Shown piece after piece: positions 1 to 64,000 of a stretch of DNA of 64,000 bases. Under the pieces are notes generated by a model, which did not search any database, was not told the origin of the DNA, and saw only the letters and a list, made by a program, of their open reading frames with translations. Origin of the DNA: Symmetrospora coprosmae (lineage: Eukaryota; Basidiomycota; Cystobasidiomycetes; Symmetrosporaceae). The first letter of the stretch is position 1. Every line of letters starts with the position of its first letter. The stretch covers positions 124,001 through 188,000 of the forward strand of contig VUYT01000018.1 of the NCBI GenBank assembly GCA_008802785.1, given 5' to 3'. The translations under genes and the position numbers were made by a program.

Positions 1-295
1 CCCAGAGGATGACTAGCTTGAGAGACATCGACGGGGACGCGCGACTGCCAGTGGTGGGCTGGGTGGCCATTTCCGCCCATGTGCGGATGCGGATGCGCGT
101 GCCGAAAGGCGCATGATGCGGGCGGCTGTGGCTCGTGGTATTTGGGGTGTGAGCACTCGCGAGAGCATCGTGCTCTCCGTCTTTGTCGTCGTCGGTGGTA
201 TGATGCTGCTCCCAGTACTTTTCCCTGAGGCTGCTGCTCGTGGCCGTATGTGTCCTGCGGTGTGCGCCTACGGAACGCGTGGTGGTCGTCGACAT
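1..295 (-). CDS. Partial gene of unknown function, truncated by the left window edge
   Basis: An open frame of 98 codons starts at an ATG at 295 (minus strand) and stays open to base 1, so only the N-terminus is visible. It begins MSTTTTRSVGAHRRTHTA, is rich in Ser, Thr and His, and contains an acidic patch (TTDDDKDGEHDA) followed by basic stretches. No domain is recognised. The ATG lies within pyrimidine-rich sequence typical of a 5' leader in this window. The next gene on the right is divergent, at 1350. This could be a first exon or a chance open frame. I favour a real gene because the frame has no stop over its whole visible length and the composition looks like a disordered N-terminus. 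Confidence 0.4.
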   Translation of the reverse strand, partial: MSTTTTRSVGAHRRTHTATSSSLREKYWEQHHTTDDDKDGEHDALASAHTPNTTSHSRPHHAPFGTRIRIRTWAEMATQPTTGSRASPSMSLKLVILW

Positions 296-1349
296 GCTGC
301 AAGTCCAACGGAAGAGACAGGAAAAGAGCAGAGAAAGGGGGACTCGATATCGATGGCCGTATGCTCAGCCGTGGTGATGCTCGAAGCTGGCGCGCCTGTT
401 GTGGACGGGCGGGCGACTGACGCTCTGGTCGGGGGCGCTGACACTTGCTGGGGCAGCAAGGTCCAGCGGAGAATGAAGTGCCAAAGCCGGGCGCTGTGTT
501 CCTCTATAGAGGAGTGTACAGTACCCCAAGCGGAGTGTGCGTTCCTGCGAGGCCGAAGCTGCGTCCTGCACTAGCTATATAGAGCCCTGTGGCCTTTTTG
601 CCCGCGACCCCCGGCTCCCCCACCATGCCTGGTCTCTCCCACTCGACGCGTACAGCTGCACCGGTGGCGAGCGAGTGTTGACACGGGCGACCGTCCGTCC
701 GAGGGCAGAGAAACGTGCAAGCGAGTCGCGCTCTGCTCCTGGACGGTACATCGCCGCTATACGCACTGCATTCGCTATTAGCACTTCTCCTCTTCTACAT
801 CTGCGTGAGTGAGCTGCTTCCCTGCTCTCGGCGCCCGGCAGCTTGCCTTGCTCCCCGGCGGCCGCTGGTGCGCTTCCCGCTGCTCCCGCTGACCCACCCA
901 CGCCCGTCCTGTTTCGGGCAACTGTAGTCCTCAGCTTCTGCAGCACGCTTCCTTCGTTGCTGTAGATCTTGTACCACTTCAACACGGCACTCCCTTCACT
1001 CACGAAAGTCGCACATCATCGCATCTGTGGTTGCTTATCGTCCGCACTCCTGGAAGCTGTCCATCCTCCCCTTCCCCGGGCGAGCAAGCTCTTCCCGTGC
1101 GCGCCTGCAGGATCTCAGCCAGCCAGCCAGTCCACGTTGCGACTCAAAAGAGAGAGAGAGAGAGACGGGGATAGACAGCAGACAAACGCACAAGGACACA
1201 ATCCGGTCTAAGACCAGCTCGCTTCCTTGCCGCCGTCGGATCGCGCCGCTCGACCTCCGTCTCCTCCGCGTTCCCAATCTCGCGACTTCTCGCCCGCCAA
1301 ACACTCGCGGCGCGCCGTCAATATTAGCAACGGCAATCGCATCACCAGC
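296..1349. other. Intergenic region, putative divergent promoter
   Basis: About 1.05 kb lies between the left-edge partial gene (-) and the sugar transporter (+). Open frames here are short and unconvincing. There is a TATATAG-like stretch near 571–578 and a (GA)n tract near 1150–1163. No RNA gene is recognised. Confidence 0.5.
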
Positions 1350-3201
1350 ATGAACAGCGCAGTCGCCTCCATCGCCAGCCTGCGCAATGGCCTGTCAATC
1401 AAGGCCATCGCCCTCGTCAGCCTCTGCGTCCATCTCACAGTCCTGACCAGTTGAGTCTCTCTCTCTCTCTTTCCTTCTGCTCCCGCTCTTCCGCCAAGAG
1501 CTGACATCCCTGTATGCAGTCGTTCTGCACCTCTCGCGTATTCGACGCGCTCCCGGGGCGCCCTCGTACAAGTCTAGCAGCGCTGTCATTCTCACAGAGT
1601 CCGGCAAGATGCTCGCGTCCATCTGCCTCGCCATCCGGGACCTCCGGCGCGACCAGCGCGCAGAGGAGTACCAGCTCCTCTACTCGTCGAACGCGGGCAG
1701 CGACGAGAACACGCTCGTCGACGAGGACGAAGCGGACAATGACGGAGTAGAGGGGTCCAAGCTGCTCGAAAACAAGAACAGACGCACAGCGGCGGCGGCG
1801 CCACAGCTCCCGTCAGCCGACACGGACGACTTCGGCGTACCCCGACGCCAGCCCATGTGGAACGTGCTCCTCAAAGAGTGCCTCGGTGAAGGGTACCTCA
1901 AGCTCGCCATCCCTGCACTGCTCTTTACCATCCAGAACAACTTGCAATACGTCGCGTCGAGCAACCTCTCGGTTCCGACTTTCCAGATCACGTACCAGCT
2001 AAAGGTGTGTGCTCACCATTCGTCCGGGCTTTCACGCAGGCATTTCCAAACAGAACACCTTACTGATGGTTACGCTCTGCCCGGCCGTCACTACAGATTC
2101 CGTTCACCGCCTTGTGCTCGGTCCTGCTGCTTGGCCGAATGCTCTCGCGCAAGCAGTGGGGTTCTATCGGCCTCCTCTCGATCGGCGTCGCCATTGTCCA
2201 GCTGTCGGTGCAGTCGGCAACCATCACGCATCACCCGGACGCGCAGTCGCACCACCCTGCGCATGGTGACTCCAAGTCTGGCGTCGCAGCCGCCGTCGAT
2301 GCCGTCGAGCGCCTCGTCCGCCGCGCTGACCCAGGAGAGGCAAACATGAATCAGCTCCTCGGCCTCGTCTCGGTCATCATCTCATGTCTGTGCAGCGGTT
2401 TTGCGTGTGTCTACTTTGAGAAGCAGCTCAAAAAGCCCGCTGCGCCCGCCCCGGCGGCAGTCGCACTGCCAGGCGACGAGGAGGCCGGCAGCAGTGCCAG
2501 CAGAGCCGTTCCAGCGCGCCCGGCCAAGCCGACCAATCTCTGGGTCCGCAATATCCAGCTCTCATTCTTCTCGCTCATTGTCGGCTCGTTCATCTACACC
2601 CTCGAGACATTCTACTCGGCCGGCGAGTCCGTCGCCTTCTTCACAGGCTTCACCGGTCTCGCGTGGATCGTCGTCGGGCTCCAGATTGGCGGGGGTCTCC
2701 TCGCCGCTCTCGTCATCAAGCACGCCGACAACATTGCAAAGGTCTTTGCGACTTCGAGCAGCATCATCCTCAGCTTTGCCGCCTCCATCCCGCTGTTTGA
2801 CTACCAGCTCACGCTCGGCGCGGTCGTGGGCGGCGGTGCGGTCGTTGGCTCGACATACATCTTTGGTGAGTGCGACACGAATTGCTGATCTCGGTCGCGT
2901 CCGCCGACTTTACTGAGGCATTGTATGACCCTCTTTCACGACAGCCATGGCCGAGGAGGACCAATCGGCAAGCGCAAAAGCAGCTGCAGCACTGCAGGGC
3001 TCGGCCTCTGGGCCATCACACCAGGGCGTGGACCAGCCGCCTGTCCAGCTCACTTCCTTCAACACGCAGCGCGCGCGGTCCCTGTCCTCCGACTCGCTCG
3101 AAGGTGAAGACCTCGACAGGGCAATCGACGACCTCGAGCGCAGCAGCAGCCCGGACAACTTGATCCCTGGCGAGCCATACGAGCGCCGCGGCAGCCGGTA
3201 G
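1350..3201 (+). CDS. UDP-galactose/UDP-GlcNAc-type nucleotide-sugar transporter (SLC35A-like)
   Basis: Predicted to exchange a nucleotide sugar for its nucleoside monophosphate across the Golgi membrane. Exons: 1350–1449, 1520–2004, 2097–2865, 2945–3201, giving 536 residues. Family hallmarks: VLHLSR in the first loop followed by [32 protein letters not shown], then [17 protein letters not shown], and repeated hydrophobic helices ([42 protein letters not shown]) with the conserved [16 protein letters not shown] region. It is longer than the usual ~330–400 residues. The extra length is a hydrophilic acidic loop after helix 2 (about residues 75–120), a second loop rich in Ala/Pro/Glu, and an acidic soluble tail ending in [10 protein letters not shown]. 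The start is the first ATG of a frame that gives a hydrophobic first helix. Sugar specificity cannot be read from sequence. Confidence 0.88.
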
Positions 3202-3607
3202 CGGGTGCGCGACGCCTGGGCCCGCCAGCTCGCTCAGGAACCTCTCGAGCTAGTCTTCGAAAACACAGACCGGATCTGTCTTTCACATCCTCCAGCTAGA
3301 CTGTCAGGAGACGAACCCTACCTCCGCCTCGCATCCTTGTCTATCTTGACGTGTCGTCACTCCTATTTGTTCATAGATCCGGGCTGCCTGCTCGTGTACG
3401 TTCTGCATATGGTGATTCGCAGCGGGGGGTTGTTCAGCTTGATCTTGTAGATAGCGTGTTCGTGCGAATACGGCAACAGCAAAGTGAGGTACATGATGAC
3501 TATGAGCGCCCAGGCACTCGTCCAATTACTCGGCGGTATTTACACGCCGGCTGAAATGCCCCTTGCTCTACTGAGTCGATCGCGACCTCGTCTAGCACAA
3601 AAAACGA
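3202..3607. other. Intergenic, convergent 3' ends
   Basis: About 400 bases separate the stop of the transporter (+) from the stop of the bHLH gene (-). No coding potential or RNA gene is recognised. It presumably holds both 3' UTRs and poly(A) sites. Confidence 0.5.
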
Positions 3608-6600
3608 TTATGCCTTCACACCCGACTTCCGCCTCGCTGTACTTCCGTTACGCTTTACTTTGCCTTTCTTTACCCTATACTCGTCTTCGTCCTCCTCTTG
3701 CTCGCTCTCGTCATCCTGGCCGTCCCGAGTGTCCTCGTTCATGCTCGCCGTCTCTTCTGGTATAGTCGCATGCGAAGGGCGATACACCAGCGTGCTGCCC
3801 GGTGGACAGAGACCGTGCAGGATGTAGGTCGGCGGCACGGGGTCGTGGTCTTCGTCGAGTTCCTCCCAGTCAACAGCGGACAAGGCATCGAGACTGACAA
3901 TATCGCCGGCGGGGGCGTGCCCAAGAGTGGCTCGGCACAAGCGCAACTCGGCCCGCAGCGTCTCGATGGCACGGTCGCGCTTGTCGATCCGCTCATGGAG
4001 CTTGGTGACGTCTGAAATATCGGAAAAAGCCTGCTCAATTTTGCATGCTCGTGTCCAGTGAGTCACGAATGCAGGTGAAAGCACGCTCACATTCATTGCT
4101 TTTCCGCAGCAGGGCGACCTTCGAGATCCCGCGGTTCGGGTGAGCCGGGTCGACATTCTGACTGCGACCTCGCTGCCCGCCGACATTGTTCTCGCCTGGC
4201 CGCTTGCCGCCGTTGAAGTCCTCGTCCTCCTCCGGATTGATGGGCGGGAGTATGAACCGGAGCTCCTCGAAGCACAGCTTGAGGCTGTCTCGCCTGCGCT
4301 GCTCGGCCACCTTGTGCGATGACTTGCGCGTCTCCGGAGGTGCGGCTGCCAGGACGGGGCTTTGCTCGGCGCTGGGGAGCGCAGTCCGCGCACCACTGCC
4401 CGGCATGGCTGTGCTCGAGCTCGCGTCGAGAGCCATGGCATGCGCATCGTCAGCTGCTTCGTCCTCCTTGACGCTGGCTTGCACCGCCGACTCTGCTGCC
4501 TGCGCAGCAGCCCTCTTGCCCGTCTTGCGGACGGGAGGTCCTGCTGCCGATGTACTCGCAATAGCCTCGCCATTGGTCTGCCCACTCTCCTTGTTCACTG
4601 TTGACGATTGCGCCCTTTTCCGCCCGCTACCGCGACCTTTAGCAGCGCTCTTTGCCTCCTTCGCGGCAATCGCCGCCGCAGCCACCTCAGTGATGTTCTG
4701 CGCAAGAAGAGCCGGGCTGATGGGCACTTTGAGCCCGCGCGCACCGTCGCGGTAGGTAGGTAGGATCTGCGGTGATTGCTGAACCGAATGAGGCTGCGAT
4801 CGCTGTCCCTTCATGGTGGCCGCTGTAGTTGTCCCCTCTGTTGCCGGGCCTTGGCCTTGCGGTCGTGTCCGAGGCGAAGGACCCGCTGACGGTGGCTTCG
4901 ATTGCGGCTGAGGTGTCGTCCCTGATGAGACATTCGGCTGTGCCTGGTGAGCGAGCTGAGGCTTCTGGCCATGGTCCGCCAGCAGCCCAGTGAGGAGATT
5001 GTACTGGTTCTGTGGCAGGTTCATGAAGGACGCCGGCGTAAGGGGCGCGGAGCCTGAATTCATTGTGGTGGATGCACCACCCGCGCCTGAAACGGTGCTG
5101 TTACCCGCGGAATTTGCTAGCAGGAAGTGCGCCAGAGGATTGGTGAGCGCTTGAGCCGTGTTGGCTGGATTTTGGAAGAAGGAGGAATAATCGTTGAAAT
5201 CGAAAGTCGAGGTTTGAGCCTTCCCCTGCTCGGTCTCTGAGGCCGAGGCCGAAGCCGACTGCGGGGCACTGTCCACTCGCATCTGGTCCGTTTGCGCGGC
5301 TTCCGGCTCAGCCACCACTGCTGGACCAACCGCGCCGCTGGTCGCAACACCGCCCAGCATGCCGAAGAAGCTGTTGAGATCGAGCGGACTGGGAATGTTG
5401 CTATTGGGCTGACTCTCCTGCTTGTACGGGCTCCCCGATCCTTCTTCGGTCGGCTTCATGCCACTGGGCAAGCGTTGCTGCTCTCGCGCAAAGCCATGCG
5501 GGTTAGACGCCGTTGCTTGCCCCGTCAAGCTGCCAAAAAAGGCCGCGGCTGACGGAGCGCTGGAAAGATCGAACTGCTGCGGGGAAGGAGAGTCCTGCAA
5601 CGCTTCCTGTGCGGCATGTTCGTGGATTCGGGCCAGATTATTGAGCAGAGAGGCGTATGACGAGCTTTGCGACACGGGCTGACTGTAGCTGTTGGCGCTG
5701 GCGTTGAGGTTGGTGCTCGTAACCGTATTAGGCGACATGCCGTTCGTGGTCATGCCGCTGTGGATGCCAGGCGCGGCGGCCGAGGACGACACAGATGTTG
5801 ATGGCGTATGCCGCTTGCTCGACGGCTTGCTGAAGGTGCCGGACGACACGTCTGTGGGCCGAATGATGGGCGAGGGGCGGGTCTTTGGCGCGTTCTTCGA
5901 GGCGCCCTTCAGGGTGGACGGGCGTGTGGACTGCCCACTCGTGAACGTCCGAGGAGACGCGACGGTTGATCGTATATGCTGCGGCTGCGGCTGCGACTGG
6001 CTGCCGTCCCCTTGGACCTGCGCGTGAGTCTGCGGCCGCAGAGCTGGGCTTGTGAGCGGCGAGAAGAAGTTCAAAGGCGATACGACGGTGGAACCGGGAT
6101 GCTGCCCGTCCATAGGCTGCCCGGACGGCGGACCAAAGTCTTTGCCCAGATTGGCAAAAGTCTCTGGAAGCGGACCGACTGAGGGGCCCGGATGAGTCGA
6201 CGCCGTCAAAGCTGGGGAGAGCAGCGGGGTAAACAGGAGCTGTACGAGAGCGCAAGGCAGGTCAGGGTTTGATCAGTCACTGGAAAACTCCGGGCGGACT
6301 GAACGCCCAGGGCCCACTGGCACTCACGTCACTCTCATCCCCGAGGTTGGATTCCGTGTAAAAGGCACTGCTGCTCGTGCCAGGGGCAACCGCGGGCGAC
6401 CTGTAGTAGTTTGCGTCCGGCAGGGTGAACGAGAGGTTGTCGAGCATGGCGTTTGCCGAACTCCCGTTGCCGTTGCCATGCCCGTAACCGCTCGAGGAGG
6501 ACGATGAGTATTTTGTGCTCCTGCCACCGCCGTCGCCTCCTCCTCCTCCGGCCGACCCGCTTCCCTGGCGCTGGGCGGAGTGCCTGGGACCTGCCGGCTG

Positions 6601-7764
6601 CTTGCTGGAGGTTGGGTTTGAGTACGATGTGACTGCGCTGAGAGCAGGCGAGGGCTTGCTCGAGCCCGAGCTGGGGGTGCTCCCGTCCTTGTTGCTGCTG
6701 CTGCCATGTCGGCCGACACCGGCTGCGCTCGCAACTCCCGTTCCTTGACCGTGACCGTAACCGTGACCGTTGCCGTGCTGCCGGCCGGATGCGTAATGGT
6801 TGAAGGCGTTGGCGAAGGATGCCGGCGAAGGGGGTACAGACGAAGGGCCGTGGCCATTGCCGCTGCCGCCGCTGCCACCGAAACTGCCTGAATAGCCTCC
6901 TGCTGCTGCTGGAGTCGGCGGGACTGAGCTGGACACTTGTTGCTGTTGCGGATGCTGGTGCTGCGGGTGAGCCGGAAAGTGCGCGGCATGCTGCTGGTAC
7001 TGATGCTGCGCACTGCTGCTGGGCGAGGCGGACGACGAGGCGCTCGACGAGATGGTGTGGCCCGGAAGTGCGAACTGCTGTGCCAACAAGGCTGACGAGT
7101 CGCGATGCGGTTGAGCTAGCTGCTGCCTCTGCAGCTGAAGTGCCATCTGTATCTGCATCTGCTGCGCCATTGCCTGCTGCAGCAGGCCGCCGTCCTGCGC
7201 CGTCATTGAAGGGTTGCTACTGCTCGTCGCCGCCGCTCGCGTCTGGGGCTCGGCGCCGCCCGCTTCTGCAGCTGCCAGCGCGGACAGGCTGCCGCTCCTG
7301 CTGTGGTGCGCAGGCCCGCTCGGACCAGCAGCCATGTGCAGCACATTCGACGAACGGCCATCTGAAGGATCGCTCGACGTCGTAGAGATGCCTCCCGCCT
7401 GTGGGTTGTTTGCCAGCTGCAGGATGGCGAGCAGCTGCTGTCTCCCGGTCTCGCCCAGAGCAGCGAGGGCTGACTCGAGCGAGCCGGCAGGCACCCCTGA
7501 CGATGCTGCTGCTGCTGCTGCGAGGTTGCCATCCGTCGGCATGCTCGCTGTTGATGTCTGCTCCATCGTGCACTGGTTGCTCCCTCTGTGCTGCTGCTGC
7601 TGCTGCTCCTGCGGCGTCGGTGCGCTGGCAGACTGAGGACTGGCGAGGTACTTTCTCAGCTCCTCGTCGTCCAGCTCGAATGCAGGAGAGGCCTGGTGGC
7701 TGTGCATGGTGCCGAGGTGGTGCTGGACGATGCTGTCCATGGTCGGAAACGCTGAGTAGTCCAT
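3608..7764 (-). CDS. Large bHLH transcription factor with low-complexity arms
   Basis: Exons (minus): 7764–6328, 6239–4091, 4011–3608, giving 1,329 residues. The C-terminal part holds a basic helix-loop-helix domain. The basic region SHKVAEQRRRDSLKL has the His-x3-Glu-x3-Arg pattern that contacts CACGTG E-boxes, helix 1 is CFEELRFILPP, the loop is about 40 residues and hydrophilic, and helix 2 is GISKVALLRKSNEYVTKLHERID. The last intron (4012–4090) falls between SNE and Y inside helix 2, and splicing restores the typical NEY motif. Beyond this lie a short coiled coil (RDRAIETLRAELRL) and an acidic then basic tail. The first ~1,000 residues are Gln-, Ser-, Gly- and His-rich with homopolymers, apart from a conserved-looking FELDDEELRKYL near residue 35. 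The start at 7764 (MDYSAFPTMDSIV) was chosen because the frame upstream is repeat sequence. Its targets are unknown. Confidence 0.88.
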
Positions 7765-7881
7765 TCTGGCGATGGTGCTGTCCACTCTTTTTCCAGCGGT
7801 GGACCCTGCCTGCCCTGCGTTGCGGTTGGCGTTGGGGCCGGCCGGTGTTTCAGCAGCGACAGCGTATGCAGCAATGCATCT

Positions 7882-7917
7882 GTGTGTGCGGTGTGTGCGG
7901 TGTGTGCGATGTGTGCG
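7882..7917. repeat. 9-bp tandem repeat (TGTGTGCGG-type), about 4 units
   Basis: Four near-perfect copies of a GTGTGTGCG-type unit. On the minus strand the open frame reads Thr-His-Arg repeats upstream of the chosen bHLH start. Confidence 0.8.
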
Positions 7918-8003
7918 ATTGGACGGATAGCTGGTTGCTCGACTATGTACACGAGTGGGTGAGAGAGGGTGCGGGCGTCGCGCAGGGGCGGAGCGCACAT
8001 GCA

Positions 8004-8030
8004 CAGTCGCAGTCGCAGTCGCAGTCGCAG
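8004..8030. repeat. Hexanucleotide repeat (CAGTCG)n, 4.5 units
   Basis: A perfect run of CAGTCG units ending in CAG, in the divergent promoter. Confidence 0.85.
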
Positions 8031-8248
8031 CGGCACCTCACCTCACCCTCGTTCTTTCCATCCACCCATTCATCCAACAAGAACAAGGAGAGCGATCTCT
8101 CACAGACACGGCACAACTGAACCAGATGCTGCCGTGCACATCCTCAGCCTGCCTTAGGAGGAGAGCGCCATAGCCCTATTCTGCTCCGCCTCCAGCTTGC
8201 TCCTCAGTCGCTCTCCGTCATCGCTTCGCGTCACCCGTGACACATCGG

Positions 8249-8284
8249 CCAGCCAGCAAGCCAGCAAGCCAGCAAGCCAGCAAG
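8249..8284. repeat. 8-bp repeat (CCAGCAAG)n abutting a start codon
   Basis: About four copies of CCAGCAAG end one base before the ATG at 8286, so the repeat forms the immediate 5' leader of the NT-C2 gene. Confidence 0.85.
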
Positions 8285-8285
8285 G

Positions 8286-11200
8286 ATGGACCACCTCGTA
8301 CGGGGAATGGGCCTGGGCCATCTCGGGCACAAGTCGAGCGACTTCTACGCCCACCTGCATGTCGTCGACCTCTACAACGTGCCCATGATGGAGGGCGAGT
8401 GCAAGATAAAGTGGCGCTTCAAAGGGGCAATGCACCTCAACAACGTCGAGAAGAGGGAGATCCTCGACAAGGCCAGCAAAGGAACGATAGGCTACGTGCT
8501 CGGAAGCGTGGCCGAGAGAGCCAGCAGCAAGCTCAGCAGCAGCAGCCTCCACCGGAGCAGGAAGGAGAGCGCGAGCGCGAGCGCGAGCGTAACCGCGACC
8601 GAAGACGCCCGGCATCAACATCGCCGAACGTCAAAGCACCCGCCAGCTCCCGAATACTCACACGGCGTCGATGACGACAGTGGCGATGAGCCGAGAGCTG
8701 CGCGCATTGGTCCGGAGGAAGGGCTTCGTGACGGAGGGAATGACACGACAGGAGGTGGCGGGGCAGGAGGAGGAGGAGGTCACCGTCTGGCCAGCCTCGG
8801 CAAGGCCCTGTTCCACCCAAGACAAGCGCTCGCCTCGAGGCGCCGCTCAAATGCTAGAGACCAGTCTCCGAACAGCTCACTCCAAGCCAGCCTCAATGGC
8901 AATGGCCATGCTGAGCCTTCTACTGCGGCGTCCTCGCCGGACCAGCAGCCCGGCGGGCCACCTCTGGACCACAGCAGGACGCCTCGCCAGCCTACTCAGA
9001 GCAGCTTTGCCATGTCGCCGCTGTCACCGACAGGTACCATAGTCGCTGCACGCAGCCAGAGCCCGCCCCTCCAGAGCTCCCCCTCGAGGCGCTCCACAAA
9101 CCGCAAGGAGCAGTCGCAGTCGCAGGGGAACGACGGTGGAACGCTACCACACGCCATCTCGCGCATCTCTACGACCCTCTCGCACATGTCCACGCGAACT
9201 ACATCCGACGAGGCACCAAAGGTCGTGGACCCAGTCACCGACTCGAAGGGCTCGACAAAGTTCTTGCCCCTCATCAGCAATGCGTGCCAGTTCGACCAGC
9301 ACGTCATCTGCGCCGTGTCGATCCCGCTCGAAAAGACGACGCACCACCTTCAGGCCTGCCCGATCCGCCTCGCCGTTCGGCACAAGGTACGCGTCACGCC
9401 GATTCCGTTGCGCGACGGTGCCGCTTGCGGAGGTGGCGACGCGTCCCCGCAGCAGCAGCGCAAGGGCGGAGGCAGCATTGCGAGCTCCAGGAACATGTCA
9501 GCTTCGTCGTCGACGCTTTCGCTCACGTCTCAACACTCGCAGAAATCAGAGTCGCACGCGCACACACACATCAAGGAAGAGTACGAGGAGCTTCACCTCG
9601 GCGAGGTCAATCTTGATCTGTCTGAATTCGTAGAAGCTGGGCAGTCAAGCAAGAAGAGCGAGCGCTGGATCACGCGGAGGTACCTCTTGCAGAACGGCAA
9701 GACGAATGCTCTGCTTCGCATAGCCGTGAGAATGGAATGGCTGGGCGGGGAGCCATACTTTGTGCCGTGAGTCGCTTGCTGGACCGTGGCTGCGCTTGCT
9801 GCGCTTGATCTGACTTTCAGCCGACCTCAAAGACCGCCCCTCGTGACGGGCCAGATCAAGAAGGACACGGGCAAAACGCGATCAGACAGCGCCACCAGCA
9901 AATCCGACTCGCTTAGCGTGCAGCACACGAACGGGAGCGGGCTGAACCTCCTGCAAGTCAACAGCTCATCGCAATCGATCAACAGCATTAATCAGACAGG
10001 GCAGAGGGGTGTCCCGTCGGTGCAAGTCACGGGCTCGCCGAATGCCGAAGGGAGAGGAGGAGGAGCAGGAGGCACCAATTCGCGGGCTGGGGGCGATTTC
10101 AAGCGGAGCGTCATTGATACAGACAGCTCAAAGTCGCTTGCGTCGGACCAGGCAGCCTTTGACCTGGTCGAAGGCATCTTCGAGTCCCGCATCGGGTTCA
10201 CACCCTTGTCTGTACCAGCCGCGCGCACGCGGTCACGGTCCACCACCGCCGGCTCTGGAGGCGCCACGCCGTCCCCGTCGTCGGCTACATTCGCAGCCGC
10301 AGCGGCGCACGGCGCGCACGAGCCCAGAACGCACCGGGGCGCAAAGTGGTTCCGGGAGCTGAACCCGCACCACGATCCGTCGAGCGCGCCGCACAGGGGC
10401 TACAGGCACGAGAGCGGCGGGCCAGCCCTGCACCGCTTTCAGGATGCGGCGCGGGACGTCATGCACATGCAGCATCCGACAGAGGCGCAGATGATTGCAG
10501 AGCGCGCGATGGAGAAGCACCGCAGCTTGCAGCTGCAGGACGCGAAGCGATCGTCGAGGGACAGAGAGAGAGACGCGACGCCAGAGAGTCCAACAAAATC
10601 CTGGGCACCGCCCTCTGCCGACAGGCTGTCCCCGCAGAAGGCTGAAAAGAGGAGAGAAGGGCTCGAGCGGGCCAACATGGCCAGCGGTGCCCAACCGCAG
10701 TCAGCTGCGGCTCGCTCCTCCGCCAAGCGAGCGTCGTCTCCTGTCAAAGAGACAAGGAATGCCAAAGGCCTTCTTCGATGGCCCTCGCCCAGCAGAAACA
10801 ACAGCTCGTCATCGCTCGAGGTCCCTCAGCATGGCTCGGGCGCCGCACGCTTCTTGCGGAATGGTATTGCGCGAACCTCGTCACGAGACGGTCCGGATGA
10901 GGGAGATGACCAACGCACGCCACGACTTGAGAGTGGAGACGAACACTTCCGGACGACGTACTATCATGGTGGACAACAAGACGGTCCCGTACCGGGAGAT
11001 CCGGCGCAGCATCGCGTCTCAACCTACTCGACACCGGAGAGACCAGACGCGTTGGAGGAGGAATGGAGCGGGCGGGCTCGTACGCGAACGCGAAGTGCGC
11101 CCTACCCGAATGCACAGAGTATTTCCGCGGGGAACAGCCATGCTGGAGACGAAAGTATCGCTAGTCTCGCAAGCGCCGCTACCGCTACAACGACCGCATC

Positions 11201-11702
11201 GTCGTCCTCCGGGCGGTCCTCTCCGTCGCGGACCAAGTCGGTGAAGTGGGAGGATCCGCCGCCGGCAGACCACGAGCAGGTCCTTGCCATACTGCGGCAG
11301 GTGGAGCAGAAGCAGGAGCAGAGGCGGGCGGAGAGCCTTCGCAGCGAGAACAGCTTTGTCGAAGGGTACGCCCGCCGGCCGCCCCAAGGTCGAGGCAGCC
11401 GTCCGCCCAGCACGCGTAGTGGAAGTAGCAGCAGCAGCAGGCGCAACAGTCCGGACAGGGTATTCGGTACCGCTCACGGAATCTTGACATATGGCGGCGC
11501 GAGCGGGGCTTCGACTGCACCCGCAGAGCTAGCAGGGAAAGGTACAAGTACGGCATCGCGGCCGAGCCCGTTTGCGGCTAGGCAGGTCGAGGAGGAGGAG
11601 CAAGATGAAGGCGAAGGCAAGAGCGCAGATGACGCAGACGTCAAAAGGGCACGCGCACTGCAGGAACGAGGCTTGCTTCCCGTGGGAATCGTCAATGCAT
11701 GA
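8286..11702 (+). CDS. NT-C2 (EEIG1/EHBP1 N-terminal C2) domain protein
   Basis: Exons 8286–9766 and 9821–11702; splicing reads YFVPRPQRPPL across the junction. 1,120 residues. The N-terminus (HKSSDFYAHLHVVDLYNVP, GECKIKWRFKG) is the first half of an NT-C2 domain. The second half appears only from about residue 320: KFLPLISNACQFDQHVICAV, IPLEKTTHHL, then LHLGEVNLDLSEFVE and RYLLQNGKTNALLRIAVRME. The intervening ~230 residues are low-complexity Ser/Ala/Gly/Arg, including a (GCGAGC)n tract coding Ser-Ala repeats near 8568–8590. A second, smaller insertion falls around residues 380–440. The C-terminal 620 residues are largely disordered with short charged helices. The family usually links membranes, Rab GTPases or actin; the role of fungal members is not established. 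The start is the only ATG preceding the domain. Confidence 0.82.
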
Positions 11703-11985
11703 AGGCATTGGCGGGTGGAGCTTGCGAAAGAGACTAATTGAAAAGCTATTCGTTGTCTGTACTACGACACGCGCTATGGAGCTTGCGATGCAGTAAAGAC
11801 TGCTGCGACGTTTTCTCGCACATCCGGGCCGGGCCGGCGTGCTCGTAGGGCGTGGGAGTATCCGGCCGGGCGGGCACAGGCTTGATGCGCGACTTGGACC
11901 TGAAACGATCCACAGACAGCGACGCACCAGATAGCATTACTTGCGCACCATCCAGCACCTGCTACTACATCACATCTGCTAGATC

Positions 11986-14556
11986 ATGCTGCGCCAACCC
12001 TCCTCGCGGGCAGCAGCTCTTGCGGCGGCGACTGCAGCCTCCGGGCGAACGATGACAGCAAGGCGGACCCTGGCGAGCTTGACGTCCAGGCAGAGCTCGT
12101 CGGCTGGTGCTGCAGGCAGGCAGCAGCTGTGGAAGATGAGGTGCGTGTCCAGCTGTCGACACTGTGCTGCGAGCTTGGAGGCGCTGACAGGCATTGCTCC
12201 CTGCGCTTGCCGTCCGTGTGTATGTGCTGGACGCTCTTCCTCCTGCACCCGCCCAATGCCTCGCCCCTCCGCGGTCTCTCCCACCCAGCCCTGCCCTCAC
12301 CTCGAGCCTCAGCTACAGGCGTAGCGTTGCTGGTCTTCACTCTTCGGCAGTTCAGCATGGTGAGTAGGCGTGCCGTGCGTCAGCATGAGCCAGCTTCGGG
12401 CCCCGCAGCTGACCGCTCCTTGGACAACCGAATGGACCGACGGACAGCCGAGGAGACCATCAAGGTACCCCAGATGGCAGAGTCCATCTCCGAAGGAACG
12501 CTCAAGACGTGGCTCAAGAAGGAGGGGGACTACGTTCAGGCCGACGAGGAGATTGCGAGCATAGAAACGGACAAGGTAGGGGAGATGGGCATGCCGGGGC
12601 AACGGCAGGGGCAGACGCGGAACTCACGTCAAAGCATACTAAAGAACAATCACGCGTGCACAGATTGACGTCGCCATCAATGCCCCCAAAGCAGGCAAGA
12701 TTGGCAAATTCTTTGCGAAAGAAGAGGATACGGTGCAGGTTGGGCAGGACCTGTACACGCTCGACTCGGACGCTGAGGGTGGTAAGCATCAGATTATGGC
12801 TGGTAGTGATACCCACCAGGGCCGTGCCTGAAAGCGTCCCTCCGTACTTTCAGGCGAGTCTTCGGGCAGCAGCAGCGAGAAGAGCGAAAGCCAGCCCAGC
12901 AAGAGCAGCGAGGATAGCGAGCCGAGCCCGGCGACCGACGCCAGCAAGGCAAAGGACATGACTCAGGGAAACAACAAGGCCACCGAGGCGCCCAAGGAGC
13001 GCGAGGTCAATCCTGAGCCTTCCAACGAGCCTTCCGAGGCCAAGAGCGATAACTCTGCCTCTGCACCTGCGCCATCGGGAGATGCCGAGACCATCAAGGT
13101 CCCCCAAATGGCTGAGTCCATCTCTGAGGGCACACTGAAGACGTGGATGAAGAAGGTTGGCGACTTTGTCAAGGCCGACGAGGAGATTGCCAGTATCGAG
13201 ACCGACAAGGTGGGTCACCCTCCTTCGAGGCGATGACTCTCACGCCGAGGCACACTCACTCAGTCTCGCTATATCTATCCACAGATTGATGTCACGATCA
13301 ATGCACCAAAATCGGGCACTATCGTAGAGATCCTTGCAAAGGAGGACGAGACCGTGTCAGTTGGCCAGGATCTGTACAAGCTTGCGCCTGGCGATGGTAG
13401 GTCGCTCATTCCGCACGTAGTTGCTGGTTTGATGGCGTACACGGCCCTGACAGCTGCCTCTTCCGCCGGCTCCAGCGCCATCAGGCGGCTCTTCTTCCTC
13501 ATCAAAGCCGGAACCTACATCGCCGGAAAATACGGCATCAGGCAACCGGAAAGCCAACGAGTCGCGACAGGAGATCACCAATAAGGAGAATGAGCCAAAG
13601 CGGCCAGAGCCCAAGGCTTCCAAGCCTGAGGAGGTGAAGCAGCCCAAATCGCAACCGCAGTCGAGCGGCAAGGACGCAAAGAAGGCAGAAGAGCCAAAGG
13701 CAGCTCAGGCTGGCGCCAGGAACGAGACGCGCGTCAAGATGAACTCGATGCGGAAGCGCATTGCCGAGCGCCTGAAGCAGTCGCAGAACGCGGCGGCCTC
13801 GCTCACGACCTTCAACGAGATCGACATGTCGTCGCTCATGCAGATGCGCAGCCAGTACAAGGATCAGGTACTCAAGAACCACGGCGTCAAGCTCGGGTTC
13901 ATGTCGGCGTTCGCAAAGGCGTCGTGTCTCGCCCTGAAGGAGATCCCAGCGGCCAACGCATCCATCGAGGGTCCAGGTCCCGGAGACCAGATCGTCTACC
14001 GAGACTACGTCGACCTCTCGGTTGCTGTCGCCACCCCGAAAGGTCTCGTCACGCCCGTCGTCAGGAATGCCGAGACGATGAACTTCCTCGAGATTGAGCA
14101 GGCCATTGCTGGACTTGGCAAAAAGGCCAGGGACAACAAACTCACCCTCGAGGACATGGCCGGAGGAACCTTCACCATGTGCGTGGGAAATCAACTTGTG
14201 CATGCCTCATTACGTCGCTGATTCTGCGGTATGTTCTACAGCTCCAACGGTGGCGTCTTCGGCTCGCTCTACGGAACCCCAATCATCAACGTCCCTCAAG
14301 CAGCGGTTCTCGGCATGCACAGCATCAAGGACCGTGCTGTTGTCGTCGACGGCAAGATTGAGATCAGGCCTATCATGGTCGTCGCCTTGACTTACGATCA
14401 CCGGTGAGTCTGGTCGGTAGAGCGAGAACGGATTTGCCGAAGGCGACGGCTGAGGCGAGTGTCCGGCGATCGTGTAGACTCCTCGATGGACGCGAAGCAG
14501 TCACCTTCCTCGTGCGCATCAAGCAGTACATTGAAGACCCGCGCTTCATGCTGTGA
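11986..14556 (+). CDS. KGD2: Dihydrolipoamide succinyltransferase (E2o of 2-oxoglutarate dehydrogenase) with two lipoyl domains
   Basis: Transfers succinyl groups from lipoyl-lysine to CoA in the mitochondrial TCA cycle. Exons: 11986–12140, 12319–12359, 12409–12575, 12664–12781, 12854–13209, 13285–13396, 13542–14178, 14242–14403, 14478–14556; 608 residues. The order is a mitochondrial presequence ([20 protein letters not shown], Arg/Ala/Ser-rich), lipoyl domain 1 (about 82–158, lysine 121 in IETDK), a Ser/Lys/Glu linker, lipoyl domain 2 (about 240–316, lysine 279 in IETDK), a Lys/Pro/Glu-rich linker, and the catalytic core starting [15 protein letters not shown] with the active-site DHRLLDG split by the last intron. 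Yeast and animal E2o have one lipoyl domain, so the second copy is unusual. In both domains the intron directly follows the lipoyl-lysine codon. No canonical E3-binding domain is seen, as usual for eukaryotic E2o. Confidence 0.93.
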
Positions 14557-15563
14557 GCGATGTGTCAACTGGCAGAGCGTGCCGATCCTGGCGAACTGAC
14601 CTTTCTGCTTCACATCACCACCAGTCTGGCATGAGAGCCGTACGCATCTGGCCACAATACATGACTGTCCCCCTTCACTAGCGTCTGGCGCACCTTGTAG
14701 TCTGTGCTGTAACAAATACCAAGGATGTCTAGCTGGCATGGTCTCGCAGAATCTAATTGAGCGGTTGACATGCTGAATCCGCGAAGGCGCCGAAGCAAGC
14801 GCGACGGATGTCTGTGTGTACCGTACTGTGCGCAGCAACCAGTACGTTGTGCCGACGAGCCTGCTCTCCTGCTCACTATACCGACGGCCTGGGCTGGGTG
14901 TCCGGGGGCAAGTCGCCAGTAGTCCCATTCCGGCCACGAGGTGCCGTAATCAAGTGGACCCACCCTCTCTGCTCCCGAACCGTAATCAGACAGACAGCAG
15001 TGGCGGCCTGACAGGCCAGGCAGAAACTGGTCGATACCGGCACATTACCACATTGATGTATATCTGCTGCAGACACGCCCATTGCGACCAATGACATTCG
15101 TCGTCGCGAGTTCGCTGTGCTGATGAGGTCGTTGTCTACCAACGCACTGACCGCTCGTCAAGGCAGCACCAGCGCCGAGACAGCAATGGCACTCTCGCAC
15201 TGCGGCCCTAGCTGACGAGAGCGACAAGCAACCTTTCGTACTCTATGCGAGGCTCTCTATACTGGCGCTGCTGGCGAAGCCAGTTGCCGGATACTTTCGA
15301 CGGAAAGTCGCGGTGACCGCACCGGATGCAGAACGCCGAAAACCACGCTGTGGGAAGTGCCGGTACCACAAATCCCTGCTGCTCATCTAATATTCTGCTC
15401 GCCTGTCCAGCTTGGGATATTCACCCTGACTGAGCTTCTCGCTTCCTCTTTCATCTTTTACCAGTCCTCTGCCCAACTCCACGAAGCTCGTCGCCACATT
15501 CTACTAAGAGCTCTGAGCTCTTCCGTGACACACCGCTCTTTCTGCATCAGACATCCATCCGAC
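14557..15563. other. Intergenic region, no gene recognised
   Basis: About 1.0 kb between KGD2 and the GT61 gene. Both strands have only short scattered frames. It likely holds the KGD2 3' UTR and the GT61 promoter. A pyrimidine-rich stretch precedes the start at 15564. Confidence 0.5.
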
Positions 15564-17550
15564 ATGGCTATCGTCCTGTCAAGTCCCGTGCCAACCACCG
15601 GGCACTGGACGACAGCGCCTGCTCCAGACTCGCGCGTCACTCGCCGTCAGCGCTGGACCCGCAGCCTTCTCGTCATCGCGTTCGCTTCTATCCTGCTGTC
15701 AACCTACTGGTCGAGCAGTCATTCCCATACCGTGATCGTCAATACCTCACAGAGCGGAGGAGGCTATCTTTCGTCCGTCATTCAGGCCACACAGAAGGCC
15801 ATGGGCAGGCGGCCGACCGTGCCTAGCAGGGGCTACGAAGATCTGCATCACGACCTTGGGCGCTTCGCGCCGCGCACTTCGGTCCTGGCGCATACTCCAG
15901 GCTGTACTGTATGTGATCGCCGCCGTCCGCTCTAACCCATTCCTGACAACCGGCAACCCGCTGATCCAGTCTGCTCGACGCTCAGACTTTGGACAACCTC
16001 TACGTATGGAACGGAGTACGTCAGCGCTCACTGACCTTGCGCAAGTGGAGTGCCCGAAGCTGACTACGTCCCATCCCTCCTTTCCATGCAGACCATGTAC
16101 CTTGTAACGGACGATGCATCGTCTCTGCCTCAGCTCTTCCACATCAACTCAGGTGAGTAGTCTGCCTCGAGCGTTTTCTTTATGCGCGAAGAGCTTTGAT
16201 CTTTCCTGACATTGTGAGGCGAGCTAGGCTGGCACACCATGCACTTCCAATGGCAATATGTTCGATGACCCGCAATACATCCAGGCCATCAGTCCGAGCG
16301 ATGCGCTTCAGCTCTTTGGTGCACACGCTACGCGCCAGTCAGGCGTGACCATGATGATGAAGGATATCTACCTGCAGCACTACGCGCACTTCACCATGGA
16401 GAGCATCCTCACGCTCTGGACAACGTATGCCGCCGGCGCTTCGCCAGACGGACGAGCTCCTTTGCCCTTCCCAGAGCGCATGGTCTTTACCGAGCTTAAT
16501 GACCCTGATTGGAGAGACGGGAGCGTCAAAATGAACGGCTTTGTCCTCAAGCACGCCTTTCCCGGGATGGGCGTCCAGTACAAGCGGGACTGGGAGGAGA
16601 AGGCAGAGTTTGGCACAGTCGACGTGTATGATCGGGTCGTCTTGCTGTGAGCCGCTAAAATGCATGAGCCGGGCTACAGACAACATTCGCTGATCTATCT
16701 TATCTGCCGGGATGCAGCGACCGGCCTGCAACCCACTTCTCCGCAAGCAATGCCGCATCAAACAAGATTCTAGCGGCCATCGCAGCGCTTCCTCGGGGCC
16801 GCAACTTCTGGGAGCCCGTTCGCAACTCCATGCTTGCTTCTCTGCCACTGCCACAGAAGGCCAAGGATGAGCGCAAGCTCGTCGTGACGTACGTCTCGCG
16901 GCAGCACGCTGCCAAAGGCCGACGTCTCGCGGTCGAAGACAACGCGCGGCTTGAGGCGGCATTGAAGGCGCTGGAGCCCGAGTTTGAGGTCAACCTCGTC
17001 TACTTCGAGGAGCACGACAGGGCCGAACAAATCCAGATTGCGGCTCGCTCAGATGTGGGTCTCAGGGCCATCGAATGCAAGCAGGCCTTTGGAAAGGTCA
17101 GGCTGATTCGTCGAGATACCTCCACACGCTCTAAAGATCTTGCTCGGCCTGCATGGTAACGGCTTGACGCATCTCCTGTGGCTCGGCAAACAGTCCCTCG
17201 TCATCGAGATGATGCTCGCGGGTGGGTTCTGCCAGAGGACCGTCGACGGCTAATGACGCGCAATCCGCTGAGACCACCCATATACAGGCGGCTGGGCTCG
17301 TGATTTCGAACTGCCAGCGACCATGCTAGGCCATCACTATGTTGCAATACATAACGACACGCTCATTCGGGGATCAGAAATGGCACCTACCATGGTCATT
17401 CCAGAAGGCTTCCACGGCCAAGGTATCAATGTGCAGCCGGAGCCCATCCTGGCTGCCATTCGGGCTTTCCAGGCAGGCCGGAAAGCTGGCAAAGAGCCCG
17501 TCTTCCCGCCGCATAGGACGTCATTCCGCCACGGCTCGACGGCGTGGTGA
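15564..17550 (+). CDS. GT61/DUF563-type glycosyltransferase, type II membrane protein
   Basis: Exons: 15564–15908, 15986–16015, 16092–16152, 16228–16646, 16718–17054, 17137–17221, 17288–17550. A short cytoplasmic N-terminus is followed by one membrane anchor (SLLVIAFASILLSTYW) and a luminal domain. Family features are LDNLYVWNGTMYLVTDD, MMMKDIYLQHYAHFTMES, LVVTYVSRQHAAKGRRL and the diagnostic LLGLHGNGLTHLLWL block near the C-terminus. It probably acts in the Golgi on glycans or cell-wall polymers; donor and acceptor are unknown. The junction between exons 3 and 4 does not keep frame: with the best donor (after 16152) and acceptor (before 16228) the model is one base too long. A 25-base GT–AG intron at 16252–16276 would restore frame but removes conserved-looking residues (MFDDPQYIQ). 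The locus may carry a sequence error or a small lesion. Confidence 0.8.
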
Positions 17551-17861
17551 TCTCGCCACTCTGTGGTACATATAGCAGTCGCAGTTGGGCACAAGTCTGT
17601 ATGACCAGGCACCCTGTATGATTAGGGATCGGTGTAGCCATTGGTGAGCATAGTGTAGCCTGCAGCAATCTTTTTCATCATGCACCGAAATCACCGAGAT
17701 TGAAATGACGCCGATCTCCTGGCTGCGGGGACGCAGATCCGGGCGGGCCCGCGTCTTTACGTCAATTGCAGGACAGCTCCAGCTCTCGTTCTCATTTGCT
17801 CTACACCCTTTCTACTCCCTGCATTCACGAACGCTCAGCAGCAATACCACCAGCAGCAAAC
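17551..17861. other. Short intergenic region
   Basis: 311 bases between the GT61 gene and the first hydrophilic-protein gene, with no coding signal. It is pyrimidine-rich just before 17862. Confidence 0.5.
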
Positions 17862-18501
17862 ATGTCGACCTCATTCACCCCGTTGGCGGCAGCTCGCTGG
17901 CCCTTTCTTTTCTGGAGAGCCGGCTTCTGACATTCTGCAGCTACTCCAATCCACAGCGAGAAGGTGCAGGGAGCAGGCCAGTGGGCATCTGGGTGAGCTG
18001 GAATAGATAGCACGGCATCCCCTGCACATGTTCATGGGCTGAGCCGAATGAACATCCTATCCTGGCATCTTCAGTACCGTCGTCCGCGAGATTGAAGGTG
18101 CCTTTTCCATAGGAAGACACGGATCTCGACAGGAGCCTGAGTACCAGGCTTACGCATAGGCTTCCCTCACTTGCTCCCTCTCGCACATGCGCAGGCCACA
18201 TGAACCCCAAGAACAACCCCTCCAATGCTCCCATCGGAAAGCACGGTGGCGTGCCCGACGTCGGTGAGTTGCGCTCGCTGGCTCTGCGCGAAATGGCGGA
18301 GGATGTCCTGCGGGACAAGCTCGACCTCATTGGTTATGAGACGACGTGCCTCTGACGCAGTGTACCTGTCTTGCCTGTTACACTCCCCGTTCTCGTGCCG
18401 AAGACTACGACGCCAGCAAGCTCAAAGACAAGCTCAGTGGTAACTCCAGCAAGACTGGCACAGCCGAGCCCAGCAGCAAGACCACCAACACTTCGATCTA
18501 A
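17862..18501 (+). CDS. Small hydrophilic protein, paralogue of the next gene (dehydrin-like)
   Basis: Five small exons: 17862–17881, 17957–17992, 18075–18097, 18195–18332, 18404–18501, giving 104 residues. It starts MSTSFTPEKVQGAGQWASG followed by TVVREIEGH, and ends with DYDASKLKDKLSG and a Ser/Lys/Thr tail. The model rests on its match to the downstream gene: both have a phase-2 first intron, 56 coding bases in exons 1 plus 2, the motif (G)QWASG/NWAPG followed by VREIEGH, and GGVPDV/GGVPNV. The KLKDKLSG segment resembles the Lys-rich amphipathic K-segment of plant dehydrins (KIKEKLPG). There is no signal peptide or membrane helix. A desiccation or stress-protective (hydrophilin) role is inference only. 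Reading straight through exon 1 gives a hydrophobic frame that stops quickly, which I rejected. Confidence 0.72.
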
Positions 18502-19123
18502 TAAAGGTGTGCTGCTCGCAGGCGCTTCCTGCAGGACGAGGATGCATGGGTCCTGAGCATGACTCTGAGGTCGCATATGCGACCCATTCCGACTTGTGCG
18601 GGGGGCTTTGTTCAGACTCTGCCGGTGATGCTATCAGGTGTAACCTATACATGAGCGCCTGAATGTAGCTGCAAAAGTCCATGCTATGTGTAGAGAAGAA
18701 GATGCCGTGAAGCTGACCAGTCTGAGATCTGGAGCGTCCTGCGAGCGCGCATACGAGTACGCTGGTCAGTGGCGCGCCCTGCCGAGAAAGCCTCTCGCTG
18801 GGAATACACAGCAGCCAACAGATGTCTGCTTCATACATGTCCATGAGATGCGCTTGTACCTGTATAATCTGGCTACGCGAGTACCGTACTCTTGCCTCAT
18901 CACCGCGCGCCCGGAGGTCCGAGCGGAATTGCATGCATGATTTTGGAGCGCCGACGTCATCGCGGCCGGCGGCAGGGAGGGCGGGGCGATGACGCCTATG
19001 GGGCGAAGCTCGCTCACGGTCTACACACGAGCAGCTCTGCAGCTTTCCTTCCCTCCTGTTCCACACAATCACACACAAGCAGAACACCCTCTCCATACAC
19101 AACAACCCACCTGATAACCAAGC
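18502..19123. other. Intergenic region between the tandem hydrophilic-protein genes
   Basis: 622 bases that probably contain the promoter of the second gene. The last 100 bases before 19124 are C/A-rich, as in fungal leaders of abundant mRNAs. No RNA gene is recognised. Confidence 0.5.
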
Positions 19124-20338
19124 ATGTCCAACACTGAGTTCAACACGTTCGCATCTTCCGCTGATCTCCCTCACGCCTCTGCTGCGGACGGCTGCGGGGC
19201 TCTTCTTGCGATACACCAGGCTGACTTCTATGCCTTTCCCTTTCCCATCCCTTACCTTCGAACCCCTTCACCTTCTCTGACTTGTTCTCACATCGTCCTG
19301 GGCGTCTTATCTCGCTCATCAGCGGCGTCCACGGATCCGGCAACTGGGCCCCTGGGTGAGTCTTTCGGCGTCAGCCTCGGCATGTCATGCATAGAGGCAC
19401 TCGCTCATCCTCCTTCTTCATGGACAACAGCACGACCGTCCGAGAGATTGAGGGCCACTTCCACAAGGAGAACGAGCCCAAGGGAGCCGCTCCCATTTCC
19501 GAGACTGGCGGCGTCCCCAACGTCGACTACTCGACCAAGGACAAGATCAAGGACGCCGTCACTGGTCACTCGCACGGCTCTGGCTCGCACTCTGGTGCCG
19601 GCATTGGCTCGAGCAGCACCGGCTCCGGTCTCACTGGTAGCCACGGCTCGAGCACTGGCTCCGGTCTGACCGGCTCCAGCGCCGTCGGCACTGGCTCGTC
19701 CGGTCTCTCTGGCAACCACCCCGGAACCTCGGACGGGGCCACTCACGGCATCTCGGACGTCGCATCGAGGGATCTGAAGGAGCAGTCGTCGTCGACGACT
19801 GGCCTCGGCGCTACTGGCCACAGCGGACAGCAGGGGCACGGCCTCGGCACAACCACTGCCACCGGCACTGCCGCGCCCGACAGTGGGTTTATGCACTCTC
19901 GCTGTGGTTGTGGCTCATGCTAATAAGTTTTCTATTCAGGCCGAGTCGGCGACAGCTCCAACAGCGGCTCGCTCGCTGACAAGGCCAAGAGCGCTGTAAG
20001 CGGCTCGACCAACTCGTCTGGCCGCACCGACGCCGACACGAACAGTGAGTTAGGATTGCCTGAGGAACAAGTGTGCACGACCAGTTTGCCCGTGCTTATG
20101 GCTTGCTTGCTTCCACACCACAGCCGCCTCCGGCAAGGCTCAGCAGGTCGGCCAGCAGGGCTTCAACAAGGCAACCGGTGCCGACGGCGCACACAGCCAC
20201 GCACCGGAGGAGAAGTTCGGCGCCGGAGGCCACCACGGCTCGACCGACTCGCCCACTGGCGTGCACGGCTCGACTGCTCCGCACAAGGAGGGTGTCTTTG
20301 AGAAGATCAAGCACGCCATCTCTGGTGACAAGAAGTAG
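19124..20338 (+). CDS. Gly/Ser/His-rich hydrophilin with dehydrin K-segment-like motifs
   Basis: Exons: 19124–19146, 19323–19355, 19431–19882, 19940–20044, 20124–20338; 275 residues. It begins MSNTEFNTGVHGSGNWAPG, then TTVREIEGHFHKENEPKG, shared in pattern with the upstream gene. The body is strongly hydrophilic and Gly/Ser/Thr/His-rich, with GSSTGSGLTGS-type repeats. Three segments resemble the dehydrin K-segment: STKDKIKDAVTG, LADKAKSAVSG and the C-terminal HKEGVFEKIKHAISG. It has no Cys- or Trp-rich core, signal peptide or membrane helix. Such composition is typical of LEA/hydrophilin proteins that protect against dehydration, and here function is inferred from composition alone. Codon use is strongly C-ending, which may indicate high expression. 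Confidence 0.82.
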
Positions 20339-20864
20339 ATGGCGAGTTCGCAATCAACGCAGGCGCTCATTCCTATGTCTGCCTCACCATGTATCTTATC
20401 CATACACGCGTATATCGAATGCCGATAAAGTAATGCACAAGAGTGCCGTCTCTCCCTCTCCTATGACTTTCGCGAATCCGCTTCGATCCGATGTGTGCTT
20501 TTCCGCGAGTGTTGCGCTCTGATACGAAACGATGGTGCATCCTGAGCGGTATCTCTGTGCCTGATGCTGGTGGGGTGTGTCTGAACACTGCGTCTTTGTC
20601 AAGCTGCGGACGCGCCTCCCGAAAAGTCGCCTCAGCTTCGCAAGGGCAGGCAGGGCCAGGGCCCAAGCGTGCGTCGTCGCCCTTGCCCCCTCTCGAGCTG
20701 CATCATCGTAACAAAGCGCCCTCTCTCTCTCTCTTCTTTTCCTTCTTCCTGCATCAACTGCACGCACGTACAACTTTCTTAATACTCTCTCTGCACTTTG
20801 CTTCTCCCTTCCGAGTCGCTCGTTTCTCGCACTCTTAACCCACTACCACCCACCCCTCTCGAAA
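20339..20864. other. Intergenic region with pyrimidine-rich ERG6 leader
   Basis: 526 bases. A CT-rich tract at about 20720–20750 and pyrimidine-rich sequence up to 20864 are typical of a fungal core promoter and leader. No gene is recognised. Confidence 0.5.
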
Positions 20865-22592
20865 ATGGTCAACGCGCCGAGCGGAACCTCGAGCCAGCTC
20901 GCAAAGAACAACGGCAATGGCGACGTGAGGAACAGGGCGGGCATTGCCAACTACACAAAGCACTGGAATGCAGACTCGACAAAGGATACGGCCGAGCAGA
21001 TGGACGCCAGGAAGACATCCTACACGGATGTTGTGAACGGTGAGTGCGTGCGAGCGGAGCGACGGCGAGGCACCTGCAGACCAAGGGGGTTGAGGGTAGC
21101 ATGCGATGCGCCCCGAGCTCCAGAGCTGACGCTGTATGCTTTATACTGCGCCTGGCGCTTCCTATCGTCATCAGGCTACTATGATGGTGAGTTCGACCGC
21201 CGTCGCTGCTTGCCTCCTTCGAGACCGGCAGATAGGCATGCAGTTTCGCTGACGACGGTCCTCTGCCTCTTCATGCAGGCGCCACCGAGCTCTACGAGTA
21301 TGGCTGGGGAACGAGCTTCCACTTTGCGAGGTGGGCTGCTCCAGACCTGGCTTCCCTCGGGGAGGAGCGAGCATTGTCACCTAGCAGAGCGAGTGCGCTT
21401 ATCATCCTGCTTGGGCAATCCCCCGACGCAGGTACTACAAGGGCGAGGCCTTCTACCAGGCCATTGCACGCCACGAGCACTACCTCTCCGCTCAGATGGG
21501 CCTCAAGCCGGGAATGAAGGTGCTCGACGTCGGGTGCGGCGTGGGCGGGCCCGCGCGCGAGATTGCGCGGTTCAGCGGGGCGCACATCACGGGCCTCAAC
21601 AACAACCAGTTCCAGGTGGAGCGCGCAACAAAGTACACTGCGCGAGCGGGCCTCTCGGACCAGGTCGACTTTGTCAAGGCCGACTTTATGAAGCTCGCAG
21701 AGCACTTTGGGCCCAACAGCTTTGACGCCGTCTATGCCATCGAGGCCACCGTGCACGCTCCCAACTTTGAGGGGATCTACAACGAGATCAAGAAGGTCCT
21801 CAAGCCGGGAGGTATTGTGAGTGGCTGGACTGCGTGCCGTCGATGCGGTCCGTTCCCAACTTTCAGGCAGCCGGCTCATCTCGCTAATACTCGTGTCCCC
21901 CATCCGCTTGCCCTCGCTCCGCATCCTCGACGCACATGGGATATAGTTCGGCGTCTACGAGTGGTGCATGACGGACAGCTACGACGCGTCCAACCCTCAC
22001 CACCGCCACATTGCGCACGGCATCGAGGTCGGCGACGGTATTCCGGAGATGCGCACGATTGAGAATGCCAGGAACGCGCTCAAGAGCGCTGGCCTCGAGA
22101 TTCTCGTTGACGATGACCTTGCCGACAAAAACGACGCCATTGTGGGTGGCACTGGGCGTGCCTAGCGACAGCATGCGACTAAAGCGTGGCTGGCTGACGG
22201 ATTCGTGGCTCGTGTCTCGTTACAACAAAAACCCCAGCCCTGGTACTACCCGCTCGAGGGCGACATCCGCAAGATCCAGACGCTCTGGGACGCCGTCATG
22301 GTTGCGCGCATGACGTGGCTCGGCAAGGTCGTGACGCAGAACAGCGTGTGGCTCATGGAGAAGGTCGGCCTCGTGCCCGTAGGGACGTACGATGTCGGAG
22401 AGGCGCTCAAGCTCGCTGCCGACGCTCTTGTCGCCGGAGGCCGCGAGAAGCTTTTCACTCCGATGCGTACGTTTATCTGCCAGCTTCTGGTCTGTCAGTC
22501 ATCGCGGGCGACCCAGCTGATGGCACTGCTCCTCCATTCGGCCCACAGAGCTCTTCGTCTGCAAGAAGCCCGAGCATTCCAACGGCTACTAG
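20865..22592 (+). CDS. ERG6: Sterol 24-C-methyltransferase
   Basis: Methylates the sterol side chain at C-24 using S-adenosylmethionine, a fungus-specific step of ergosterol synthesis at the ER or lipid droplets. Exons: 20865–21039, 21175–21186, 21279–21330, 21432–21816, 21947–22141, 22238–22466, 22549–22592; 363 residues, normal for the family. Motifs: [21 protein letters not shown] (split by introns), the SAM-binding [50 protein letters not shown] and the C-terminal LFVCKKPE. Exon 2 is only 12 bases and codes for part of GYYDG. All junctions keep frame. The downstream neighbour is polo kinase in the same orientation, 0.7 kb away. Confidence 0.96.
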
Positions 22593-23287
22593 TCGGGGCC
22601 TGCCGCATCGGCCTATCCTATCCTCTTCGTTGTGCCCTCCGCGGCTTGTCTGCTTTCCTTGGGTCTCCAGTAAAAGGCGGCTCTTTCGAGCAGCGCTTTC
22701 TCCCCTGTTGCACCGTGCTCTCCCCTTCGTCCCGCGAGACCCGAGAGATGCGCCGCCCTTCGGTGTCAGAGTTGGCCCGACCTCTGCCCGTTTGCAGCTG
22801 GACGCCTACAAGTATGTAACAGCGGGACGTCGTGTCTGCGCGTGCACTTCCCCCGTGTCCGGCTCCCGTCCCTGCACTGCCGATCGCACTTTCTGACGCG
22901 TGCATGTCGGTGGCGTCGGTCGTTTCGGACGCTGGGCGTTGTTGTTTTCGAGGAGAGCGGGCGAGCCGGCTCTTTGTCGTCTGCAACCGTCTACAGTACT
23001 AGTAGTGCGAAAGCGAAGAGGCACAGCCAGATATCACATCCCATCCCCTTCTTGGACACAGACCAGACCAACTCGACGGTCGACCCTCTCGTCTACGGTG
23101 ATCCGGTCTGACCTGAGTCCAGCGGTCACTCGAGCGGAGCTGCTGCCAGTGCCAGCCGCACGACCATCAAGCTTCCCTTCTCGCTCATCACGACGACGAC
23201 GACGACGGCAAGCAGCTCGTCGTGACCAGACCTCTCGAAAGTCACGCGTCGCAACCTCCACACACCCGCTCCCTCTCCTCGCTCACC
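22593..23287. other. Intergenic region (ERG6 3' end, polo kinase promoter)
   Basis: 695 bases with no convincing coding frame. It contains a short (GACGAC)n-like patch near 23190–23210 just upstream of the kinase. Confidence 0.5.
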
Positions 23288-26249
<2,962 letters not shown>

Positions 26250-26541
26250 GAGTACCGCCCGATAATGGACCTGTCTGTATGCCGACAACCGGCGATTCGC
26301 GATATACGATCGCTTATACCTAGCATCGACGTGATTGTTGTACCACCAGTTCCGATCGTTGGCTTTCAGATTTCGCTTTCTCAGGTCCGCTTCCTGGACG
26401 ACGACGCTGTTGCAGCCCTGTCATGTTATGCCTGTCGCAATGCAGTTATCCATGCGAACCAACGGCGCTGCATTACTGAAGGCTGTATACCTCGACAGGA
26501 TGGCTACGGACCAAAGTGCTGGTACAACGTCGTTCGGGACA

Positions 26542-28955
26542 TCACGAGAAGCGCCAGAGCTTGGTCACAATATCACCCTTACCCTCCAAGGCGAGCGCAG
26601 CCTCGTCCGCATCCTGATCATCAGCGGCAGGACCTGGGAAAATGTACTCGAGGTGTGCGGTGGATACGGGCGCATTCATCGCTGGTGCCCGCTTAATCTT
26701 CCTTCCAGACTCAGTTTCAAAGAGCTAGAAGCGGCGAGCGGTCCTGATGATCAGCCAACAGCGCAACAGCAGGCTTGGAATCGCATATCGATGCTCAGAC
26801 TTACAGTCGAGTAGGCATGATCCAGAAAGTCTTCCATTGCGTAGTTGGGCTTTGTGAAGGCCTCCCCGAAGATTTTGGCAAGGGTTGACACGCTGGCCAG
26901 GTAGTGATTCTTCAGAGTCGCCACCTCCCACAGTGACGAGTCGATGGCTCGCGTTTGGAGTGGGTCGGCCTCTCCGTCGAGATACGGGTCTACGACAACG
27001 TAGGGCCGTCAGCATCGATGATGCAACTTAGGGCTGTACAGGAGTGACCCACCTTGATACGTCTGCCCAGGTTCTACCTGCTCTTCCGAGTGAATGAGCA
27101 CCATGCAGCCTGGGTGTCGCTTGAGGAGGTTGTAGATGAACGGCATCACACTGACGATGGCAGCCGGAGGGGCCGAGAGACATAGGCGGGCTAGGCGTTT
27201 GATGAACGATGCCACCAGGGCGATGGGAAGCTTTGGCGAGAGGAGGAAGGTGTCCAGCATGCGCAGGAAGCGCGGGCGATATCTGACGTGGAGGACTTGG
27301 TTATCGAGTAGCCGATAGAGGTTAAGAAAGAAGTTCGGGTAGTCTCTGCGGGCGAGAAGGCGATGTCAGCACCGACGCACCCGGCCCTCAATTGCTGCAC
27401 TAGACTTCGCCACTCACAGTCGGTGCTTCGTCACAAGCGTGTACAGTCCATTCAGGGCAAGAAGAGCCACCGTGCCACCTGGTATATCCCGCAGAGCCAG
27501 GAGGAGCGATGGTCAGCTGAGTGGGCCGCAAAGTCTTGCAGCCGAGGTGCTTGCCCACCATAGTCGGTGCAATCAGCGAGGAAGTCGATGAGAATGCTCG
27601 GGTCGAGCAGGTGCGGCATGACCTGACGGTGGAGCATGACCAGGACCTGCTTGATCTCATCCTCGCCAAGATGGAGGCCTAGGAACATGGTCCACGCTTG
27701 CGTGAATGCCTTTCGGTGTGCAGTCAGGCTGTGGAGTTCGTGCTGCCCGACTTTGCGCTCCGTGATTGCCAGTCTCGCATTGGCAGCTTCTTCTTCGCCA
27801 GAGGAGACTGCTGATTCGTCGCTATCATCGAAAATGCCAGTCGAGCCGTCCCCGGAATCCGCAGTCGCTCGTTTCCGCTTCTTGTTCAGCTTGGAAGCCT
27901 TGGCCTTACCTGCTTTGCCTGTTCGACTCTTTGGCTGTCCTGCCCAGAAGGCGTTGATGTCCTCTTCGGCGGTCGGCATGGTTGTGAGGTGTTCGAGGTA
28001 GAACAAGAAGCTTTTACGGCATGCATCGCTCGCTCGGTCGCTCTGGACGATCTCGCTGCGCGTATGACGTGCGACAGAGATGCATCAGTCAGTCCTGGCT
28101 CACCTGCGCAGCTCACTTCCCTGCCGCGGCTTGTGCACTCACGCCACGCCACGAAGAAAGTAGAAGCGTATGTCGTCCATGTAGTTCAGATAGCGGTTGA
28201 CAAACTCAGCCTGTACGGCTGGAGTAGGACCACGGCCGTCCTGCTGCTGGTAGCCAACGAGCGCAGCCAGGATGCGCCTCCAGAAGATGCCGTCAAACGC
28301 GTAGGCGACCGGGGTCTGGAGGGCAGATAGGTGCTCTGAAGTGGTTCTCAGGAGGCTCATCAGAATGTTGAGAGCAGTGATCTGGAAGGTAGAAGGGCGA
28401 CGAGCGCATTGAGCGTGACAGAGACGGCGGCAGCATTGGCTTAGTCGATGCGTAGCTCACGGAAAGGGTCTCCTCCTCTGGCTCGCTGGTGCAAAGCAGG
28501 CCGCACAGATTCTCGAGGTAATCGTTCCATCTCGCCTTTGCCCACTCTCTCACTGCCTTGAGCGCGCTTGCAGCCGCCTCCTTCTCTTGCGCGCCGTTGC
28601 TGCCGTCCTTGAGCTTCCCAAGCAGCCTCCCCTGCCTGACCAGACTCGAGAAAGCGTTATGCAAAGCGTGCGCAGCCGCCGTCCGGACCTTGAGGACCTT
28701 CGAGGACGTGCCAGGCTGGCGCACGTAGTCCAGCAGATCGACAAGCGGGTTCAGGTCGGCGCCTTGGGAGCCTGACGAGGTGAGACGCCTCTCGAGTTCG
28801 GAAATCTTCAACAGCGCCGTACCGGTCGCAGATGAGGACGGCGCCACGACGCCCTTCGAAGAGGACGCCGAGGCGAGCGGCGTCTGTGCGGATGCCGTAA
28901 ACGACGTCTTGAGCTTCTTGCTCCTGCTCTTGCTCATGCTGCTCATGCTGCTCAT
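26542..28955 (-). CDS. NOC4: Nucleolar complex protein 4 (ribosome biogenesis, CBF/Mak21 domain)
   Basis: Works with Nop14 in 40S pre-ribosome maturation and export. Exons (minus): 28955–28461, 28381–28143, 28055–27559, 27478–27418, 27345–27053, 26989–26805, 26724–26542; 650 residues. The C-terminal CBF/Mak21 domain includes SLWEVATLKNHYLASVSTLA, GEAFTKPNYAMEDFLDHAY and the final VTKLWRF. The N-terminal half is helical (MPHLLDPSILIDFLADCTDYG, YPNFFLNLYRLLDNQ) with a Lys-rich, acidic insertion around residues 260–310. The start at 28955 (MSSMSSMSKSRSKKLK) is the first of several in-frame Met residues preceding a basic, nucleolar-type N-terminus. All seven exons join in frame. It converges with polo kinase across 292 bases at 26250–26541. 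Confidence 0.93.
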
Positions 28956-29172
28956 GCTGGACGGTGGTATCGGAGGTTCGTCTGAACGAAAATCGGCACG
29001 TGCCAGCCATTCTGCAGGCGGGGCCAGCGAGGAAGTCGCCACATCTACCGAGCGACAACTTACTCGAGTAGAGTACATGGTCGTCTCGACCAGCGAAAAC
29101 GACTGTTGCGTTGTACATGCTTGACAAGAGGATATGTACACCAAGTGAAAGCCCGCACCTTCGTGCTACTAT

Positions 29173-30997
29173 CTACTGACTCTTGCATTTGTTCTGAGAC
29201 CCATTTGCAACGGACGCGTATCCGTTTGCAGCGTAACCTTCGTCATTCGCACTGATAGCCCCATCTGCGTGGAGCTTGCCATTCACACTCCGCAGAGGCA
29301 TCTTTTCGCTTGGTGGTAGACCCTTCTCCCCGCTGGTCCGTCCCCGAACGTAGGGCAGGAGCCCAAACAACGTGTAGTCGAGTGCATAGTCGCGCGGATC
29401 TCCTCGGAGCGACAGCACGAGCAGCTGCAGGCTGACTGCAAGCCAGTAGCCAGCAGCACCGGTTCCGAGATGCCACCATGCGTGCTTAAAGGGCGTGAGA
29501 GCGAAGAATCAGCTCTGTGCCATCGATACCACAGGTACCAATCGATCCGAACGCACCAGTTCCAGAAGGAAGGCAAGCGGCTTCCCCACGGTCAGCTTCG
29601 CTCGCGTGAGCGGTGTGCAAGCGAAGCAATCAACGAGCCAGATGATAAACGCTCCGATCTGGAGGCGCATGACCCTGTATGAGCGATTAGCCTGCCTGCC
29701 GTTATGTATGTGCTCACAATAAAGGTCGCTCCTTGAGCTTGAGTCTTGATGACCTCCCTGTTCCGCTGCTGCTCGAACGGCGTGTCCAATAGATGGTTGT
29801 AGCACAGGTATGTCGCACGGGCCACGCAAGACAGAAGTATGCTAGCGAAGGCTGCTTGGCTGCGGCGCCAGTGAAGAATTAGACGTCCTCGTTAGGGCAT
29901 GCTTAGAGATCATCACTACCAGTGACGAACCAACTCACTGCAGGACGGGGCTGTCAGAGGTGTCGAGCATTCATCAGCAGGGAAGTCTCGGAAGATGGAC
30001 GCCCGTGATACGACGTACTTGGGATAGATCAAGTAGGCAACGGTGACCGTGGAAACGACAGCGAAGAGGATGTATCCGATTCCAGGGATTGCGGCCTTTT
30101 CGCCAGGTCTCTGCGTATTGAAGACACAGTACGTGACTGCAAGAAGGCATCGTCAGCGGCTTGGTGTTAGGATCGAGTGAAGCTGAGCTGCTCACCGAAT
30201 GTAGCGCCAAATAGCATCGGCAGCTCGCTACAATGGAACACCAGACGTCAGAACCTCGGCAGACATCTCCCTTGCCAGACCCAATTCTCACTCCAGCAGC
30301 TGCGTGTGGTACGAGAGCTGCAGTAGAAGGCATGAGAAGACGAGATCGTGAGATGACAGCCACATGCACGTTCTCGCGCTGTATTTACTTACCGTCAGGT
30401 GGAAGAAGAAGGAACCCAAGCCTATCAGGCTGAGGCCGACGTAGGGGAGAAGAAGGTCATTGGGCAAGCGGTTCGTGTGCGACGTATACAGCCCGAACAC
30501 CGCCATAGCCAGGAAGGGAATATTGGAGATGGTATTCATGAATTCGGCGATCCATCTGCAGTATATTTGCAGAGCGTTGGAAGAAATATTCCGGCATGCG
30601 GAGAGAACGCGTCAGTAGGAGTGCCAAACGTGATGTGTAGTCGAGCAGTTGACAATGCACGCACATCGAGACATCGTAGTTCGCTTCGCACCAGTCCTGT
30701 GTAGTCGCGTCGGAGATAGGCCGAGAAAGCATGTCGCGTCAGCCAGAAGCCCGCAATCGCAGTAGGCCGAGAGAGAAAGCCAATCCGGCCAATGTGATTT
30801 GCAGTCCGCGGTCACGAACGATGGATGCAGTAACAGGACCCCAGAATGCGTCCGGCACTGGAAGCTGGTGTACGTCTGCGCTCGCAAAGAGGAAAATCAG
30901 TCGCCGAAAATGAGCTGCTTTCGAGGACGGCCCTCGGACAGCCACACGCAATCTGGCCGCAGACGAACTCACTCCAGCTCGTCATGGGCGAGTGCAT
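29173..30997 (-). CDS. YPC1: Alkaline ceramidase (YPC1/YDC1 family)
   Basis: Hydrolyses ceramides to sphingoid base and fatty acid in the ER/Golgi membrane. Exons (minus): 30997–30973, 30875–30820, 30696–30665, 30555–30393, 30317–30292, 30227–30196, 30136–30019, 29950–29939, 29859–29718, then 29691–29557 or 29674–29557, then 29484–29173; about 350 residues. Signature blocks: FWGPVTASIDWCEANY, IAEFMNTISNIPF, LGSFFFHLT (active-site His), LLDELPML (Asp), LLELHAWWHLGTG (HxxxH), with seven hydrophobic helices. The exon at 29950–29939 is only 12 bases. The join between 29718 and the next exon is odd: the natural acceptor (before 29674) leaves one extra base, while a 26-base intron (29717–29692) keeps frame and adds ANRSYR. 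The hydrophilic C-terminal tail is cytosolic in related proteins. Confidence 0.9.
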
Positions 30998-31365
30998 CTT
31001 GTCGGTGCGAGTAAGTTGCAAGAAGGAGCGTCGCGGCAGCCTCGAAAAGAGCCAGTTGTATGCGTGTCGGCACCAGCTGTCAAAAACGGCGTTAGGAAGG
31101 GCCAGTGTGTCAGCAGAAAAGCGCGGAGAAGATCCGAGGGCGCGCCTCGGGCGAGTTGCTCCTGCTCGCCACCCTGGCAGCGCCAGCACGTTAAACCCGA
31201 GCCCGCCCATTTCGAGCATGGCAGAGATCGTCGTGCAGATCGTCCTGCAGATCCCACTCCCGTCGTGAGTATTGTATAACACCTAGCCTTGTTATCACCT
31301 TTGTTTCGCATACGATCTTCGCCCTTTGCTTCTGCGTGCGGCTATTTACAATGTGAAATACTCCC
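30998..31365. other. Short intergenic region
   Basis: About 370 bases between the ceramidase start and the Nup98–96 stop, both on the minus strand. No separate gene is supported. Confidence 0.5.
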
Positions 31366-34300
31366 TCATTTCATGCCGAAGAAGTCGGCCTCCACGTCTG
31401 TCTCTGCCATGCTCGGGCGAACTGTCGCACGCCTGTGCATCTCTCTGGCGTCTGTAATGTAGCTGGCCGGTATATGGAGCTTCTCCTTCAGGAAAGAAGT
31501 CGCTTCGTGCGAGAGTTCATCGACGTGCCGCGCAAGCAGCTCGCAGATCGCCTTCTCTCTGCTCTCGCTCCCTTCCAAATGAAGATAGACAAAGGCAGAC
31601 CATGTCCAAAGACCGGCCCGCTCCAGCTGGTCTGCGTAGCTTTCCGCAAGCAGCTCCGCTTTTGCGCTGTAGCCTGTGGTGGGGTCGGCATCTTCAAAGT
31701 CCCGCACACGCATTGCTCGCACGAGCAGTTCGTACAGGTGCCAGGGCTGGAGGAAATCGACGGGCGAGGCGGAGAAGCAGCGAGGGCTGAGTGCCGCTTC
31801 GAGGGAGCGCGAGCGGTCCGTGTACAGCTGGATGAGCTCGTACAGAGCATCTTGAGTGGCCGAGCTTTGTGGCAGCTGCCATTCCTTCCCTTCAGATACG
31901 AGCGCATGCTCTGGTAGTGGCTTGGACAGCCGCGCATCCTCGCCCACGTCCTGGTCGTAGGCTGTAACGGCATTCGAAATTGTCGTATCGGAGCGAGCAT
32001 ACCAGAATCGGAGAGCCATGGCTCGCTTCCAGTCCAGGCCTTCGCTGATCGTGATATCTTCGCTCGAGTCCGTGCTGCTGCTGCCCTGGATGCCTTTGGA
32101 AGTCCCGACGTTCCCGCTGAGCAGCTCGTAGATCTTGCGGTAGTCCTTTGCGATATGCGGGTCTACTCGGTATTCGCGCCACTTCTGGATTTGCAGGTCC
32201 ACGTGGGCCCTGAACTCGTCGTCGCCGCCGGTCTGTGCGAGAAGCGTCGCTAGCCGCACATCCCCGTTAGAGATGGCAGACTGGCAAGCTCGCTCGACTT
32301 GGTGCCCAGACAGCAGAGCGAAGATAGTAGCTGGGACGGGGGCTGATGCGGATCCGCTGCTGGCTAGCTCTCGGAGTTCGTCTTCGACGGCGGGAGCGAC
32401 TGCCGTCTTGAGCCAGGCAGAAAAAGCATCGCGCCGGCGGATGAGGCTGACCCGCTGCTGAGTCTCGCTTGAGAAGGTGTCCGGCAGGCGCAGGTCGATC
32501 TCATCGAAAAGCGCGCACCCGAGACGCCAGAGGTTAGCGTGCTCGGAAGGGCCTGCTGAGCGGACCTTGCTGAGGAAATGGTGGAAACGGAGCGTGTTTA
32601 GGGTAGATGCCAGCGGGAGGACGGAAGGATCTGCCTCGCTCGAGATGTCCGAGTGCTCTAGCTGAAGCTCGAGCAGCTGCGTGGCGGCCTTGACGTGGTC
32701 ATTCTTTATACGCGGTGTAGAGCGATAAGACGTCAGCGTGCGAACCAGCGCTTGAAAATAACGGGATGGGGAGGCACACCTTTGCGACAACCAGGAGATC
32801 CGGCCGGGCTATTTTGACGGACGTAAGGTCCGTTGACTCGCTGCGAGATTCGAGCATCAGGTATTGCTGTCAGCCTCAAGACTCCTGGATTCTGCCGCGC
32901 AACTGGTACGCACACTTTGGTGTCGATCGCGGTAACCCTTCCAAGGGTGACCAGCTGGCCATTGGCTCCCCATGAGACCCGGAACGACCGGCCGAGCATG
33001 AGACCAGCATCCGCGGGTTGGCCCTCCTTTCCGCATGCCAAGGTCTGTGCATGCGGGACTGCCTTCCATTTCCGCAACGGGCGGTAGGTAGGGATGTAGG
33101 TCTCTGGAGTGTCGAGAGCCGGTGTGACTGCGAGGTATTTCTCTGGTCTGGGGCTATGAGCGGCTCCGAGCTCTCGCTTGTCTGGACCTGAAGCCCGCGA
33201 AAGTATCTCGCGTCGGGCCGGCGGTGTTCCCGGTGCAGCGGACTGCACGGTGTCAACTGCCGTCTTGCTGGAGGAAAAGAAACTCGCCTGCATGACGGCC
33301 AACTTTTTGGGTTCCAGCCCGAGACGCTGCCCGATAGGGCGCTGAGGTGCAGACTCGGATCCTGCTACCGACGGAGTGGGCTGCCTTATATCACTTCTAG
33401 CGTGCTGCTTTGGCTGATGCTCGTAGCGCGACCGGACGGGTGATTCGAGATCACGCAATCTGGACGATGGTGCGAAGCGCGGCGTTGGCACAACGACTGA
33501 GCGCTTGCGTCGACGAGTCTCCTCTTCGCTCCCTTCCTCGCTGTACGTCGTGTCATCGTCAAAGTCGGGACTGCCTGGCGTGCCTTCCCGGTATCTGGAG
33601 CGAGTCGCACCCGGCGTGCCCGATAGTGAACCAGACCGTTCGGTCACAGAATCGTCCATCTCTGTCATTGACTCGTCCTCGAGTGTCGCTTGAGGGGGCG
33701 CATCCTCGTCATCGTTGTAGTCTGCGTCGTCTGGATCAGAAGCCGAATCGCTGACGGGCGAATCCGTCGCCCGTGATCGTTTGACGTTGGGCTGGCTAGC
33801 CCGCTTTTGCAGCGCTTTCTTCCGCTGAGCCGCCGGGGAGCTCGCTGGGTCATCGTGTCGCTGCATTGTTTCATCGCCCGCTCCTTCGTCCTCGTCGTCA
33901 CTCTCGTCAAGACCCTAAGAACGGTAATTGTGGAATAGGCAAAGGTGAAAGGCAATCAGCACTGGGCAGGCTTTGCGATATTGTGATCAAGATGTATTGC
34001 TGATGCAGTCAGATTGGTTAACATACATAGCGAGAGAAGTGCTGAACCTTGAACGTCCACGTTCCAGTCTCGATTTCGTAGTCCACAAACTCGGTCTCTT
34101 GCTTCTTGCGGAGCTTCTTGATGTGCTGCTGGACTCGCGCATTGTTGGGATCCTTGATCGGGTTTCGCGTCGCCTTGTCGAGCGGCCAGCAGTTGTTCAA
34201 GCTGACGGCGGCAGTGACGTTGAGGCCGTTGCCGACCTCGGGCTTGTCCTCCTCGTACTCTCCAGGGTAGACCATAACCTCGCGATCCTCGATGATGACA

Positions 34301-37300
34301 ATTGAACCGAGGAGTTCATCGAGGCTTTGCAGGCCGGTCAGATCAACCGGCTTCAACCAAGACACCTCCCCGAATCCGACTCTGCCAACGCGCAGATCGT
34401 GCACCTCTGCCAGATCTTCGCGGCTTGTCTTTTTAAGCGTCTCGAGTAACGGCTTGGTGTAGTAGTCGCCATCGCTTGGAGCCTTCTCAGAGCCCTTGGT
34501 GGGAGCGGCTCCACCCTTCTTCTGCCCTGCAGACAAGCCCTGCGACGAAGGTGTGGCCGACATTGAGGGTGCTTTGCCCTTGTTGCCATTGGCTGCAGTC
34601 GCGCTCGGAGGGACACCGTTGCCCCTCTCCGCAGTTTCCGCATGCGGGTTGAAGGCTATCCGCCCGGCGTCGGCAGGACCCTGAATCTGCTGCTGCTGGG
34701 GAGCGGGCGTGGCCGAGCCGCTAACAGTACCGTTGTTATCGTTCCTCTTACGGAACAGGAACTCCGAGCTCTCGCGATGCTTCTGGTCGATGACGAGCTT
34801 CTTGACACTCGGTCGCGCGACAAAGGCCTCTGGCGGTAGGGTGTAACCATTGTTGACACTGAGACCGCCGCCATTCAGCAGAGCTAGAGCAGGAGACGCA
34901 GTTCCGCTGCGGGCGATGGAGCTGGCGCCAAGAGGCGTGCCTGGAAGACCAACGCCAGATCCCCCAAGAGCTGGACTGCCGAAGCGGCTTCCGTTCAGAG
35001 CGGGCGACGACGCCGATGTCGTGAAGCCGCGTAGCTTGGCTATTCTTGGTGTGGAGCGAGGCGTGCCGCGGTACGAGATGGTGAGGGCTGGTTGCCTCTT
35101 CGGCGAGTCGATATTGACCGCCTGAGGCGCACTGCTCGACAGCTGGTGCGCCTGCACATTTGCGAAGATTGGGTTGTTGCCGTACGGGTTCTGGTCGATG
35201 GACGTATTCAGTGGCTGCAGATTCTGTTGCTGTTGCTGCTGGTTTTGTGGCTGAGATAGCGAAAACTGGTTGTTATTCTGCTGTTGGCCGAAGCCGCCGA
35301 ATGACGAGCCCGGCTGCGAGAAGCCAAACCCTCCGCCAGCTGCAGCGCCGGAGTTGTTTTGCGTCTGCCCGAGATTGCCGAAAAGGCCACCTCCGCCCGT
35401 GTTGCCCGTGGACCCGCCTCCGAGTTTACCAAACAGGCCTCCTCCCTGCTGAGGCTGCTGCTGCTGCTGCTGCTGCTGGCCAGCGTTGTTGTTCCCAAAC
35501 AGACCGCCTCCAGAGTTCCCCCCGCCGAATAGCCCGCCGGAGGCGTTGGTGTTGTTGCTGGTGTTCGCACCTCCGCCAAAGCTGAAGCTGGGCGCGCTGG
35601 TGGTAGTTGCACCTCCGCCGCCGAAGAGTCCACCAGCCGGTTTGGCCTGGGCAGCTCCTCCTCCAAAGAGACCTCCTCCAAAAGTGGATGTTCCGCTGTT
35701 GTTCTGTGCAGGCTGCTGCTGCTGCTGCTGCCCAAAGCCGCCGGTAGTGCTTCCAGCACCGCCCAGGTTGCCAAACAGCCCTCCGCCAGACGCAGCAGGT
35801 TGCTGCTGGTTGCTTTGGCCGAAGAGGCCGCCTGAGGGCTGAGTTGTAGCGGAAGTATTGCTGGCACCGAAGGAAAACGTTGGCTTGTTGTCGGTCGCCG
35901 CCCCACCGCCGAACAGACCACCTCCTGCGGGCTTTGCCCCAAACAGGCCGCCGCCTGCATTTGCAGTGGCGTTGTTCTGCCCAAAGCCGCCAAAGGTCGA
36001 TGTTGGCGCTTGTTGCGTGTTTTGCTGGCCAAAGCCGCCAGTCGTGGTCGAGCCGCTTCCGAACAGACCTCCGCTAGCCGGCTGGCTCGTGTTACCGCTG
36101 CCTGTGTGTGCAATACAGATCAGAAAAGGCGGTCGCAAGGCTGATCTGGCTTTGGAGTACTCACCGAAGCTGAAAGCCGGCTTGGCCTGCTGCGTGGCGT
36201 TGTTCTGACCAAAGCCTCCAAAGGTGCTCGTTGCGGCTGCCGGCTGGCCGAAACCGCCAGTGGTGGTCGTGCTCTGCTGGCCGAACAGTCCTCCGGAAGC
36301 CGCAGGCTGGCCGAATCCTGTTGTAGTTGTTGCCGGTTTGCCAAAGCCTCCACCGCTACCGAAGAGGCCGCCACCTGCCGTGCCGCCGGAATTTGAGCCG
36401 AAGAGCCCACCGCTCGCTGCGGGCTGTCCGAACCCTCCAGTCGCAGGTGCGGCGCTTGCGCCGAAGCCGCCTGTGGTGGCTCCTGCGGATTGTCCAAAGC
36501 CGCCAAAGGTAGCTCCCGCTGCAGGCTGAGCTGGAGCCGCCTTGCGGTTCTGCTGGTAGTCCTGTACGCGCAGCTCTTCGGGCGAGACGTGCCAGTACAT
36601 GGGGAGTGCGACAATATTGTCAAACAGGAGCTGTTCGCCCGTGATGGAAGTCTGCTTGCCGTCTGGCCCAGTCTGCGTTCCGGAGCGGTTGTCCTTCCAC
36701 ATCAGGATGCGCTGACTATCCTTTGGGTGAGGCGGCGCGTCGGCAGAGCCATTCGTGGGCACAGGACAGGCCATGTTCGGGTTGACAGGGTCATTAGGGT
36801 TCCCGCCCATCCCGCCGCCGAGGCCAGTCCCGAACCCTCCGCTACCGGCACCTGCGCTGCCAAAGAGGCCTCCTCCGGTCTGAGCAGGCTGGGAGCTTTG
36901 GCCTGGCGAGACAGTGTGGAAATCACGTCAGCGTGTAGATCACTTGGGCAGCTGCAAAAGCACAGCCTACCGAAGGAGAAGCCTGAGCCGCCGCCGAAGG
37001 CTCCAGTACCCGTGCTGGCAGGCTGGGAGCCGAAAAGACCGCCTCCCGTGCTGCCTGTGTGGGTAGCGCCAAAGGCAGGAGTAGAAGAGGCATTGGATCC
37101 GAATCCCCCAGTTGAGCCTGTGGAGCGAAGAAAGCGACAACATGACTCGGTGGTGTCAGTCGAGTCCAGTCAAGCCAGCGCGCCCGGTCTGGACGCCTGA
37201 GCCGCCGATCGCTCCCCATCACCGCTGCAAGCGGGAGTAGCGCACCAAAGAGAGATGTCTGCTGCTGCTGAGGCTGCTGCCCGAATCCGCCAGTCGAAGC

Positions 37301-37615
37301 ACCGAAGGCTGCACGATGAACCGCCATCGAACGGGGGATGACGGGACAGGCCATGGACGTGCGAGCCAGCGAGCACAGGCAAGCGAAAGGCCAGGGCCGC
37401 ATGGAGAACAAGCCAGATGGAGGACAGGCGGAAAGGTCAGCTCCTGAGACTGAGGCTGAGCCCGATTGCTCTTGCAGGCTACGCGCGCACGCACCTGGCG
37501 TTGCTCCCGTGCTGCCTGCGGCCCCGAATCCTCCAAAGGCGGGCTGCTGCTGTTGCTGGTTCTGCTGCTGCTGCTGCCCGCCGAACCCGCCCGAGGAGCC
37601 AAAGGTGAAAGCCAT
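31366..37615 (-). CDS. NUP145: Nup98–Nup96 nucleoporin precursor (yeast Nup145 type)
   Basis: A nuclear-pore polyprotein that cuts itself into an FG nucleoporin and a Y-complex scaffold subunit. Exons (minus): 37615–37495, 37308–37246, 37117–36971, 36902–36165, 36101–34027, 33914–32780, 32750–31366; 1,887 residues. The N-terminal third is packed with FG and GLFG repeats and polyGln tracts, interrupted by SPEELRVQDYQQNRK, the conserved end of the Gle2/Rae1-binding (GLEBS) motif. The autoproteolytic domain runs from DYYTKPLLETLKK to VQHFSRY, where the HF/S cleavage site is intact; the next intron starts four bases after its Tyr codon region. After an acidic linker comes a second part (FRVSWGANGQLVTLGRV) and the α-helical Nup96 scaffold ending DVEADFFGMK. 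All junctions keep frame. Proline-rich frames on the opposite strand over the FG repeats are shadows. Confidence 0.95.
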
Positions 37616-38047
37616 GGCGGCAGAGTATCTACGACCGAGTCTACAACTCGTCTAGCAGCCCTTCTGACTACTGTGACGCCCTTACGCCCCGCTTTTGCGC
37701 GTCGTTGTGGTCGGGAATCGTATCTGACAGGGCAGGAGGGAGAAAGAAGGACGCGGACGAGGCGGGGGAACCTGCAGCTGCCGTCAGTCCCGCACAACGA
37801 AGGGGACAAACGGAGAGAGACCAGCCATGCAGAATGTGCCATATCACACGATGGGCACCACATGTGTCTCTGTCTCTTGAATATGTCACCCGGAAAGCTG
37901 CAAGTTCGCGTGCGTGTCGCCATGTCGGCTTGGAGGGTCCGAGCGGCGACGCCCTGCAACCCAATATGTATATCAATCGGGCGACTGCTTCTACATGTCT
38001 ATAGCGCGTCTAGGTGCGACTGTCTAAGCTGCCGGAAAATCTCCCCC
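37616..38047. other. Intergenic region
   Basis: 432 bases between the Nup98–96 start and the homoserine dehydrogenase stop, both minus. It likely holds the nucleoporin promoter. No gene is recognised. Confidence 0.5.
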
Positions 38048-39467
38048 TCACAGAAGCCGCTCCGCAACGCGGATGCAATCGGCCACGACGCCCATGGCCG
38101 TTACATCGGCGCCCGCACCTGCGCCCTGCACGATGAGCGGCCGCTTGGCGTACCTCGCTGTGTGGAAGCTGATGATGTTGTCCGAGCCAGAGAGGGACGA
38201 TGCGAACGGGTGGTCGAACGCGTATCGCTCGAGGCCGCACTTTACTCTGCCCTTTTTCGCATCGATGACGCCCACGTACCGCAGCACCTGACCCGCGTCT
38301 TCGGCCTCTTTCCGCATCGCCTCAAAGTGCTCGTCAAACTCTGGCAGGCGTTCGACGAATTCGGCGCCGGTCGCAATGTTGGCCAGCTCGGACGGGATGA
38401 GCGTCTCTGTCGGCACCGACTCGAAGCCTTTCTCCAGGGCGGGAAGAGTCGGTACGAGACGCGACAGGATGCAGAGCTTACGTGCTACGTCGGATCCAGA
38501 GAGGTCGTCTGCCGGGTGGGGCTCCTGGTGGAGTCGTGGGCCGACGTCTGCATCAGCCCGCTGACTGGACGCGCGGCTGGTAGATATGGGCCGAGACACA
38601 CCGTGTAGCCCTGCTCCTTGGCAATCTTGACAATCTCTGAAAAGCTCTGAGCCTTGCCACCCTTCACAGGCCTGGAGAACTCGTTGAAGATGTAGCTGAG
38701 CGTCCCGCTAAGGACGCCTTCGATCTTGTTGATCTTGTCGCCTGTCGCGATGAGGTCGTTCAGGGTGCTGATGATGGGCAAGCCAGCTCCGACTGTCGAC
38801 TCCTGGTAGACGAGCCCGCGCCTCGACTTGCTCTTCTGGATGTCGGCAAAGAGGGCCTGGGAGGACGAGAAGGCCTTCTTGTTCGGGGTGACGACCGAGA
38901 TGCCGCTGCGCAGGAGCTGCGGGTAAAGCTCGGCGACGGTCTGGGACGAGGTGCAGTCGATGAGGAGGCGCGGCCCGCCGGACTCTGCCTGCGTGAGGCC
39001 CTGCACAAACCCCTCGAGCGTGTGTTTGGTCACCTTGAACCCTTCCGGCACGGGCTTAGGCGACGTGCTGCTCGACGACGGCAGCAGCGTCAGGATGTTT
39101 CCGATGTTGGACCGGTCCGATGTCGCGGCCACCTCGAGCTGGTACTTGCTGTTCGAGATGACATCGATCCGGAGTCGAGCGGCAATGTGCGGAAGCGTGA
39201 TCTGGTGGAGCACCTGCGTTCCGACGAGGCCAGCTCCGACTGTGTCGCACCAAAGCACGAAGAGGGAACAGCAGAGGCGGACGTGCACGCATTAGCAGTC
39301 TATACCTTGTATTGTCTTCTTCTTCTTCATGGAGATAGCCCCGGCGGCAGCTTGACGGACGCTGCCGCTTCCTCCCTGTCGTAGCTCTTTCGCCTCTGCA
39401 GGATGACCGACTCACCAAGGTAGACGGGAATGACGGGCCGCGTCGGGGATCCTGAAGTGGCAGACAT
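38048..39467 (-). CDS. HOM6: Homoserine dehydrogenase
   Basis: Reduces aspartate semialdehyde to homoserine in the threonine/methionine pathway. Exons (minus): 39467–39416, 39239–38602, 38524–38048; 388 residues. The nucleotide-binding loop is VGAGLVGTQVL, followed by SNSKYQLEV, LIDCTSSQTVAELYPQLL, VTPNKKAFSS (conserved Lys pair) and EGVLSGTLSYIFNEF (substrate binding). The second intron sits in GYT|EPHPADDLSGSDVARK, and splicing restores the family's conserved EP-x3-DD-L-G-DVARKL stretch. The C-terminus, FHTARYAKRPLIVQGAGAGADVT, is canonical. The start at 39467 (MSATSGSPTRP) gives a modestly longer N-terminus than yeast Hom6. Confidence 0.95.
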
Positions 39468-39765
39468 CTGTCTAGAGAGAGCTAAGAGGCGCTGCGTCGT
39501 GGACTGAATAATGGCGGGAGATGCTTGGAAGGGCTGGTAGCGAGAGCTCTACTCGTAGGGGGATGCGTCTTGGAAAAAGCCCCGGGGCTGACAGCCGCAC
39601 GGGCTCGAGACTCGGACGGACGGATCCGGACCACGAAAGAGACGATGACGACGAAGACGACGAAGACACGACTGAAAACACGTTCTCGGCAGGAAGACTG
39701 GACCATTGTACACAACAAGCCGCAAAGCATGGACGCGCACTGCGCTAGACCTCACACGGCCCTCC

Positions 39766-41645
39766 CTACATGCCGCCTGCCTGCTTTTCCGCCACGCCGG
39801 CAGCAAGCTCGAGCCTCTCCTTCTGCTTTTCGTAGAACTTGCGGTACTTCTCGACAGAAAGGGGTCCCGAGTTGCTGCTCACGTCCTTGTCCCTATAATT
39901 GTGCCAAGCGTAAAAGCACAGCTCAGCCTGCGTGTTGTCGCATAGGCACTCCGCCTCCTCGCGCTTCTGCGAGATCTGCTCCAGGAAGGCCTGCACGGCA
40001 GCGTAACGGCAGCACAGGAAAGCAGATGGTAGGCAAGTGTCAGCTAGTTCCTGACCCCGAGACCTTTCCCGCGTCGTGTACGCCCCGAGGCTCACGCTCT
40101 CGCCGCCGCGTCCCGAGAAGTCGACGTAGCGTGGGCCCGATATTGACCTCCCAGTGCCGATTTCTGACGAGTTGATGGCGAAGCCCTGCATACTTAAGTG
40201 GGGGAGCATGAGGTGAGCGTCTATGAGCGACGTCCTCCATTGCCTGTGGGGGCGTGCACACGGTGTGACTCACTCGATAGGAAAGACGCGCTCGGGAATC
40301 CATCCGAGCCGCCAGTGATGTTGCTGACCTCCTTCGCACATCAAGCCTTCCCCTTTCATGTTGAGGAAAGGCTTAGAACTGATACTTGACCCGCAGAGAC
40401 CCTCTCAGTAGCTGGGGCAAGTCGCCAGGACAGGACTTACAGCCTTGCGGATACATGTTACCGACAGGCCAGGCAATGAGCTTGTCCACGCGCCAGAAGC
40501 GATCAAGCAGCTCTGGCAATATCCGCGCGTCGTCGTCGACGTTCAAGACCGGACCGTCCCTGCGCACGCGTGGAGCACAATGTCAGTCCAGAGAACAAGC
40601 TAGAGCTACAGCCCGGCTCAGAGCGTACTCGAAGAAGTTATCCCTGACGACCTCCACTGCTCGCTCGACGGCGTTCCATTGTGCTATACCGTGATCTTTC
40701 GTCGGGCCCACGGCGAAATAAAGGTAGGCTGATCACGAGAGACGAGTGTTCAAGCACGCTCAAACAGACATCCGCAACAGCGTACTGGCGTGGGGTAGCC
40801 TGAGAGTCCAACTCACGAATGGAGCGAGCGCGGAAAAAAGCATCCACCTCCGTGTCGATCTCGCTGTCGTCCCTTACGACTATATAGAGCAACTGACGGT
40901 CCTTCGCCTGGGTGCCATCAGCATAACCCTCGCGCGCGACCTTGTCTTGGAAGGCGTGGATCGTATCGTGATGCATCTGGAAATATGCGAGCCGCCTTCC
41001 GTTGTCGAGCTTCTTGCCGCCGGTGCGCGTGTAGATGTAGGCAGTCGGCTTGTCGAGGCTGAGCCCGGTGAAATTGTACGAGAGGAGCATGTCCGGCGCG
41101 GCAAGGAAGCTGTTGAGCATCGCGTTCTGCGCACTGTCCCGCATCCATGCCTTGCTGACAGCGGCTGCGAAAGGGATGTGGTGCACCAGAAAACGGCGGA
41201 GGAGCGCCTTTCCGCCGGCCTGTCCCGGCTGTGCAAATACTGTACGCGCCTCGGCTCGCTCGAGCAGTGGTGCGCCAGTGAAGTACGGCGAGGATGCAAA
41301 GTCTCCAGGGCTGGACGCGTTGCAGGTCGTGCAGATGGTTCCAGACTCGCTGTCGTAGACGCTGGACAGGACGAGCGGCGAGGTCGCTCCGGCAAGACGC
41401 GCCAGAGGAGTCGTGAGCGCCCGATGACCTGCATGTGCCAGGAGATGGTGGAGATGTGCGAGCGTACCAACCGCAATCCTGTGTTCCGCATCGTTTTCGG
41501 TCCGCGTTGCCCAGGTGCCGCTGCTCTTTAGCGCGACCTCTGGCCTCGGGTAGAACGATTCGAAGAGCAGGAAGAAGAGGACAGCCATGGCGAAGCCTTC
41601 GACCGAGATCCTGGTGGCCTTGCGCGCTGTTCGGGCGCTCATCAT
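39766..41645 (-). CDS. GT43-like glycosyltransferase (β-glucuronyltransferase fold), type II membrane protein
   Basis: Exons (minus): 41645–40817, 40728–40629, 40559–40437, 40384–40274, 40192–40096, 39990–39766; 494 residues. A single anchor (FAMAVLFFLLFESFY, about residues 18–32) is followed by a luminal stem. The catalytic region matches GT43 block by block: LLYIVVRDDSEID, GIAQWNAVERAV, the metal-binding VDDDARILPELLDRFW, LIAWPVG, then FPIDMQGFAINSS, GGESAFLEQI and FYAWHNY. Animal GT43 enzymes transfer glucuronic acid in glycosaminoglycan linkers and plant members act on xylan; the fungal acceptor is unknown. Exon 3 uses a GT donor that is not the strongest (a gtaagt lies four bases upstream but breaks frame). 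The start is the first of two adjacent Met codons. Confidence 0.75.
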
Positions 41646-42008
41646 GGCGCGGGCAGGCTGCTTGCCTGCTCAGGGCGTCCTTGTCAGATGTCAGTACGCG
41701 GGGTTTGGAGCGTAAAGGAGAGCACGCGAGATTATGGTGATGCTTGCAAGATGTAGACAGAGATAAGACGACCCCTTCAGGCTCGACCGGGTCAGCTTGC
41801 TTCGCCATTCTTCGGCCTCCTACTGGCTTTCCGAAAAACGCGGTGGCGAGAAGAGGCAAGGGGCCTTTTGCCAGGGCTAGGTCGTGTGTGTATTGGCATA
41901 CAGCGGGCTTCGGAGTCTATATTGTCTATTCTACTGAACACGGACTGCGGCAGAATACTTCGCTACTTCGGGTTAGGCGGGTCGTCGCGGCGGAGGACGT
42001 GTTCACAC
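41646..42008. other. Intergenic region
   Basis: 363 bases between the GT43 start and the perilipin stop, both minus. No gene is recognised. Confidence 0.5.
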
Positions 42009-43685
42009 TTAGTGCTCGCCCTCCTTGACAGCCTCGGCATAGCTGACGTCTCCCGGAGTGTGCTCCTCGACAAACTGCTCGGCGGACTCGACGGCCTTCT
42101 CGCCAGTCTCCTTGGCCCGCTCGCCGGCCTCCTTGGCCTGACCCTGTGCCTCTGCGCCGTTCTGCTTGACCTCATCGTGGGCCTTCGCACCATTCTGCTT
42201 GGCCCCATTGATGGCGCGTGTGACCTCCGACTTGCCCTTCTCGAGCGCCTCGGTACCGTTCTGGTTTGCAGACTCGACTGCCTCTTCACCCTGCACCTTT
42301 GCCTGGTGAAGAGCCTTGGTGCCGTTCTCCTTGACATCGTTGAGCTTGGGGTTGCGCTGGACAAACTGCTTCAGCGTCTCGATGGCATCGTGCAAGGACT
42401 CGGTCGTGATTTCCTTGGTGATGGCAATGATGTGTTGCGCCTTGACGTGGACAGGGGTATCCTTCTGCGCCAGCTGTCCTCGGTAACAACGCAAGACCAT
42501 TAGTTCGAGGCAATAGCAGTGTGTGTGCTCCGGTTGCAGACGGCTGCGGAACCCACCTCGCTCTTGACCTCGCCAACGCCCTTCTGCAACTTCTCGATGT
42601 ATGGCTGGACAGCTTTGGAGACGTGGGCCGGCTGCCAGTAATGACATCAGAGGATTCGATTAGCGGAGACTCGCGGTACGTAGAAAGAGGACTACGAGAG
42701 ACAGGGCGCACCAGCTCTCCGCTCTGCTTGAGAACGGTGTCGCGGATCTTCTCGAGGTTCTCGTAGAGGTGGTGTGCGACGTCCTGCGCTTCCTTGCCAT
42801 TCTTTGGGACAGCAGCGGTAGCTGTAGCAGCTGCTGTGCTCAGCCTCTCCTGTAGACCACCAAGGGTTTGCTGCGAGTGTACAAGGGTGTCGTGCAGGCG
42901 ACCGGAGACGAGGTCCTGGTAGCCTCGCGCGGTAGAGTAGGCCTGATCGGCCGGCTTGCGAGCAGTCGCTACGAGGTCATCTGTCTTGGCGTCAAAGAGC
43001 TGTGTGTGCGGGTGAAGCGGAGTGATTGGGCGGTATCATGGACGTCAGTTTGGGGGACACCTTAGAGCGGGCAGGAACGAAACGGAAGATGAAGACGCAC
43101 GAAGGGTGCCTTGCCCTGGACATAGTCGAGACCTTTGTTGGCGAGTCCATCAAGCTGGTCAATCTGCATTCGGGCGGAGGTGGAAATTGCGACGGACGAT
43201 CCAATTTCACGCGGATCCCGGTTTGGGCGCGGCAAGGGCGATAAGAGGACACGGTCAGTATGGTCGAGCTGGGTCAGCCCCAATCCCGAGCATATGGTCA
43301 ACGACTCACCTGAGGCTGCAGCCTGTCCTGAATCGGCTCTCCCGCTTTCTTGTAGATGGTGGTCGCGAGCGCCTCTGCATTCCTGTACACGGCCGCTGGG
43401 AGCGAGTACGACTTGATGAGCGAGTCGGCGTAGTTGACAGAGTCCTTGACGACTGGAATGTCGTAGCTGTAAGTATGCAGAAGGGGATACGTATGGACTC
43501 AGCACCATCCCCCGCTGCGGTAAATCTGATCCAATGCCCGCTTGATGATGCTGTGCCCCTGCAGCGAGCGGTGACGTTGCGTCAGGGGCAGGGCAGACCA
43601 GGCAGCGAGCGGCTTACACGCGCGTGATGCTCGATGGGAGCTTTGCGTCGCCATTGACGGCGTGCTGGGTGTCTGCAGATGCCAT
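42009..43685 (-). CDS. Perilipin-like lipid-droplet protein (fungal Ldp1/Mpl1 type)
   Basis: Exons (minus): 43685–43618, 43466–43310, 43163–43101, 42999–42712, 42631–42557, 42473–42009; 371 residues. The N-terminal region ITRVYDIPVVKDSVNYADSL, YRNAEALATTIY, IQDRLQPQIDQLDGLANKGLDYV and LFDAKTDDLVATARKPADQA follows the pattern of fungal perilipins that coat lipid droplets. The C-terminal half is one long run of 11-residue-type amphipathic repeats rich in Ala, Glu, Lys and Asn-Gly (for example KQNGAKAHDEVKQNGAEAQ, KEAGERAKETGEKAVES), ending EAVKEGEH. There is no transmembrane helix. The long first intron (43467–43617) joins TRV to YDIP in frame; an open frame inside it (HSIIKRALDQIY) was considered and set aside. 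Role inferred: surface coat of neutral-lipid stores. Confidence 0.82.
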
Positions 43686-45223
43686 CGTAAAGGAAGTCTC
43701 TGCAGGTTGGTAGTCGGTGCAGAGCAGGCCCGCAGTCGACTGGCTGTCGCCCTGCCTTGCTGTCGCCCTGCCTTGCCCTGACCCTGCCCTTGTACCCGGA
43801 CTTTGAGCCACAAAGATCAGCGTGAAAAAGTTGTACGACCAAGTGGAGAGCAATCCTCACGCCCGATGCGCAGAAACGCCAAACGTGCTCATACTAATAT
43901 ACCCAAGCGGAGTGCAGAATATACTGACATTCAGATCGACTTGCCGACTGACATCCTTGTTGCCCACAAGCCTCGCAAGCGAGCTGACGCCTATAAACTT
44001 GGGCTGGCGTAGGCCGAGCCACTGGCAAGACACATCTTTCGCCGGACGCATCGCGCAGAGCAAGATGTGACAGTGGGAGTTCAGCTTCTAATCGAGTCGC
44101 GTCTCGAAGACTAGCGTCGAATGGACTGCGTCCCAAAGGCCGCTCTTCCAGCCCGCCCAAATCGCAACCTGTCCTTGCCGGCGGCGGCCACGATCAATCC
44201 ATCTTGTCCTTCTGACCCCCTCGTATCACTAGTCTCTTCGCCCTTACGCGTTCTCCTCTAGTCAGGAGACACTCGAAGCGCCTTCCCTACGCGCCTACCA
44301 GCGCCGCCATCCACTTACATATCGAGGTTGCTGTGGTTTCCGCAGGACTACAGTACTGCCCTTCCCATCCTACCCCATCGCCTAAACAGAGGCACATGGA
44401 GACCCTTCACGAGACGCTACTGGTGGCATGCGATGCGAATGCGAAGACACATCCGGCACCGCAGCGGAATGAGACGAGAGCGCTCCCTCAGGCTCCGTTG
44501 GCACGCGCCCCACTCCTGACGATGCCGTACCGTCACTATTCCATCGGCCAGCTACTGCAGGTGTGCGCGCGCCCGGAACGTCGGCCATCTGATCCTGGTG
44601 TACCATAGGCTGACCGCAAGCAAGTTATGCGCGCTCACCCAGCTCGCGGCTCTTCCGTGCAATCAGTCGGTCCATGTGAGTCGGTCCACATGGACCGGAC
44701 CTTCGAATTCTTGAACGACGGAGCCGTCTCTTCGGCCAGTCAAGGAGGCATGGCGCATTTCGAGCTTTGCAGATGACCGATACGGCTGTCGGACCTAGCT
44801 CGAGGACGCGGTGGGGGGGGGGGGGGGGCTTAGCGAGAGTCAGGCCAGGACAGCGTTCAGTTCTAGCGTGCATTGCTGTGGTACACGGGTGACAGACCGC
44901 GGCAGGTAGAGAGCGTTCTTTGAAATGAGTGTGGTGTGGTAGCTACATGTGTTGTTCTGCCGATGGAAGTGTCACGATGGCTCCACTGCGGGAAGAGAAT
45001 ATGCGAGCACGCAGGACCGGCTGCTGCTGCCTGATCTATGGGGTTGACCACTGTCATATGTGTGATTGAAAGGATTGTCCGTGCGGTGTACCAGCACTGG
45101 GGAGTGCTCTGCGCCAAGAGATCGGCAAGGAGTTGTGGAGGGAACCTGCCCCGTGTCTATGTGAAACTACGAAAGGGATGAGAATTCGGAAGCGAGAGGA
45201 AGGCCGTATTGTCCGGACGCAGC
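43686..45223. other. 1.5-kb region without a recognised gene
   Basis: The perilipin promoter side (43686 onward) and the 3' side of the secreted-protein gene. Open frames on both strands are short and unconvincing (for example around 44330–44610). It contains a 16-base poly-G run, listed separately. No tRNA B-box or other RNA signature was found by eye. Confidence 0.45.
44813..44828 (+). repeat. Poly-G homopolymer, 16 bases
   Basis: Sixteen consecutive G on the plus strand, the longest mononucleotide run I noticed in the window. It lies in intergenic DNA. Its exact length may be affected by sequencing. Confidence 0.85.
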
Positions 45224-46692
45224 TCAAACGGCAATGGAGGTGGTGTTGACGTAGTAGGCATCGATGCGGAACATCGTCGAGTTGATGTACTCCGGCTTGC
45301 CGAGGACTACCGAGTGGCACGGCAGGACGACCGGTCAGCTGGGTCAGGCAGCCATCGCGGTCGTTGGGCAGGCCACTTACTGGTGATGTTGGCGAACTGC
45401 GAATCCTTGACATTACTGCTCTGTAGCGTCATGAGAAGTGCTTCGGACGAGTAGTTCTGGCTGAGGGGAGTCTGCGCCACAACAAAGACGGACTCGCCGT
45501 TGTCCATGGTGAACGAGTAGCTCGCCGACAGCAGGACGGGCGCGGCAGCTGCCTTGGAGGCGCCGGAGGCTGTGACGTTGGTCGCCGATGTGCCGTTGAG
45601 CGCTGCGACGGTAGTGTTGGGCGTGAAGAGCGCCATGCCGATGGGGAGGATCGTGCCATTTACAGAGCCGGTGATGTGGCCGCCTCGGATGGGACTGGAT
45701 GAGACGGTTCCATCGGTCGTCGACTCATTAGAGATGGTGACGAACGAAGTCTATGAGCATCGAGAGGTATCCGCGTCAGTGTGAAGCTCCGCTTCAGCCA
45801 AGCCAGTGCTCTTGTCGCCTCACGAGCAGGTACTTGGCCTGGATGACAACGGGCGCAGTACTAGCAGGAGCTGCCGCAGTAGCATTGGTGGCGCTTGACG
45901 GTGGCAGCGTCAGCGATGCAGAGGTGGACACAGCAGTTGCCGTCGGAGGGCTGCGAGTAGAGCGGGGGCGCGTGAGCTCCCATGTGTCGGGCTTACATGG
46001 CATCTCACCTTCAGGACTTGACTTACACAGTCGTGCTCGCGCTGCTGGCGGGACGGGTCGAGGTGACAAAGCGGGATGCGTAAACCGGGCTGGAGGTTGT
46101 AGCTGGTGCAGCAGGGGTGGTGGACGGCTTGGCGGAGGTAGTGGCAGGTGCTGGGGGCGCGACAGGCGCGGAAGAAGACGATGAAGGAGCAGGCGCTGCT
46201 GCACCGGCAAGGCAGTTGCTGGCGCCAGGCAGGGCCGACATGACGGTCCTGTCGAGCTTCATGTTCTTGCCCTGCCCGTTGCTCAGGAATCCGAATGTCG
46301 AGAAGGCGACCTTCTCGCCGACCTTGAGAGTGAAAGGGAAGGCTGCGGCGTCGGCAGACGAGATGCCTTCGACCTTCTGAAGCGGGCTGACCTGGGCCAG
46401 GGCATCGGTGAGCGAAAGAATGCCTGAGCCGAGCTTCGATGCATCAGCGGGCGAGACGAGGAGCAAGGTCTTGCTGCCGCTGTCTTGAGTGTCGAAGAAG
46501 AAGACGCTGGTGTCTTCGCACTGGTGGAGGGAGCCGGGGACTGTGCGAGGGTGTGCTCGTGTCAGTGTCGTATCAGGTGTTGAACGGACGGGGCGTACAT
46601 GAGCACTCACTGGTAGCACGCATGTCGGTCAGCCCGGCCCTGGCGAGGCCAGCAGCGACGAGGAGGAGCGACGTGACGGCCTGTCCGAGCAT
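45224..46692 (-). CDS. Secreted protein of unknown function with mucin-like linker
   Basis: Exons (minus): 46692–46611, 46540–46027, 45950–45824, 45750–45381, 45306–45224; 391 residues, all junctions in frame. The N-terminal signal peptide MLGQAVTSLLLVAAGLARA is followed by a folded-looking domain (HQCEDTSVFFFDTQDSG, LSLTDALAQVSPLQKVEG, VGEKVAFSTFGFLSNGQG, ALPGASNCLAG), a Ser/Thr/Ala/Pro-rich linker likely to be O-glycosylated, and a second domain with several Asn-x-Ser/Thr sites (ALNGTSATNVTASG, VLLSASYSFTMDNGESVFVV, TMFRIDAYYVNTTSIAV). There is no hydrophobic GPI-type tail. I do not recognise the family. It is probably a cell-wall or extracellular protein, expressed divergently from VMA21. 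Confidence 0.75.
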
Positions 46693-47434
46693 GACTGTTT
46701 GATGTTCAGATCAGATGTAGGCGTATAGTTGGAGAAGGGCGTGCGCTGCCTGAGAAAGGATGAAGGTGGGTGAACGGGAAGGGCCGGACGGGAGGAGCGA
46801 ACGGGGAGGAGCAGAGGCAGAGTGGCCGCGGGTAGAGTGCGATGTCCCGCTATAACGAGTGTTGTGCTGATCAGTAGTGTCTGCAGACGTGAGATGCTTT
46901 GGAGTAGCTGTAGGCGTTCAGAAGGCGAAGGAAGGTGCGCAGGACGATGGTCTCTGCAGCACAGGATCAGCGGAAGGCGTGGTTTTCAGTGCTCTGGCTC
47001 GGCGCAAAAGGGAAGGAGGGGCGGACAGCGAGCCTTGATGGCATGCAAGCGTTGCGCTGATGCTGACGTCTGCTCCGCCTTTTCCGTCCTTTCACGTCGC
47101 ACATTTCTCTTCGAGAGCGGGGCGGAGGCGCGCAGACGAATGGCGACGCGTCCACGCTCGAGACACGCGGCGCGCGTAAGCGCCGGGGGCTCGAGAAGGC
47201 CAGCCAGGCACAGCCCTACATATGTGACGCGCAGAAGGACAGGACCACCATGCTACCAAGGCTGCTGCGATTATTTGCAACTGATACTGGCTGTTCGTGC
47301 TTCTCGTACTACTAAGTGCACGCGTTTGGTTCGGCGGCTCACTGACTCTGGCCGCACTGCGCACTGCCCGTCTCTGAAGCTCGAGGCCGTCTTGCAGCTG
47401 CCTTGCGTTCTGCCAAAGCTTGATTGACACCATC
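46693..47434. other. Divergent promoter region
   Basis: 742 bases between the secreted-protein gene (-) and VMA21 (+). No coding signal or clear TATA box is seen. Confidence 0.5.
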
Positions 47435-47963
47435 ATGACCACAGCAGCATCTCCAGTCGCAGCAGCCCCAGCATCAACGCCAGCGACCCGCAATGCCGGC
47501 ATCGACGCAGCGCTCACCGACCAGAAAAGGCGAGTCGAAGCCCACTCCCTTCCACACGTGGTTGACGACGTCCGGACCTTGCTGCTGCATGCTGATCCCA
47601 CCAATGACCAACGACAGCCAGAGCGCCCTTCTGAAACTCCTCTTCTTCACCTTCCTGATGGTCTCTGGCCCGATAGGGACCTACTTCCTCTCGCTCAAGC
47701 ACGTCTGGGGAGGTGCGCCGGTCCCACGCCAGGATGGCCCCGTCCAGTCGGGCGCGAAAGGCGCGCGCTGATGCTGCCGCCGCCCTGTTGCGCCTTTGCG
47801 TTGTTCCACACCGCACACAGAGAGTAACACGACCCACGCAGCCGTGTCGGCCGCCATCGTCGCCAACCTGGTCGTCTTTGCTTACATCGTTACGGCGCTT
47901 CGGGAGGACCAGGCAGAACAGCAAGGGACAAAGAGCGAGGCCGTAGCCAAGAAAAAGCAGTGA
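47435..47963 (+). CDS. VMA21: V-ATPase assembly factor Vma21
   Basis: An ER membrane chaperone for assembly of the V-ATPase V0 sector. The conserved part has two membrane helices, LLKLLFFTFLMVSGPIGTYF and HAAVSAAIVANLVVFAYIV, with the typical ALRED after helix 2 and a Lys-rich C-terminus (VAKKKQ). Preferred model: exons 47435–47529, 47618–47712, 47821–47963, 110 residues, with an Ala/Pro-rich N-terminus (MTTAASPVAAAPASTPATRN). The first intron would be GC–AG (donor AAG|GCGAGT). The alternative starts at an ATG at 47604, needs only the GT–AG intron 47713–47820 and gives 83 residues (MTNDSQSALLKL), closer to yeast length. I prefer the long form because its ATG comes first and has A at -3. Confidence 0.82.
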
Positions 47964-48454
47964 TGAGCGCCAATTGGAATACTATGCGACATCATTGCTT
48001 TCCGCCGTCGTTCTCGCAGCCCAGTTTCTCAGCGTTGCGGCCGGCTGCATACTGGCCGAGTCCAGATTCTCGTACAGTCTCGCCAACGGCCCTCTCTCGA
48101 AGCTGTGTCGCTCATCGGCGCCGTCGATGCGTTCTGCAAGAGCCTTGCGAAGGCGGTGCCGGACTTCGTTTGAAGCGTCGCGCGAACACGGTACAGGAGG
48201 CTCGCACGCTTCCGGTAGGCAGGGCGAAAAAGACACAAAAAATAGGCAGGCTTGGCTTTGGTCGGCATGCCCATGCAATGCATACGCTACGCTCCTTTGT
48301 ATTGGCGCCGGTCGATGTTACACAAAAGGCTCAAGCCAACGTCATGCCGCTTTTCTAGTCCTGCCGTCACCCTTGACCCTTGCAATGCTTCAAAGGCTGC
48401 GCAGACCACGCACCGGCCTCGTCTCTACCGGGCGCTTATGATCGACCCTGAATC
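47964..48454. other. Intergenic, convergent 3' ends
   Basis: 491 bases between the stops of VMA21 (+) and SEC24 (-), with no gene recognised. Confidence 0.5.
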
Positions 48455-51400
48455 CTAACTGAACGACCCCGAGTTGACCTTGTTCCGGAGCGTCTCGAGG
48501 TACTCGCGGTAGCTAGGTAGGCCATCTGTGCGGTCCTCGATGAGGAAGCTGAGCGCCCACATCCGGAGCGCGGGCTCGCCATCCTCCTTGACGACATACA
48601 GGTGCGGGTAGTACGGCGCACGCCGCATCTCGCGCACTTTGCCGATAATGGCGTTGATTCGCTGCGAGAAGCTGTTCTCCTGGACGGGCAGCGTCGTCTA
48701 ATTTGACGCGCGACAGCAGTATCAGCTGTCGTGCTCAGTCAATGTAGTTGATGGATAGCGCTTTGCATTCACCTTGCCCACGCGGACTTCTTCGTACGAT
48801 CCGAGACCGAAAGCATCGTTGATGAGAGCAGGCACCGCTGCTCGTCCGACCCAGAGGAACATGTTCTGTCCGTCTTCGATGAGGTACAGGCCATGGCGGT
48901 CGAGCCGCTCGCTTGTGAGGTTCATGGGTGGCGGGAGAAGGACGCCATCGTCGCCAATGACACCGCACTGCCCACAGAGAAGATCAGGGAGCATTAGTCC
49001 TGTGAATATAATCAGCGATGCACATATCGGGACCACACACCTCCTTCGGCATGTTGTGTAAGCCGTAGAGCGTAGGGTGAATGTACGGCAGCAGGAGTTG
49101 CGTCGGGAGCGTTGTAAGCAGGGCCTGCGCATATGCCCGCAGATCCGAAGGGATTGTCGTGCTTTGGCGGAGACCAACCTGCGGGTAAGACCTCGTCAGA
49201 TCCGCGTCGTGCTCATAATACAGGTGAGACGGAAACCCACATGCTTGAGCAGACCGAGCATCAGGATCGGGAGATACTTGAGATTGTCGCAAGTGACGAG
49301 CTGCGGAGAGGGCCCACTCGCAGCAGACGTCATTGTCGCCTTGTACGTGCCGAGGATGTCCACAACCTTGTTGGTCACTGCATCCCGGGCGTCCTCGAGC
49401 TTTGCCTGCATGGAGCGCTCGACCGCCTTGTTGGCGAGAAGGGTAGCGATGGCGAACTGGTCTGCCGATCCGTACAGCTCGGAAACGCTGTTGGTGACGG
49501 GCAGCGCGGTAGTAATGACCCGAATGCGCCGCTCGCCAGATGCCGACGTATTGAGGACGGCCGTCTGGAAGACGACGAACGGCTGCGTGAGCGGGTCCTC
49601 GATCTGCAGCTCGATGCAGTAGCTCTGGTCGATCGGGACCGCAGGGAGGGCGAGCAGGTCCGTCGAGCGGACGAAGAAATTTCCATGGAACGCAGACAGC
49701 TTGAGGCCTCTCGAAGTTCGTACCCGCATGACAGCCTCCAGCGCAATCGGGTGCGAGAGGACCTCGCCAAACTCGTGCGCAAACTTGAGCGCGTCTTCGG
49801 ACCGGGCGGCGGTAAAAGCCGGGTAGAAGTATGTTTGCCCTCCAGTGTACCTCGGCAGTGCACCTAAGGATCGGTATGGACGTGAGTGACTGATGTGGGC
49901 TTCTATCGCTAAGTGCTGGAAGGCACTCACTGAGGGTAGCGACATCCGTGTAGGCCGAGGCAAAGAGCCACATGTCGACCGAGATTTGCGCTCGAGAGCA
50001 GTCGATGGCGAACGATTTGTAGAAGCCCGTTGCCGTCTGCAACAGAGCTGATTCTTTCGCGGTCCCGAAAACCTTGGGGTCCTCCCTGTTCTTAAGTGCA
50101 CCAGCTCCCAACGTAGGAAGCGAAGCCGACAAGACGACAATCTTGCCGCCGATGCCGTGCTGAGAGGAGGAAGGGTGTGTCAGCTGTCTGAGAGACGCAC
50201 AATACTCCTAGCCCCCCCCCCCTAGCATACGCACAATGAGCTTGTAAGCGGCCTGCAGGGCTGAACTCATGGCGTTCCCGACGTTGTGGTTGTCCTTGAA
50301 CATATCGGCCAGCCGCGAAAGGAGGTTGTCAAGGCATGCTCGGGCCTCGGAGAGGCTGACGAGCAGGTCGGTAGGTTTAGGTAGAAAGACGTCGTCGAGG
50401 TCGCCGACGACGAGCATGGAGGGCTCGGTAGTGCCGGGCGGCATGAAGAAGAAGTGCAGGTTCGAGTCCACCGCCATGAGTGAGATGCGCGTCCGGTTGT
50501 CCTCGTTCGGTATGCGGTCGAGAGACTCGAGGATTGTCCGTGCGGCCGTTGCGACCATCCCTGCATTGGTGGGGTCACAGCGGGAAGCCCACGCATCAGT
50601 CTTGAGGGACGCTTCCAAAGGCCCTTGCTTGTTATAACTCACCAGAGTTGACGGCAGCATACGACACGTCAATGAGGAAGACATAGACGAGCGCTTGTGG
50701 GGCTCTGACCATGTACTCGGTTGGCGCGACAAAATCGACCACCGAGTGGTTCAGCTCCGCTCGCTGCCACCTATCAGCCGGCTGGTTCTTTGCCTGGTCC
50801 CAGTCGAAGAGCTGCGGGATCTCGTTGGAAAGGTTGCACATGCAACACTTCCACCTGTTGCCATTCTCGAGGAAGGTGACAAAGGGGTTGATGTACGTCC
50901 GGCAGCGTCGGCAGCGCGCAATGACCGTGTCCGAAACCACGGGCACGGCGTGCTCTTCCTCCTCTTCCGCTTTTACTGAGCGGTACGGCGTGACGACAAG
51001 GGCGAGAGGGAGCTTCGACTTGTTGAGAATGCCATGATTTGCTGGGATGGCGTTTAGCGTCGAGCGCTGCCAGCTGTGATGCGCGTTGATCTTCGGACTG
51101 CTGCTGAACGAGGCCTGTTGTGGGCAGCGCCGAGGCGCAAGGAGAATGGGCCAGCATCAGCGTACTGCCAGAGATACGACAGATCATAATGCAGCATAGC
51201 GTTTGTAACGCACGCCAGGTGGGAGACGGATCTCCGGAGGAGGCATGTCGAGTCCACGTGGGTCCAGGTTCTGCCCGATGAGGTTGGTCGTCATGACGGG
51301 GTACTGCAGCGTGACGTATGCGTCAGCTGCCTGATAGCAGTGTCTGTGCCGCACAAGCCGCGACCGTACGTACCGAACGCTGCTGGCCGCCAATGCCCAT

Positions 51401-51934
51401 CTGGCCGAACTGGTTCGAGAGTCCTGCAACGCCCGGCTGCTGGTAGCCTCCCTGTCCGGCAAAGGCAGGTGCCTGGCCCTGACCCTGTCCCTGCTGAGGG
51501 TACATCTGCTGGGAGTACTGACGACCATGCACAGAAGCGCCAGGCCCGATGACGCCGCTCTGCTGTTGCTGCGGGTACCCCTGCTGTTGCTGGAGGCTGG
51601 GATCGCCGAATGCAGGCGAGAAGAATTGCTGCTGCTGGCCTGGTGCCTGACCCTGGCCATCCTGCGCCGAGTAGCCAGGCTGCGCGCCATACTGCTGTCC
51701 ACCACCCCCGCCGGCTTGGTCGTAGCCGTACGCGGCGGTCTGGTTTGCGGCGTACTGGCGCTTGCCGGCCCTCGCTGGCGCGGGCGCACCAGACCCCTGC
51801 TGAGGGCTTGCAGGTGCCTGTTGCTGCTGCTGAACGGCTCCGCCTGGCACGTTTGACGGCGAGAAGGCGCGGTTGGCATCGCTGCCGCCGCCAGAAGGCC
51901 CATTGACGCCCTGGTGGTAGCTAGGCGGCTCCAT
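48455..51934 (-). CDS. SEC24: COPII coat cargo-adaptor Sec24
   Basis: Selects cargo for ER-to-Golgi vesicles in the inner COPII coat with Sec23. Exons (minus): 51934–51374, 51330 (or 51303)–51214, 51114–50643, 50560–50235, 50159–49931, 49863–49241, 49178–49041, 48967–48773, 48697–48455; 967 residues. The Gln/Gly/Pro-rich N-terminus is followed by [13 protein letters not shown], the zinc finger ([14 protein letters not shown] ... CCMC), the trunk domain ([21 protein letters not shown]), the β-sandwich, helical region ([17 protein letters not shown]) and gelsolin-like domain ([19 protein letters not shown]). It ends [10 protein letters not shown]. All junctions keep frame. Two in-frame acceptors for exon 2 differ by nine codons. 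Intron 4 contains a short poly-G tract near 50213. Confidence 0.95.
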
Positions 51935-52709
51935 CTGCACGCGGCCGGACTCGTCTATCGGCGGTAGGGAAGGGCACAGCGATGCGAGGAAGAGGAGATC
52001 AGCTTTGAGATGCTCAGAATGGCCCTGCAGCATGGCTGCCGCTCTTGCGCGCTGCCTCTCGTGTTCATGATCCGTGCCTGCCCTGCCACCTCATCCTCGA
52101 CGAGCGCGGCGAGCGGGACCTGACCGCGGAGATGCAGCATCCACCCCATATGAACGACTCACGCTCAAAGACGTGTCGTCCGATGGCACCGTCCCTGTTT
52201 TGAGATTGCAGGCCATTGCTGTCAGCCTGCAGCTCGCCCGTCCAGCCCCACCCAGCCAGGAGGTGCTGAGCGACACGCTCCGCCTGAGCGTCGAGCAGCA
52301 TCCCCGTATCGTCTAGCACACGCACCACTTGGCTGTCCATCCTTGGGGCAGGCCGCCTTGCTGTGCCATCTGATCCTGATGTCTAGGGTTCCTGACTGTG
52401 TGCGGTGGTTGCCTCGTCAAGGAAGGGGCAACCGGCTCGCAACAGCCTCGCTGCGACGGGAGTGCGCAACTCTGTCGACGTCCGGCTCAGTCGAGTGCCA
52501 TCGCAACTCCACTCGACTCAGGGACAATCGCAGCGATAATACTAAGCCCGCATCCGTATTACTTAACAGAGTAACGTGGAAGCTCGCGCTCTTAGTGCTC
52601 AATGCAGGATGTAGGGCGCATTGCTGCCTCGGGATAGATGTCTATGCTACATTGGCTGCCCGGAGCCTAGATGCGCCGCTCCCGTCCGACATCCAAACAG
52701 AGAACAAGG
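51935..52709. other. Intergenic region
   Basis: 775 bases between the SEC24 start and the stop of the next minus-strand gene. It contains only short frames with no recognisable product and probably includes the SEC24 promoter. Confidence 0.5.
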
Positions 52710-54559
52710 TCATTCTGGACCAGTACGCCCGGCCTGCACATCGTCGTCGTCCAGCCTGATCCCAGCACCCAAACAGCCGCAGCAGAAGAACCACTGCAGC
52801 CAGCCGACCTGCCTAGTACTGCTGTCTCCGTCATCCGAGTATCGGTCTCCTGCTACACTGCTCCCTCGGGTAGTCCTCCTCTGCGGAAAGTCACCGCCTT
52901 CAGGCTGTTCGCGGTAGGAGGAGGATTGATAGAAATCGCGCGACTGGCGCGGCGATATGCCAAGATGTGACGAAGACTCGCCGGGATAGTGGAAGTAAGC
53001 CTTGTCTAGAGGTGGAACAGGTATGCTGTCTGTAGGGCTTCTCAAGCTTGCGACGCTGCTCCGGGCTGTCACCGCATTGTGAGGGCCGACTGGCGAGAGT
53101 GGACTTGGAGAGAAGGGGTTGCCGCCGCTACCGGCGCCACCGCCTGTCACAATGCTGTTGATTGAGGCGAAGGAAGCGACGGAGTTGGCACGGCTGCTGC
53201 CGCCCAGCTTCAAACGCCCAAGCTTGCCGAGCGGGGTTGAGCCCGCCTGCGGCGCGCCTGTCCCGCCATACACTGACTTGGTCGGTGAGGCTAGAGGCGA
53301 ATGAGCATTCGCATGGTAGCTCTGCCGTTGATAGCCTGTGTTTGGAGGCCCAGCGCCGAACGGATTGGTCACCTGCTGGTCCTCAAGATCTTCGATGAAA
53401 CGGCTCCCCGTCTTTGCGGCCCTCTCGACCCGGTCGGGAAAGTCCACCCTGCTTGTGCTGAGCGAAGGTGGGCTGCCGTACACCGGAGATAGTTTCGAAG
53501 ACGGCGGTGCGTCAGGAGAGGTGTGACTGCGCTTTGGGCTCATCCGCTCCGGATTGACGCGCTGCAGTTCAAGCTCGTCCGTTGGCGAGCTGGTGCTAGC
53601 GCTGCTCATGCCCGCAGCAGACACATTCGAGTCGATAGACTTGAGCTTGCGACTGCCGTCGCGGTGCTTACTCCGGCTGGCTTGTCCCGAACCGTCGCGC
53701 AATGACTTGCTCCGCCGGGTCCCGTTGCTGAGTCGCCGAGCGAGACCTCCAATGCCATCGGTCATGAAGCCCGACTGTGAAGCTACAGAGGAGACGCTGC
53801 CTTGTCTGCTACGTGTCTTGGCACGCTTCAGCTTCTCCTTCTCAGCCCAGCGTCTCAGGTTCTGCGGGGACGGGCGGCATCAGGGGTCAGTCAGACGCCG
53901 GGCTCTAGCAGGCCTGGAGCGCGCCTCACCTGCTCCACTCTCGCTGAATCATCTTCCTCATCTCCTCCGTCAGCCTCCCCGCTTGCACCATCTGCTGCAG
54001 CGCCATTATCGTTGTAGGCTCTCCAGGTCTCCTCCCTCCGCTTCCCCTTGTCACGCTTGGGCAGCACCATGGGGATGGCGCTGGGCATGAGCTTCCGCGG
54101 GGTGTCATCCTGCAGCCCTATTGTACGGTCTCCAATATCCTCGCCTCCCTCGTCTCTGTCGGACACCGCAGCGTAGAACCCGTTCCCGTTGAAGTCGGGC
54201 GTCGCAGCATCAAGGATGGACCCTTGCTGCTGCGCGAACGAGTAGAAGGTGCGCGGAGAGCCGACAGAAGCGGTACTATTGCTCGAAGGGGATGTGGGCA
54301 CAGCTCCATCTGCAGGCCCATCTGCGCTCCTCCGCCTGCTGGCGTACACCGTCCCAGAACTGCTGGCCGAGTCCATGGTGTCGGCGCGCGGACGGGGCTG
54401 CGGATGCCGGACTGCCGGAGACTGGGGTGGACTTCGCGAAGCAAGGAACGACATTGCGTCCTGCTGCAGATTGGTCCGGTGCCGTCTTCGAGGTGTCGGA
54501 ACAGTCGCAAGGCCGTATGCGTACGGAGGAAAGGGCTGTTGCTTGTCTCGGAAGGACAT
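52710..54559 (-). CDS. Uncharacterised disordered protein with cysteine/tryptophan-rich C-terminus
   Basis: Exons (minus): 54559–53930 and 53861–52710, 593 residues, joined in frame (ARVEQ|NLRRWAEKEKLKRAKTRSR). The protein is almost entirely Ser/Pro/Gly-rich and likely disordered. Exceptions are a basic helix at the exon junction and a short C-terminal block, VGWLQWFFCCGCLGAG, followed by an acidic tail (IRLDDDDVQAG). Three clustered Cys next to Trp/Phe look like a palmitoylation and membrane-attachment site. There is no signal peptide or transmembrane segment. The ATG at 54559 begins MSFRDKQQPFPPYAYG. I do not recognise a family. A peripheral plasma-membrane or endomembrane protein is inference. 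Confidence 0.72.
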
Positions 54560-55098
54560 CCCGCTCGCGCTGCGGGTAGCCTCATCTGCTCGCTTGTTCC
54601 CGGCCCTCGGCTGCCTTCCGCAGGTCTATCCTCGTCCAGTCGTTGACACGCATAAGCCAATGGCGGTCTTTGAAGGGCCACAAGTAGTCCTTGGAGTCAG
54701 CGCTGTCCGCTCCGCCTATGTCAGGTGTCGTGCTTGAGCTCCACACAATGGCGATCGTATCGGATATCCACAGACTTGGGGAAATCTCACCGATGCACAC
54801 ACGACACGACATGCATGATGCCTCCATCAGATGTAGGAACCCTGTCCTCGACTGCGTCCCCCATGTGATCCGTCATCGGAAGCTGGTATGCACGAGCTAG
54901 GCGATACGACGCTTCGAGTCGAACACGCTCGCGGGCGACACTGGCTGGAAATGCATGACATGACATTGGCTCCATGGAGATACCCTCGACTACTAAACCT
55001 GACACCGAAGACTCGTAAATTGGCTTCTGATGACCCTAGCGATACACGTGGTGGCTGATGGATTCGGTAGACGCGAAGGCGTAGGCGTTGTGAAGCGT
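54560..55098. other. Intergenic region
   Basis: 539 bases between the uncharacterised gene and the ADH stop, both minus. No gene is recognised. Confidence 0.5.
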
Positions 55099-56671
55099 TT
55101 AAGCCTTGTCCATGTCAAGGACGATCCGGCCAGTGACCTTGCCGTGGTGCATGTCGTCGTAGACCCTGGGGAGGTCAGAGGCGGGAAGGGTCTTGTAGAG
55201 ACACTTGACCTTGCCGGAGGCAGCGAGGGCCAGAGCCTCGGTGGCGTCCTGTCGGTTTCCGACGTATGAGCCAATGACTCGCTTGGACAGGAAGACCGTC
55301 CAGAAGACGGGGACTTGAATGTTGCTGCAGACAGAGGAGGGTCAGTGTGAATGCAGCAGCACGAGACTGATAGGCCAGAAGGCCTACCTGTCGGGCGGGA
55401 GTCCAACAGCAACACAGGTTCCGTGAGGTCGGAGGTACTCGAGGGCCTGCTCGTAGGCTGCACCGGCCGAGGCGGCAACCACAGCGGCGTGAGGACCGAG
55501 TCCGTCGGGGCTGGCAGCCTGGACAGCCTTGACGATGTCCTTCTCCTCCTTAAAGTCAATAAACTTGTCGGCGCCAAGCTTCTCACACAGGGCCTTCTTC
55601 TCGGCTCCGGTGTCAATGGCGATGACACGGATTCCCTGGAGGGACGCGTACCTATTGGCGATGGCGAAAGCTCCTTCAGCCGACTGCCACAGCCGTTGTA
55701 TCGGTCACTTTCCACTCACTGGACTGCGAGATGTCCGAGACCGCCTCCGGCACCAGGGATGACCATCCACTCTCCAGCCTTCGCGCCAGACTCCTTGATG
55801 GCCTTGTAGACGGTGACACCGGCACAGAGGATAGGTGCGGCGTCGTCCAGAGCAAGACCGTCGGGAATCAGAGAAAGCTGCGAGGTGTACGAAACTGCGT
55901 ATTGCTGGAACGATCCGTCGACGGAGTAGCCAGAGCACTGTGCCTGCTTGCAAAGGGGCTCGTAGCCCTGTCGGCAGAAGACGCATCGGTTGCACGAGTG
56001 GGCGATCCACTTGATGCCGACCTTGTCGCCAACTTTGAGGTCGCTCGTCTCGTCATTCATGGCGACGATATAGCTGTGCGAAACGGTGGCAATATCAGCA
56101 CGTGTCGGAATTGCGGAGACGACACGAGCGCTGGTCAGACACTCACCCGGCACCCTCGTGTCCTCCGATGAGGGGCAGCTTGTTGTCGAGAGGCCAGTCT
56201 CCAAGCATGGCGTGCAAGTCAGTGTGGCAGACACCGGAGTCTACGTGTGGGCAGTATTGTAAGTCGGACCTCCGTGTGGCGACTCGACTGTGTAATCAGA
56301 TACTCACACTTGACTCGCACAAGCGCCTCGCCGGCCTTGAGCTCCTGAGGCTGGATGACTGGGACCTCCTCAATCGCGACAGGTCCGCCCTGGAAAATGG
56401 GGAGCGAAAGTATGAGCCCAGGCCTAAGGAGAAGGCGGATTGCGGAGACGCGACATTGGACTGACCTTCTTGTAGAAGATGGCGGCCTGAAGGCAATGCA
56501 ATGGAGGGGGTTTACCATTCAGCAAAACTCTGCAGTCATTCATCGGACGGTATCCAAGCACACCTTCTGAGTCTGAGTGGAGAAGGCAGGTCAGCTTCTG
56601 ACAAGATGCGTCGCAAAACTCTGCCAGGACAACCCGGAGCGCACCTTGGGGATGTTCATGTCGAGGGACAT
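55099..56671 (-). CDS. ADH1: Zinc-dependent alcohol dehydrogenase (Adh1 type)
   Basis: Interconverts ethanol and acetaldehyde with NAD. Exons (minus): 56671–56645, 56572–56564, 56486–56466, 56389–56308, 56240–56147, 56073–55720, 55651–55388, 55324–55099; 358 residues. Exon 2 is 9 bases (Thr-Gln-Lys) and exon 3 is 21 bases; together they rebuild the fungal N-terminus [19 protein letters not shown]. Catalytic-zinc motifs: [11 protein letters not shown] and GGHEGAG. Structural-zinc cysteines: [15 protein letters not shown]. The cofactor site is [12 protein letters not shown], followed by the acidic Asp in VIAIDTG, favouring NAD. It ends [11 protein letters not shown]. It lies head to head with an aldehyde dehydrogenase. 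Codon use is strongly biased, as expected for an abundant enzyme. There is no mitochondrial presequence, so it is probably cytosolic. Confidence 0.96.
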
Positions 56672-57978
56672 CTTGGGATGGATGTGCTGAAGGTGTAGTG
56701 GAGGCTGGAGATGAGACAATCGCTATGGCTGTATATCCTCGAGAGGAGCGTGAGGAAGGAAAGAAAAGCAGAGCTGCTCGGCGCGACTGCCCTTATATAC
56801 CCCGGCTCAGGAGCGGGGCTTGGAGCTAGATCACCACTGAGTGAACACCCTAAGAAGCCGAGACCTTGCCTAGATATGAAAAGCGGGGCCACCCGGGAGG
56901 GGCAGGAGATTGCGGTGTCTCCACCTCCTGCGCCAACGGGGATCGCCGCAGCTCTTTTGGCGGGATCTTCCGCAGAAGGCCGCTCCTCCAGTTTATTCAA
57001 GACCAATATCTCTGACCAAGCCTCACTTCGGCCTGTTTTACATGTGGCCCGGAAGGGCTGAGAAGCAGCTGACCTCGTAAAATGTACGGAGTTGCCCGCG
57101 AATGATCCAGTATGATACGAGACTTCACTGGCGTATCAAGCTCGACGAGCCTAGGGCTCACACAGTCTATAGCGTGCATTGAGCAGCTCTGCTGATGCGC
57201 AGGCACACCGTTCCACGTCGGACGAAACCGCTGCCTAGGCCTCCTTTCAGTATATATGCGTCGGGTATCATTAGCTATTCGCACGCGTCTAGACCCAGAC
57301 CTGGCAAGCAATTTGACAGCCACGCGCGCAAACACATATATACGAGAACGCGACCATATCCGAGAGAGACACACGCCGTGCTGGCCGACCACTCCCGACT
57401 GCTGCGGGCCCGGGATCCTGGCATGCGGGGCAGCCTGCCCAGCTGGCAGCTCCAGACGCGCTGGCGCAACTCCTGAGATGACAGAGGCGGTCCCGCCATC
57501 ACTAACGACAAGACAGTCACGACCCTACTGGTATTCTGTTCACAAGGCCTACGGTACCTACAGCTCTCTCCGCGAACGAGCCATCAGGACTGACTGACTG
57601 ACCAATCTGCCCAGTGGTGGTCAGCTGATGAAGATGATCTCCGCTCGGCGTTGAGCCGACTGATGGGCTGATCCTCCGCGGGCGGAGTTGTTCATGCGTG
57701 GCTCGGGACATCTTTGCGGCTTGCCCTGTGTGGCGTCTGGTGCGGTTCTCCAGCGCGCGCTTGCCGCCATTGGTCACGTCGCCCCTTTGCCCCTTCCCCT
57801 CTCTCTCGGCCGCGGGCGGGCTCGGGCCGGAAATGCGCCTTGCCTTGCCCCTTCTCCACCTTCGCAAGTCTTCTCACCGCTTCTTCCTGCGAGTCCACGC
57901 TTCTTTTCTTTCTGACCCACTGCAAAGGACAGTAGCACTTCTACAAGTCACATTTCGTACCAAGTACACACTACCATC
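56672..57978. promoter_or_regulatory. Shared divergent promoter region of ADH and ALDH
   Basis: 1.3 kb between the two divergent start codons. Besides the ADH TATA box there is a TATATAT near 57251–57257. The ALDH side is pyrimidine-rich up to 57978 (for example CTTCTTTTCTTTCTG near 57900). No separate gene is supported; frames here are short. Confidence 0.55.
56793..56799 (-). promoter_or_regulatory. TATA box of the ADH gene
   Basis: TATATAA read on the minus strand, about 120 bases upstream of the ADH start codon, followed by purine-rich sequence. The spacing suits a 5' leader of roughly 90 bases. Confidence 0.6.
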
Positions 57979-59864
57979 ATGTCTGCACCTACACTCAGCC
58001 TCAACTTCGGCGAGGGAGCCGGAAGCGTCAAGTCTTCCAAGTTCTCCGGAGGTGCGCACCGCATGAACGTCCGCGCTCTTTGGGGTCTGGTCAGATGACC
58101 TTCAACCACATAGACTGACTGGTTCCACTGTTCACCTTCAGGTCTCTTCATCAACGGCGAGTTCGTCGCTGGTGAGGGAGGAAAGACCATCGACGTTGTC
58201 AATCCCACGACCGGCGAGAAGATTGGAGAGGTCTCTGAAGCTTCGCCCAAGGATGTCGACCGAGCTGTTGAGGCCGCGCAGAAGGCATTCGACACCGTTT
58301 GGGGTACCAAGTGCCCTCCTCACGACCGTGCACGATACATGCACAAGCTTGCGGATGCCATCGAGGCCAACATCGATGAGATTGCTGCCATTGAGGTGAG
58401 GAGCACGCACTGTTCAGCCTGGGATGCAAGTTAGGGCTGACATCGTGATGTCCGGACATTTTCACAGTCCCACGACAACGGAAAGGCCTTCTCCATCGCA
58501 AAGGGCTTCGATATCGCCGAGGCCGCTGCTTGCCTCCGCTACTACGCTGGCTGGGCCGACAAGAACCACGGAAAGGTTGTCGAGTGCAATGACGCCAAGA
58601 TGGCATACACCCGTCACGAGCCCATCGGTGTCGTCGGCCAGATCATTCCCTGGAACTTGTGAGTGCCGCTTCTGTCACACCATCTTTGCCGTTACTGACG
58701 CAGTCTGCGATTCGCCAGCCCCGCACTCATGTTCGCATGGAAGATCGCCCCAGCTCTTGCTACCGGAAACACAGTTGTCATCAAGACAGCCGAGCAGACT
58801 CCTCTGTCCGCCCTCAAGATGGCTGAGCTCGCTAAGGACATCCTGCCCGCCGGTGTCCTGAACGTCATCTGCGGTTACGGCCGAATCACGGGTTCCGCCA
58901 TCGCATCGCACATGAAGATCGAGAAGGTCGCATTCACCGGATCCACTCTTGTCGGCCGAGCCGTCATGAAGGCTGCCGCCGACTCCAACTTGAAGAAGGT
59001 CACCCTCGAGCTCGGTGGAAAGTCGCCCAACATCATCTGCGAGGACGCAGACCTTGAGCAGGCTGTTGGATGGGCCGCCTTCGGCCTCTTCTTCAACCAC
59101 GGCCAGACTTGCTGCGCCGGATCGCGAGTCTACGTGCAGGAGTCGATCTACGACGCGTTCATGGAGAAGTTCCAGAAGAAGGTCGAGAGCCTCAAGGTCG
59201 GCGACCCGTTCAAGGCCGACACCTTCCAGGGTCCCCAGGTCTCGCAGCTCCAGTTCGACCGCATTATGGGTTACATCGACGACGGAAAGAAGTCGGGTGC
59301 CAAGACGCTCACTGGAGGCAAGCGACTCGGCGACAAGGGTTACTTCATCGAGCCCACGATTTTCACCGACGTCAACCCGGATGCTTCCATCGCAAAGGAG
59401 GAGATCTTCGGCCCCGTCGTCGTTGTCAGCAAGTTCAAGGATGACGAGGACCTGATCAAGGTCGCAAACGACAGCGTCTACGGCCTTGCTGCCGCCGTCT
59501 TCTCCCGAGACATCTCCCGAGCCATCACCATCTCAAATAGGCTACAGGCTGGTACCGTGAGTGGCTTCCGCTCTCATTTGCCTGCTCTGGGATCGTTCCG
59601 GCGGCGGCCTGGATCTGGTGGAAGGCTAACATGACCTCGTCTGGCTAATTCAGGTCTGGGTGAACTGCTACAACCAGCTCACCTCGAGCGTTCCTTTCGG
59701 AGGCTTCAAGCAGTCTGGCATTGGCCGAGAGCTTGGCGAGTACGCGCTGTCGAACTACACCAACGTCAAGGGTGAGCCCGGTCTTGCAAACGTGCAAGCG
59801 CGCGAATGGTCTGAGCTGACTCTACTACCTCATGGATCAAAAAGCTGTGCACATCAACTTGTGA
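57979..59864 (+). CDS. Aldehyde dehydrogenase (NAD(P)-dependent, ALDH1/2 superfamily)
   Basis: Oxidises acetaldehyde and related aldehydes to acids. Exons: 57979–58051, 58142–58395, 58468–58658, 58719–59556, 59654–59771, 59845–59864; 497 residues. Motifs: [20 protein letters not shown] (cofactor and Asn site), [23 protein letters not shown], the general-base Glu in [10 protein letters not shown], the nucleophile Cys in [19 protein letters not shown] and [16 protein letters not shown]. The last exon is only 20 bases and codes AVHINL plus stop, giving the family's typical C-terminus. There is no mitochondrial presequence ([13 protein letters not shown]), so it is likely cytosolic. Codon use resembles that of the divergent ADH, suggesting co-expression. 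Confidence 0.96.
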
Positions 59865-60571
59865 GGAAGGAGAAGCAGAAGAGCGAGTTTGTGGCTGTTA
59901 CTGACATCGTCACTTCCACTATACAGGACCGGGCCCGCCCCCATGTGAGCGGCGATCTTCCAGACACCCACGAGCGTCAAGCAGCACGGGCAGGATTACA
60001 AACTCTATGTTCGCGCGTCCATCTCTTTCAACCGTGTATCGTTAATGCTATCAGCAATGCCAGCCAAGTCCGTGCCGCCCCAGCATCACCATCCACGCCA
60101 CTTGAGAAAGGCGACGAAACGTTAGACCCGGAACTGTGCCCATCACTGCAATGTCTTGCGCATAAACTAACAACGAAAGCGTGACAAAACATGTTCCCCC
60201 GTTGCGAGACGAGGTTTCTTAGACGATCAGCCATTATTCCGGGCGACTGAAGAGGCTGACCTCCCAATCTTGCGAGCGCATTACAAGCCTAGCAGACTCA
60301 CCACTCCAGGACATATACGCTTCTCTCCTGATGTTGTCTCGTAGTGATATCGGTCCTCCTCCTTGTCTGGCGTATTGAGTAATGGCAGACTCGGGCAATC
60401 AGAAGAAATCGAAACGCTGGCCTGACTCCGACATCGATGCTCACATAGCACATAGCCTCTTCGACTGTACCATTGCCTGTAGACAGTAGGTTGACACATG
60501 CGTCAGGTCTGGCGCTTTGCCAGATTTCGCCCTGATGGCTTGCGTCACTACAAGAGGCAGCCGCCATAGTC
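59865..60571. other. Intergenic, convergent 3' ends
   Basis: About 700 bases between the ALDH stop (+) and the GNAT stop (-). No gene or RNA is recognised. Confidence 0.5.
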
Positions 60572-61252
60572 TCACTGGTTGATGATCCTGCTATCGCACT
60601 CATAGGGTGACATGCCCTGACTCGTCCAGAACTCTTCCGAGCGAGCGATACGTTCTGGAAGCGTGTTGAGCGTTATGGTTTTGCAGCCAAAGTCGTCTCG
60701 AGCTGTCCGCTCCATCTCGTCCATCACGTCACGGCCCAGTCCAATACCACGGTGCTGCTCCAGGATGAAGAAGGTCGCGATTGTACTGGTCCAGCAGCAT
60801 GAAGCCATGGCGGGTGTCGTGGAGTAGCATTCCTTCGTCAGCATCTCCAGGGTTGGTTTCCGCCCTCAGGACGCAGTCAACACACATGATGCCCTCCTCT
60901 TTGTTGGCTAGCGAGGTATCGCCTGCGTAATCCACCCAGTCCAGAGCTATGTGACCTATTGGTTCGTCAGATTCCGATGGTTCGGCCCCGGTTTCGTTGC
61001 TTTTTGTGTTCAGATGGATCCACCACATCAGCTGCAAGGGGAAAGAGGCGGATGGGCCAGCTCAGTCGCGTGCGATGGAAGTCCGACAAGAGTCGATAAA
61101 CGGACGCGATCTCCTGTCCGTATGAGCGCTTGCCATGTCGGGATGTTCTCTTCGCCCCAGCCGCAGAGCCGACGCTGCTGTCGCAGAATCTCGATTTGCC
61201 TTTGGTCATCCGGGTCGATTGGCACATTTCGTGTCCTGCTTTGACGTGTCAT
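60572..61252 (-). CDS. GNAT-family N-acetyltransferase
   Basis: Exons (minus): 61252–61106, 61031–60873, 60785–60572. Family features: the N-terminal RQQRRLCGWGEENIPTW typical of a fungal GNAT subgroup, GHIALDWVDY, EEGIMCVDC, ATFFILEQHRGIGLGRDVMD (acetyl-CoA loop with Q/RxxGxG) and ITLNTLPERI. Substrate is unknown. The junction after exon 2 does not keep frame: the last acceptable donors leave phase 0, while the acceptor at 60785 needs phase 2, one base out. A 28-base GT–AG intron at 60872–60845 could restore frame but inserts unlikely residues. Either the gene carries a small lesion, the sequence has an error, or the exon model is incomplete. Confidence 0.7.
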
Positions 61253-61436
61253 ACCGAGCGACAATCAGCCAAGAGCAATGGTCGTGAAAGCATGGAACTG
61301 AGCAGTCACAATGACAGAGAAGCGATGCCCTCCGCGTGCAGAGCGGCGGGATCGGCGGTAAAGGAGTCGCGAAGTCTGATGATCAGGCACAGAATTCTGT
61401 TCTGTTTACGCGGTCCGGATACTTGGCCTACACGTA

Positions 61437-61646
61437 ATGTCCTCTTCTACGCTACTAAGTCTCATCCGCGATCCGCTGTCCGTCAAGTGCTTCTTCTGTC
61501 GTCCTCCCCAAGTCTCCACACGTCAACCTGATTTGCCGCTGTTCTCAACAATCCTGTGTGGTCGATGTCGTCGAGACTTTACGCATACCATAGTCGCTGC
61601 GCAGAAAAGCGAATCAGCATATGCGCTGACTACCGCAATGACATGA
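61437..61646 (+). CDS. Possible small protein or exon with paired CxxC motifs
   Basis: An ATG-initiated frame of 69 codons. It contains KCFFC, 19 residues later LCGRC, and then RDFTHTIVAAQKSESAYALT. Two CxxC pairs at this spacing followed by a segment ending Y-x-L-T recalls the zinc finger and following helix of XPA/Rad14-type DNA-repair proteins (CxxC-x17-CxxC, then a Lys/Tyr/Leu-Thr segment). The rest of such a protein is not visible, and the frame ends seven bases before the stop of a gene model on the other strand. It may be an exon, a remnant or chance. Confidence 0.3.
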   Translation: MSSSTLLSLIRDPLSVKCFFCRPPQVSTRQPDLPLFSTILCGRCRRDFTHTIVAAQKSESAYALTTAMT

Positions 61647-61652
61647 TTAGGC

Positions 61653-63172
61653 TTAGTCGAAGTTCTCGAAGTTCTGCCTTTGTTCCGGCTTGCGAAAACT
61701 CCCGTGTGCCGTGCGCCATTCGGCGTACTTGACGCGAGCGGAGGCCAGTATGCCGACCAGCCGTTGCTGATTGCCTTAACCTCTGCGGAGCGTGGAGGAA
61801 GTTGCACTCAGCGTCTGCCGCGCCTAGCGCCCTCTTGATCCACTACTGAGGAAAAGAAGGCCCACCACTACCAGCCGGCGCTCGCCCCCCAGATTTCCCA
61901 GAGCTCATCCTCCCGGGGTGCTCCCTCGTCCTGGAAACGAGTCGTACGATCCATCGACAGCGAGCTCCTCTTCGAGCGGTCCGTCCGCTCCGAGCTTTCG
62001 CCCCCTCTTGCGGGTATGCTTCTGTCCCGGCTTGCTACCCGGTCGCTTCTTCGGCCTCTCGTCGAGCTCTCGTTGCTCTTCCTTACGAAACGCATCTCTC
62101 TGCCGCTTCTTCACTATCTTCACCGATTCTCCGTGCGTCGAGCCGCCCGGCAGTGGTGCGATCGTCCCTTCGATCGTGGCGCCCTTACGTCCGTGGCCGC
62201 GCGGCACTGGTCTGTTCTTCACCTCCGTCCGAGACTTCGCTGTGATCTCCTTCGATATGAACTTCGCCGCCATTGCGATCCTAGTTTCGAAATCCCAGAT
62301 TCGCCAACGCTGCTCTCGGCATTTTGCGGAATGACACGCAGCTTGCCGTGGATACATATGTAACGCACCGCGAGCTGTTGCTGCTGTAAGTAAGGTGAGT
62401 AGCCTGTCCTGCTACTCAGCGGTGCCGTCAGCGCCCAGAGGACGCGGAAGCCAGGCAGACCCCCGTACAGGGCCATTGACAGGGCCACGTAGGCCCCAGC
62501 GGCGACCGCAATGGAGTCAATTCTGGCCTCCCCACCCTCGTCATCGTCGGTGTCCGGCTCAGAGTCGCACTCTGGATTTGCCATGGCCTGCTCCATCGTG
62601 AGCGGCTCTCCGTTCACCGGCAAAGCCGGCAGCGTAGAGGGGCCAGCAGCGGGCATGGGAGAAGGCGGCACAGGATGGACGGGGCTCCGGGCATAGTCGG
62701 GGCTCCAATCGTAATCAACCTTGTCCTCCATATCGCCGTACGGCTCCTCTGCCTGAGCGGGAGCGGCGGCGCTCTGCGCGGGGGCAACATACTCCTGCGC
62801 AGGCTTGTATGCCGCGGCCGATATGTCGGCAGTGAAAACGAGACGCCTCCATGCCGTACGTGCTTGTACGGTCTTCCGCCTCGGGCTTCGTCTGCTGCGA
62901 GGACGACTCTGCATTACCTCTGGCAACCGCGCGGCCAAGTCTGCGGTACCACGATGTACGCGGATGCCGGCTCTTGGCGATGGAGCATGGACGTTGAGCG
63001 TAGAAGACCTTCGTTCCACGCTAGGCATCGCATCAAGCGAGCTGACTGCGGTGCAAGACGTCGCTAGGCCCTGTGAGGTCAACAGCGTTAGCCAAAAGGC
63101 GGGTCCTGTAGGTCCTAGGCGGACTGAGCCTGATGGACAAGGACGAGAGAAAGCGAAGGCAAGAGGCAGCAT
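61653..63172 (-). CDS. Uncharacterised multi-exon gene, structure uncertain
   Basis: The best-supported part is a long frame from an ATG at 63172 (MLPLAFAFSRPCPSGSV, hydrophobic start) to about 62368, where QQQQLA is followed by a GT donor. An acceptor near 62309 joins it in frame to RWRIWDFETRIAMAAKF and a very basic region (KKRQRDAFRKEEQRELDERPKKRPG). A hydrophobic segment, IAVAAGAYVALSMALYGG, lies before the junction. The frame then stops at 61905, but an overlapping frame reads REDELWEIWGASAGW. Further on, a convincing terminal stretch (QRLVGILASARVKYAEW, then RTAHGSFRKPEQRQNFENFD) ends at 61653. I could not choose the splice sites linking these. No family is recognised. It may be two genes. 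Confidence 0.4.
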
Positions 63173-63631
63173 GCTGGACAGGCCGAGAATATATAGCCCA
63201 ATCGGACCCCACGTTGGTTCTAAGCGAGCTCGCTCAGCCTCTGTTCTTCCAGGAGTGTGGAGCTTCACTGCGGGGGTTGCGCAGGCGTCGCATGCAGAAT
63301 CCCAGACACCGCGTCACGCCGCAGCGCGTGCACGATCGCTCAGATAGCAAACCAGGTACGTGGAGCATGCGTAAGACATTTCGTGGGAACTAGAACGGAA
63401 AGGGGGATCAGGACACGCCAAGGTCAGTCTGCAGGCGAATGCCTCATGCGTCAGCAGACATAGCTCTAGCGTTGGCTTGAAGATGACAGACCGGGGAAGA
63501 GCGAGCAGTAACGGGTGGGGACGTCTGTGAGTGCGTCAAAGGCAAACGTCTTGCGCAAATTGCGACCATCTTACCACAACAATAGACTGAGCGAAACACG
63601 ACGAACGAACAAGGCGCAGGAAGGGAGCGCG
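63173..63631. other. Intergenic region
   Basis: 459 bases with no convincing gene. A TATATA stretch occurs near 63190–63196, very close to the proposed start at 63172. Confidence 0.4.
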
Positions 63632-63820
63632 TCAGTGACCCGAGACGATGGACGTAGCAGCTGTGCTCGTTTCTCCAATCCGCGAGAAGACGCTCTCGCT
63701 CGTGTCGGTATCGGAGCGTTGGCGGCCCAGCGGCGGGGCGCCGCGTTTCCCTGCTGTCGACGCGCTGCTCGTTGACTTTGAGGGTGAAGATGGCGGTGCG
63801 AGCTCGGCGAAGGGAGACAT
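63632..63820 (-). CDS. Small Ser/Thr-rich protein or first exon
   Basis: An ATG at 63820 in good context (cacaATGT), after a pyrimidine- and CA-rich leader, opens a 62-residue frame starting MSPFAELAPPSSPSKSTSS and ending before a TGA at 63632. It is low-complexity with phospho-site-like SDTDTSESVFSRIGE. It may be the first exon of a longer gene whose other exons I cannot place; a GT lies just before the stop. The opposite strand also has an open frame, so confidence is low. Confidence 0.3.
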   Translation of the reverse strand: MSPFAELAPPSSPSKSTSSASTAGKRGAPPLGRQRSDTDTSESVFSRIGETSTAATSIVSGH

Positions 63821-64000
63821 TGTGCGAGAGGAGGAGGGCAGAGGCGGGGAAGTGATTTGTGAGTTTGGACTGCTGAGTGGTGGCAGGATGGATTGATGTG
63901 AGGAGGCTGTGCTGGCTGGCGGGCTGCCGCTTTGCGATTCGCGGACTGAGCGATGGCGCGCAATATCAGCACCCCTACTATCTGATCGCGAGATGACAAG

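What the first reader, a model, noticed from the sequence alone, without database searches (positions are those of the whole stretch)
12409..13396. 2-oxoglutarate dehydrogenase E2 with two tandem lipoyl domains from an exon duplication
Two lipoyl domains precede one catalytic core. Their first halves (from [11 protein letters not shown] to IETDK) differ at only 4 of 41 residues, and in both copies an intron follows the lipoyl-lysine codon directly (after 12575 and after 13209). The second halves ([28 protein letters not shown]) have diverged much more, and the DNA shows many silent changes, so the duplication is not recent and both copies look selected. E2o in yeast and animals has one lipoyl domain; multiple domains are known in E2p. 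A double arm could change active-site coupling or lipoylation demand.
Basis: partly seen in the sequence, partly recalled or inferred. Interest (0 to 1): 0.75.

Follow-up and report, generated by a model that had tools for sequence, protein, structure and literature searches.

The report
Two-armed fungal 2-oxoglutarate dehydrogenase E2
A fungal gene for the core subunit of a citric-acid-cycle enzyme carries two copies of the small "swinging arm" domain instead of the usual one; the copy is old and both versions look maintained, but bacteria of one order have reached the same layout independently, so it is a variant rather than a new kind of enzyme.

Summary
A clean nine-exon GT-AG model (11986-14556) gives a 614-residue mitochondrial-type E2o (Kgd2/SucB) with two lipoyl domains (LD1, LD2), one succinyltransferase core and no E3-binding domain. 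Both LDs carry ETDK at the lipoylation site with a phase-0 intron directly after the lysine; a second intron, phase 1, is also shared. What was copied is therefore a two-exon segment with its introns, not one exon. Silent sites are about equally saturated in both halves (pS 0.68, 0.69) while replacement changes are few (dN 0.05 and 0.19-0.23): the duplication is old, both copies are constrained, and the half-to-half contrast is unequal constraint. Published mammalian and Chaetomium E2o have one LD. Twin-LD E2o is not unique, however: I found it in Bacteroidota, where 59 of 69 sampled E2o frames in L001's order are long and all 27 long ones read have two LDs, of separate origin. No paper on a twin-LD E2o was found. 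Three single-LD splice forms would stay in frame; RNA data are needed. Distribution within fungi could not be tested. New variant of a known kind.

The parts
11986..12140 (+). exon 1: start codon and mitochondrial-type presequence
   Evidence: first ATG after an in-frame stop; residues 1-66 have 9 R, 1 K, no D or E
12319..12359 (+). exon 2: rest of presequence (...[13 protein letters not shown]), ends phase 1
   Evidence: GT-AG flanks, frame kept
12448..12575 (+). exon 3: LD1 first half, ends directly after the presumed lipoyl-lysine codon (ETDK), phase 1 to 0
12576..12663 (+). intron after the LD1 lysine (phase 0)
   Evidence: GT-AG
12664..12781 (+). exon 4: LD1 second half, phase 0 to 1
12854..13209 (+). 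exon 5: inter-domain linker (about 78 aa, rich in S, E, P, A) fused to LD2 first half, ends after the LD2 lysine codon, phase 1 to 0
13210..13284 (+). intron after the LD2 lysine (phase 0), same position as in LD1
   Evidence: GT-AG
13285..13396 (+). exon 6: LD2 second half, phase 0 to 1
13485..14178 (+). exon 7: second linker (about 79 aa) and start of the succinyltransferase core; an in-frame acceptor at 13475 would add 3 linker residues
14242..14403 (+). exon 8: catalytic core
   Evidence: Pfam 2-oxoacid_dh; [12 protein letters not shown] restored by the splice
14478..14556 (+). exon 9: end of the core (DHR/LLDG spans the junction), stop codon

Best explanation
[quoted passage not shown] Both domains are expected to be lipoylated and to pass succinyl groups from E1o to the E2o core and electrons to E3, giving up to 48 lipoyl arms per 24-subunit core instead of 24. 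The outer arm reaches further, because two linkers of about 78-79 residues lie in series. Shown: one continuous reading frame with two intact LDs, family identity, shared introns, constraint on both copies. Inferred: both domains in one mRNA, lipoylation of both lysines, and that the benefit is longer reach and more frequent coupling, or one arm anchoring E1o/E3 while the other cycles.
For: Nine-exon model with every intron GT-AG and no stop in 614 codons. TIGR01347 sucB 586 bits against a cut-off of 379, while every E2p model stays below its own cut-off. Best solved relative is the Chaetomium E2o at 500 bits, ahead of the bovine one at 390. Each LD on its own scores 98-105 bits with the Chaetomium E2o LD and only 25-30 with the Chaetomium and human E2p LDs 6zlm, 7bgj and 1fyc, so LD2 was not borrowed from E2p. 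Two introns sit at the same place and phase in both copies. dN/dS about 0.03 (first half) and about 0.1 (second half), with saturated silent sites and no frame damage (Fisher p 7e-11 and 6e-6). No E3-binding domain, as described for eukaryotic E2o (PMC9974300). Both LDs are acidic, net -7 and -6, as described for LD recognition in the fungal complex (PMC10203282).
Against: No transcript or protein data. Pairwise dN/dS cannot say that both copies do the same job. LD2's second half is further from the Chaetomium LD than LD1's is (16 against 11 of 34 differences), so one copy may have specialised. Only one fungal E2o (from PDB) was available for comparison.
Confidence: 0.8

Rival explanations
1. 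Alternative splicing: the two LD units are used wholly or partly as alternatives, giving one-armed subunits, alone or mixed with two-armed ones in the same core.
For: Exon phases are symmetrical. Skipping exons 4-5 (a chimera of LD1 first half and LD2 second half), exons 5-6, or exons 3-4 each leaves one intact LD and an open frame of 456, 458 or 532 residues.
Against: Symmetry follows from duplicating a phase 1-1 segment, so it is expected without any regulation. All splice sites look ordinary. No RNA data.
Confidence: 0.12
2. The duplication is ancient (before the split of this fungus from Chaetomium) and other fungi lost one copy. This rival concerns the age, not the anatomy.
For: In LD trees LD1 groups with the Chaetomium LD and LD2 lies outside (98/85; 88/87).
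Against: A tree holding LD1 and LD2 together is not rejected (p-AU 0.094). First halves of LD1 and LD2 are closer to each other (4 of 39) than either is to Chaetomium (7 of 39 each). Only 67-75 columns and one fungal reference.
Confidence: 0.2
3. One LD is a decaying or purely structural copy that is not lipoylated.
For: LD2's second half is the more divergent one against Chaetomium.
Against: Both keep ETDK and the surrounding motif; the bound from dN/dS leaves little room for neutral drift in either copy.
Confidence: 0.07
4. Assembly artefact: a misassembled or collapsed allele creates a false tandem copy.
For: The window comes from a single sequence and its genome is not held, so read depth cannot be checked.
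Against: The copies differ at 18% (first half) and 31% (second half) of bases, have unrelated intron sequences and are joined by a unique linker in one frame.
Confidence: 0.02

Closest known systems
Fungal and animal mitochondrial E2o (Kgd2/DLST), e.g. Chaetomium thermophilum 7q5q
   Same: Presequence, E2o-type LD, long disordered linker, succinyltransferase core, no E3-binding domain; 500 bits over 228-614
   Different: Known members have a single LD (PMC8146983 for human, PMC10203282 for Chaetomium); this has two and an extra linker
Twin-LD E2o of Bacteroidota (L001-L006, L047, L042)
   Same: Two LDs on an E2o; L001, L042 and L047 pass the TIGR01347 cut-off, and L001 and L042 lie beside an E1o gene
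   Different: Bacterial, intron-free, with an E3-binding domain in L001 and L042; LDs do not group with the fungal pair (p-AU 4e-11), so the layout arose separately
Multi-LD E2p (human 2 LDs, E. coli 3) and actinobacterial E2 (TIGR02927; PDB 9y7v)
   Same: Tandem LDs with flexible linkers before one acyltransferase core
   Different: E2p or shared-E2 families with a subunit-binding domain; this protein is below the TIGR02927 cut-off (345 against 423) and the E2p cut-offs

Membership tests
Dihydrolipoyllysine-residue succinyltransferase (E2o, Kgd2/SucB) | sequence above the curated equivalog cut-off (TIGR01347) | tested here: met
   586 bits, cut-off 379; NF004309 541, cut-off 449
Dihydrolipoyllysine-residue succinyltransferase (E2o, Kgd2/SucB) | acyltransferase core with the DHRxxDG motif | tested here: met
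   PF00198 277 bits over 383-614; YDHRLLDG present
Dihydrolipoyllysine-residue succinyltransferase (E2o, Kgd2/SucB) | N-terminal lipoyl domain with target lysine | tested here: met
   two Biotin_lipoyl stretches, each with ETDK
Dihydrolipoyllysine-residue succinyltransferase (E2o, Kgd2/SucB) | single LD per chain (usual eukaryotic architecture; customary, not catalytically required) | tested here: not met
   two LDs; this is the variant feature, and E2o with two LDs passes the family cut-off in bacteria too
Eukaryotic E2o | absence of a peripheral subunit-binding (E3_binding) domain | tested here: met
   no PF02817 at E<=1 in the window protein, while L001 and L042 have it
Dihydrolipoyllysine-residue succinyltransferase (E2o, Kgd2/SucB) | succinyltransferase activity, lipoylation, 24-mer assembly | not testable with these tools
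   needs biochemistry
E2p (dihydrolipoamide acetyltransferase) | above an E2p equivalog cut-off and with a subunit-binding domain | tested here: not met
   TIGR01349 249 against 445, TIGR01348 241 against 552; no PF02817

The most novel reading that the evidence does not exclude
A lineage of fungi keeps a two-armed E2o whose arms have divided labour (for example one cycling, one anchoring E1o or E3 in place of the lost E3-binding domain) and whose symmetrical exons let the cell tune the number of arms per core by splicing.
Probability: 0.08. Interest if true: 0.75.

Novelty: new variant of a known kind. Interest (0 to 1): 0.4.

Why it matters
Eukaryotic E2o is presented in the literature read here as one-armed and without an E3-binding domain. 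A natural two-armed E2o is a ready-made test of whether arm number and reach limit the complex, and of the proposal that spare, unloaded arms anchor the peripheral enzymes (PMC10203282). The separate origin in a bacterial order suggests that a second arm on E2o can be useful or at least harmless.

Tried and rejected
Window genome search: no genome is held, and all genome collections on hand are prokaryotic or viral, so distribution in fungi could not be tested. IMG/VR scan: no relatives. LD2 from E2p: rejected by scores. Gene conversion of the first-half exon as cause of its high identity: not supported, since silent divergence is equal in both halves. Intron sequences of the two copies show no significant similarity (p 0.07 and 0.24), in keeping with an old event; the linkers show a weak DNA similarity (p 0.014) that may only reflect composition. 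Common origin with the bacterial twin LDs: rejected (p-AU 4e-11). Structure prediction was not run: the spliced protein is not contiguous in the DNA, which the tool requires. First splice models had four wrong boundaries and were corrected. All ten literature searches found no description of a twin-LD E2o; subscription journals are largely missing from that library.

Full report
What is there. The + strand from 11986 to 14556 reads as nine exons, all introns GT-AG, 614 codons without a stop. The start codon is the first ATG after an in-frame stop, and the first 66 residues contain nine arginines, one lysine and no acidic residue, as expected for a mitochondrial presequence. Then come LD1 (exons 3-4), a linker of about 78 residues, LD2 (end of exon 5 and exon 6), a second linker of about 79 residues and the acyltransferase core.

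What it is. NCBIfam calls it sucB with 586 bits (cut-off 379), while every E2p and actinobacterial E2 model stays below its cut-off. The best solved relative is E2o of the fungus Chaetomium (500 bits), ahead of 9njt and the bovine protein (about 390 each). Each LD alone prefers E2o LDs: 105 and 98 bits against Chaetomium E2o, but only about 25-30 against the Chaetomium and human E2p LDs 6zlm, 7bgj and 1fyc. There is no E3-binding domain, which agrees with the published finding that eukaryotic E2o lacks it (PMC9974300).

How the copies relate. Both copies have an intron directly after the lipoyl-lysine codon (phase 0) and another, phase 1, at the end of the domain. So a segment of two exons with introns was copied, not one exon; the phase-1 intron before LD1 has no partner before LD2. 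The first halves differ at 4 of 41 residues, but silent positions are saturated in both halves (pS 0.68 and 0.69). The pairwise dN/dS values, about 0.03 and about 0.1, leave little room for neutral drift of either copy. A contrast between halves remains in the protein (p = 0.012) and is best read as unequal constraint.

How old. LD trees place LD1 with the Chaetomium LD and LD2 outside, which would make the duplication older than that split, but LD1+LD2 as sisters is not rejected (p-AU 0.094) and the first halves say the opposite. With one fungal reference the age is open.

How common. No fungal genomes are in the collections. In prokaryotes a scan with the whole protein returned E2o with two LDs in Bacteroidota (L001-L006, L047, and L042 from Chitinophaga costaii). 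Those tested (L001, L042, L047) pass the sucB cut-offs; L001 and L042 lie beside an E1o gene and carry an E3-binding domain. In a sample of the order of L001, 59 of 69 E2o frames are at least 495 residues long; all 27 long ones read in full have two LDs. In the order of L042 only 4 of 47 frames are that long, judged by length. The fungal and bacterial twins have separate origins (p-AU 4e-11). Searches of open-access papers found no description of a twin-LD E2o; a review describes a single LD in E2o (PMC8146983) and another one to three LDs in E2 in general (PMC6270654).

How it probably works. Succinyl groups formed on E1o are carried on lipoyl-lysine to the E2o core, and the arm is then re-oxidised by E3 (established for the family; PMC9974300). 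Two LDs in series would give up to 48 arms per 24-mer, with the outer arm on a longer tether. In the Chaetomium complex the peripheral enzymes are substoichiometric, and spare unloaded LDs have been proposed to act as anchors (PMC10203282); a second LD per chain would fit either more coupling or more anchoring. These last points are inferences. Because the copied unit begins and ends in phase 1, three single-LD splice forms would stay in frame, so RNA evidence is the first thing to get.

Verdict. A real, old, selectively maintained domain duplication in fungal E2o; unusual for a eukaryote as far as the literature read here goes, but with a bacterial parallel, and of the same general kind as multi-LD E2p.

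Noticed in passing
L001-L006, L047, L042, L081, L087-L115: Twin-lipoyl-domain E2o, beside sucA where checked, appears to be the rule in one Bacteroidota order (Cyclobacteriaceae, Flammeovirgaceae and kin) and sporadic in the order of Chitinophaga; no paper found.
   Followed up: partly
window 31369-36927 (-): Nup98-Nup96: FG repeats and the S59 autopeptidase domain in one frame, Nup96 in a following frame.
   Followed up: no
window 24241-25635 (+): Polo-like kinase: end of the kinase domain and start of the polo box.
   Followed up: no
window 8241-11702 (+): NT-C2 domain (EEIG1/EHBP1-like) frame at 8241-9767, followed by a long low-complexity frame up to 11702, directly upstream of the E2o gene.
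   Followed up: no
window 58699-59631 (+): Aldehyde dehydrogenase exon (PF00171, 396 bits).
   Followed up: no
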